Origin: a virus | Virus record (IMG/VR): IMGVR_UViG_3300042695_002043 | Location: 1-37,131 of that record | DNA: 37,131 nt | Reading direction: 5' to 3' (one strand) | In this document: one piece after another, positions 1-37,131 of the stretch | How the letters are laid out: each line of letters begins with the position of its first letter | Position numbering within the stretch: position 1 is the first letter of the stretch | The notes under the pieces: generated by a model | The model's database searches: none | What the model was told of the DNA's origin: nothing | Seen by the model: the letters and a program-made list of their open reading frames with translations, nothing else | Translations under genes and position numbers: made by a program

Positions 1-120
1 ATTTCGACGCACCAAAGGCGCGAGACTTACTTAGTCGACCGGTCCTCGCCACACTTTGCGTTTCGCAGTGGCCTCGCGGTTTCGATTAACGTGACTTCCA
101 CTCACGAGACCCCGAGGGGT
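1..120. repeat. Terminal direct repeat, left copy
   Basis: These 120 bases are identical to the last 120 bases of the window (37012-37131). An exact overlap of this size at both ends is the usual sign of a circular or circularly permuted molecule assembled from short reads. The unique genome is then 37,011 bp. The repeat lies inside the non-coding structured segment, so it is not a gene duplication. A true short terminal repeat of a linear phage is less likely but cannot be excluded without read mapping. Confidence 0.93.
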
Positions 121-325
121 CAAAGGATCGTGAGGGGTTCACACCCGCTACTCAAACGTGAAAAGGGTAATACTTGGTGGTATACGATCCTCGCCGTCTC
201 TCCGGCTGTCTCGCTTCCGACTCCAACTTGCTGGGTCCATGATGCCCTCGGTTGTGTCGTGCCCCCCCAAAATTCGATTCACGGTTTAGGCAGCGCTGCG
301 TTCCGGACCTAAAACCGCTTGCAAC
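1..325 (-). ncRNA. Structured RNA candidate, 5' part (continues at 37011)
   Basis: No convincing coding sequence lies in these 325 bases; the leftward gene 326-997 ends just before them. Read on the minus strand the segment is rich in stems. There is a 9-bp stem with one bulge (317-308 with 290-282), a 7-bp stem 134-128 with 107-101 that encloses a 5-bp hairpin with a CUCG loop (121-117 with 112-108), and a GGGU-GUGA-ACCC hairpin near 147-136 with a GNRA-type loop. A 7-bp stem (45-39) pairs with 36996-36990 across the window ends. The GNRA loop exists only on the minus strand, which suggests that strand is transcribed, like the flanking genes. I do not recognise the family. Confidence 0.55.
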
Positions 326-997
326 TTATTGGGTTTCGCTTGCAAGCTGGCCTTCCCCGAGGGGCTCACCTTTGGCCTCTTCCACAACACTGGGTAGTTT
401 TCCTGCGAACAACGGGAGCAAATGCCGCTGTTTCCTCAGAACCGCGTCAAGCTTCGCTGTAAACGAATGCCAGTCGGTAGTATCGCCCTTCCTTTGCGCG
501 ATTGCCCTCGCAGAACGTAGCGAGTCATTTGCTTCCCTTAAAGCTTCTATTAATTGATCTTCAAAAGGGGTAAAGGCTGCTGGGGGGTCGTCGCCCAGGA
601 AATCGATTTGCTCAATAACCAAATGGTAGCCAACTTGCCTTGACGTCGCCCCTGGGTATTTCTTTGTAATCGCCTCAATCAACAGGGCAAGAACGCTGAC
701 TGAAACGGGCAATTTAATTTCAACTATCTCCCTTACGGCAATTTCCTTAAGCCCCAACGCCTGGATTGAGGGCGGCATAGGTGGTTCCTGGGGGGCAACT
801 ACAGGCTCAGCGTCCTGGAACAACCGTGTTCCGTTTTCGTATGCTTCCAAATCGCTCTTTGGAACCCAGACGCCATCCTTCGCTTGCAAGTACCCGAAGA
901 GATCCGCGTTTTTCCTTAACCAAGGACCGTCAACCCCGACTCGGCGGCGGTCGAAGGTCATCGCTATTTCTTTGTCCGGCTGCTTAACTGTCGTCAC
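326..997 (-). CDS. Hypothetical early phage protein
   Basis: A 223-residue soluble protein with no family I recognise. It reads from a GTG at 997, which overlaps the last base of the TAG of the preceding DUF1064-like gene, so translational coupling is likely. An internal ATG at 961 is an alternative start. The N-terminal third contains DRRRVGVDGPWLRKN and a short stretch with many aromatic residues. The middle is proline-rich (about residues 68-78) and the rest is predicted helical and charged. There is no signal peptide or membrane segment. It is the last gene of the left early leftward group before the non-coding structured segment. Confidence 0.7.
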   Translation of the reverse strand: MTTVKQPDKEIAMTFDRRRVGVDGPWLRKNADLFGYLQAKDGVWVPKSDLEAYENGTRLFQDAEPVVAPQEPPMPPSIQALGLKEIAVREIVEIKLPVSVSVLALLIEAITKKYPGATSRQVGYHLVIEQIDFLGDDPPAAFTPFEDQLIEALREANDSLRSARAIAQRKGDTTDWHSFTAKLDAVLRKQRHLLPLFAGKLPSVVEEAKGEPLGEGQLASETQ

Positions 998-1359
998 TAG
1001 CGTGTCTCCCTGATTTCAATTTCGTGTTGTGCGGCCATCATTTTCTTTTTGGCCTTGTATTCGCGGGTCTTAAAACCCTTAACGTCTTCGACAATCTGTT
1101 GCCCGTTTTCGGTGTAGACGAAATCGGCAACGTAGTGAACCACCTGAACCAGGCGGTACCGAACTTGGCATCGCAACGCGGCGATCTTCCCGGCTTGCTC
1201 GAGCAGCTTCAATTCGGCGTATCGACGGGCCTCGCGTTTCGAAGCAAACCGTTTGCCGTCAACGGTCGTTGGCTTGGCCCCGTATTTGTGCCCGGTCTTG
1301 CCGGTGAGGGCTGCCATCAACCGTTTGGTGCTCGTCGTCGGTCGGCTTCGCTTGGGCAT
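997..1359 (-). CDS. DUF1064-like predicted nuclease
   Basis: A 120-residue protein matching the DUF1064 phage family, which is thought to have a PD-(D/E)XK-type nuclease fold. The core is visible: KRFASKREARRYAEL (residues 36-50) with a conserved glutamate, then VHYVADFVY with the acidic residue, then VEDVKGFKT supplying the E-x-K part, followed by a lysine-rich helix. Family members sit in phage replication or recombination modules and may act on branched DNA, but a biochemical role has not been settled. The gene starts at an ATG two bases after the stop of the upstream gene and its stop overlaps the next GTG, so it belongs to a tightly packed early operon. Confidence 0.8.
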   Translation of the reverse strand: MPKRSRPTTSTKRLMAALTGKTGHKYGAKPTTVDGKRFASKREARRYAELKLLEQAGKIAALRCQVRYRLVQVVHYVADFVYTENGQQIVEDVKGFKTREYKAKKKMMAAQHEIEIRETR

Positions 1360-1361
1360 CG

Positions 1362-1928
1362 CTATTCCTCGACTTCGCTTCGCTCAAGCGACTCGGAGTA
1401 GACGCGAACGAACTCGTCGACCGTCACGTGGCTGGAATCGTCGCGAATGAACGTCGCCACCATGTCGCCCAAGTCGGTTGGATCGACAGATCCCTCGAGG
1501 GCCAAGGCCACTTCCTGCATCAACCGCCGCTGCTTGGATCGCAGTGCGCTGGCCTCCTTGGCGATCGCGGCCAAGCCCCGACGCAAATTCTTTGCACGTT
1601 CAGCCTTGGCTGGTTGTGCAAGCTGGGCGACTTCTCGGTACTCCGAGTCCAACCGCACGAAACACAACAACCCGGCGGTGAGATTCGTGTACCGGGTCGC
1701 CTTGCCGGTCATAGACGGCCACCCATCGGGTCTCGGGTTCTTTGGATCCATCACCCGTGGTTTAGTCGTGTCGACTTCCGCCATGTAGGCGGTACCACGA
1801 ACGAAATCAACAACCATCCAAACCGTTGCCCGTGTTTGGTCCCCGTTGAGATGGACCCCATAACACTGCCCAATCCGTAGCTGTTCGTCGAACTGGTCGA
1901 CCAAGTAATTCTTAAGACGCTTCACCAT
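1362..1928 (-). CDS. Hypothetical early protein, 188 aa
   Basis: An unrecognised soluble protein. The start at 1928 (MVKRLKNY) is chosen because a strong GGAGG lies six bases upstream, whereas longer in-frame extensions run through a terminator hairpin. Residues 1-100 look like a mixed alpha/beta domain; residues about 100-150 are a charged, probably coiled helix containing AERAKNLRRGLAAIAKEA and LRSKQRRLMQEVALAL. The C-terminus is acidic. It lies immediately downstream of the hairpin at 1944-1998, so its expression, and that of the genes after it, probably depends on read-through or antitermination at that site. Confidence 0.75.
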   Translation of the reverse strand: MVKRLKNYLVDQFDEQLRIGQCYGVHLNGDQTRATVWMVVDFVRGTAYMAEVDTTKPRVMDPKNPRPDGWPSMTGKATRYTNLTAGLLCFVRLDSEYREVAQLAQPAKAERAKNLRRGLAAIAKEASALRSKQRRLMQEVALALEGSVDPTDLGDMVATFIRDDSSHVTVDEFVRVYSESLERSEVEE

Positions 1929-1943
1929 TTTTACCTCCATTTC

Positions 1944-1998
1944 AAAAAAGCACGCCCCGGGTTGGTGACGCCGCGCAATCTTCGGCCCCGGGGCGTGC
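1944..1998 (-). terminator. Strong intrinsic terminator or attenuator
   Basis: On the minus strand a 12-bp perfect stem (1998-1987 with 1961-1950, GCACGCCCCGGG type) is followed by six T residues (1949-1944). The 25-base loop can form a smaller GCCG/CGGC hairpin. The element lies between the winged-helix gene ending at 2009 and the gene starting at 1928, whose ribosome binding site follows directly. It therefore looks like a control gate within an operon, not an operon end. Confidence 0.8.
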
Positions 1999-2008
1999 CC
2001 GTTGTTGC

Positions 2009-2305
2009 TCAAAACAATTCCAACTGAACCGGTCGGTTTCGATGCGTTATGCAAATCACCGTGGCCGGTTTTCCGTAGGGAGTTTCCCGCGTTTCCGCTG
2101 TGCTATGCACGAACTCCGCGTCCTCCAATTCCTTAACCCTTCCACACACGGAACTCAACGGCATACCTAACTCGGCGGCGATTTCATGCCGAGTTAAACC
2201 GTTTGGTTTGCGTTCCAGTAGTCGCACAATCCGCTGCTTTACTTCGGGCAAATCCTGCAACGCGTGATAGACACGGTCGCGATTGGTTTCGCTTTCGATA
2301 CTCAC
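2009..2305 (-). CDS. Winged-helix DNA-binding regulator
   Basis: A 98-residue protein with a clear winged helix-turn-helix of the MarR or DUF-HTH kind. Residues about 22-65 read as three helices (VKQRIVRLLERKPNGLTRHE, then IAAELGMPLSSVCGRVKELE), followed by a wing (EFVHSTAETRETPYGKPATV). The start is a GTG at 2305 that overlaps the upstream TGA as GTGA, so it is translated with the 71-residue basic protein. Being second in the leftward early operon beside the divergent promoter region suggests a role in the phage switch or in controlling early genes. No lambda CI-type repressor is evident elsewhere, so this is a candidate regulator of lysogeny. Confidence 0.78.
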   Translation of the reverse strand: MSIESETNRDRVYHALQDLPEVKQRIVRLLERKPNGLTRHEIAAELGMPLSSVCGRVKELEDAEFVHSTAETRETPYGKPATVICITHRNRPVQLELF

Positions 2306-2517
2306 GACTCCCCCTTAGGCGTGCTTGCAACACGGCCTGTCTTTTTCTGAGGGCGTCCTAAGGGCTTGCGGGCTCCACGCTGCGGCAAACACAAGCCGCA
2401 CTGAACGGCCAGCTCCCACGTCAACTCCCCCGCAATGATGCGACGGCGTAAACGGTGGTAATCCGCTGCGGTCAAACCGCGTGAAATAGTGCGTTTTTGT
2501 TTTTTGTTGCGTGGCAT
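2302..2517 (-). CDS. Small basic protein, first leftward gene
   Basis: A 71-residue, strongly basic protein (many Lys and Arg) beginning MPRNKKQKRTISRG. The ATG at 2517 is preferred to longer in-frame starts, which would extend into the promoter region. The core (LTAADYHRLRRRIIAGELTW) is predicted helical and resembles the short resolvase or sigma-like HTH stubs of phage regulators, though the match is weak. The tail (GARKPLGRPQKKTGR) contains an AT-hook-like GRP. It is the first gene of the leftward early operon and overlaps the winged-helix gene by four bases, so a DNA-binding regulatory role is likely but unproved. Confidence 0.7.
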   Translation of the reverse strand: MPRNKKQKRTISRGLTAADYHRLRRRIIAGELTWELAVQCGLCLPQRGARKPLGRPQKKTGRVASTPKGES

Positions 2518-2683
2518 GGTTATGTAAGCATACACGTTTTTGCAAAAATGCAACGGCGCGAAAATCATTTCTGCACACTGTTTAGTTTCTAGTTTTTTCT
2601 AAATCGTTATCCGATAGTCACTTGCGTTCCACAAAAAACTTGCAAAATTCTCTAGGCGTGTTATGATTGACTGGAGGAAAAGC
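2518..2683. promoter_or_regulatory. Divergent early control region
   Basis: This 166-base AT-rich intergenic region separates the leftward gene at 2517 from the rightward gene at 2684. It holds a perfect 12-bp palindrome TTTTTGCAAAAA (2536-2547). A leftward -35/-10-like pair lies here too: TTGCAT at about 2557-2552 and TATGCT at about 2536-2531, 15 bp apart. The near-consensus rightward promoter sits at the other end. The palindrome falls between and over the leftward promoter elements, which makes it a candidate operator. Confidence 0.55.
2640..2667 (+). promoter_or_regulatory. Sigma-70-like promoter for rightward genes
   Basis: The -35 element TTGCAA (2640-2645) and the -10 element TATGAT (2662-2667) are separated by 16 bp. 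Both are close to the bacterial consensus. The start codon at 2684 and its GGAGG (2673-2677) follow so closely that the transcript would begin at or just before the ribosome binding site, so the leader is extremely short. The promoter would drive the excisionase-like gene and integrase. Confidence 0.6.
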
Positions 2684-2998
2684 ATGGCAAAGAAAAAATC
2701 AGTAGATCGCGCTCACGTTTTCACGATCGATGAAATTGCGTCGGTAGAACGGCAACTCCAGCTAGCGGGGGAAATTTTCGCGGAGTTTCGCACGCTTGCA
2801 GAAGCCACAGAGTCAAAAACTATTGCGGCCCACAACCGGCTGACGCTAGAACGTGCCCTAGGTGCGTTGGAATCCACCGTCGCTGCAATTCAAAAAGCGA
2901 TTTGGTTGCATCGGGCCGGTACGCCACTCGAACCAGGCCAACTCAAACCACGTTCCCCATTGAGGAATCCAGAAAATGACAAACCAACCGAACAATGA
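2684..2998 (+). CDS. Small helical protein, first rightward gene
   Basis: A 104-residue protein of unknown function. The start at 2684 (MAKKKSVDRAHV) is chosen over the in-frame ATG at 2663 because TGGAGG lies seven bases upstream of it. It is predicted to be mostly helical: FTIDEIASVERQLQLAGEIF and a second long helix around LTLERALGALESTVAAIQKA, followed by a proline-rich tail. This pattern suits a dimerising coiled-coil adaptor or small regulator. It is the first gene after the rightward promoter and overlaps the next gene by 23 bases. Confidence 0.72.
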   Translation: MAKKKSVDRAHVFTIDEIASVERQLQLAGEIFAEFRTLAEATESKTIAAHNRLTLERALGALESTVAAIQKAIWLHRAGTPLEPGQLKPRSPLRNPENDKPTEQ

Positions 2999-3197
2999 AC
3001 CGGAACACCAAGAAAACCAAACGCCAAATGAGGGCAACTACGGGATTGATTGGCTGTGGATTTTGTATGTGGTTTTGTACTCGGCGTTCTTTGCGTTCAT
3101 CAGCCTGAACTTAGCGATCCCAAACGGATGGGCTGTTTTTTTGCTCGGCATAATCGCTTTGGCTGCCTTGAAATACTTGATTCGGTTTGACGGTTGA
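2976..3197 (+). CDS. Small membrane protein with two membrane segments
   Basis: A 73-residue protein with a hydrophilic, Asn/Gln/Glu-rich N-terminus (about residues 1-22) and two hydrophobic segments, roughly residues 25-47 (IDWLWILYVVLYSAFFAFIS) and 51-68 (WAVFLLGIIALAALKYLI). No family is recognised. It starts inside the end of the previous gene and lies between the rightward promoter and the integration genes. Small membrane proteins in this position of temperate phages are often involved in superinfection exclusion or holin-like activity, but nothing here proves either. Confidence 0.68.
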   Translation: MTNQPNNEPEHQENQTPNEGNYGIDWLWILYVVLYSAFFAFISLNLAIPNGWAVFLLGIIALAALKYLIRFDG

Positions 3198-3247
3198 TTA
3201 TCATGTTGCTGTGCTTGCAACACGGCCCCAGCTTTTTTGGGGCCTCG

Positions 3248-3496
3248 ATGGAAACCGAAACCGAAACGCAACCCGCCCTCTTGGCGGAATTGGCCAGAGG
3301 CCTTGCCGATCAACTCGAGCGCACGCGCCCCGCCCTGCCCCGCGTCGCTTATACGTTGGCCGAAACGGCGACCATGCTCGGTGTCTCGAAGCGCGTCGTC
3401 GAAGGCTTGGTCAACGGTGGGCAACTTCCCACCAAACGCGCCGGCAAATCGCTATTGATCACACACCGGGCAATCGAACGGTGGCTCCATGGCTAG
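3248..3496 (+). CDS. Excisionase-like HTH protein
   Basis: An 82-residue protein with a C-terminal helix-turn-helix of the excisionase/MerR type (HTH_17). YTLAETATMLGVSKRVVEGL is followed by VNGGQLPTKRAGKSLLITHRAIERWL, the typical small wing and closing helix. The start at 3248 (METETETQ) is preferred; a longer reading from 3194 is possible. It overlaps the integrase start by eight bases, so the two are translated together. Proteins with this fold next to a tyrosine integrase usually direct excision or regulate integrase, so recombination directionality factor is the best guess. Confidence 0.78.
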   Translation: METETETQPALLAELARGLADQLERTRPALPRVAYTLAETATMLGVSKRVVEGLVNGGQLPTKRAGKSLLITHRAIERWLHG

Positions 3497-4628
3497 TGTT
3501 TGGAAGCACAGCCGGGGAGGATGGTACCTCGAAATCGCCATGCCCGTTGGCCCTGCGAGGAAGATCTATCTGGGCAAGATCCCCTCGAGCGCGGCCCAGT
3601 CGGTGCGGCTGCGCGCCGAGCAGCTCGGACGCCTGGCCCGAATCGGCGAACCGCCAACGCCGGAATTGGCGGATTGGTTGGCCGCTTGCTCTCCATCGTT
3701 TTTGGAGGCTCTGCGGTCGGCTGGTTTGCTTAGTGCTTGGAAGTCAAACACGACGCCTGCGTTGCTCGATTGGTGGGCTCAGTACGTTGGATCCCGATCG
3801 GATTTTTCGGTCTCGACTCGCAAGGGCTGGCAAACCGCGTTGCTCCATGTGTCGCAACGTTGGCCGACTCAAACGTTGAAGGAAATCACGGCCTTGGATG
3901 CGAAGACATTCTCTCGAGATTTGGGGCTCGCGGTGTCGACGTCTCACGCGGCCAAGATCATCGGGCGGTGTTCCCAGGTCTTCGCGGCTGCGATCGACGC
4001 CAAGTTGATCACCGCCAATCCGTTTTCTGGAATCAAGCTCGGGCGTGGGGTCGACAACACGCGGCAAATCTACGTCGACGCGGAAACAGCTCGGCGTGTC
4101 CTGGATGGGTTTGCTACCCTCGAGGGACGTGCGTTGTTCGCACTGGCCCGGTGGTGTGGTCTGCGAGTCCCACACGAACCGCTGGCCCTGACCTGGGCGA
4201 ACATTGATTGGCACGAAAACCGGCTGACGGTCCCGAGCGGTACAAAAACCGGATTGCGAGTGGTTCCCCTGTTCGATACGGCACGCACGGCCATGGCCGC
4301 GTTGTTCGACTCGGCACCGGCTACGCCGTGGGTCTTCAACCATTGCCGTGCGTCGGCTGCGACTCAGTGGCGAACCTGGGCACTGACGGCCTGTCGCACT
4401 GCGGGCGTGCAACCATGGCCGAAACTCTGGCACAATCTGCGGGCTGCTTGTCGCACGGATCTCGAGGAACGGTTTCCCGGGCACGTTTGTGACGCTTGGA
4501 TTGGACATTCCGAACGCGTGGCGAAGGACCACTATTTGCGGGTGACTCCCGACCACTGGGCGGCTGCTTGCGGATCCGCCCAAGAACCACCAAAAACCGA
4601 ACCAACCCGCGCACGGGGCGCAACGTAG
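3489..4628 (+). CDS. int: Tyrosine recombinase (phage integrase)
   Basis: A 379-residue tyrosine-family site-specific recombinase. It would join phage attP and host attB, through a covalent 3'-phosphotyrosine intermediate. The C-terminal catalytic domain carries the full set of active-site residues: Arg226 in CGLRVPHEPLALTW, Lys253 in GTKTG, His315 and Arg318 in LWHNLRAACRTDL, His340 in AWIGHS, and the nucleophile Tyr349 in KDHYLRV. An N-terminal arm-binding region (residues 1-70) and a core-binding SAM-like domain (about 88-185) precede it. Length is normal for the family. It overlaps the excisionase-like gene and is followed by direct repeats that may be its binding sites. Confidence 0.95.
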   Translation: MASVWKHSRGGWYLEIAMPVGPARKIYLGKIPSSAAQSVRLRAEQLGRLARIGEPPTPELADWLAACSPSFLEALRSAGLLSAWKSNTTPALLDWWAQYVGSRSDFSVSTRKGWQTALLHVSQRWPTQTLKEITALDAKTFSRDLGLAVSTSHAAKIIGRCSQVFAAAIDAKLITANPFSGIKLGRGVDNTRQIYVDAETARRVLDGFATLEGRALFALARWCGLRVPHEPLALTWANIDWHENRLTVPSGTKTGLRVVPLFDTARTAMAALFDSAPATPWVFNHCRASAATQWRTWALTACRTAGVQPWPKLWHNLRAACRTDLEERFPGHVCDAWIGHSERVAKDHYLRVTPDHWAAACGSAQEPPKTEPTRARGAT

Positions 4629-4813
4629 CGCACGGGGCTGCGCACGGGGACAACACGTATGGAGCGTGGTCTGTGGTGGCACAAAACCAATAAAAAACGC
4701 GGTCCACGTTGAAATGGCCGCGTTGAAAAATGTTGAAGAGTACCCCTGCAAGGGGTCCAACAAACCGAACTTTTCTCGGCGATTTCGCCCCTGTGTACGG
4801 GGCGGCGCACGGG
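4609..4813. repeat. Integrase-proximal direct repeats, candidate attP
   Basis: The 10-mer GCGCACGGGG occurs three times at 4609-4618, 4628-4637 and 4640-4649, and a fourth copy with one change is at 4805-4813. The first lies in the last integrase codons and the rest in the non-coding gap (4629-4837). A short inverted repeat ACCCCT-GCA-AGGGGT lies at 4742-4756. Clustered short direct repeats around an inverted repeat next to int are what arm-type and core-type integrase sites look like, so this is a candidate attP. The core identity is inference. Confidence 0.45.
4691..4724 (-). terminator. Hairpin with leftward terminator polarity
   Basis: A stem of about ten base pairs with one bulge (4696-4706 with 4715-4724) is followed on the minus strand by a run of Ts (4697-4692). 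It therefore has intrinsic-terminator polarity for leftward transcripts, yet both neighbouring genes are rightward. It may stop antisense transcription into integrase. On the plus strand it has no U tract. Confidence 0.5.
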
Positions 4814-4837
4814 TCCTATTTTCTGGAGCAATTGACT

Positions 4838-5047
4838 ATGGCAATCATCGACGACCGACCTCCCACTGGCATCAAAATAGAAACCCTAGATGCGGGAACC
4901 TTTTTCCTATCAAAGGGTCAGCTTTTCTTGAAGGCTTGTAACAATTTGGTTATCGACCTTCAAAAATGCACCACACCGGATTTTGACGAAAGGTGCCTAG
5001 TGCAACCAGTGAAGGTCGACATTTTCATCCGCGGCAACATAGGCTGA
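4838..5047 (+). CDS. Cargo protein of unknown function, 69 aa
   Basis: An unrecognised 69-residue protein (MAIIDDRPPTGIKIETLD). The start at 4838 is chosen because GGAG lies about ten bases upstream and the longer reading from 4730 would run through the putative attP region. It seems to be a small beta-rich soluble protein with two cysteines. It is the first of three genes lying between integrase and a strong terminator, in a slightly more A-rich stretch than the structural genes. This position, downstream of int and next to a candidate attP, is typical of lysogenic cargo (morons). Confidence 0.62.
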   Translation: MAIIDDRPPTGIKIETLDAGTFFLSKGQLFLKACNNLVIDLQKCTTPDFDERCLVQPVKVDIFIRGNIG

Positions 5048-5060
5048 CCAAGGAAACCAA

Positions 5061-5417
5061 ATGCCAACCAAGCAACCAATCCCACCACCACCGCATACTT
5101 GGCCCAAAGTTAGTTCGGCGAAGCTAAATCACGAAAACCACTGCCTCGTATACCCAGTGAAGGGAACGCGAGACGCCTTTTGCTGCGAATCCGGATGGCA
5201 AGTAGCAGGATGGTCAAACGCTCCTTACCCGAATCGCATCGGCGGAGAGGCAAAGGCAATAGTATTTGAAAAAACGTCGCCAGCATCAGAGTCGATCATG
5301 GATTTGCTGGCAGGTTTAGAGCCTGGATTGTATTGGTGTCACGGAGACATCGAGTTGATGGACATTAAATCCAATTCTCCCCCAACCTCACCCCCACCAC
5401 CACGAAAGAAAGGCTAA
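5061..5417 (+). CDS. Cargo protein of unknown function, 118 aa
   Basis: An unrecognised soluble protein with proline-rich ends: PIPPPPHTWPK near the start and SPPTSPPPPRKKG at the end. The centre (about residues 22-100) holds several aromatic residues and cysteines (CLVYPVKGTRDAFCCESGW, LYWCHGDIELMD). A purine-rich AAGGAAACCAA precedes the ATG. It lies 13 bases after the previous gene and three bases before the next, so the three genes are an operon. The double proline-rich tails suggest a disordered linker or a protein-protein interaction tail; no function can be assigned. Confidence 0.65.
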   Translation: MPTKQPIPPPPHTWPKVSSAKLNHENHCLVYPVKGTRDAFCCESGWQVAGWSNAPYPNRIGGEAKAIVFEKTSPASESIMDLLAGLEPGLYWCHGDIELMDIKSNSPPTSPPPPRKKG

Positions 5418-5420
5418 GCA

Positions 5421-6098
5421 ATGGACACAAGCAGACAACTAGAGGAACGACCGAGACTCGATCACCAAAAGTTCGCCAACAACCTCGCGAGGGAATACGA
5501 CCAAATCTACGAGTGCGCAAACGCCCTCTTTGGCCTGGCCCAATTTGCTGCTTGGTGGACTGATTTTAAAAAATCAGAATGCGAGGGAATCCAAGCAAGC
5601 TTTGAACTCAAAGACAACCTAAAGGTCGAATTCTTTCTAAAATTGTCTTTCTACGAATTCAGGTTCGCTTGCGACCTAACAAACCTTACCCTCCATTTGT
5701 GTGATGGGCACGTCCTTATGAACTTGCAGGTCGGAATCTGGAAACTGCGCCAGGCCGAGACAACGCACCCCGAAAGCGGTCAAACAGAAAGATCCGAAAA
5801 AATGGATAGCGATCATGTTGCGAAGGGCGATCCATCAGAACTCCCGAAACGGCTTTTTTACGTGCAAGGTATCATTCGCAATCGATTGTGCGAAGCTGGG
5901 TTCTACTACCCCAAAAATGGCGCGTTGCCATTGCTCGCAAAGGCATGGAGGGTCGGAGTCTCCGTCGAGCTGCTAGAATCAATTGCAAAGTCTTTGGACG
6001 TGCGAACATGGACAGATTTTCGCGACACAGTGTACGACGCGATGGACAAAGCTTCGGAAACAGACGAAGAGGCTACTCCACCATTACCGGAAGCTTGA
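5421..6098 (+). CDS. Cargo protein of unknown function, 225 aa
   Basis: A 225-residue, predicted helical and charged soluble protein with no recognised family. AGAAAGG lies about eight bases before the ATG. The N-terminal half is rich in aromatic residues (AREYDQIYECANALFGLAQF, AAWWTDFKKSE, FFLKLSFYEFRFACDL), followed by a hydrophilic linker (about residues 112-138) and a C-terminal helical part ending in an acidic, proline-rich tail. It is the last gene before the rightward terminator. As part of the cargo cassette it could act in the lysogen, for example in superinfection exclusion or defence, but this is only from position. Confidence 0.68.
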   Translation: MDTSRQLEERPRLDHQKFANNLAREYDQIYECANALFGLAQFAAWWTDFKKSECEGIQASFELKDNLKVEFFLKLSFYEFRFACDLTNLTLHLCDGHVLMNLQVGIWKLRQAETTHPESGQTERSEKMDSDHVAKGDPSELPKRLFYVQGIIRNRLCEAGFYYPKNGALPLLAKAWRVGVSVELLESIAKSLDVRTWTDFRDTVYDAMDKASETDEEATPPLPEA

Positions 6099-6156
6099 CT
6101 AGATACAGTGGGTGACTATACTGATCTCACTCTGCTTGGCGGCTTGGGTACTTTAA

Positions 6157-6192
6157 GGGGTGGACGTTTTGCCGACGTCTACCCCTTTTTTT
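6157..6192 (+). terminator. Intrinsic terminator of rightward operon
   Basis: An 11-bp stem (6157-6167 with 6175-6185, one G-T wobble) has a seven-base loop and is followed directly by seven Ts (6186-6192). It lies 58 bases after the last rightward gene and ends that transcription unit. It converges on the leftward terminator at 6263-6290. Confidence 0.92.
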
Positions 6193-6262
6193 GTGGGTAC
6201 TCTAGGCCTGCGCTCGAGGCGGACGGTAAACAAATCGATGCGCCGAGGCTTACCCGGAGCGC

Positions 6263-6290
6263 AAAAAACCTCGAGGTTTTCGCCTCGAGG
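6263..6290 (-). terminator. Intrinsic terminator of leftward operon
   Basis: On the minus strand CCTCGAGG (6290-6283), a six-base loop and CCTCGAGG (6276-6269) form an 8-bp perfect stem followed by six Ts (6268-6263). It lies 27 bases after the stop of the gene at 6318-6545. With 6157-6192 it forms a convergent terminator pair; the 219 bases between the two genes hold nothing else I can support. Confidence 0.9.
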
Positions 6291-6317
6291 CTTAGTGCTT
6301 TTCCAGTGGTCGCCGGG

Positions 6318-6545
6318 TCAATCTGGTTTCTTGGCTTGCCGAACCGGCTTGGCTTTTTTGGTTTCCCAGGCCTTGTAGGCCTCGGTCGCTTTTATGGCGG
6401 TCTCGATTGCTTCGGTCGGCTTCGCTAAGCTTTTCAGGTGTTGGTACACCTCGGGCAGAAATCGCATGGTCATTTGCTTTTTGGCAACTGACCCCTGCGG
6501 CGGTCGGCCTGGTTGTCGTTTGGGTTGTTCGGATTTCTCAGGCAT
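6318..6545 (-). CDS. Ribbon-helix-helix-like small protein
   Basis: A 75-residue basic protein. After a disordered start (MPEKSEQPKRQPGRPPQGS) comes QMTMRFLPEVYQHLKSL, the beta strand plus first helix of a ribbon-helix-helix (CopG/Arc-like) domain, then PTEAIETAIKATEAYKAWE as the second helix, and a Lys-rich tail. RHH proteins bind DNA as dimers and often repress their own operon. It is the last gene of a three-gene leftward unit whose promoter overlaps a dyad operator candidate (7445-7464), so autorepression is a reasonable idea. It overlaps the preceding gene by eight bases. Confidence 0.68.
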   Translation of the reverse strand: MPEKSEQPKRQPGRPPQGSVAKKQMTMRFLPEVYQHLKSLAKPTEAIETAIKATEAYKAWETKKAKPVRQAKKPD

Positions 6546-7002
6546 CGCTCGCAGCTCCTAGATCGACGCGGGAGAAGCTGCAATTTTCGATCATGGCTAG
6601 GACCGACTTGGAATCCCAGTCTAGGCCGAAGGCCACGTTGAGATAATCGCACGCACTCTCGATGACGTCATTGGTGATCTCGAGAGACCTAGCGGACTCC
6701 ATCGCGTCGGCCACTGCCCGGGCCGCGGCAAAGTGTTCTCGAGTCGCCCCGCCCATGAATTCCCACTGGACTGCGAATGGTGCGTCTGGGACCTCAGCAA
6801 AAGTTGGCTCAAGTCCGTTTTCGTCTGGCCCAAGGAATTTGCCGTTGGCGTCAAAATACATCCAGGGAGAGACGTCGCATTGGTGTTCCGGTCTCGGGTC
6901 CATCAAGAGCGTGCTTTGCCCGCAGAGCGCCCATCCGGTATGGACGATCTTACCCGACTCGAGTGCTTGTCGTGTGATTTCGAATGCTGCTGGTGTCGTC
7001 AT
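6538..7002 (-). CDS. Hypothetical protein, 154 aa
   Basis: An unrecognised acidic soluble protein. Visible features are a GWALCGQSTLLMD segment (about residues 23-35), a tryptophan-containing beta-rich middle (SPWMYFDANGKFLGPDENG), and a helical Ala-rich stretch (REHFAAARAVADAMESARSL). There is no signal peptide or membrane segment. The gene lies in the three-gene unit transcribed from the promoter near 7422-7450 and overlaps the RHH-like gene, so it may be co-regulated with it. A toxin-like role next to a DNA-binding partner can be imagined but is not supported by any motif. Confidence 0.65.
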   Translation of the reverse strand: MTTPAAFEITRQALESGKIVHTGWALCGQSTLLMDPRPEHQCDVSPWMYFDANGKFLGPDENGLEPTFAEVPDAPFAVQWEFMGGATREHFAAARAVADAMESARSLEITNDVIESACDYLNVAFGLDWDSKSVLAMIENCSFSRVDLGAASDA

Positions 7003-7065
7003 GTCATTTGCCCTTTGTCTTTGATCTAAAAACCGGAGCCGATCCCGGAAACGGCTGGTGGGGTG

Positions 7066-7365
7066 CTATTTGCGCAAGTAGGCGACTGCTGCTCGCTTGC
7101 ACGCGTCCACGGTCCTTTGGCTGGGGAGCGAGCCGTTACTGGACTCGGAATCGACTGTTACCTTGCCGTCCCGCGACACCCAGAAGCCCCAGGAGCTATC
7201 TTCGTGGTCCTTGGAAAAAAAACAGGAGGGCTGCCCGTCAGCGTCTTGGTCGTTGGCGTGCAAAAAATACCTGCAAGCCGTTGCGTTTTTCATTGTTTTT
7301 CGCGATAGCCTTAGGCTGATCATTTCGCGGCGTGCTGCTTTTTCTTCACGGTGAATTGCGTTCAT
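7066..7365 (-). CDS. Hypothetical protein, 99 aa
   Basis: An unrecognised small protein, first gene after the promoter at 7422-7450. The N-terminal 27 residues are very basic and helical (MNAIHREEKAARREMISLRL), followed by TACRYFLHANDQDADGQPSC and GFWVSRDGKVTVDSESS, which look like short beta strands. GGAG lies 12 bases before the ATG, which is rather far. It is followed after 63 bases by the 154-residue protein. Nothing in the sequence indicates function. Confidence 0.6.
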   Translation of the reverse strand: MNAIHREEKAARREMISLRLSRKTMKNATACRYFLHANDQDADGQPSCFFSKDHEDSSWGFWVSRDGKVTVDSESSNGSLPSQRTVDACKRAAVAYLRK

Positions 7366-7421
7366 CTGTCATCGTCTCCAGTTTGTGTCCCGCGTCGCAC
7401 TGTGCGTCGCTTGTCCGAGTG

Positions 7422-7450
7422 ATTGTATCGGCCTGGGGTTAGATATGCAA
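7422..7450 (-). promoter_or_regulatory. Sigma-70-like leftward promoter
   Basis: On the minus strand, -35 TTGCAT (7450-7445) and -10 TACAAT (7427-7422) are separated by exactly 17 bp. Transcription would begin near 7415, about 50 bases before the ATG at 7365. It is one of the best promoters in the window and would drive the three small genes down to 6318. Confidence 0.7.
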
Positions 7451-7464
7451 TTGCGTAATTGCAT
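7445..7464. promoter_or_regulatory. Dyad operator candidate over the -35 box
   Basis: ATGCAATT (7445-7452), four bases GCGT, and AATTGCAT (7457-7464) form a perfect 8-bp inverted repeat. Its right-hand strand reading includes the -35 element of the leftward promoter, so a bound dimer would block it. The RHH-like protein at 6318-6545 is a candidate ligand; the pairing is inference. Confidence 0.6.
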
Positions 7465-7752
7465 AAATAGCCAAAAAAGAACTGCAAAAACCACAGCCCC
7501 AGAACGTAAAAACTTACTTACCTCCCATAAATGCGGGTAGCGTGCGCAAAAAAACCGTCAGATAGTTCCGCTTCGCGGCGGACGCCTCCACCCCCCCAGG
7601 GAGAACCTTTGGAAAGGGGGGAATAGCCCCCATAGCTGCCCGGTGGTCACGCGGAAAACATGCAAAAACCCTGTGTTTTTGAGGTTTCTACAACGCGATT
7701 TGGGCCCTGTTTGCACCAAATACCCTAGGTTTTTGAAGGGTGTTTCGATGCG
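7465..7752 (-). terminator. Intergenic end of tail operon with candidate terminator
   Basis: No gene is supported in these 288 bases. On the minus strand a hairpin (outer CGTC/GACG 7584-7581 with 7559-7556, inner CCGC/GCGG 7578-7575 with 7571-7568) is followed by seven Ts at 7554-7548. This is a candidate terminator of the tail operon that ends at 7753. A GGGGG/CCCCC hairpin near 7611-7632 is a second possible element. There is no strong hairpin closer to the stop codon. Confidence 0.5.
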
Positions 7753-8541
7753 TTACAGGTCGATTTCACCCGGATTTGGGGCGATCGTGGCGATTTCCTG
7801 AAACGTTTCTACCGCGGGCCCAACTCGAATTACCCAACATTCAAGGTTTCTTGGTGTGTTGCCCCATGTCCCATCTATTTGTTCTGTTTCTATTTCGTCG
7901 GGCTCGGCTGCTTGGCCCGCCTGTGGTTGTGTGTCGTTGATCGGCGGGTTCAAGGCGGGGTTTGGTATTTCTACAAACCGACGCGAACGCAACACGAACG
8001 TTTGCCCTGGCAATACCGTGGCGGTGAAAAACACCGGCTCACAATTGCACCAAAACCAACGCGTTGGCCTGGTTGGAACGTTGCCGACTCCAAACCCCAT
8101 TGGGTTGGCTGCTGGTCCCTGTGCCTGCGGCTCAAAGAATGCGTCCTGATACGATCGAAGAGGGGCGCCGTTGCCGCCAGTGAATGCACCGATCAACCCA
8201 CCGGCTGGATTGGCCGTTGTGTCATTTGAAAAACTTTGGGACCAGTTAAAGTTGGACCAACTCGAACCGTTCCAAAATGCGTTTTGGTATAGCTGCCTGG
8301 GCCTCCACCAATTGCGTTGAATGTGGCGGTGTTGGAACACAACGATTCCGTCAACCTCGATAGTAAACAAATAGCTGTTGGCCCAATTGTTTGAATTGTC
8401 TGGTGGCTTTGTGTAGTCGAAAACCCACGACACGCGAAACGCTCCCCAATAAACCCCTGGCAAATCGCCCTGGGGTTTTAAATCCATTGGGTTGGAAAAA
8501 TTGTACCGGGTCTGTTTGTAGATATTGGCCAAACCTATCAC
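7753..8541 (-). CDS. Tail-tip or virion protein, 262 aa
   Basis: The last gene of the tail operon. The GTG at 8541 is chosen because it overlaps the upstream stop as GTGA and has a G-rich binding site seven bases before it; longer in-frame readings begin with TTG. The protein is rich in Asn, Trp and Phe and probably all-beta, as in tail fibres and tail-tip proteins (for example WKD-free stretches such as NWWRPRQLYQNAFWNG). The C-terminus is acidic and disordered (DTQPQAGQAAEPDEIETEQ) before a conserved-looking end. A receptor-binding or tail-spike role is likely from position but no family is recognised. Confidence 0.7.
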   Translation of the reverse strand: MIGLANIYKQTRYNFSNPMDLKPQGDLPGVYWGAFRVSWVFDYTKPPDNSNNWANSYLFTIEVDGIVVFQHRHIQRNWWRPRQLYQNAFWNGSSWSNFNWSQSFSNDTTANPAGGLIGAFTGGNGAPLRSYQDAFFEPQAQGPAANPMGFGVGNVPTRPTRWFWCNCEPVFFTATVLPGQTFVLRSRRFVEIPNPALNPPINDTQPQAGQAAEPDEIETEQIDGTWGNTPRNLECWVIRVGPAVETFQEIATIAPNPGEIDL

Positions 8542-9122
8542 GCTATACCCCCGGTCTGCCAAACGTGGTTATGGTGCCCGAGTGCCAAAACACGTACGGT
8601 TGATTTGGTCCCTGGTTGCCGGAAATCCAGACGGATCCCGTAGGGGTCAAAAGCGTCGGGCCCTTGAAACGTCTGTTGGTTTGTGGTCTTGAACTCAAAC
8701 ACGCCAAACCACCGGCCCGCAATCGTCAATTGTGCGGCGCTCGTGGTGTAGTTGTTTTGGTAGCTGCCCTGGGTCCATGTCTGCAAATTTGGGAATCGAT
8801 ACTCCCGAACCGTTGCTCCAACCACGGTTTGAACCGACTCGGGCCACGCCTGTGGGTAATGCGTGCCCACCAAAAACGGATTTGATCCTGTTCGTTTGAT
8901 TTCCTGGATTCGAAAATCGTTTTGGCTCCAGCACCACAATTGGACCTGTGCTGCCCATTGTGGAATGTGGACAAATCTTCGGTACGCGTCGAACTGCATC
9001 CGAGTTGCATCCATGTTCCCAGCTCGGAAAGTTAGCTGGGGACGGCTCGCGTGGTAGTCCCAATCGAAGAGCACCCACCCTTGCCCTGCGTATTGTTCCG
9101 ACGGTCGGCTAGTCGTTGACAT
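8538..9122 (-). CDS. Tail-tip or virion protein, 194 aa
   Basis: An unrecognised protein, rich in Trp, Tyr, Gln and Asn, probably beta-structured. It starts at ATG 9122, 14 bases inside the previous gene, and its stop overlaps the next GTG, so the tail-tip genes are translationally coupled. The segment FDWDYHASRPQLTFRAGN and the C-terminal STVRVALGHH-like region look like a jelly-roll or carbohydrate-binding fold. It shares its composition with the neighbouring 262- and 311-residue proteins, so they may form one multi-subunit tail tip. Confidence 0.68.
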   Translation of the reverse strand: MSTTSRPSEQYAGQGWVLFDWDYHASRPQLTFRAGNMDATRMQFDAYRRFVHIPQWAAQVQLWCWSQNDFRIQEIKRTGSNPFLVGTHYPQAWPESVQTVVGATVREYRFPNLQTWTQGSYQNNYTTSAAQLTIAGRWFGVFEFKTTNQQTFQGPDAFDPYGIRLDFRQPGTKSTVRVLALGHHNHVWQTGGIA

Positions 9123-10044
9123 TTAACACCACCCTTACGTCGAACGCATCGTTCTGGTCAATGTCGAAAACTTCAACGGCGGCAACGCGTTGATTTGAGG
9201 GTCGGCGATCCACTTTTTGGGAATGGAATGTTTCGTTCGGCGGTTGGTAGTTGAGCGTTGTACTTGCGATCGTCGCCCCCATCGCATCTAAGACGCGAAA
9301 ACCAATGGACCCGCTGGCCTGAGTGCCTGGCGTCGATCTTACCGCCACTTCCCAAAGGTGTTCATAATCGTGAAGCGTTTCGACTTCCCAACGTAGCTTT
9401 GTGCCTGCCTGCGTCGCCGAGGCGGTAACGCGGTACCAATCTAGCTTGGTCGGGTCGTACCAAGGATTTGAAGGCGGATCCAATCGAACGGCCGCTGCGG
9501 GGCCTGTGATGGTTGGCAATTCCCAAATCCGGTTAGCGTCTTGGGTTTTGCCGATCCCTCCCGCGTAGTTGAACAATCGCCACGCGTAGATCGTCGGCGT
9601 ATGCTGCCCCGAGCTCTGGCCGCTGGCCCATCGCCACCGCACCGGTTGGTCGGCTTTTGTTGTTTGGATCGGCCAAGCCATCGAGACCCGCTCGAATGGC
9701 ATCCAAACACGGTTCAATGTTTGTACTGTCGGGTCGGCCAATCCATTTGCTGCGGGCACAACGCTAATAGGTTGCACGATCGAACCAACAATCCAGCGCC
9801 CTAACGGGTTTAACGCCAAGTCGGTCGGCTTCTCGAGCTCAAGTTCCGTTTGAGCTTGGGCGGTATCGGTCTGGACCACTACCAAATAGTAACCAGGCTC
9901 GGCAAACGTCAATTGGCTGCGGTTGGCGTTTTCGGCGTAGTTCGCACGAACGATTTCATTTTGGCCAGTGACGGCGATTCGCCAACCGAGACCTGGCACG
10001 TTTTTGCGTTCGAACTTCGCCCATGCCAACGGAAGACCGTGCAT
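9109..10044 (-). CDS. Tail-tip or virion protein, 311 aa
   Basis: Start at ATG 10044 (MHGLPLAWAKFERKN), one base after the stop of the 811-residue tail protein; a longer in-frame reading from 10122 would overlap that gene. The protein looks all-beta, with repeated Trp-centred strands (GWRIAVTGQNEIVRANYAEN, WVGSIVQPI-like region) and Gly/Pro turns. Part 1-80 resembles an Ig-like or fibronectin-like sheet in composition. No family name can be given. Gene order (hub, then this protein, then two more) suggests a distal tail or receptor-binding complex. Confidence 0.7.
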   Translation of the reverse strand: MHGLPLAWAKFERKNVPGLGWRIAVTGQNEIVRANYAENANRSQLTFAEPGYYLVVVQTDTAQAQTELELEKPTDLALNPLGRWIVGSIVQPISVVPAANGLADPTVQTLNRVWMPFERVSMAWPIQTTKADQPVRWRWASGQSSGQHTPTIYAWRLFNYAGGIGKTQDANRIWELPTITGPAAAVRLDPPSNPWYDPTKLDWYRVTASATQAGTKLRWEVETLHDYEHLWEVAVRSTPGTQASGSIGFRVLDAMGATIASTTLNYQPPNETFHSQKVDRRPSNQRVAAVEVFDIDQNDAFDVRVVLNVND

Positions 10045-10045
10045 A

Positions 10046-12481
10046 CTAACCTCGCAACTTTGGAAAGAACTGCAACGGATCGAGTTCGCCGAATGACGTC
10101 TGGACCGTGAAGGTTGGAGCAACGTAATTCCCGTTCAACCCAACACCCATGGTCAACGACACTTCGGAGACCTGCGCGTTGCATGTCGCCGCGTGAGGTG
10201 TGTTCGCGTTGACCGTGCCGATCATTTGCCCCGGCCACAATTTCGCAGTCGCTCGGCGGCTTACGACTCTTACAATCGATCGAGGCTGGAAATAGTATTG
10301 GGCTGCGAACTTGGCGAACTGTGTTGCCAATGGGGTATCGTCTCGAAGCACAAATCTAGCTGGAACTGTTACGGGCCCCGCATCGTTTACGCCGACGATC
10401 GTGTCTTTCATTACGACGACGTTTTGAAAGCGATCGCCCAAACGGATCGTTTTGATTCGGTCGGCATCGATGTTCACCGTGCCCTGGGTCGCGCCTGCAG
10501 GCGCTGTAAACGTTGCCGGATTTCGTTCGATCACCTGGGCCAATTGGTCGGATTGGGCCGCCACCGTCAACCGCAACTCGGCGGGGTCGATCCTTGGCAC
10601 GTGCGGGGCGACTCTCCCACCCCCAGCGGCCAATGCTCCCTGATACCCACCTGTTACCTCGATTTCCAAACCGACGGCCATTTGATTTGTCAGTTCCCTT
10701 GCCTGGATTCCATACGTCGGGTCGTTTGGATCGTACAGAACGTCCCGCACCGCCTTAGTGGACCAACAGTTCCATTTGCCGGTTAGAGTGCCATCGGATT
10801 CGTGCGTCTTGGCGTAGACCTCGCATCTACGCCACGGCGTCCGAGCTGCTTCGTGGGCCGTCTTGACGTCGGAGGTTGAAGCGGCGGAATAGTCCACGCC
10901 CTCGCGGAATGGTAGATCCGAGAGAAACCGCAAACGCAATCCCGTCGGCAAATAGCGTGTCGATGTTCCCAATGGGCGGTTGCGCTGCTGGTACTCGAAC
11001 ACGTCGTCGGCGGGGTTGCTGTCTTTCCAATCGTAGGTGTGTTTGATTCTCCAATGACGGCCAATCGGCTGAAATCTCGGAGACTCTCGAAGATCTCGCA
11101 TCCGCTGCAACTGACGCATGATCGCCGGATTCAACGCTGCGATCTCGGCGTTGTACGCGTCCTCGAGCGATTGCGGCCAAGCTGGTTCCAATTGGTTTAT
11201 CGTGTCGATCGTAAACACTACCAATTTCGGGGCACCTTCGACGACCAACGCGGTGTACTGTTGAGCACCGTTAGTTTGAACACTCACCGCCGTTGCTGAG
11301 TCTGTGGCGGTCTGCAAATTTACAACTCGAGTGTTGGCTGGAAATGTTTGATTGGCCCCTGTTTCGTCCTGAATGGTGGCCGCCGTGGTAATGGTCGTGA
11401 ATGGTTCAACCATGACTCGGTGGGGGGTAACCGATTCGTCTACCCACACCCAATAACCGTGGCCGCTTTGCGGTGCCAACAGTCGATCGAGGGCCCCTTT
11501 CAAGGTCAACCCATCGCAATCTAGCCGAGGGAGAAACCAATCTGCAAATTGAGTAGATGTGTTTGGCGGGGTCAAAATGTCGTGGTCGAAGATCCACACG
11601 GGCACAAAGAGCGTCTTCGTTTCGTCGCCGTTTTGTACGTCGGCCAAAGGGCTGAATTCTGTCGCAACTCCAACACGAGGCGGATTGTAGGCGACTAGAT
11701 TCTCGAGCACGTCGCCCAATTGCCATGCGTCCAATGCTTGTGCCTGAGCGATCCCATACAACCCAGCGAAGGAATGCTGGTAGACCTGTCGGCTCTGTTG
11801 ATTAGCCAATCCAAAGATTGGTGCTGATTCTTTGGCTGCGGTGCGGCTCTTTACGATCTGGATTCCACCAAACCGGTTAGGTGAATCGTCGGCCTTGGAG
11901 TCGGACACGTTGAATTGTGGGGCTGCCCATCCGGCTCGAACCGTTTCGGTTGCAAACGCACTGACAAACGCAAAGTTGGCACCTACCTTTTGGTAGGTGC
12001 GTTCGATTGGTGCCCGGTCCAGTGCGGCGATCATGCCGACACAACTTAGGGTCTGTACTCCCGTCGCTTCATTCACGATCGTCGGCGGATCGCCTACTTG
12101 CTGGCCTGGCACTTCTCGAGCAACAATACCCCCCTGTTCGTCGGCCAGGTCGTCGACAAATCCATGCCAAATCCGAGTGCCATCGGAACACGTGACCACG
12201 ATTTTGACATAGTGCCCCAACCATGTTTTTTTGGTCCGCGTCGTCTCGATGAGGGACCCTTGCTCGACGGCTCGGCCATAACGGTACCGAATCGTCGCCG
12301 TCGGTATGTTCGGGGCTGCGTTCCAGCTAACGGAAAGTAGATCCAACTTGTCATCGATCGCCCAGTTGTCGGCCCACCGTTGTTTAGTGTGGATCACCAC
12401 CGAGACGTCGTTGGCGATCGCATCCCCAAAGGTCAAAAGATTGTTCGTCGGCTGCGGGAACGGGTAAGGAAACGCTGTCAC
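10046..12481 (-). CDS. Tail hub/baseplate-type protein, 811 aa
   Basis: A large tail protein read from the GTG at 12481, which follows the upstream stop closely and has GAGG seven bases before it; a longer reading would overlap that gene by almost 90 bases. N-terminal part (about 1-160) has beta strands such as SVVIHTKQRWADNWAIDDKL and a WHGFVDDLADEQG motif, as in tail-hub domains (gp27/Dit-associated, GpD-like) that start with a short strand-rich domain describing a local coordinate frame. The middle and C-terminus are long and mixed. By size and position after the tape measure and a 137-residue protein it is the best candidate for the baseplate hub/tail tip protein. Confidence 0.72.
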   Translation of the reverse strand: MTAFPYPFPQPTNNLLTFGDAIANDVSVVIHTKQRWADNWAIDDKLDLLSVSWNAAPNIPTATIRYRYGRAVEQGSLIETTRTKKTWLGHYVKIVVTCSDGTRIWHGFVDDLADEQGGIVAREVPGQQVGDPPTIVNEATGVQTLSCVGMIAALDRAPIERTYQKVGANFAFVSAFATETVRAGWAAPQFNVSDSKADDSPNRFGGIQIVKSRTAAKESAPIFGLANQQSRQVYQHSFAGLYGIAQAQALDAWQLGDVLENLVAYNPPRVGVATEFSPLADVQNGDETKTLFVPVWIFDHDILTPPNTSTQFADWFLPRLDCDGLTLKGALDRLLAPQSGHGYWVWVDESVTPHRVMVEPFTTITTAATIQDETGANQTFPANTRVVNLQTATDSATAVSVQTNGAQQYTALVVEGAPKLVVFTIDTINQLEPAWPQSLEDAYNAEIAALNPAIMRQLQRMRDLRESPRFQPIGRHWRIKHTYDWKDSNPADDVFEYQQRNRPLGTSTRYLPTGLRLRFLSDLPFREGVDYSAASTSDVKTAHEAARTPWRRCEVYAKTHESDGTLTGKWNCWSTKAVRDVLYDPNDPTYGIQARELTNQMAVGLEIEVTGGYQGALAAGGGRVAPHVPRIDPAELRLTVAAQSDQLAQVIERNPATFTAPAGATQGTVNIDADRIKTIRLGDRFQNVVVMKDTIVGVNDAGPVTVPARFVLRDDTPLATQFAKFAAQYYFQPRSIVRVVSRRATAKLWPGQMIGTVNANTPHAATCNAQVSEVSLTMGVGLNGNYVAPTFTVQTSFGELDPLQFFPKLRG

Positions 12482-12483
12482 GG

Positions 12484-12897
12484 TCAAACCTCGACGGGTT
12501 GTAAACGAAAGGTACAACGCAACACAAACGCGGGGCTCACGACAACCCTTACGTTGTTTCTTGGGCATTGATAGAAAGGCATGGGCTTAATCTCGGAGCT
12601 GACAACCTCCAACACAATGAAACGAATGTTGGTGTTGCTGAAATTGATCGCCCCCAGTGTCAAATCCACCGGCGCGGCAGTAAAGGTGTTTCGCCAAACG
12701 TTTTCCGCCGTGCGTGCCAGGGCATAGGTTGCGAACGCGAATTCTCCAGTGAGTTCGAACGCATTACCACGTCGGCCCGTGTTGAAAACTGAAACACCGT
12801 CGTCGCCGGATTTGTTTTCGACTTCACGTCGCATCTGTGGCAAATCGACATTGCCAATCAGATTGTCAAAACTCAGGCTGCCAATCGAATTGCTCAA
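12484..12897 (-). CDS. Distal-tail-type protein, 137 aa
   Basis: A 137-residue protein lying directly after the tape measure. It reads from a TTG at 12897 that overlaps the tape-measure stop (TTGA) with GGAG about seven bases upstream. Beta-rich with Arg/Asn/Phe composition (FELTGEFAFATYALARTAEN, NTNIRFIVLEVVSSEIKPMP). Position between tape measure and hub is where small distal-tail or tail-tip adaptor proteins are encoded in siphoviruses. No specific family is recognised, so the name is from position. Confidence 0.68.
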   Translation of the reverse strand: MSNSIGSLSFDNLIGNVDLPQMRREVENKSGDDGVSVFNTGRRGNAFELTGEFAFATYALARTAENVWRNTFTAAPVDLTLGAINFSNTNIRFIVLEVVSSEIKPMPFYQCPRNNVRVVVSPAFVLRCTFRLQPVEV

Positions 12898-15035
12898 GGT
12901 GCGGCTCCTGCGTTAGCTCCTGGGGCCATCAACATGCCCCGCAAGTTGTTTTGGTTTGGTGTGTTCGGTGCGTCCTGTGTGGTTTGCAGTATTCGGTTTG
13001 TTAGTGCCATCGCTTCCAACTGCATAGCCAAGAATTTGTTGGTGTCTTCCCCCTGTTGCCGCATCAGTTCTAACCGCTCGGGGAGTATCAACAATTTGTT
13101 GATTGCCTCGATTGCCGCTGCCGATGTCTCAACTGTTTTTGGGTCGGCCCCGACGTTTTGTAAGTAATCCATACGTTCTTGCAATTGTCGTATTTCTGAG
13201 CCACCAAAAGTGCCTGCATCCTCTGAGCTTCGCGTCATGTATTGCGTAACTCTAGCAGCGACGGAACTTGTACCGCTTACATAGTCCACGGACGTGGAGC
13301 TCATCGCATCGTGGAAGATCGCCGAAACGGCCGCTCGGACTTGGCCCTCTGTGTCGGATGATTGCTGGATGTTCCTTGCGGTTTCAAATTGATTTGCTGC
13401 GGCCACCACCCTGGCTTGTGGTGTCTCGACCGTCGACGCTGCGACTTGCTCGAACGCTTTAACGTCGGTCGTGATTGTGCTGTTGGCGGTTTTTAGTTCC
13501 TGAGAGATTTGGCTGTTCGCATTAAGCAGCTCGGCGAACAACGGGCGGAACTTTGCCTCCCCTGTGAGGCCTTCCGAAACGCTTGCTCGCAGCTCGGGAG
13601 TGGCGCGTACTGCATCCAATCGTTCGGCAAATGTGATAGGTACGGATGCCTTCGGCGGACCTTGAACACCGCCTGGCATTTGCTGTAGTTCTTTGAAAAC
13701 CTCCCGAAACCGAGTCACGACATCGCCGAATTGCTCCGTGCTCATGTTGAGGTCGGGGCGTTCCGCCATTGCCTTAACTCCCTCTGGGGATTTGGCTGCC
13801 CAAGCGGGATTATTTTCCTGGAGTTTTTGCCTAGCTTCACTCCGCAATGCCTCCAACTGTGCTGTCAATGCTTCCCGTTTCGGATCGCTCGGACCCTGCC
13901 CCGTTGTCACGCGTTGGATCACGGAAAGGGTATCGAGTTCCTTGGCATCGCGACGGGCCTTGAGCTCGGCTTGGGCCAAGTCCTGCTTGGCTTGCTCGGC
14001 TCGCAATCGTGCGGTGTTGGCTTCGGGTGTTTGGTCGGTCGGCTGAAAAAACCCAGCGGTGCGTTCCGTGTCTTGGATCTTGAGTTTCGCCGCCTCGACG
14101 GCCAATTGGTTATCGGTCTGACTCAACCGCAACGTCTCGATTCGTTCGGTGCGTTCTTTTACGATTTTTGGATCGGCAAAGGCGGCGGAAATCTGACGAA
14201 TGAAATCAGTCGTCGCCGTCGCGGCGCTCTGGCCCGAGGGGTCGACCTTGGAGAGTTTCGCGTACAGTGCGACGCCCTCGCGTGCCGCGTCCACTTTGTC
14301 CTGTTGCGGGGCTTGAGCGATCGCTGCGTTGACCGATGCGGCGGCTCCCTGGGCCAGCTTGGCCAATTCCTCGGGCCGTGCCACCGATCCCGTGCTAGCC
14401 AATAGTGCAAGAGCCTCTTTAGCATCGCCCAAACCAGTCGCGGCCATGATGTCCGCTGTGGCCGTGGCTGTAGTCTGCAATTGGTCCGGCGTGAACCGCG
14501 TCAATCGTGCCGATTCGGTCACTACGCTTTTGGCTTGCTCTTCGCCAACGATACTCGCTGCGGATCCCAATGCGGTAGTGAGCTTGGCCAGGTCAGAGAA
14601 CTGCGTTTCTCTGGCAATCTCCGGCACTGTCTTTTGGAGGGTCTCGGAAATAGCTTGAGGGGTTTTGCCTGCCAAGTTTTTGGCGGCTTCCTGTTGGGCC
14701 GCTGCTAGTTCTTTGGCTTTACCCAAAGCTTTATCCTGATTTGAAACCAGGATCTCATGCGCTGCAGTCAAAGCGGTTACCGCGCTCGAGACGCTGATGT
14801 ATGCGGTTGCCAAGCTGGTAACCGACGTGATGGCACTGTCGATTTTCTGTTGGCGGTGACGCTCTGCGTCGGCTTGCTCTTTGGCGGCTGCTTTGGCTGC
14901 GTCGGCGGCTTCCTTGGAGCTGTTGCGGATCTTCTTGTACCCCGCATCGGTTTTGGCCTGTTGGTCTAGGATGCGTTGAAACGCTTTGTAGAGCTCGGCG
15001 TCGTCTCCCGAGAGGGTAACAATGGTTTGGGCCAT
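12894..15035 (-). CDS. Tail tape measure protein
   Basis: A 713-residue protein that sets tail length and is ejected with DNA. It starts at ATG 15035 (MAQTIVTLSGDDAELYKAF), a typical tape-measure beginning with a short strand and a long coiled coil (DQQAKTDAGYKKIRNSSKEA and the Ala/Lys/Glu-rich run to about residue 70). A hydrophobic patch around residues 70-95 (SVTSLATAYISVSSAVTAL) may be the membrane-active part. The rest is mainly Ala/Gln/Glu-rich helix. By the usual rule of about 1.5 angstroms per residue the tail would be roughly 100 nm. It is downstream of an HTH-zinc gene and upstream of tail-tip genes. Confidence 0.85.
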   Translation of the reverse strand: MAQTIVTLSGDDAELYKAFQRILDQQAKTDAGYKKIRNSSKEAADAAKAAAKEQADAERHRQQKIDSAITSVTSLATAYISVSSAVTALTAAHEILVSNQDKALGKAKELAAAQQEAAKNLAGKTPQAISETLQKTVPEIARETQFSDLAKLTTALGSAASIVGEEQAKSVVTESARLTRFTPDQLQTTATATADIMAATGLGDAKEALALLASTGSVARPEELAKLAQGAAASVNAAIAQAPQQDKVDAAREGVALYAKLSKVDPSGQSAATATTDFIRQISAAFADPKIVKERTERIETLRLSQTDNQLAVEAAKLKIQDTERTAGFFQPTDQTPEANTARLRAEQAKQDLAQAELKARRDAKELDTLSVIQRVTTGQGPSDPKREALTAQLEALRSEARQKLQENNPAWAAKSPEGVKAMAERPDLNMSTEQFGDVVTRFREVFKELQQMPGGVQGPPKASVPITFAERLDAVRATPELRASVSEGLTGEAKFRPLFAELLNANSQISQELKTANSTITTDVKAFEQVAASTVETPQARVVAAANQFETARNIQQSSDTEGQVRAAVSAIFHDAMSSTSVDYVSGTSSVAARVTQYMTRSSEDAGTFGGSEIRQLQERMDYLQNVGADPKTVETSAAAIEAINKLLILPERLELMRQQGEDTNKFLAMQLEAMALTNRILQTTQDAPNTPNQNNLRGMLMAPGANAGAAP

Positions 15036-15043
15036 CTAGTTTT

Positions 15044-15322
15044 TCACTTCCCTTGGCTGCTACAAATCACGCAAGGCCAAACGTTCACCAAACCATGTTT
15101 GGGGCACCGTCGCGGCTCTTTCAGGTTCTTGAAATCGATGGTAGCCCATTCGTCCGGCGTGTCCGGTTCGACTGCGGCCCACGCGTCGTAGACCTTTTGC
15201 CGGTGGTAGTCGACGGTCGATTTGCCGACCCCCAGAACACGGGCCACGGATCGGAGCGAACCCTCGCACCGTTGAATCACGGCAATTTCGTTGGGCGTCA
15301 ATTGTCGTCGCGCTTTGGTCAT
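15044..15322 (-). CDS. HTH protein with C-terminal zinc-type cysteines
   Basis: A 92-residue protein read from ATG 15322 (MTKARRQLTPNEIAV), with GGAGAG about eight bases upstream. The HTH is plain: TPNEIAVIQRCEGSLRSVAR then VLGVGKSTVDYHRQKVYDAW. Near the C-terminus CPKHGLVNVWPCVIC provides C-x2-H and C-x2-C groups fit for a zinc ligand. The gene follows the large terminase and precedes the tape measure, with a TATAAT-containing candidate promoter upstream. A sister protein with the same length and layout lies at 33849-34127. A late transcription activator or terminase-associated DNA-binding role is possible. Confidence 0.75.
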   Translation of the reverse strand: MTKARRQLTPNEIAVIQRCEGSLRSVARVLGVGKSTVDYHRQKVYDAWAAVEPDTPDEWATIDFKNLKEPRRCPKHGLVNVWPCVICSSQGK

Positions 15323-15365
15323 TGTTCGCACTCTCCATTGCAAACACGAAAAAACACACGCGGTA

Positions 15366-15371
15366 ATTATA
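15366..15371 (-). promoter_or_regulatory. Candidate promoter for tape-measure operon
   Basis: On the minus strand a perfect TATAAT (15371-15366) lies in an AT-rich gap after the large terminase gene. The best -35 match, TTGAAC, is only 14 bp upstream, so the spacing is poor and an activator may be needed. The transcript would begin about 37 bases before the HTH-zinc gene start. Confidence 0.4.
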
Positions 15372-15417
15372 GTTTTTGCAATAGCGTTCAATCCCGTTCA
15401 AACGCAAGAAAAACCGA

Positions 15418-17448
15418 TCAATCTTCCCATTTTTTAGCAGACTTGGGCAGAATGCTGCCAGGTGCCCAACCCAACCTAGTTGCGGCACAAATCGCGTAGG
15501 CCAACGCATCCTTGTAATGGTTCGCCCCCGTGCACACCCAACGGGCTTTCGTTGGCTGATCGGGCAATTCCTCAGTAACAAATTGTTCGTTGATCAAATG
15601 GCGGATGAATGTTCTGTGGACGGATCCCGGGCCCGAAAACAGGGTGATTGCTCCAGGATTCCCTGCACTCACGCGAAAACCGCCGTCGGCAAGACGCTTA
15701 AAGGCGTCGGCATCGAGGGTCAATTGATCGATCCTGGCCCGGCGAACTCGGGAAAGGTGCCAACGGCCCTCGGGGTCGATCTTTCGGACCATGTTCCCCG
15801 TTTTTGTGGGGGCACTGTACCTACGTTTCACCATGGCGGTTTCGCCCCGGCCGAGCACCGGAAGCACGAAATCGGGCCGCCCTGATTTCAGATTGAAGGT
15901 CTTGGCTGCATCGAACACGACGTCTGGCATGTGTCCCGAGTCCACGTAAATCGATCGGCAACTGTGACGCCCACCGGCGACGGCCGTACCTGGTTGGACG
16001 GCGATGTCTCGGGCGATCCCAAATTCCAAATGCCCAAACAACTCGACCAACGCTGCGATCAGTCCCGCCTTTGTTCCGGCTGCCCTATCAACGTCAACCG
16101 TGCCATAGTCGGCCACGTGCAATTGTGCATTGGGTCGAACTCCGAGAAACACCCAGTGGCAAACTCGCTCCCCAACGTCCACACCGGCGACGACGTGCAT
16201 CGTGTCTGCATGGGCCACACCACGGGGCAACACGTCGCGGCGTGCGTCGACGTCGACCTCCTCGAGGACGTCCCCGGCTTCAATCGCTGGGGCTTTGTAG
16301 GGCAAACCGAACACGAATTGGCACAACTTGCGTTCTGCCAGGTCTCGCGTCCGCGTGCCTGGTTCGTGTTGAGCTGCGGCCCATAGATCGACTGCGATGT
16401 CGGCGGCGTTCAAGAATGCGTTGTGCCAGGCCCCGTATCTAAAGAACAATCGGCGGGTCCGAGGCGGATCCCCCGAGACGTTCCCGCGTCGATCGATTGT
16501 TTGGCCAGAGTGGACCAACTCCGACTCGGCCAACGCTTCTCGGCGTTCGTCGGGCGTGATTGCTTCCCCGCACTCCGGGCACACCCAGGTTGCCAATTCG
16601 CTTGCCTCAACCTCGGTGCGTGCGGATTCCCATCCAACTAGGCTGTCCCGCTGAGGCCAAATCCATGCACCGCAATGGGGGCAGGGGCTTAGGATCCGAC
16701 TGTCAGTCGACACCGGCCGCAATGTCTCGGGGAGTTCCTCGGGGACTGTGTTGGTACCCTCGATGTATGTCGCACGGTCGGCCCATTGAATCGATCGTTG
16801 ACGGGCTCGCAATTGCTCCAGCGGGTCGGCTTCGGGCGATTTGCTTGAGATGCGGCTGAACGCTGCGGCTTCGGTTACCAAAATGGTCCGAAGGGTGTAA
16901 CCGGCTTTGGCTGCATCGCGTCCACCTGCGGTGAGGATCTTTGCCACCGCCCCGTTGGAAAATACCACTCGATCGCGAATTGTGCCCCCTGCGGATCCTG
17001 GACCCGAACGCGGCAACATGCGTTTCAAACGATGCGAACTTTCAAGCACGGGCTTGATGTCGGCTTGCCATTTGTCCCCCGCCATTTCTTCCATCGGGAC
17101 GCCAAACCCAATCGATTCACCCAGTTCGGTCATGTGGTACAGAAACGGGCATACGTAGCCCAGAAACGATTTGCCCGATTGGCTCGGGCCGGTGTAGACG
17201 AATTCGTTCCAGTTTCCGGAATCGATTTCTCGGGCCCACAATCGTGCGATCGGCTGGTACTCGAATCGAAAACGACGGCCCGAGTAAGGGCCACCGTCGG
17301 CGGGCAAGTACACTTCGGTCTCAAGCCACTGGGTAAACGTGCGCGGTGGAGCTCCACGCCCCGCACGGATCGCGGCGGCGATCATAGGGCCGAAATCCGC
17401 TGGCCTGAGTAGGACCAATCCGTCGTCGCTTTGGATTTCCGTTGCCAA
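15418..17448 (-). CDS. terL: Terminase large subunit, lambda gpA-like
   Basis: A 676-residue packaging ATPase-nuclease that pumps DNA into the prohead and cuts it. The N-terminal ATPase has a Walker A-type GPSQSGKS (about residues 87-94) and a following LRTILVTEAAAF strand (Walker B-like). A pair of C-x2-C groups, CPHCGAWIW and CVCPECGEA-like (about residues 255-290), forms the zinc site typical of the gpA family. The C-terminal half has VVAGVDVGERVCHWV, the nuclease start with an acidic residue. The start is TTG at 17448; no ATG lies near. It directly follows the likely small subunit. Lambda-type terminases cut at cos sites, in line with two HNH genes in this genome. Confidence 0.95.
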   Translation of the reverse strand: MATEIQSDDGLVLLRPADFGPMIAAAIRAGRGAPPRTFTQWLETEVYLPADGGPYSGRRFRFEYQPIARLWAREIDSGNWNEFVYTGPSQSGKSFLGYVCPFLYHMTELGESIGFGVPMEEMAGDKWQADIKPVLESSHRLKRMLPRSGPGSAGGTIRDRVVFSNGAVAKILTAGGRDAAKAGYTLRTILVTEAAAFSRISSKSPEADPLEQLRARQRSIQWADRATYIEGTNTVPEELPETLRPVSTDSRILSPCPHCGAWIWPQRDSLVGWESARTEVEASELATWVCPECGEAITPDERREALAESELVHSGQTIDRRGNVSGDPPRTRRLFFRYGAWHNAFLNAADIAVDLWAAAQHEPGTRTRDLAERKLCQFVFGLPYKAPAIEAGDVLEEVDVDARRDVLPRGVAHADTMHVVAGVDVGERVCHWVFLGVRPNAQLHVADYGTVDVDRAAGTKAGLIAALVELFGHLEFGIARDIAVQPGTAVAGGRHSCRSIYVDSGHMPDVVFDAAKTFNLKSGRPDFVLPVLGRGETAMVKRRYSAPTKTGNMVRKIDPEGRWHLSRVRRARIDQLTLDADAFKRLADGGFRVSAGNPGAITLFSGPGSVHRTFIRHLINEQFVTEELPDQPTKARWVCTGANHYKDALAYAICAATRLGWAPGSILPKSAKKWED

Positions 17449-17450
17449 GG

Positions 17451-18041
17451 TTAGAACCGCAACGCTCCGCCCTCGACCTCGGCGGCCAGGGCGTCCAAGA
17501 ATTCGTTGACCGTATCAACACCGGCTTGGCCGACGCTGCGGTGGAGCTGCGTGCCCATGGCTCGCAATCGAGACGCCAACCAATCGAGGCCAGCTTGGAC
17601 GTCGGCTTTGTTGAGAAGCTTGTCCATGTTTCGATCGAGGTCGATTTGCAGTGCGGCGGATTGCCGTTGGAGCTTCCCGATTTCCTGCCTCAGTTTTTCC
17701 TTTACCAATTCCTCTTCGTCGGCATCGAGGTTGGGCCGGGCGGCTGCGGCCAGCTCGGAGACTCGGGTGTGTAGATCTTTGATCACCGCGAATAAATTGA
17801 TCGTCGGCACGTCGACGGGTATGTCATACCGTGACCCAAATTCGTCGACCACCTTTTGTTGGCGGCCTGCCATTTCGCAATAGACGCCTTTGGGGATTTC
17901 CCGCAACAACTGGGTGCGAACCTCGGCAATCGATTCCCGTTGCCACTTGGTAAGTGCTGCGGATTCTCGGGCGGTTAGCTTACCGCCCTCGATTTCTTTT
18001 TTTCTAGCGGCCAACCCGGCCAGTTCCGTTTTGGCATCCAC
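17451..18041 (-). CDS. terS: Probable terminase small subunit
   Basis: A 196-residue, charged and mostly helical protein directly upstream of the large terminase with only two bases between stop and start. It reads from GTG at 18041 (DAKTELAGLAARKKEIEGGKL). Residues about 15-60 could form a Nu1-like DNA-binding domain followed by a dimerising helix (ELVKEKLRQEIGKLQRQSAAL). Small subunits recognise the packaging site and load the large subunit. The assignment rests on position, size and helical character; there is no strong signature, so a coiled-coil accessory protein is an alternative. Confidence 0.62.
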   Translation of the reverse strand: MDAKTELAGLAARKKEIEGGKLTARESAALTKWQRESIAEVRTQLLREIPKGVYCEMAGRQQKVVDEFGSRYDIPVDVPTINLFAVIKDLHTRVSELAAAARPNLDADEEELVKEKLRQEIGKLQRQSAALQIDLDRNMDKLLNKADVQAGLDWLASRLRAMGTQLHRSVGQAGVDTVNEFLDALAAEVEGGALRF

Positions 18042-18044
18042 ACT

Positions 18045-18374
18045 TTAGGCTTGTCGCTTTTTGAGGATGTCGACGTCGCTTGCAATCTCAGTGAGTCCCG
18101 TTTGGAGATTCCCGAGAGTATCTTTGATTTCGCGAACTGTCGTGTGTTGGTCGGCCAATGTCACTTGCAACGACTTCATGGTCGTTGTGGTTTGCTTCAA
18201 ATGATCGACGCCTGCATCCTTGAGAGGCACGAGAAGATTTACACCGGCCCATCTAATCCATCCGTAAACCGCCCAACCCAAGGCTATGACCACAAGCACA
18301 GCGAAACCCTGGTTGAACCAGTAGGCAAAATGAGTAGGGGCAATGTCTTGGGCCAACACGAAAACGTTTTTCAT
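18045..18374 (-). CDS. Holin-like membrane protein
   Basis: A 109-residue protein with one hydrophobic segment of about 25 residues (FAVLVVIALGWAVYGWIRW, roughly residues 23-42) preceded by a short hydrophilic N-terminus. A long helix with heptad-like hydrophobic spacing follows (VDHLKQTTTTMKSLQVTLAD and beyond). The membrane anchor plus cytoplasmic or periplasmic coiled coil resembles class III holins or spanin-like proteins. It sits next to a secreted protein, near the subtilisin gene, and directly before terminase, where lysis genes are common. No holin family signature is certain. Confidence 0.6.
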   Translation of the reverse strand: MKNVFVLAQDIAPTHFAYWFNQGFAVLVVIALGWAVYGWIRWAGVNLLVPLKDAGVDHLKQTTTTMKSLQVTLADQHTTVREIKDTLGNLQTGLTEIASDVDILKKRQA

Positions 18375-18393
18375 TTCTCAGCGTCCTGCGAAG

Positions 18394-19131
18394 TTATGGG
18401 TTGGGACATTTGCCATTCACGCACAATCCGCGAATGACTGCCTTCAAACATTCCTTGTACTCTTCAACGGTGCGCGGGTTTGCCTCGCCAATCACTTGGT
18501 CAATCGGCATCCTCCAGACTTCGAGCCAGTGCTTTTTTCGGCTTGTGGGATCACGCATTTCGAAACACCTTTCAATCGTGCTTTCTACGAGCCCTTTCGC
18601 ATCCGGCAAATCCGAGGGCAGTTTCGGCAAAAGGTTAATCAGCGAGCTAGCCAGCAACGAAGTTGTGGCCGCGTCTTGGAGTGTGTCAACTGCAGCGCGG
18701 GAGGTTAGGCGAATCGATTCTAGGGAGGGAGGCGGATTCCCTGGGCTCGGTGGAATCGGATTCGGTGGTGGATTCGGGCCGGGTGTTGTTGGAGGGGTCG
18801 GCGTCGGCGTCGGCACTGGGGCTATCACGGTCCCGGTGACAATGATTTCGTGCCAACTGTACGCAATCTCGGCTTGCTTGTTCGCTACGATCAAACCGAA
18901 CTGGTATTTGCCTGGAGTCGGGATGGAAAAAAAGATGTTTGAACCGCACGATGCCGAGGCGGATTTTAATGCCTCGGGAATAATCCAAACCTTGTTGTCG
19001 CCGGTCGCATCTTCATGGGACAGAAAAACCAAGGTGCCAGCGAGCGCCGTTGCCGGTCCTTTGATCGACGCTTTCAACTCCTGCGAGAAAGCTGGAATCG
19101 TAAGCAACAAAATGGCAATCAGTGTTCGCAT
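18394..19131 (-). CDS. Secreted protein with proline-rich linker
   Basis: A 245-residue protein with a clear signal peptide (MRTLIAILLLTIPAFS, cleavage probably after FSQ). Residues about 20-105 look like a PKD/Ig-type domain (ASIKGPATALAGTLVFLSHE, TPGKYQFGLIVANKQAEIAY). A proline/threonine linker spans about 108-140. The C-terminal 100 residues are helical with four or five cysteines or conserved aromatic residues. The layout is like secreted proteins of bacteria with large, complex envelopes. It lies between the terminator after subtilisin and the holin-like gene, so it may help in lysis or envelope damage, or be a lysogenic trait. Confidence 0.75.
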   Translation of the reverse strand: MRTLIAILLLTIPAFSQELKASIKGPATALAGTLVFLSHEDATGDNKVWIIPEALKSASASCGSNIFFSIPTPGKYQFGLIVANKQAEIAYSWHEIIVTGTVIAPVPTPTPTPPTTPGPNPPPNPIPPSPGNPPPSLESIRLTSRAAVDTLQDAATTSLLASSLINLLPKLPSDLPDAKGLVESTIERCFEMRDPTSRKKHWLEVWRMPIDQVIGEANPRTVEEYKECLKAVIRGLCVNGKCPNP

Positions 19132-19202
19132 GGTCTAACCTTGGTTTTGTGATGTGGTCTAAGTCACGTAAACGAAATCGCTATACGTATCTCTCAACCT
19201 AC

Positions 19203-19421
19203 TCAGGGAGCAGGAGCAGGAGCGGGAGCGGGTTTCTTGCGGTTCTCGCGGATGATCTTCAGAAGCTGAAGAACCAGGGGAATGAGTTCTTCCCATCCCT
19301 TCGTTCCAACAGTAGGAGCACTTTGAGAAACGCAAACTTCATCAATTTCATTTTCACTCAGCTTTGTTTCCAAAGCATCGCAAAGTTCGTCCACACTTGA
19401 ACCCGCCAAAATATTAGCCAT
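19203..19421 (-). CDS. Small protein with alanine-proline tail, 72 aa
   Basis: Start at ATG 19421 (MANILAGSSVDELC) because AGAGG lies seven bases before it. The protein is mostly helical and acidic in its first half, with a hydrophobic helix around WEELIPLVLQLLKIIRENRK and a C-terminal run PAPAPAPAP. The basic stretch followed by AP repeats could be a spacer to a partner or an envelope anchor. The gene comes just after the terminator that follows subtilisin, so it probably depends on read-through. Function unknown. Confidence 0.6.
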   Translation of the reverse strand: MANILAGSSVDELCDALETKLSENEIDEVCVSQSAPTVGTKGWEELIPLVLQLLKIIRENRKKPAPAPAPAP

Positions 19422-19446
19422 AATCAAACCTCTTTAAAAAACACCT

Positions 19447-19475
19447 AAAAAACGGCTCACGGACACTCCGCAAGC
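19447..19475 (-). terminator. Intrinsic terminator after subtilisin
   Basis: Directly after the subtilisin stop codon, on the minus strand, a 9-bp stem with two G-T pairs (19475-19467 with 19463-19455, loop of three) is followed by six Ts (19452-19447). It would limit transcription into the secreted and holin-like genes. Confidence 0.75.
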
Positions 19476-20402
19476 TCAAACAAAACTGAGTTGATCGTTG
19501 ACGAGCGCGGCAATGATCTTTTCCGTTTGTGGAATTCCCATTCCAAAAAACGGATCGTGTCCCGGTTCGCCCTTATCGTCCGTGTACTGTCCAAAAAACT
19601 TTCTCACAGCTTCCACGCTTGTGAAATCTGCGTGACCTTCTTTTCGCATCACCTGTTTGATCAGGGCGCACAAAGCAGAAAACCAAGGGCAAGCCATCGA
19701 TGTGCCAGACATACCGCGAAATCCGTTATTGGTTGAACACGAAATGATGTCCTGCCCAGGGCAACAAACGTCCATTTCTCGGCCAACCGAACTGAATGAG
19801 GATCGCTGGCCGTCTTTTCGATAGGCACCGACACAAAGGCCTTCTCGGTACCGTGCTGGGTAGCCAATGGTATTTCTTCGGCTATCGAAACCTGAGTTCC
19901 CTGCGGCAGAAACGACGATAACACCCTTGGACCCTGCGTACTCGAGAGCCTGACGCGTCGGCTCGTAAGGGCTGTCGGATCCGAGCGACATGGAAATGAC
20001 GTCGGCTCCATTGTCGACGGCCCAGCGGATGCCTTTTGTGATTCCTTCGGAAGATCCGCTGCCGCGATTGGACAAAACCTTCCCGACCAGCAGATCCGCT
20101 TCCGGGGCCAGTCCTATGCCCTCTCTACCTAGGACCGTTCCACTGCAATGTGTCCCGTGTCCATTGCCATCTCTCCAGCTTTCACCCTGGATAAATGATC
20201 GCGCCTCTACTGGTTCGGGAAGGAGGTCGTGGGAGTTCATCCCCGTGTCGAGAACCGCCACGCGGATGCCCTTTCCCGTGATGCCACGTTTCCAAATCGG
20301 TTCGAACGTGGCTTTCGGAATGTGCCATAGGTCGCCCGGCGTCGCAAAGGTGCCAACGTCGGAAACCAAATCCGGTGGAAGATAGACGGGAGGGCTTTTC
20401 AT
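19476..20402 (-). CDS. Subtilisin-like serine protease (S8)
   Basis: A 308-residue S8-family protease. The catalytic triad is intact: Asp52 in AVLDTGMN, His82 in GNGHGTHCSGT, Ser235 in MSGTSMACPW, with oxyanion Asn169 in SAAGNSG. There is no signal peptide and only about 40 residues before the core, so no long propeptide; a short N-terminal stretch may serve as its own inhibitor. The protein would be active in the cytoplasm or after membrane damage. It lies in the late region between the tail tube side genes and a secreted plus holin-like pair. I see no endolysin in this genome, so a role in lysis is a real possibility; structural protein maturation is another. Confidence 0.93.
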   Translation of the reverse strand: MKSPPVYLPPDLVSDVGTFATPGDLWHIPKATFEPIWKRGITGKGIRVAVLDTGMNSHDLLPEPVEARSFIQGESWRDGNGHGTHCSGTVLGREGIGLAPEADLLVGKVLSNRGSGSSEGITKGIRWAVDNGADVISMSLGSDSPYEPTRQALEYAGSKGVIVVSAAGNSGFDSRRNTIGYPARYREGLCVGAYRKDGQRSSFSSVGREMDVCCPGQDIISCSTNNGFRGMSGTSMACPWFSALCALIKQVMRKEGHADFTSVEAVRKFFGQYTDDKGEPGHDPFFGMGIPQTEKIIAALVNDQLSFV

Positions 20403-20411
20403 GGCTTCATT

Positions 20412-20525
20412 TTATGGAATTAAAGGTACTGTCCTAAACTCACCAACCCATCTGCCAAGCGTGGAAGTCGGCGTAACTACCGTCCACCCTGGGGCGTTGG
20501 CCTCGATCCATCGCGGCCCGCCAAA
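20412..20525 (-). pseudogene. Open reading segment after amber stop (possible read-through)
   Basis: Immediately after the TAG of the 249-residue gene (20526-20528) the same frame stays open for 37 codons to a TAA at 20412-20414. That TAA is only nine bases before the next start codon. The 37 residues (FGGPRWIEANAPGWTV... to VPLIP) look protein-like, with Trp/Gly/Thr composition matching the tail proteins. There is no ATG, GTG or TTG in frame, so this is not an independent gene. Either the stop is read through, the gene has recently gained a nonsense codon, or there is a sequencing error. Confidence 0.5.
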
Positions 20526-21275
20526 CTAGGTACCTGCCCCAGCGGCGGCCAGTTCTGTTTTTTTTTCAACCCACTTTTTTATCGTTGGGAAATCCAACGC
20601 ACAATGCACCAACGCATCGCGGGCTGTTACGGTGTACACGTCCTCGAAGAGACCGAGCTCGGCGTGACTGACGCGATAGTTCGCCGTCAACGCGGCGATG
20701 GCCAGGTGGTCGATTTCGGGAAATTCGAATGACGGCCGTTCCTCGGCCACGGCTGCGGCGTGGGCGTCGGCATAGGCATGGGCCAAGTCAAGGAACTTTC
20801 GATACTCCCGAGCAACGCTAGCGGGTCGCCATTTGCCCGTCGCACCATCGAAGGCCAAAGTGTGGGGCAGGGGAGTGTAGTAGCGCTCGGACTCGACGTC
20901 GAACCCTCGAGCGATCGCTGCATTCCAGACGGATCCGTCGGCTAACGTGACGCGGTGCGAGTCAAGCAACTTGGGGCGCTCGAGAATCGACGGGTTTAAC
21001 TTGTCGTCGTTCCATCGACCCACCCAACAACCCTGCGGCCCGTCTGGATTCCAGACTCTGGCCCAGGATTGTGCTTTGGGGTCGAGTTTCAAATCCCGAG
21101 TGTCATACACCCCGGCAACGCTTGAGAAACGACACAACCAACCGGGGCCACTTCCTTCGGGTCCGGCTAACACTTCCCGAGTTTGGAAACTGGCACCACG
21201 GTCGGTTGCGTAGTTTAGATGCGCCGGCACGCTGAACGGCGTACCGTCCACGCGCGGCGTGAAATAAATGAACAT
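20526..21275 (-). CDS. Tail-region protein of unknown function, 249 aa
   Basis: Starts at ATG 21275 (MFIYFTPRVDGTPFSVPAHL). The first 110 residues are beta-rich with Trp-Pro turns (RVWNPDGPQGCWVGRWNDDK) and the C-terminal 100 residues are helical and acidic (SVAREYRKFLDLAHAYADAH, FPTIKKWVEKKTELAA). No family is recognised. It lies between a 70-residue protein after the tail tube and the subtilisin. A tail-assembly chaperone or minor tail protein is plausible from position. The frame continues after its TAG stop (see 20412-20525). Confidence 0.7.
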   Translation of the reverse strand: MFIYFTPRVDGTPFSVPAHLNYATDRGASFQTREVLAGPEGSGPGWLCRFSSVAGVYDTRDLKLDPKAQSWARVWNPDGPQGCWVGRWNDDKLNPSILERPKLLDSHRVTLADGSVWNAAIARGFDVESERYYTPLPHTLAFDGATGKWRPASVAREYRKFLDLAHAYADAHAAAVAEERPSFEFPEIDHLAIAALTANYRVSHAELGLFEDVYTVTARDALVHCALDFPTIKKWVEKKTELAAAGAGT

Positions 21276-21305
21276 GAATTGGGTTCCGTTGTGATTGTGA
21301 TGCGG

Positions 21306-21518
21306 TTAAACCGCTTTGTTTTGCGGGTTCCATAACTCGCAAATTGCTTCGAACTTTTGCACCTCGGCCAGCTTCTCGGCGGCTTCCCATGCGTCGGCCT
21401 GATTCAATTGGTCGGCGATGTATCGCGGCCCAAATCCGGTAGCGTTGGCGATCTTTTGGGCCAACTCTGCGCGGGTCTGAGTCTGAGTCTTTGAGGGTGT
21501 TTTCTTTTCGTCGGCCAT
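21306..21518 (-). CDS. Small tail-region protein, 70 aa
   Basis: A 70-residue helical protein (MADEKKTPSKTQTQTRAELA). After a disordered start it has AQKIANATGFGPRYIADQLN, which looks like a small HTH/UBA-like or helix-hairpin domain, then a second helical part to NPQNKAV. It is directly after the major tail protein and before the 249-residue protein. This is where many siphoviruses encode tail-assembly chaperones, but the size is too small for the usual G/GT pair, so the role is open. Confidence 0.62.
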   Translation of the reverse strand: MADEKKTPSKTQTQTRAELAQKIANATGFGPRYIADQLNQADAWEAAEKLAEVQKFEAICELWNPQNKAV

Positions 21519-21521
21519 GGT

Positions 21522-22436
21522 TTAGATCGCAGAGGCTGCGTTGATAAGGAATGGGGTGTTAGTGCCGTCGAACGCTGCGGTGAGTTCAAACTGCGTGTTT
21601 CCGTCGGCCTGATTTTGTGCCTGAAACGGTTGAATCGGCACGACCATACCGTCGGAGGTGATGACGATGTGTTCGGCGGTCGCATCGGGCACAAAAGTGC
21701 CGGTTTTGTTGATCCGTTTTCGAAATCGAATCGAGGTGTTGGCGTGCGTCGCGGCGATCCCAGGCAAGTTGATCTTTCCAGCGGCGGATCCGACCAAATT
21801 GGATGCGAGTGTGGTTACCTGGATTTTCGGTACCACCGAATTGACACCCATGCGAGTATCGAAAACGTCCGACTTGCACCCCTCAGAAGTAATTTCCAAA
21901 CCCGATTCCAACCGAATGTCAGTGACGCAACCCATGGCGATTCCGCCAAGTTGTGCCGATGCGATTGTGTGGCGTGCGTCGTCGATGGCTGCGGGAGCTG
22001 CTACGCCCTCGGAAAAAGTCGCTGGGTTGAGAACCCCATCGGGACTGAGTCCAAAAACCTCGATTTCAATTTGGGCATCTTGGCGGTTGCTGCATTGGAG
22101 ATTTCGCCAAATCGCTCTTCCCGTGGTGAACGCAACCTTTCGATGGGCTGTTCCGGCGGCGATGAACCCGTCGTCGTTGTAGAGGATTTCAAACAGCTCG
22201 GCGGGTACTTGGGCCGAAAGGGGAATTCCCAAGAAACCCAGCACACCCAAGGCGGATGCAACGTTGTGCGAGGTGAACCGAAACCCCGTTTTGATTTCTT
22301 GGATCGACGTTTGGAGTGGGTAAAAGCTTCCGGCGGTCGGTGCGGTCTGCATTTGCGCAGTGGATGCGAACGCGGCGGAAACGATGCCACCGATCCAATT
22401 GTTCCCAAGTTTCAACGCTGTGGCTTTGTATGACAT
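21522..22436 (-). CDS. Major tail tube protein
   Basis: A 304-residue protein starting at ATG 22436 (MSYKATALKLGNNWIGGIVS), with AGGGA about eight bases before it; longer readings would overlap the upstream gene. It is beta-rich with typical tail-tube features: a charged/Gly-rich start, a long mixed sheet with IKTGFRFTSHN and VAFTTGRAIWRNLQCSN, and a C-terminal domain around RFRKRINKTGTFV. Position between a tail-completion-like gene and small tail genes supports major tail protein. The family is not certain, but size and content fit a siphovirus tube. Confidence 0.72.
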   Translation of the reverse strand: MSYKATALKLGNNWIGGIVSAAFASTAQMQTAPTAGSFYPLQTSIQEIKTGFRFTSHNVASALGVLGFLGIPLSAQVPAELFEILYNDDGFIAAGTAHRKVAFTTGRAIWRNLQCSNRQDAQIEIEVFGLSPDGVLNPATFSEGVAAPAAIDDARHTIASAQLGGIAMGCVTDIRLESGLEITSEGCKSDVFDTRMGVNSVVPKIQVTTLASNLVGSAAGKINLPGIAATHANTSIRFRKRINKTGTFVPDATAEHIVITSDGMVVPIQPFQAQNQADGNTQFELTAAFDGTNTPFLINAASAI

Positions 22437-22456
22437 GTCAAAATCCCTGTGTGTCG

Positions 22457-22951
22457 TTAAACGAACCGCATTCCCTGGTCCAGATCTTTGTCCAAAACCC
22501 TGTTGTAGACTGATTCCCAGATCTGTCCCAAGGAATCCACTTCGGCTGTCGTCAACCGGGTGAATTCGTCCCGAGTCCAGGGGTTGAAGTTCAGCGCGTT
22601 GACCTGATAGCGGAGCTGCCCGCGATTGGTCGTCACCACGATGGTGGCCATTCGGGCCCGATTTCTTGTTTCCCCGGTGAAAACCAAGGGCAACATGTGG
22701 CCGTACTTCCGCAACTTTCGGCCAGTGTACGACCCCCAAAAAGCTTTGGTCCCAAATGCCAAGGCCTCACCGCTTCGCTTTTGATACCCGGCTGCCTGGC
22801 CGTGTTCGACCGTGAACCGTTTGGGGGTGTTCTCGCGGTGATGTTCCTCGGCGATCCGTTGGTAAGCCTCGCGCGAAGCCTGGCGGTGTTGCTTGGCCAT
22901 CGACCTAGGCACGTTGCCACGTTCTCGGATTTTGATCGCTCGGATTTCCAT
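22457..22951 (-). CDS. Tail completion/head-tail connector-like protein, 164 aa
   Basis: A 164-residue basic protein starting at ATG 22951. It is helical at the N-terminus (RSMAKQHRQASREAYQRIAE) with a Lys/Arg-rich middle and a loop KAFWGSYTGRKLRKYGHMLP followed by beta strands (RMATIVVTTNRGQLRYQVNA). This resembles the HK97 gp10 / virion-morphogenesis family, which caps the tail tube or connects to the head. It precedes the tail tube gene, the usual order. Assignment is moderate as no exact motif is diagnostic. Confidence 0.6.
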   Translation of the reverse strand: MEIRAIKIRERGNVPRSMAKQHRQASREAYQRIAEEHHRENTPKRFTVEHGQAAGYQKRSGEALAFGTKAFWGSYTGRKLRKYGHMLPLVFTGETRNRARMATIVVTTNRGQLRYQVNALNFNPWTRDEFTRLTTAEVDSLGQIWESVYNRVLDKDLDQGMRFV

Positions 22952-22954
22952 TCA

Positions 22955-23770
22955 TCACCCTGGGAACGTTAGGAATCGGCTAGAACGTCGGCGTACTGGT
23001 AACGGCAAGGTCTGTGCGAAATACGATACACGACGAACCGGCTCGAGCTGCCAAGCTCCGCCTGGCCCGGCCTCGTAGAGTGTTCTTATCTCGCCCACCG
23101 TCAGTGCTCGATTCCAGGTGCATACCTCTGCCATTTGCCCAAGAAACGGGGCGCTTATCGTGCTCGATGTCTCCGCCTGCGCACCAATAATTAGAGGTGT
23201 CTGCCCAACAAAACATGAAGGTCTTATTGTGCCCAAAAATGCTGCGTTATCGAGGACTCCATTTAAAAAAATGTCCTGCACCCTTGACCCCTGAAACCGC
23301 ACCGCAAAAAAATAAGTGGTATTTGGATTTAGAATCGAGCTCTGCCTCTGCCCGAATTCACCACTGCCGGTGCGCGAGATTTGAAAATTAAGACGGGATG
23401 TTTGAATCCAAACACGATACGAAATCTGCGCGGGGGAAACTATCGCCTTTGCAGCTAGCATACTCAAGGAAGAAACGTTGGCTCCTGTTTTCACCCAGAA
23501 TGCTAAACTCATGCTTGCGGAAAAGTTTAGCGATCGGGAATTGTCAATCACAACATGATTGCTTGCCCCATTAAAATCTAGACTGTTGCCTTGTTCGTTT
23601 CTGATCCAAGGCGATCCTGCGTCTGTGTATCCAGTCGCTGTCCCTGTATTGACGGTTCCAAAGTTAGAATCAAAAACTTGATACCCAGTGCCACCAGTTA
23701 AGCTGGGGCACCACAAACCACTGTTACCATCTGCGGCAAATTCAAATCCACGCTTCGGGTACAGTTTCAC
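22955..23770 (-). CDS. LamG/concanavalin-like virion protein
   Basis: A 271-residue protein with a laminin-G/concanavalin-like lectin fold. Evidence is the pattern SLDFNGASNHVVIDNSRSLN followed by MSLAFWVKTGANV, and later TTYFFAVRFQGSRVQDIFLN and FLGQMAEVCTWNRALTVGEI, all typical LamG strands (near residues 65-235). It is read from GTG 23770, which overlaps the preceding stop. The C-terminal part is basic (RRRSSRFLTFPG). LamG proteins in phage tails bind surface carbohydrates, so a host-recognition role on the tail or head is likely. Confidence 0.85.
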   Translation of the reverse strand: MKLYPKRGFEFAADGNSGLWCPSLTGGTGYQVFDSNFGTVNTGTATGYTDAGSPWIRNEQGNSLDFNGASNHVVIDNSRSLNFSASMSLAFWVKTGANVSSLSMLAAKAIVSPAQISYRVWIQTSRLNFQISRTGSGEFGQRQSSILNPNTTYFFAVRFQGSRVQDIFLNGVLDNAAFLGTIRPSCFVGQTPLIIGAQAETSSTISAPFLGQMAEVCTWNRALTVGEIRTLYEAGPGGAWQLEPVRRVSYFAQTLPLPVRRRSSRFLTFPG

Positions 23771-24381
23771 TAGGGCACCTCGAAACCCTTGCGGATTTCA
23801 ACGAAAACGGCAACGGCCATTTCTTGCCCTGTTCCGTTTCGCACGCGAACGCGAATTTGGTCACCCCCTTCGACCACCTGAGCCACACACGTGCCAAGAT
23901 TAGCGACGCGGTCACCGCTTGCCACCGCTGCCTTAATCGGCTCCACCAGATTGATCGTCGTGCCGCTGACGGAAAGAACATCCGCCCATTGGTGCGTACC
24001 AGTTCCACCCGCTGCGGCGGAAATGCAAATAACATCCCCTGCGGCAAATCCCGCAGCGCTCGACACAACGATTGAAGCATCACCAATTGCTTGGGCCTGG
24101 GTTGTCGTTGTTTGAACAGCGGCAATCGTTGGAGCTTGGTTTGTAACGTCGAATTGTCGTGATGGAATCGCCTGAGTGTCGTCCAGGGTTCGGCGTAGAC
24201 TCACTCGCAATTCTGCGGTCGGTGCTACGTTGTTACGCCGACCGATCAGTGTGTAGAAAACGGCACTGTCGGCGTTGCGTAAATCGACTAAAGCAGGGGC
24301 CAGTGTTCCGCTGCTTGCTAGAGTTTGTCCAGCAATGACGGTTTCAAATTCGCCAAGCTTTCGCCTTATGTCGGTTGCCAT
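23770..24381 (-). CDS. Virion protein of unknown function, 203 aa
   Basis: Start at ATG 24381 (MATDIRRKLGEFETVIAGQT), 15 bases inside the previous gene, with AGGAA about eight bases upstream; longer in-frame readings overlap the upstream gene fully. The protein looks all-beta with many Val/Thr/Gly/Ala residues; a TTTTQAQAIGDASIVVSSAA stretch and DRVANLGTCVAQVVEGG resemble beta-sandwich domains of tail or decoration proteins. No family is recognised. It lies between a collagen-like fibre side gene and the LamG protein, so a host-contact or fibre accessory role is probable. Confidence 0.68.
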   Translation of the reverse strand: MATDIRRKLGEFETVIAGQTLASSGTLAPALVDLRNADSAVFYTLIGRRNNVAPTAELRVSLRRTLDDTQAIPSRQFDVTNQAPTIAAVQTTTTQAQAIGDASIVVSSAAGFAAGDVICISAAAGGTGTHQWADVLSVSGTTINLVEPIKAAVASGDRVANLGTCVAQVVEGGDQIRVRVRNGTGQEMAVAVFVEIRKGFEVP

Positions 24382-24821
24382 TGTTCGCGTTCCTTCAACT
24401 GGTGGATTTGGACGTGGTCGGTTAGGTCGGGGCGGATCCCTGCGGAAAAAATTGGACCCGCCTCGAGGGGAGTGGCACCAACGCCGCCATGTTCTGTTGG
24501 CGTGATTAACTGTTCCCGGATTGCTTCTAGTCCAAAATCTGGGTAGCTGCCTTGGTTGCCCGGGCCCATGAATCGGACAACCTCGGAAATGATCGGATTG
24601 ATTTGGGCGGCGGCGTCCAGTTTGGCCAATAGACTTGCACCGTGGTGCGGGGTCAGTGCGTGAAGCTCCAGAACTCCGAGCCTCGACAAGGGACAGAACT
24701 GGGGCAATGGCTCTGCGATCGCCATCACACGATTTGCGCATTCGGTAAACCGGTTGGCGTTGTAATGCTCTGTCGCTTCTACGTCGTTGGCAATCAATTG
24801 TTTTAACTTCGCGGTTTCCAC
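24366..24821 (-). CDS. Hypothetical virion-region protein, 151 aa
   Basis: Read from GTG 24821, seven bases after the stop of the collagen-like gene; the track's longer frame from 24890 would overlap that gene by 65 bases. The first 40 residues are helical (ETAKLKQLIANDVEATEHYN), followed by a compact central domain (PQFCPLSRLGVLELHALTPH) and a Gly-rich end. It is unrecognised. Position between the collagen-like fibre and a beta-sandwich protein suggests a tail-fibre assembly or attachment protein. Confidence 0.6.
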   Translation of the reverse strand: METAKLKQLIANDVEATEHYNANRFTECANRVMAIAEPLPQFCPLSRLGVLELHALTPHHGASLLAKLDAAAQINPIISEVVRFMGPGNQGSYPDFGLEAIREQLITPTEHGGVGATPLEAGPIFSAGIRPDLTDHVQIHQLKEREQWQPT

Positions 24822-24825
24822 TTTT

Positions 24826-25956
24826 CTAACTGCCTTTGATGAAGGAAATACAATCCCATTTGGAATCGGCTGCGACGTATTCAAACGCAACTCGGTCGAC
24901 GACTGTGGGCGATGTGCTCAACGTCACGTTGGCGGCTGCAAGGTCGCCTCGGAAGCGGTAGTCACTTCCCCAGTTCACCACACGCGAACCGTTGGCATCT
25001 TGACGCAACCGGAAAATGATCACGCGTCCATCCATGGGATTTGTCGGGTTTGCAATGGTTCGGTTACCACCGAGAGTGATGTCGAATTTGTTCGCCGCTG
25101 CGGCATCGACGGCAATGGTGGCCGCGTCTGCCAATGCCTCGGGGGCCAAATCCAACGCATCGGTAAAAGTCTTGACGCCTGCGACGCTCTGGGCGGTGGT
25201 GGTCAACACAACGCCCGAGGTCGACAACTGCCCGTTCGCGAACACTAGCCCCGCCCCAATGCTCGCAACGCTTACCAACGCCCCGTCCCCGGCCAACAAA
25301 CCGTTTAACGTCGTCGTGGTGGAGCTCGATACGCTGTTGGGTCCTGCGGCACCAGTCGGGCCCTGTGGACCAGTCGCCCCAGTAGCTCCCGTCGCACCCG
25401 TCGCACCCGCTGGGCCTTGTGGTCCTGTCGCGCCTGCAGGACCGGTAGCACCCGCTGGGCCTTGTGGTCCTGTAGCGCCTGCAGGACCGGTCGCCCCGGT
25501 GTCTCCCCGAGGAATCGCGAAGTTGAAAACGGCGGCGCTCGAGGTGCCAATGTTGGTGATTGTCGCGCTAGAACCAGCGGCCCCGGTCGATACGGTGCCC
25601 ACGGTTATGGTGGCGGCGGATCCCGCGGCCCCGGCTGCACCTGTCGGCCCGGTCGGGCCTGTTGGTCCCTGGGGGCCAGTCGCTCCAATGGATCCCGTCG
25701 CACCCGCTGGGCCCTGTGGGCCAGTCGCCCCGGTGTCCCCTCGAGGAATCACGAAGGCCAAAACCACGGCTTGCGAGGTTCCGGTATTGGTCACGCTGGC
25801 CGAGGATCCTGGGGCTCCCGTCGTCGTGGATCCGACGTTGACGGTTACTGTACCTCCACCGCCGCCACCGCCGCCGCCATTTGGGGCACCGTAGCCGACG
25901 GCCAGCTCAACGACGATTGGGGGTGGTGGTGTGATGTCGATTTCTTCGGCTGCCAT
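24826..25956 (-). CDS. Collagen-like tail fibre protein
   Basis: A 376-residue protein with a glycine run (GGGGGGGGG near residues 27-35) and two collagen-like Gly-X-Y blocks (about 73-113 and 151-205; [13 protein letters not shown] type). Each block is preceded by a similar beta module: [20 protein letters not shown] and [20 protein letters not shown], each ending in [10 protein letters not shown]. The C-terminal part (about 210-376) is a beta-rich head ([20 protein letters not shown] region). Collagen stalks form triple helices in many phage tail fibres. This is probably the side fibre or receptor-binding fibre. The antisense frame is open but is only a shadow. Confidence 0.88.
25403..25492 (-). 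repeat. 45-bp tandem duplication in collagen stalk
   Basis: A 45-bp unit (about 25403-25447 and 25448-25492) is repeated with very few changes inside the collagen-like gene. It encodes 15 residues, five Gly-X-Y triplets, so the frame is kept. Recombination between such units can change stalk length. It is not a CRISPR: there are only two copies and no spacers. Confidence 0.8.
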
Positions 25957-25965
25957 CGGTTCCCC

Positions 25966-26322
25966 CTAGTTCAACACGTACACAATGGCCATCAAATACC
26001 GGCGGCTCTTTTGGTTGCTGTCGGTGCCACGGATGATCATTTGCCAGCGGCCCGATAGGTCGTTGGCGTTTGCACCTCCAACCATCGCGGTGGTTTGCTG
26101 GGCAGTGAGTGAGAACACGACAGTACCGGCGGCTGTGTTAAGCGTCGGGGTCATTGCCACGTCGGCTTGGCCGGTCTTTCGAAGGATCCCGGAAAAGCTC
26201 CATCCCGTGAGGTTTATCACCTGGCCACCGGACTTGAACGCAAACAGGATTCCAAAATCGTCGCCTCGGGAAATCGTTGCGACTTTCTGCGCGGGGGGCT
26301 GTCCAATTTCATCGCAATCCAT
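25966..26322 (-). CDS. Hypothetical tail/virion protein, 118 aa
   Basis: A 118-residue beta-rich protein (MDCDEIGQPPAQKVATISRG) of unknown family. The strands FGILFAFKSGGQVINLTGWS, FSGILRKTGQADVAMTPTLN and RWQMIIRGTDSNQKSRRYLM look like an Ig-like or BppU-N-terminal fold, which in other phages joins fibres to the tail. It is directly upstream of the collagen-like fibre gene (nine bases apart), so it could attach that fibre. No motif proves the role. Confidence 0.66.
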   Translation of the reverse strand: MDCDEIGQPPAQKVATISRGDDFGILFAFKSGGQVINLTGWSFSGILRKTGQADVAMTPTLNTAAGTVVFSLTAQQTTAMVGGANANDLSGRWQMIIRGTDSNQKSRRYLMAIVYVLN

Positions 26323-26331
26323 CGTTGCCCC

Positions 26332-26850
26332 CTAGTATTCAAAGACCAATAGAACGTCGTATGCGTCGCCGTAACTTAAAACGCTCTCGGGTGGTGTCCG
26401 ACCCAGGAACGTTACCTCGAGAGAAGTGAACGCTAAGTACCCAGCGGTGTTGGCCATTTCCATCAACCCGGGTTCGCTTGGCGTATCGTTGCTCAAAATC
26501 TTCTCTACGGCTGCGGCGGCTTCCTTCCAATGATCGGTGAGACTTTTCGTCGGGTCGTAGCTGCGAGACAGAACCGCTACCACCTGGCCGTTGCCCGAGT
26601 AGCACGCGGGCATAGCCTCAAGTTTGAATCGGTATCCGCGTTGATCGGGGTAGAGAAGACAGAACGGCCGCACGGCTGCCAATTGCTCGGCGGTCAACGT
26701 CTCGGCGTCTCCCTCGGGTCCAATTCCGTCGACGTAGATACGCCTGGCCGTTTCGGTCGCGTTCCAGGGAATGCCCAACCATGCGGCGAACGGTCGGCAA
26801 TCTGCGAACATTCGGGCCAAGGCCTCAACAGGTGCGGACAGGACGCCCAT
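26332..26850 (-). CDS. Head-tail joining-region protein, 172 aa
   Basis: Start at ATG 26850 (MGVLSAPVEALARMFADCRP), one base after the stop of the upstream gene; a longer frame from 26910 would overlap it. It is mixed alpha/beta with a conserved-looking RRIYVDGIGPEGDAETL and EMANTAGYLAFTSLEVTFLG. It belongs to the run of genes between the decoration protein and the tail fibre, where head completion, tail terminator or neck proteins occur. Family not recognised; tail terminator is the best guess from order. Confidence 0.65.
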   Translation of the reverse strand: MGVLSAPVEALARMFADCRPFAAWLGIPWNATETARRIYVDGIGPEGDAETLTAEQLAAVRPFCLLYPDQRGYRFKLEAMPACYSGNGQVVAVLSRSYDPTKSLTDHWKEAAAAVEKILSNDTPSEPGLMEMANTAGYLAFTSLEVTFLGRTPPESVLSYGDAYDVLLVFEY

Positions 26851-26851
26851 G

Positions 26852-27229
26852 TTATTGGCCTCCTGGCCGATTTCGATAATCGGGCCGCGTGATTTCTGTG
26901 ACGTTCTCACGCTGGCAAGTCAAACCCAACCGGGTTCCCTTTGCGTGCGTTTCAACCACCGTGTATGTGTGTTTGCATCCACCAACCTGGATTTGGGCCA
27001 GCGTCGGAACTTGAAGGCCTTCGACGAAAACAGTTCGTTGGATCGCCTTCGATCGAACGGCGGGATTTCCGCGTGTCACGTATCGGGTTATCTCCCCGTG
27101 AACCACCGCGTTGGGGATTTCCTGCCACGCGCACGTGGGAGTCGCACGCCAACGCACGCCATCTTCACCAAACCAAATTTGGTGGTTGATAGCTGCGGTG
27201 GCTGCGTTCGCGGCGTGGCGGGAAACCAT
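26852..27229 (-). CDS. Head-tail joining-region protein, 125 aa
   Basis: A 125-residue basic protein starting at ATG 27229 (MVSRHAANAATAAINHQIWF). After an Ala-rich helix it is beta-rich with RWRATPTCAWQEIPNAVVHG and GGCKHTYTVVETHAKGTRLG. Size, basicity and place between the helix-hairpin-helix protein and the next neck protein fit a head-tail stopper or joining protein. It lies three bases after the upstream stop and its stop is one base from the next start, so it is part of a tight late operon. Confidence 0.66.
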   Translation of the reverse strand: MVSRHAANAATAAINHQIWFGEDGVRWRATPTCAWQEIPNAVVHGEITRYVTRGNPAVRSKAIQRTVFVEGLQVPTLAQIQVGGCKHTYTVVETHAKGTRLGLTCQRENVTEITRPDYRNRPGGQ

Positions 27230-27232
27230 GAT

Positions 27233-27811
27233 CTAGCCCTCGATCCAAGCGACGATTTTTCGTTCGGCTGCCCGGCCAATTCCCTCGAGGTCAAACCCGC
27301 CGTTGGTCTTGTGATGGGCGGCAACCTTTTCTCGATCAACCAACCCAGCGTCCCCGAGGGCCTTGGCGATCCGAGGCGAAAGACCCTCCAAGCCTGGGTA
27401 ACTGGTTCCGACGTCGGTTCCGAGCTCGGCTTCGGTGTCGGAGTCGCTTTGAAGTGCCAAGGAATCCTTGACACCTGCCGGTTGATCGCTGATGTCTTCG
27501 TCGTCGTCGGCTTGTGCGTTCAATGCGTCTGGATCCAGATCCGATCCTTCGTTCGAATCGGTTCCGGCCCGTTCGTTTGTCGCCTCGGTTGATTTCTTAG
27601 TTCGGCGGTCGCGGCGCACTTGCTTGATTCCGGATGTATCCTCGGACAGTTCGCCCGTTGGTACCGCCGCGATGTCGCCAAAATACAGACTGGACGCAAG
27701 GTTATCGACCATCACGCCTGGTTCCGTTGTCAGCAAGGCCACCAACCCGCCCGCTGCTATCATTTGGCCATTCATCACCAATGCGTGCTTGGCTCGCAGT
27801 TCAAATTGCAT
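27233..27811 (-). CDS. Acidic connector-like protein with HhH domain
   Basis: A 192-residue protein. The first 50 residues form a small beta-rich domain (MQFELRAKHALVMNGQMIAA). The middle (about 60-135) is acidic, charged and probably disordered. The C-terminal part, LEGLSPRIAKALGDAGLVDR then DLEGIGRAAERKIVAWIEG, is a helix-hairpin-helix pair that normally binds DNA backbone non-specifically. It comes after the strong terminator behind the decoration gene. A DNA-contacting neck or scaffolding-like role is possible; family is not recognised. Confidence 0.7.
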   Translation of the reverse strand: MQFELRAKHALVMNGQMIAAGGLVALLTTEPGVMVDNLASSLYFGDIAAVPTGELSEDTSGIKQVRRDRRTKKSTEATNERAGTDSNEGSDLDPDALNAQADDDEDISDQPAGVKDSLALQSDSDTEAELGTDVGTSYPGLEGLSPRIAKALGDAGLVDREKVAAHHKTNGGFDLEGIGRAAERKIVAWIEG

Positions 27812-27844
27812 CTGTTACCCCGTTTATCCGTTGCTAAGTCACTG

Positions 27845-27877
27845 AAAAAAAAAACGGCGGCAGTTCCCCGCCGCCGT
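27845..27877 (-). terminator. Strong intrinsic terminator after decoration gene
   Basis: On the minus strand an 8-bp perfect stem (27877-27870 with 27861-27854, ACGGCGGC/GCCGCCGT) with an eight-base loop is followed by ten Ts (27854-27845). It lies 34 bases after the decoration gene and 34 before the next gene, within the head operon. It probably lowers expression of the neck and tail genes relative to capsid genes. Confidence 0.9.
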
Positions 27878-27910
27878 GTACGATTCTTGGTCCTCTTTGG
27901 GTTGGTTCGG

Positions 27911-28258
27911 TTATCCGTTCAACCGAATCAACACCGACGTTTCGTTGGCGATCTTGGCCCGTTGGGCTTTGCCGATCGCCGAGGTGCCAGCGGTACCGCT
28001 GGCTACGGCTAGTTTGTTGGCCGCGTCATAGTTCACGGTCGCACCTACGGCAAACGTGGTCGCGCTGGCCGAATCGATTTCCACCAACGCGTCGGTCGTA
28101 ATCGCAACCGAATCACCGATCGCATAGTCGGAGGTGTCGCAAACCAACCCGGCCTTCCCGCTGCCAGTGAACACAATGTCGCCGGTTCGCCCCGCTGCAA
28201 TGGCGGTGAATTCTTCACGCCCTGGAAACCCACCCAAATCCCGAATCAAACTGTTCAT
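27911..28258 (-). CDS. DUF2190-like capsid decoration protein
   Basis: A 115-residue protein of the DUF2190 type (sometimes mis-named RecA-like in databases), a capsid cement protein. It starts at ATG 28258 (MNSLIRDLGGFPGREEF); the TTG upstream would add only two residues. The pattern is typical: FTAIAAGRTGDIVFTGSGKA, GLVCDTSDYAIGDSVAITTD, and a DSASATTFAVGATVNYDAAN then KAQRAKIANETSVLIRLNG, a beta-rich protein that binds the outside of HK97-fold shells. It directly follows the major capsid protein and lies between two strong terminators, in keeping with separate dosage control. Confidence 0.85.
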   Translation of the reverse strand: MNSLIRDLGGFPGREEFTAIAAGRTGDIVFTGSGKAGLVCDTSDYAIGDSVAITTDALVEIDSASATTFAVGATVNYDAANKLAVASGTAGTSAIGKAQRAKIANETSVLIRLNG

Positions 28259-28303
28259 GATCAAAACTCGCTACCTGAAAACATGTGATTTTGTGAACCG
28301 TAG

Positions 28304-28345
28304 AAAACGCCGCGGCATGGGTCTGGAGGTACCACACCGCGGCGT
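28304..28345 (-). terminator. Intrinsic terminator after capsid gene
   Basis: On the minus strand a 9-bp perfect stem ACGCCGCGG/CCGCGGCGT (28345-28337 with 28315-28307) with a 21-base loop, which can form a further TGG/CCA pairing, is followed by a short T run (28307-28304). It lies in the gap between the protease-capsid gene and the decoration gene. The T run is short, so it may act as an attenuator or as an RNA-stabilising 3' stem. Confidence 0.72.
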
Positions 28346-28359
28346 CACAACGGATTGGT

Positions 28360-30750
28360 TTAGGCTCGACAGGAAACCAAGGCGGCTGCCTTGAGAACAC
28401 CAACACCGACGTCGTGGGCGATGTCCCATCCGAGACCGAACTCCCCAGCACCGGTAAGAGGTCGGACGCGGAAGCTCGGCATACGCCCAGTACCACGGCG
28501 GAAACCTACTTGGACGGCTTGAGTCCCCGATTGCTCGGCGATGTACCAGGTGGAATTGCTTCCGCTCAACTTGGTGTTGGTTCGCGGATCGATCACACCG
28601 ACGTCGTAACGTGCATCGGATCGCAGTTGGTATTCGCCTGCATGAGGATTGACGTTGCCCGTTTGCGTTGCGTTCCCATGAACCACGTTCGTCGAATTCA
28701 CGATCTGCTTGCCCAAGGGTCGCAACTTGCGTGGCACAATCAAAAACCCAGCGGTCATGTTCATCGGTCGTGGAACTCCCGATTTGTTTTTGACGGTCTG
28801 GGCCGCCATCGCCGATTCAGCGTTGGACAGGTTGTCGAGGGACAACGCGTTGCCAGTCACCAGGTTTCCGCGGCTTGCATGGAACAACGGTACACCGTCG
28901 CCCAAATTTGCGTTGGCCTGTAGCACGGCCACAACCAAATCGGGACGAAGTCGGGCGGCCATGTCACCCATCTGACGTGGCATGACCTGGTTGGCACCAA
29001 CCGTATCGTCGATGATGTCCATTTCATCCAGGGCGAAACGTCCGGTGTATCGAGACACCGCGTAGGCTTCGCCGAAATCTGCGAAGTCCACGTCTTTGGC
29101 CGTGGTTCCACGGGTATGACGCGTCAACCCTTGGGTCGCATCGAGACCAATGGGTTGGTTCAAGCGGAAGTCGGCCCAATCGGCTTCGGTGGTCCAACCA
29201 ATGGTCGAGTCCGCGAACTCGGTGTACCCCTGGATCAAGCCAACGGAAACCAATGCACCGAAGACGCGGGGCAAATAAGGACTCGAAAAAGCTCGCGTCA
29301 CGATTTCTTCGACGTCGTCGTGGTGTCGCTTGCCTTTCAAATCGAGGATGCGTTCGCAAGTTCTGGCCGCACTGTCGGAAGAGAACCGACGTCCGACGTC
29401 CAGGTATCTTTCGAGCTCGCTGTTGCCTTCGCTGCCGATCTCAGAATTGAAATCAGCAAGCCAACCGCAACCGGCTCTCTCGAGAAGAACCCGGGCGGAT
29501 TCCGTTCCAAGCCTCGGGTTTTGGAGGCTAAATCCCGCACGCATAAGCACGGCGGCCTGGAGGCCTTGAACGCTCGCTCCACGGACGCTGTGGACGGCTG
29601 GAGCTCGGTTTACCCCGTCGCCGCTTTGGCTCGTTCGATGGCCTGCGGATTGGCCTCGCAATCGCTCGAGGGCGGCCAAGCCAAATTGCTCGATGGTCAA
29701 ACCGTCGTTAATGGCTCGGCTGACAAACTCTTCCGGATGCCCTTGGCCAAGTTCGCGGATCCGCCCCACTCGGGTGCGTTCCTCGAGGCGGGCGGCCTGG
29801 ATTTGGTCCGGCGTGGCCGAGCTCCCGGCTGCGGCTGTGGCTCGGCGATCGGCTGCGGCCAACGCATCCCGCACTGCTTCGCGGGGTTGCGTGGTTTGCG
29901 TCGTGCGACGTCGGCGTGGCGATCGCTCGGCGTCGGTGTCGTCGATGTCGTCGTCGTCATCGTCCGATCCGTCGACGTTGTTCGTGGCAACTACGGCTCG
30001 CACGGCTTGACGTGCGGCTCGGCGTTGCGTGTTCCCACCGGTAGAGGCTGGGCCCTTGGTACGGGCAACTTGCCCGCGTGGTTTCAGTTTCTTGGTCATC
30101 TTGTCGCTCCGTGGTAGATCCGCACCTTTGCCGGGTTTCGCAAATTCTTGCTGACCGTTCCGCGCTGTCCTAATCTTTGAGCGAATCACGGCTCGCGGGT
30201 CGGCACCCTCGGCCACCACACTGGTCTCGATTCCGTTCCACTTTTGGACGATTCGCATTGGTTTGTCGGTGGCGGTGTATTTCTGACCACCAAACCGACC
30301 TGTTTGGCCGGGCTGCAATGTCGTGGTGTCTCGCATTCGATACGTTGCACCGATCGAAACAGAATCGAGGTGACCTTCGGCGACGCGTTGCCAAATCATT
30401 TCGACGTCGGATGCGGCACTGAATTTCAACGTCGCCGAAATTTCGCTGGCCCCAACCTCGAAATCAAATACGCGGCCAATCACACCCCGCGATTGGTAAA
30501 CGTCGTGGTCCAATCGCAATGGCATCTTGGGAGGTTCGACCATCCCCGAGGGCAGTAGAACTTCATCGATGTAGCCATACTCCCCGTTTCCCATGTCGTC
30601 GTAGATCGGCACGGGGGCATCGGTGGCGATCACGGCCCGAACGGTTCTGGCCTCGGTGTTCAGACTCCCAGGGGCCTTGGGTGCCGTCGATCGGCGGGCC
30701 ACTCTGACGGTCGATCGACTGTTGCGTCGGCGTGCGGTCTTGATTGCCAC
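28360..30750 (-). CDS. Prohead protease fused to major capsid protein
   Basis: A 796-residue fusion. Residues about 30-190 are an S78-type prohead protease: the active-site His is His82 in PLRLDHDVYQ and the Ser is Ser132 in EGHLDSVSIGATY. A linker of about 200 charged residues (with RRAARQAVRAVV and acidic runs DDDDDID) follows, partly like the delta/scaffold domain. The C-terminal part (about 480-796) is an HK97-type capsid protein with SSPYLPRVFGALVSVGLIQ, TTEADWADFRLNQPIGLDAT and GYIVPRKL-like P-domain strands. It is read from GTG 30750, one base after the portal stop, with GGAGG nine bases upstream. In phages the two are usually separate genes; here the protease would cut itself free. 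Confidence 0.9.
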   Translation of the reverse strand: MAIKTARRRNSRSTVRVARRSTAPKAPGSLNTEARTVRAVIATDAPVPIYDDMGNGEYGYIDEVLLPSGMVEPPKMPLRLDHDVYQSRGVIGRVFDFEVGASEISATLKFSAASDVEMIWQRVAEGHLDSVSIGATYRMRDTTTLQPGQTGRFGGQKYTATDKPMRIVQKWNGIETSVVAEGADPRAVIRSKIRTARNGQQEFAKPGKGADLPRSDKMTKKLKPRGQVARTKGPASTGGNTQRRAARQAVRAVVATNNVDGSDDDDDDIDDTDAERSPRRRRTTQTTQPREAVRDALAAADRRATAAAGSSATPDQIQAARLEERTRVGRIRELGQGHPEEFVSRAINDGLTIEQFGLAALERLRGQSAGHRTSQSGDGVNRAPAVHSVRGASVQGLQAAVLMRAGFSLQNPRLGTESARVLLERAGCGWLADFNSEIGSEGNSELERYLDVGRRFSSDSAARTCERILDLKGKRHHDDVEEIVTRAFSSPYLPRVFGALVSVGLIQGYTEFADSTIGWTTEADWADFRLNQPIGLDATQGLTRHTRGTTAKDVDFADFGEAYAVSRYTGRFALDEMDIIDDTVGANQVMPRQMGDMAARLRPDLVVAVLQANANLGDGVPLFHASRGNLVTGNALSLDNLSNAESAMAAQTVKNKSGVPRPMNMTAGFLIVPRKLRPLGKQIVNSTNVVHGNATQTGNVNPHAGEYQLRSDARYDVGVIDPRTNTKLSGSNSTWYIAEQSGTQAVQVGFRRGTGRMPSFRVRPLTGAGEFGLGWDIAHDVGVGVLKAAALVSCRA

Positions 30751-30751
30751 T

Positions 30752-32251
30752 CTAGGATGCCTCCAATTCGGTTTCGGTGTCTAGTGCTGGAGTTGCTGGG
30801 TTTGCGTCGATCGGTTCTGCGAGTGCATTTAACGCGGCGATTTGCTCGGGTGTGAACTTGCTCGGCACAGTACCCCAAACAACAGGCAACCCGGCTGCCT
30901 GCAACGCTTCGTTGTCTTTCGAGCGAATTCGAATCGTTTCCTCGGGTCGGCGGCCGTCGGCGGCGATTGCCTCGGAAAGTGCCAGGGTGCCGTTCTCGAT
31001 TTTGATGCGTTCGGCCATCGCATCCTTAAGAGAGTCGACCGGGGGAGGCTTGGGCCAGGTCCACGCCATTGGCAAATTGACGTTGGGAAATTCGAAGGCC
31101 AATTTTTCAAACTTCGTGACTCTGGGGGTTGGTCCCAACACTCCCGTGTACTGGGCGATCCGGATCAATCGGCGGATCATCGGAGTCAAAAAACGTCGCT
31201 CGATCTTGGCTTGAATTCGTTCGACGGCTTTGGCGTATCGGCTACCATCGAACCGTGCCGAACTCATGTTATGATTCGATGCGTCTTTTCGCAGAATCAT
31301 CCAAGGCATTTCAAAGACGTTGCCGATGTCGGTTTGTTTTTCCTTGCGGAACTCTTTGTAGGTCGCTGCGGGTTGGTTCGCTGCCACGCTGCCAGGCTTC
31401 CACCCAGGAGAAATGTACTTTTGGACGCGTCGCCGAACTGGCAAGTTCTTTTCCCTCGGCTCCATGTATTCCGCGTCGGGGTGGTCCGTGTAGAAAAACA
31501 CCGCGTGGTCGGCTGCGGCTCGGGCCGCGTCTTGCACCTGGTCGTCGTAGTCCCTCAAATCGGCGGCGGGTTGGAGGACGCTCGCAAACCCCGAGAAACC
31601 CCGCCTTTGGAACGCGAACCGGCGACGGTAGCAGTGGAGAACCAACTCGGCGGGCAATGTCTGCTTCGACATTGGGTTGGCCGGGTCATAGAGGTGAAAA
31701 TTGATCACGCGGCCATCGTCGTCGGTTTCGACGCCACTGTGTACGTTCTTGGAAACCTTGGTGGTGTCCAAGGCTTCGGGGCCAATGTCTAGGATTTTGT
31801 AGCTTGCGACACTGTTGCCAATGATTTCTCGGGAAAGGATTTCCCCGTAAATCATAAACTGGGCGACCCATCCATCGAGCAAATCGACCAATGACAAGTT
31901 GTCCTGAAACTCGCACTCCTTGGCCCATTCTTTTACCAGTGCTTCAACCTCTTCGTTGAACGCATGGTCGGCGGTCAAAACCTCGAGCGTTGGGCCTCGG
32001 GCGCTGACCACGTTGGTGTCTTGCGTTTCGATCGCTGAATCGAGAATCGAATTGTTGATCGATTCGTGCCGCACTCGGCGTTGGAGCTCGGGCAGGTCGA
32101 CAGCAAACTCGATGGCGGTGTTGTCGCTGGCATTTTGCCAATGGGCTTGGTTCAACCGATCGGTTTGAGCACCTTCCCAGTGTCGTTTGGTTTTTCGCTC
32201 GGGGGCGGCTGCCGATACGTCCCAGACGCCCCACGGTAATTGGTCGGCCAT
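30752..32251 (-). CDS. Portal protein, lambda gpB-like
   Basis: A 499-residue portal that forms the dodecamer at the capsid vertex. Start is ATG 32251 (MADQLPWGVWDVSAAAPERK), after AGGGGATAGC; a longer frame from 32410 would extend through the adaptor gene. Family signatures are AHWQNASDNTAIEFAVDLPE, then QRRVRHESINNSILDSAIET, WVAQFMIYGEILSREIIGN and MILRKDASNHNMSSARFDGS, as in lambda-type portals. It overlaps nothing upstream but is followed closely by the protease-capsid gene. No anomalies are visible. Confidence 0.93.
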   Translation of the reverse strand: MADQLPWGVWDVSAAAPERKTKRHWEGAQTDRLNQAHWQNASDNTAIEFAVDLPELQRRVRHESINNSILDSAIETQDTNVVSARGPTLEVLTADHAFNEEVEALVKEWAKECEFQDNLSLVDLLDGWVAQFMIYGEILSREIIGNSVASYKILDIGPEALDTTKVSKNVHSGVETDDDGRVINFHLYDPANPMSKQTLPAELVLHCYRRRFAFQRRGFSGFASVLQPAADLRDYDDQVQDAARAAADHAVFFYTDHPDAEYMEPREKNLPVRRRVQKYISPGWKPGSVAANQPAATYKEFRKEKQTDIGNVFEMPWMILRKDASNHNMSSARFDGSRYAKAVERIQAKIERRFLTPMIRRLIRIAQYTGVLGPTPRVTKFEKLAFEFPNVNLPMAWTWPKPPPVDSLKDAMAERIKIENGTLALSEAIAADGRRPEETIRIRSKDNEALQAAGLPVVWGTVPSKFTPEQIAALNALAEPIDANPATPALDTETELEAS

Positions 32252-32252
32252 G

Positions 32253-32519
32253 CTATCCCCTGCGGTATTCGATCGGAAGGTCTTGGCCGCCCTTGGCCCA
32301 TTGTCGCTTGCTGCACGTCTGGACAATCTGTTTGAGCGCCATCGTCGCCCCGACTCGATCAAAACGGATCTGGTCACCGCCATCGAATTGGGTATCGGGC
32401 GTGGTCGCAATGATCAACAACGCGGATTGGGCCAGCGTCGAGGCGGTTTGGTAGTTACCCGCCTCTAACGCGGCGATCGCTTGATCGGTTTTCGTCTGGA
32501 GGTCTGCTAGAGTGGCCAT
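32253..32519 (-). CDS. gpW-like head completion protein
   Basis: An 88-residue protein (MATLADLQTKTDQAIAALEA) just upstream of the portal, one base apart. In lambda the small gpW sits between terminase and portal and plugs the portal. This protein is of similar size, with two helices (NYQTASTLAQSALLIIATTP and VGATMALKQIVQTCSKRQW) and a short beta part in between, which fits. The assignment is from position and size; the sequence match is not certain. Terminase is not upstream here, so the order is a rearranged version of lambda. Confidence 0.6.
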   Translation of the reverse strand: MATLADLQTKTDQAIAALEAGNYQTASTLAQSALLIIATTPDTQFDGGDQIRFDRVGATMALKQIVQTCSKRQWAKGGQDLPIEYRRG

Positions 32520-32552
32520 GGTTCCGAGTCTACGGCCACGGCTGCCGCTGTC

Positions 32553-32858
32553 CTATTCGGTCGGCTCGGTGTCGCTCGGCTGGCCGGGTTTTGTCGCTTG
32601 GGCTGGCAACCGCTTCAATTCCCAGTGGCGGCATAGATCAAATGGGCCAGTTTTCACGCGTCGATCCGCCGCTACCGTGTTTGGATTCTCGGCCCAGCAT
32701 TCTCGGGAATAGACGTTGTACTGTGCCTGATCGCGAACTGGTGGAACGTGTTCCATGGCTTCGGCGTCGATCCAAAATTGGCAAGTGGCACACCGCCCCA
32801 GCATGCTTTCCAATTTGAGTTCTTTGTATCTCACAACCTTCAATGGTTTGTCGGTCAT
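32553..32858 (-). CDS. Small cysteine-rich protein, 101 aa
   Basis: A 101-residue protein (MTDKPLKVVRYKELKLESML) with CATCQFWID (C-x2-C, about residues 23-26) and, later, a CRHWE motif plus another cysteine, a possible zinc site. Its start is next to the stop of the ASCH-like gene. The C-terminus is acidic and proline-rich. Similar small C-x2-C proteins are common in phage early regions and are often of unknown role. It may be a small zinc-ribbon adaptor. Confidence 0.65.
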   Translation of the reverse strand: MTDKPLKVVRYKELKLESMLGRCATCQFWIDAEAMEHVPPVRDQAQYNVYSRECWAENPNTVAADRRVKTGPFDLCRHWELKRLPAQATKPGQPSDTEPTE

Positions 32859-33587
32859 TTACTTTTCCTCGATCTTTCGAAATTGAATCACCCACACCCA
32901 TGGGTTGGCAATCCACGACTCTACACCGTGAATCTGTTGCCAGATACCAGCAAACAACCCTCTCACTGTTGAATAACGGTTGTCGAACTTGCCAGCTTGC
33001 ATGTGTATTGGGACTGGAAGTTGCTCAAAACCGCTGCTTGTCCGTTCAGTGACGCGTTCCGGGCCCAATGGTTGGATTCCCTCCGCCACACAGTCGGCGT
33101 TGGTGATTTCGTGCAATCGCTCGAGGCGAATGTTCTCAATTTCCAGAACGATGCGGCAAGCCCATCTTGGCATGTGGATCGCTGGAACCATGCGGCGAAA
33201 TCCGCCTGCATAACCCTTCATTTGCTCCAATCGACCGTTGGATTCGTCGCTGACCACAAATGATTTGTGCCCGCAGTCTGCTGGGTAGTAAACATAGCAA
33301 CCATCGGACCAACATTTTTCACGCACCCACAAACGTTCGCCGGTCGTGCCGAAGCGGCACTTGTAGTTGTTCTCTTCGTCCTGAAACCCCCATCCGCAAT
33401 TGTTCCCGTCGGCGTCTTGGATTTCATAGGGGGCACGTTTGCGCAGTTCGTTGCCGTGCAAACTGTCGATGCAACGCGGTGGCTGAGGACTTACGATCCT
33501 CCGTGTTTCGGTCTTTCGACCTTCCAAAATGGCCCTGACCATGGGGCCGGAAAAAAGGATTGGCCTTTCGACGATTGCATTTTTCAT
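32859..33587 (-). CDS. ASCH-like phage protein, 242 aa
   Basis: A protein matching a widespread phage family with an ASCH-type (PUA-like) fold. Visible signatures are ILFSGPMVRAILEGRKTETR, then GERLWVREKCW, the PAIHMPRWACRIVLEIENI segment, RLERLHEITNADCVAEGIQP and the C-terminal NPWVWVIQFRKIEE. Family members are thought to bind RNA or modified nucleotides; their exact role in phages is unclear. It starts at ATG 33587 in a group of early-type genes between the HNH gene and the head genes. Confidence 0.86.
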   Translation of the reverse strand: MKNAIVERPILFSGPMVRAILEGRKTETRRIVSPQPPRCIDSLHGNELRKRAPYEIQDADGNNCGWGFQDEENNYKCRFGTTGERLWVREKCWSDGCYVYYPADCGHKSFVVSDESNGRLEQMKGYAGGFRRMVPAIHMPRWACRIVLEIENIRLERLHEITNADCVAEGIQPLGPERVTERTSSGFEQLPVPIHMQAGKFDNRYSTVRGLFAGIWQQIHGVESWIANPWVWVIQFRKIEEK

Positions 33588-33589
33588 TT

Positions 33590-33856
33590 CTATAGGTTCT
33601 CAAAAAACTTTCTATGGTTCGCCGCGATTTCATCTTGCCTTGCGATTACTTGCCCGACGGCCTCAATAAAGGCCTCACGCCGAATCGCTGCCATGTTTCC
33701 GTTTGGAAAACAAAGAATGTAGGTTTCGGGCTTTGGGTTGGGTTCGTCGTCGACTGGCCTGACTGGATAGTTTGATGTTGCAGTTATCCATTGGCTAAAA
33801 TTCATCGCGTACTTTTGTACTTCATCACGGTACATTTGTTCGGTAACTTTAGGCAT
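33590..33856 (-). CDS. Hypothetical protein, 88 aa
   Basis: Start at ATG 33856 (MPKVTEQMYRDEVQKYAMNF) with GGATTC-type purine-rich sequence upstream; the frame extends further but overlaps the HTH-zinc gene by more. It is mixed and acidic, with YPVRPVDDEPNPKPETYILC in the middle and IRREAFIEAVGQVIARQDEI as a C-terminal helix. No family is recognised. It overlaps the preceding gene by eight bases and lies two bases before the ASCH-like start. Confidence 0.62.
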   Translation of the reverse strand: MPKVTEQMYRDEVQKYAMNFSQWITATSNYPVRPVDDEPNPKPETYILCFPNGNMAAIRREAFIEAVGQVIARQDEIAANHRKFFENL

Positions 33857-34127
33857 TGCTTTGAATCCTTCGTGCTGCACAAATCAAACAGTTGTTGGTG
33901 TCGATCTTGTATCCACACCCTTTACATTTTCGAGGGTCTTTAAGTCGCTTGGCGTATTCGGCCCTGCGTGTAGGGTATCGCTCTCGGCACCGCTTCACGG
34001 TCGACACGCTGACCCCATACTGCTTGGCCAGTTGCGGGGCGGTCAAACTTGATCGACCGATCGCCTGTTGAGTAGCTTCGTCCAATCGCTTCAGCGCAAG
34101 GGTCATGTGTTTCTTTGGCACGCTCAC
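33849..34127 (-). CDS. HTH protein with zinc-type cysteines, 92 aa
   Basis: A 92-residue protein read from GTG 34127 (SVPKKHMTLALKRLDEAT). The HTH is SSLTAPQLAKQYGVSVSTVK then RCRERYPTRRAEYAKRL. The C-terminus has CKGCGYKIDTNNCLICAARR, a C-x2-C/C-x2-C zinc-ribbon pattern. It has exactly the same length and layout as the protein at 15044-15322, though the sequences are distant. It may be a phage transcription factor for the early or middle genes. It follows the second HNH gene. Confidence 0.75.
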   Translation of the reverse strand: MSVPKKHMTLALKRLDEATQQAIGRSSLTAPQLAKQYGVSVSTVKRCRERYPTRRAEYAKRLKDPRKCKGCGYKIDTNNCLICAARRIQSNA

Positions 34128-34131
34128 AATC

Positions 34132-34590
34132 TCAACGCTTGACCTTTCTTAAATGCCTTGCGGCGTCACGCCTGACGAACGGATTGGACTTTTTCCAGTC
34201 CGGTTTTTTAGGGCCCTCTGGGCCGTCGGGGTCGTGCCCAATAAAAAAATGGTGGGTTCGGCAAAGCGGAATTAGGTTTTCGGTCACCAACTCCAGGCCT
34301 GGGTTTTCGTGATAGGGCACGATGTGGTGGACGTTCATTTCCTCTACGGATCCACACGCCGCACAAGTCGGGTTGTGCCTCAGTACCGCAGCTCGCACCC
34401 GAGGCCAATCGGGAGACCTCGAACCGAACGTCATGTCGTCGGCGCTCTCGGCCAGTTGGTCCGGTGGCTCGGGCGGAATCCTCGTTGCCCAACGCTCAAT
34501 GGAAACTCCACCGAGCAACATCATGGCCAACCAACCACACACCTGAACGTGTGTTGACATGCGTTGACTATTGATCACTTTCATCTTCAC
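34132..34590 (-). CDS. HNH endonuclease
   Basis: A 152-residue HNH nuclease. The core is PTCAACGSVEEMNVHHIVPY (with C-x2-C and the HH), followed by ENPGLELVTENLIPLCRTHH, giving the N and final H of the motif and the second cysteine pair (C...H). HNH proteins near lambda-type terminases can help cut DNA in packaging. The start at ATG 34590 overlaps the preceding small membrane protein gene by 23 bases. The first 60 residues are unrelated to HNH and partly hydrophobic. Confidence 0.9.
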   Translation of the reverse strand: MKMKVINSQRMSTHVQVCGWLAMMLLGGVSIERWATRIPPEPPDQLAESADDMTFGSRSPDWPRVRAAVLRHNPTCAACGSVEEMNVHHIVPYHENPGLELVTENLIPLCRTHHFFIGHDPDGPEGPKKPDWKKSNPFVRRDAARHLRKVKR

Positions 34591-34708
34591 GGGCCTTTCC
34601 GAAAATCTTCGATCCGATAGTCAAGATTGAAACCAAGACGCCAACGCCGACGGCTAGGCCAGTGCAGAAACTGAAATAGCACGCTACCCAATACGAAAAC
34701 GAATTCAT
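34568..34708 (-). CDS. Small membrane protein, 46 aa
   Basis: A short gene starting at ATG 34708 (MNSFSYWVACYFSFCTGLAV), overlapping the stop of the initiator-like gene as ATGA, so translation is coupled. It has one long hydrophobic segment (about residues 6-37; CTGLAVGVGVLVSILTIGSK) and an acidic, charged end (GKAREDESDQ). The rest of the long minus-strand frame around it is only a shadow. Function unknown; small membrane proteins of this kind can be lysis inhibitors, holins or replication anchors. Confidence 0.65.
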   Translation of the reverse strand: MNSFSYWVACYFSFCTGLAVGVGVLVSILTIGSKIFGKAREDESDQ

Positions 34709-35709
34709 GTTTGCACCTTCTGCTTCTGGAAAAATCGATCCATTGCGGCGGCTGCCATGGCGTCGGCCTGGCTGTCTGAGATTGTTTCGCCGCGCCGTCG
34801 TGCGTCCAAAACGATTTGGCCGCGTACTGCTTCGAACTGTCGCTGCCGCTGGGCTGCCTCGACGGCGACGGCTCTGCGTGTCTCGGTTTGGGGGTTTGGC
34901 AACTCGACGCACCAAGCACCGGCCCGTATTCGATCCACCAACGCCCCTGGCCCGTCGAATAACGAACGATGGGTTTGAAACTGCCCGAGGATCTCCAACA
35001 CGTCTGCGGGGCTGTAACGGGCATCCTTGGCGGCCAGGATCGCGGCATGGCTGCGGGACACACCGGCACCCTCGAGCGCTTCGCGAACTTCTTCCCAAGG
35101 GTCCGTCGTCTTTTGGGTTTCCAATTTCAAATTTTCCGCCGCCGCCTCTCGGGGTGGCGGACTATTCGGATTAACGGAAAAGACGGAGCTATAGTATGGC
35201 CGTTTCGCGCCGGGGCCAGCGCCGGGGCCAGCGCCGGGGCCAGCGCCGGGGCCAGCGCCGGGGCCAGCGCCGGGGCCAGCGCCGGGGCTAGTAGCCAACG
35301 GGGTGGCCATGGCTTCGACGACTTGGACGGCTCGCATTTGGAGCTCGACGACGACGCCCACAACTAGGTTGCGATCGTCGACAAGCAGTTCCGTTTCGAC
35401 CAACCCGGCGGCTCGAAGACGTCGCACGGCTCGGCCAACGCTCTCGGCATTGCATTCACACCGCTCGGCCAGCTCGGCCCAGGTGCCCGACCAACGCAAC
35501 CCGGTCAACCCCTTGGCGCGTTGGCTTGGCGAATCGACGAAGACGGCTAGGGTTCCGGCTACGCGATGGAGGATCTCCCCAGGTCGTGCACCAATCGCGA
35601 CGGCTGCGGCTTCGAATGCTTTGGCACGCTGGGCCCTGATCGCCGTTTCGGCTGCGCGTTCGACCTCGGCGGATTCACCCCAATCAAATCGAAGTTGTTC
35701 GTGTGTCAT
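34705..35709 (-). CDS. Replication initiator-like protein with tandem repeat linker
   Basis: A 334-residue protein. The N-terminal 140 residues have a winged helix (about 71-125: GLRWSGTWAELAERCECNAE, then SVGRAVRRLRAAGLVETELL) as in phage O-type or RepA-type replication proteins. Residues about 141-168 are a PGAG repeat encoded by the seven 12-bp repeats. The C-terminal part (about 200-330) is helical (EEVREALEGAGVSRSHAAIL, SPADVLEILGQFQTHRSL) and may contact a helicase loader, as in DnaT-like domains. It begins at ATG 35709 and overlaps the small membrane gene at its end. A role as replication initiator or primosome protein is the best guess. Confidence 0.72.
   Translation of the reverse strand: MTHEQLRFDWGESAEVERAAETAIRAQRAKAFEAAAVAIGARPGEILHRVAGTLAVFVDSPSQRAKGLTGLRWSGTWAELAERCECNAESVGRAVRRLRAAGLVETELLVDDRNLVVGVVVELQMRAVQVVEAMATPLATSPGAGPGAGPGAGPGAGPGAGPGAGPGAKRPYYSSVFSVNPNSPPPREAAAENLKLETQKTTDPWEEVREALEGAGVSRSHAAILAAKDARYSPADVLEILGQFQTHRSLFDGPGALVDRIRAGAWCVELPNPQTETRRAVAVEAAQRQRQFEAVRGQIVLDARRRGETISDSQADAMAAAAMDRFFQKQKVQT
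35208..35291. repeat. Seven 12-bp tandem repeats, iteron-like
   Basis: The 12-base unit CGCCGGGGCCAG is repeated six times perfectly and a seventh time with one change (35208-35291). It lies inside the initiator-like gene, between its winged helix and its C-terminal domain. The frame is kept (four residues, PGAG). In lambda the origin iterons lie at the same place within gene O, so these may be binding sites for the encoded protein. A simple length-variable linker is the alternative. Confidence 0.85.
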
Positions 35710-36011
35710 CGTTGCCCCACTATCGCGTCAATGGATCGACGGGTTTCTAAGTAATACGCCAAAACTTCCCCAGCTTGGAGCATCAATTTTTCCGCACGCG
35801 TCAAAACGCGTACCCTGGCTAACTCTTCGTTTGGCAAGGCATTTTCTGCGAACCAATGTTTGGCTTCCTGTTCCTCCCAAATAGCAAATTCCAACCGAAT
35901 AGACTTGTTGGTTTTGTCTTGAATCCTAAAAACCTCTCGGCCATCGGATTCTTCGCCCAGGCAAGCAATTAGACTTAAAAGGTCATCGTTTGAAATATTT
36001 TTCGCTTTCAC
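35706..36011 (-). CDS. Hypothetical early protein, 101 aa
   Basis: Read from GTG 36011 because GGAGG lies seven bases upstream and the upstream gene ends two bases before it; a longer frame from 36035 is less likely. The protein is acidic and helical (KAKNISNDDLLSLIACLGEE; RVRVLTRAEKLMLQAGEVLA) with a beta strand core around REVFRIQDKTNKSIRLEFAI. No family is recognised. Its stop overlaps the initiator-like start, so the two are coupled; it may be an accessory replication protein. Confidence 0.65.
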   Translation of the reverse strand: MKAKNISNDDLLSLIACLGEESDGREVFRIQDKTNKSIRLEFAIWEEQEAKHWFAENALPNEELARVRVLTRAEKLMLQAGEVLAYYLETRRSIDAIVGQR

Positions 36012-36013
36012 GG

Positions 36014-36223
36014 TTAATCCTCCACCGGTAGACAATGAACACGAACGAACTTCTCAAACTCCATGCGTTGTAACGTGGCTCTCACCCCCACCTCCGGCAT
36101 TTGTGTGGTGACGACAAACCATTTCCCGGGTTGCTGGCGAATGAACGTATTGGGCGGACCGTTTGCATGTGCACCGCTGGTTACGTCGGGGTGACTGTAT
36201 TTCGATTGCTTGATTTCGATCAC
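36014..36223 (-). CDS. Hypothetical small protein, 69 aa
   Basis: A 69-residue protein read from GTG 36223 that overlaps the HNH stop as GTGA. It has a disordered start (MIEIKQSKYSHPDVTSGAHA) and a compact beta part (GKWFVVTTQMPEVGVRATLQ). It is unrecognised. Tightly spaced genes on both sides place it in the leftward early operon with the HNH and initiator-like genes. Confidence 0.6.
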   Translation of the reverse strand: MIEIKQSKYSHPDVTSGAHANGPPNTFIRQQPGKWFVVTTQMPEVGVRATLQRMEFEKFVRVHCLPVED

Positions 36224-36507
36224 TTCAAAACCTCCAGACGTTTCTTTACGATCCGTCGCAAAATCCTCATAGGTCGGTCATAGTCCAAGTGACAAGGTGC
36301 ACACGCGGCAACCAGGTTGTGTTCGTCGCAATCCTCGGGAGTGTGGTTTATGTGCGCCACGGTCAAGGTCCGTTTGTGTGTGTCGAATTTTTCGCCGGGC
36401 CGTCGGCATGGTTTGCCGCACACCTCGCACACCCAGTTGGAACGCTGCTTTATGCCAAACGCGATGGACTCCCAATCGGGCGGGTATCGGCGGCGATTCA
36501 TCGGCAT
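36220..36507 (-). CDS. HNH endonuclease, short form
   Basis: A 95-residue HNH nuclease. The motif is clear: WVCEVCGKPCRRPGEKFDTH, then LTVAHINHTPEDCDEHNLVA with the H and N, and ACAPCHLDYDRPM with the last C-x2-C and H. Two zinc-binding cysteine pairs flank the H-N-H. It starts at ATG 36507 after a short gap. Small HNH proteins of this kind often cooperate with lambda- or HK97-type terminases in cos cleavage, though here the gene is far from terL; a nicking role in replication or as a homing nuclease is also possible. Confidence 0.9.
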   Translation of the reverse strand: MPMNRRRYPPDWESIAFGIKQRSNWVCEVCGKPCRRPGEKFDTHKRTLTVAHINHTPEDCDEHNLVAACAPCHLDYDRPMRILRRIVKKRLEVLK

Positions 36508-36516
36508 GTTTGCGGG

Positions 36517-36861
36517 TTACTTTCGATCTTTGGCCCAAGAAACGTAAGCCTTTGCGTTCGTGACATTTTTCCCTGGTTCATTCTCCGTTCGGTGTATCCA
36601 ATTCGTAACGACAGTCCCTGTCACCAAAATACGCAGTCGGTCCGCCAAGGAAAACTTGGTCACTGATTGACCGAAAATACAACCCTTGAAATGCCTTGGG
36701 GCGTCAACGAAAGCGCAGTCAGCCAAACGACCTCGCAATCTTCCGGGTGATGTAGCAAAGCTTTGCGTTTGTTTATACAATCTGCCAATCATTTTTTCCC
36801 ATCGTGTTCGCGTATCAGGTGCGTCTTGTAGTTCGTATGTTTGTTGTTCTTCGCATTCCAT
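36517..36861 (-). CDS. Hypothetical protein, 114 aa
   Basis: Read from ATG 36861 (MECEEQQTYELQDAPDTRTR), which has AGGAGG about eight bases upstream. The open frame extends upstream through the structured non-coding segment, but that part is the translation of an RNA-like sequence and not protein. The protein is basic in the middle (GRLYKQTQSFATSPGRLRGR) with a beta-rich centre (VDAPRHFKGCIFGQSVTKFS; LRILVTGTVVTNWIHRTENE). It is unrecognised. It is the first gene after the non-coding segment in the leftward direction. Confidence 0.7.
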   Translation of the reverse strand: MECEEQQTYELQDAPDTRTRWEKMIGRLYKQTQSFATSPGRLRGRLADCAFVDAPRHFKGCIFGQSVTKFSLADRLRILVTGTVVTNWIHRTENEPGKNVTNAKAYVSWAKDRK

Positions 36862-36886
36862 GATTTTCAAGCCTCCTAGTAAGTTG

Positions 36887-37011
36887 AAAAAAGCCCCGGG
36901 AGGGATTCGAACCCTCGCCTTCCATGCCCACACTAGCTCAATGAGCCGAAGGCACGGCTGTTCCGCCGCAATAACTTCCTGGGCTAAAAGGACCGGGCAG
37001 GGTGTGCCTGC
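36887..37011 (-). ncRNA. Structured RNA candidate, 3' part with tRNA-like T arm
   Basis: Minus-strand continuation of the segment at 1-325. From 37011 to 36997 comes hairpin GCAGG-CACAC-CCTGC, then CCGGTCC (36996-36990), which closes a stem with 45-39. Stem GCCCA (36983-36979) with TGGGC (36930-36926) encloses two hairpins. The end is a perfect T-arm lookalike, GAGGG-TTCGAAT-CCCTC, followed by CCGGGGC and a T run (36893-36888). The T arm and partial acceptor recall a tRNA or tmRNA 3' end, but no normal anticodon arm can be folded. It may be the end of a structured RNA with a terminator, or a phage copy of a host tRNA 3' end used as attP. Confidence 0.5.
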
Positions 37012-37131
37012 ATTTCGACGCACCAAAGGCGCGAGACTTACTTAGTCGACCGGTCCTCGCCACACTTTGCGTTTCGCAGTGGCCTCGCGGTTTCGATTAA
37101 CGTGACTTCCACTCACGAGACCCCGAGGGGT
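37012..37131. repeat. Terminal direct repeat, right copy
   Basis: This is an exact copy of positions 1-120. It marks the assembly overlap of a circular or circularly permuted genome. Counting it once gives 37,011 bp. Confidence 0.93.

What the first reader, a model, noticed from the sequence alone, without database searches (positions are those of the whole stretch)
1..325. Large ornate RNA candidate spanning the ends of the window (325 to 1, then 37011 to 36887)
About 440 bases between two leftward genes have no coding sequence but contain many perfect stems on the minus strand. They include a three-way junction closed by GGACCGG (45-39) with CCGGTCC (36996-36990). Inside it are a TCGAC/GTCGA stem (38-34 with 8-4) carrying a GCGCC-TTT-GGTGC hairpin, and a GCAGG/CCTGC hairpin. 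A 7-bp stem (134-128 with 107-101) holds a CUCG-loop hairpin. A GNRA-type hairpin exists only in minus-strand sense, and a tRNA-like T arm is at the 3' end. Known phage RNAs of this style (GOLLD, ROOL, tmRNA) are established classes; I cannot match this one to any of them, so it may be new. Because it straddles the cut of a circular genome, linear annotation would miss it.
Basis: partly seen in the sequence, partly recalled or inferred. Interest (0 to 1): 0.8.

Follow-up and report, generated by a model that had tools for sequence, protein, structure and literature searches.

The report
Phage array of anticodon-less tRNA mimics
The gap between two phage genes holds a row of RNA modules folded like transfer RNAs but without the part that reads codons; related, shuffled rows occur in about 80 uncultivated phage contigs and appear undescribed, although their function is unproven.

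Summary
The segment is real, non-coding and structured, but it is not one "ornate" RNA. On the minus strand it is an array of three tRNA-like modules: T1 (190-125), T2 (37056-36990, which is 45-1 plus 37011-36990) and T3 (36984-36893). Hairpin elements (X1, X2) precede T1 and T2. Each module has a 7-bp acceptor-type stem and a T-arm abutting its 3' strand, followed by T-rich sequence. It folds as a tRNA cloverleaf with a triloop where the anticodon loop should be.

About 80 IMG/VR phage contigs (5-205 kb) carry such modules, mixed with a few genuine tRNAs. For the T3 family, 26 sequences show strong covariation (65 double-sided changes against 21 in shuffles). The decoding arm ranges from a GNRA tetraloop hairpin to a 43-nt arm and only rarely keeps an anticodon loop. 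Modules recombine between phages: T1-X2-T2 is 97-98% identical to phages whose best shared protein is about 44% identical. Rfam has nothing beyond tRNA, where T3 scores below threshold. Cultured phages, plasmids and GTDB genomes gave no match.

Most likely function, by inference: host RNase P and RNase Z cut the transcript into stable tRNA-scaffolded small RNAs that act as decoys or regulators.

The parts
282..317 (-). Hairpin CGGTTTTAGG...CCTAAACCG just after the stop codon of ORF 326-997 (possible terminator or array leader)
   Evidence: Read from sequence. Retained in G001 with one indel.
191..280 (-). X1: leader/hairpin element ending GCCGGAGAGACGGC-GA, immediately 5' of T1
   Evidence: About 95-96% identical in G001. 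The hairpin ACAGCCGGAGAGACGGC occurs close to the 5' end of a module in 12 sequence contexts.
125..190 (-). T1: tRNA-like module type B; GGATCGT/ACGATCC acceptor-type stem, conserved TATTACCCTTTTCACGTTTGAGTA core, T arm GCGGG-TGTGAAC-CCCTC
   Evidence: Six distinct homologues: 98.2% of cells paired; two acceptor pairs and one T-stem pair change on both sides.
46..124 (-). X2: TTT linker and hairpin element ending GTGTGGC-GA, 5' of T2 (copy at 37057-37131)
   Evidence: Apparently unchanged in G001 and the L046/L049/L057/L058 group, two different phage backgrounds.
36990..37056 (-). T2: tRNA-like module type D (same as 45..1 + 37011..36990); cloverleaf with 7-bp acceptor GGACCGG/CCGGTCC, D-arm GACT/AGTC, triloop hairpin CGCGCC-TTT-GGTGCG in the anticodon position, T arm GCAGG/CCTGC
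   Evidence: MFE fold z = -3.4. Five homologues all paired; one acceptor pair C-G/U-A/U-G. In L076 and L086 the T loop is a 7-nt TTCAAGC.
36985..36989 (-). TTTTA linker between T2 and T3
   Evidence: Module 3' ends are followed by T-rich linkers in relatives.
36893..36984 (-). T3: tRNA-like module type A; D-arm GTTATTGCGGCGGAAC, extended arm CCGTGCC...GGCATGG in place of the anticodon arm, T arm GAGGG-TTCGAAT-CCCTC, acceptor GCCCAGG/CCGGGGC with one A-G mismatch
   Evidence: Model R1 72.8 bits, E 1.9e-18. Rfam tRNA only 24.3 bits against a 29-bit cut-off. Family covariation.
36887..36892 (-). T-run after T3
   Evidence: Read from sequence.
36517..36861 (-). Downstream ORF (114 aa, no Pfam match); GGAGG ribosome-binding site at about 36874-36878, so T3 ends about 30 nt before the start codon
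326..997 (-). Upstream ORF (223 aa, no Pfam match), same strand

Best explanation
Shown: the segment is an array of tRNA-like RNA modules. They keep the tRNA top half (7-bp acceptor-type stem, T-arm coaxial with its 3' strand; in T2 and T3 also a D-arm) but replace the anticodon arm with a GNRA hairpin, a triloop hairpin or a longer variable domain, so most members cannot decode. The modules are a horizontally exchanged cassette family in uncultivated phages. Inferred: the array is transcribed with its neighbours; host RNase P cuts 5' of each module and RNase Z cuts 3' of it (no CCA is encoded, T-rich trailers). This yields stable tRNA-scaffolded small RNAs and separates them from the X elements and the flanking mRNA. 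Inferred, weaker: the mature RNAs act as tRNA mimics, decoys or sinks for host enzymes or anti-phage factors that bind the tRNA elbow or acceptor, with the variable arm giving each its specificity.
For: T3 family covariation: acceptor 5 of 7, T stem 2 of 5 and lower-arm 4 of 5 pairs have double-sided changes; 93.3% of cells paired against 80.8% in shuffles; no slid register comes close. T1 covariation. Blind test on 39 distinct 3' halves picked only by T-arm plus CCGATCC: 32 have a 7-nt pairing partner within 130 nt upstream, against a mean of 1.7 for permuted acceptors; most of the other 7 contain CGTGG...CCACG type-C arms that start near the window edge. Lower arms range from GNRA tetraloops (GCGA, GCAA, GUAA, GAGA) to 43 nt. 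Bona fide tRNAs sit in the same arrays. Mosaic inheritance: X1-T1-X2 96% to G001, T1-X2-T2 97-98% to the L046 group whose best shared protein is about 44% identical, T3 about 92% to L055/L068. tRNA elbow recognition by RNase P, RNase Z and CCA enzymes, and RNase P recruitment by tRNA-mimic RNAs, are reviewed in PMC4810234.
Against: No expression or processing data. T1 and T2 inner helices do not vary among the available homologues, so only their outer stems are supported by covariation. T3 type-A modules carry A8 rather than U8, the window's T2 has a 5-nt T loop, and T1 and T3 each have one mismatch, so recognition by tRNA enzymes is not certain. No host factor or target is identified. The array is absent from most close relatives, so it is dispensable.
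Confidence: 0.55

Rival explanations
1. Punctuation only: the modules are processing signals (like mitochondrial tRNA punctuation) that cut a polycistronic early transcript; the excised RNAs have no function of their own.
For: In the window the array lies between same-strand genes and ends about 30 nt before a start codon. Conserved leader motifs follow modules ahead of different genes.
Against: Does not explain several tandem modules per gap (about 7 in 1.2 kb in L101, read), the conserved inner cores of T1 and T2, or the variety of arms.
Confidence: 0.2
2. A decaying phage tRNA array: ordinary tRNA genes turned pseudogene.
For: Real tRNAs occur in the same arrays, and type A includes tRNA-Thr-like members with 7-nt loops (L078, L079).
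Against: Compensatory changes keep acceptor, T and lower-arm stems paired. 97-98% identity is retained where proteins are about 44% identical or unshared. The lost anticodon loops are replaced mostly by GNRA tetraloops.
Confidence: 0.1
3. Functional tRNAs whose anticodon loop is interrupted by a short intron (ARAGORN calls T3 tRNA-His with a 19-nt intron).
For: ARAGORN -i calls.
Against: Homologues with a 4-nt loop have no room for an intron or an anticodon. The predicted amino acid changes with each variant. ARAGORN finds no tRNA without the intron option.
Confidence: 0.05
4. One large GOLLD/ROOL-like scaffold RNA in which tRNA-like domains are building blocks that assemble into a multimer.
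For: Phage origin; GOLLD and ROOL lie near tRNA islands, and GOLLD linkers can contain tRNAs (PMC12286853).
Against: No Rfam match to GOLLD or ROOL. Modules occur alone (G004) and in variable order and number, so no fixed global fold is conserved.
Confidence: 0.1

Closest known systems
Phage tRNA genes and tRNA arrays (Rfam RF00005)
   Same: Acceptor, D and T arm geometry; tandem clusters; a few members are genuine tRNAs
   Different: Most modules lack a 7-nt anticodon loop; window modules are below the tRNA cut-off or not detected; inner cores are conserved and exchanged as cassettes
tmRNA
   Same: tRNA-like top half with the anticodon region replaced by other RNA
   Different: No tmRNA match in Rfam or ARAGORN; modules of only 64-124 nt; several per array
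GOLLD and ROOL ornate phage RNAs
   Same: Large non-coding phage RNA, associated with tRNAs
   Different: No sequence or covariance-model match; modular and variable rather than one conserved fold (PMC12286853)
Plant-virus tRNA-like structures and mascRNA/menRNA
   Same: tRNA mimicry without decoding, expected to recruit tRNA enzymes such as RNase P
   Different: DNA phages; multiple tandem modules; mascRNA model only 14-15 bits against a 42.5-bit cut-off
Engineered tRNA scaffolds (RNA inserted into the anticodon arm; recalled from general knowledge, not looked up)
   Same: Foreign RNA domain carried in place of the anticodon arm on a tRNA body
   Different: Here natural, in arrays, and spread by recombination
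Phage-borne RNA decoys (phiTE RNA that mimics the ToxI antitoxin, PMC3475682, abstract only; T5 tRNA against PARIS, PMC11455837, abstract only)
   Same: Phage RNA able to neutralise a host defence
   Different: No defence target known here; unrelated sequence

Membership tests
tRNA | 7-bp acceptor, D-arm, 5-bp T-arm with TTCRANT loop, T-stem abutting the acceptor 3' strand | tested here: met
   T3 and the type-A family. T2 has this geometry but a 5-nt T loop; T1 only in part.
tRNA | 7-nt anticodon loop with U33 and an anticodon | tested here: not met
   Window: triloop in T2, 22-nt loop in T3; 4-nt loops in about 10 of 27 type-A sequences. A few relatives (L078, L079) do meet it.
tRNA | Scores above the Rfam tRNA gathering cut-off | tested here: not met
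   Window T3 24.3 bits against 29; T1 and T2 not detected. Several type-A relatives pass.
tRNA | Aminoacylated and used in translation | not testable with these tools
   -
tmRNA | tmRNA covariance model or ARAGORN tmRNA call, with tag reading frame | tested here: not met
GOLLD / ROOL | Match to the Rfam covariance model | tested here: not met
   on the window (the full stretch is split by the cut); on contiguous relatives.
tRNA-like structure (tRNA mimic) | tRNA-like top half with covarying stems and a non-decoding lower half | tested here: met
tRNA-like structure (tRNA mimic) | Recognised by a tRNA-binding enzyme | not testable with these tools
   Needs biochemistry.

The most novel reading that the evidence does not exclude
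A natural, evolvable tRNA-scaffold system: phages assemble and trade arrays of tRNA-bodied small RNAs whose anticodon arms are replaced by interchangeable domains, released by host tRNA-processing enzymes to act as decoys against host RNases, toxins or anti-phage systems that target tRNA.
Probability: 0.3. Interest if true: 0.9.

Novelty: new variant of a known kind. Interest (0 to 1): 0.74.

Why it matters
Phage tRNA arrays are usually read as translation aids or as counters to anticodon nucleases. Here anticodon-less tRNA mimics are kept by compensatory change and traded between unrelated phages, so some phage "tRNA" clusters must do something other than decode. The modules fall below standard tRNA and Rfam detection and may be widespread but unannotated. 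The system makes testable whether phages use host RNase P and RNase Z to produce scaffolded regulatory or decoy RNAs, and could supply natural tRNA scaffolds for RNA engineering.

Tried and rejected
BLASTN of array segments against INPHARED phages and PLSDB found no homologue; matches were short T-arm pieces or ordinary tRNAs. Two GTDB pattern scans found nothing, so no host could be named; the terminase's best-covering cultured relative is an Akkermansia phage at 23% identity, too weak for a host call. The intron-tRNA, tmRNA and GOLLD/ROOL readings were tested and dropped. Whole-region folding energy was uninformative. Searching with the neighbour protein 36517-36861 found no relatives. Literature searches found no description of such arrays, but only open-licence papers are held.

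Full report
WHAT IS THERE. The window is a circular virus record with a 120-bp end repeat. Its two ends meet in a gap of about 440 bp between two leftward ORFs (326-997 and 36517-36861), neither with a Pfam family. The phage encodes a GpA-type terminase, a lambda-type portal and a capsid protein. Read on the minus strand across the join, the gap holds: a hairpin after the upstream stop codon; X1, ending GCCGGAGAGACGGC-GA; T1 (190-125); X2 (124-46); T2 (45-1 + 37011-36990, contiguous as 37056-36990); TTTTA; T3 (36984-36893); TTTTTT; then a GGAGG ribosome-binding site and the start codon of the next gene.

THE MODULES ARE tRNA-LIKE. T3 is found by Rfam's tRNA model at 24.3 bits, below the 29-bit cut-off, and by ARAGORN only if an intron is allowed. 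T2 folds alone as a cloverleaf (7-bp acceptor, 2-nt spacer, 4-bp D-stem, 6-bp hairpin with a 3-nt loop, 7-nt variable region, 5-bp T-stem abutting the acceptor; z = -3.4). T1 has the acceptor and T arm around a strongly conserved core.

RELATIVES. Terminase relatives at 58-99% identity were fetched. G001 keeps X1-T1-X2 at 96%, then has the same GGACCGG/CCGGTCC stem enclosing different contents and no T3. G004 has only a T3-type module, in another intergenic gap beside DUF1064. The other relatives have none of the searched motifs. Pattern scans of IMG/VR with the T3 D-arm, with D-arm plus T-loop, with the T1 core and with T-arm plus CCGATCC gave 36, 26, 12 and 50 stretches. After removing chance and duplicate hits this is about 80 contigs (my tally), of roughly 5-205 kb. 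Many carry tandem modules; in L101 I count about seven in 1.2 kb (read), with acceptor-type stems, T arms and different cores. Some array members are real tRNAs (L059, L078). Type A alone is found by model R1 in 34 of 50 records searched at E 0.01; the type-A matches score 57-90 bits, whereas the weaker matches score below about 46 bits.

COVARIATION. For type A (A1, 26 distinct sequences, lower-arm loop removed), 93.3% of 520 cells pair (shuffled 80.8 +/- 1.0). There are 65 cells with double-sided changes (shuffled 20.9 +/- 3.9), and 11 of 20 pairs have at least one; sliding the register by one column drops pairing to 56%. Sequences were extracted with a pairing filter, which biases this upwards. 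However, the hits were chosen without any pairing rule, and of its 26 contigs only L054 (broken acceptor) and L079 (cut by the contig end) failed that filter. A second test without a pairing rule: 39 distinct 3' halves (T-arm + CCGATCC) have a pairing partner upstream in 32 cases against 1.7 expected from permuted acceptors. T1 shows two acceptor pairs and one T-stem pair with double-sided changes in six homologues. T2 has only one such pair in five homologues and does not exceed its shuffles, so its fold rests on geometry and energy.

NO ANTICODON. In 27 distinct type-A sequences the lower arm ranges from 4-nt loops, mostly GNRA (GCGA, GCAA, GUAA, GAGA), to 43-nt arms. Only a few, such as L078, have a plausible 7-nt anticodon loop. 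Type-C modules put 34-90 nt domains after a D-arm-like hairpin with a CGGYAA-type loop whose stem differs between members (CGTGG/CCACG, GCATAG/CTATGC, GAATCG/CGATTC). No CCA follows the acceptor in the listed modules; linkers are T-rich.

MOSAIC CASSETTES. T1-X2-T2 is 97-98% identical to the L046/L049/L057/L058 group, although the best shared protein is about 44% identical; T3 is about 92% identical to L055/L068, which share no protein detected in the DNA held. The modules therefore move or are conserved independently of the phage backbone.

CAVEAT ON ASSEMBLY. Both this record and G001 are cut inside the array, as expected where assembly graphs tangle on sequence shared by phages. The T1-X2-T2 continuity in this particular genome therefore rests on a 120-bp overlap. 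The same order exists uncut in the L046 group, and T2-T3 and X1-T1 are each contiguous within one end of the window.

MECHANISM. Shown: tRNA-like architecture, loss of the decoding loop, exchange between phages. Inferred from known biochemistry of elbow-recognising enzymes (PMC4810234): RNase P and RNase Z release the modules. Speculative: the released RNAs act as decoys or scaffolded regulators. Rivals are punctuation only, decaying tRNAs, intron-containing tRNAs and a GOLLD/ROOL-like scaffold; the last three are disfavoured by the data above.

NOVELTY. No match outside tRNA in Rfam, none in INPHARED, PLSDB or GTDB by the searches made, and no paper found. I class it as a new variant of a known kind (tRNA mimic / phage tRNA array) rather than categorically new.

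Noticed in passing
window 1-120 and 37012-37131; L001 and L004 (two ends of G001): Both circular relatives are cut inside the array, suggesting that sequence shared between phages tangles assembly graphs there.
   Followed up: partly
L047, L043, L054, L063, L068, L069, L126; L004 (374 onward): A conserved leader hairpin GCCAACCCACTTCGGGGCGGCG(TATGGAGG) follows the last module and precedes different small ORFs.
   Followed up: no
L060, L101, L116: Inter-module X elements recur (e.g. CATGGCGAAGGCCATG versus ACGGCGAAGGCCGT, which looks compensatory), so they may be a second structured family.
   Followed up: no
L048, L059, L062, L086, L094, L101, L115: Arrays often directly follow a gene for a small secreted-looking protein ending ...GWYATVIY; one tested member has no Pfam match.
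   Followed up: partly
L004 428 onward: In G001 the array is followed by an ORF beginning [31 protein letters not shown], which resembles the phage Gp37/Gp68 (DUF5131) family from memory; not tested.
   Followed up: no
window 24826-25956 and 19476-20402: Collagen-repeat protein and a subtilase-family protease encoded by the phage.
   Followed up: no
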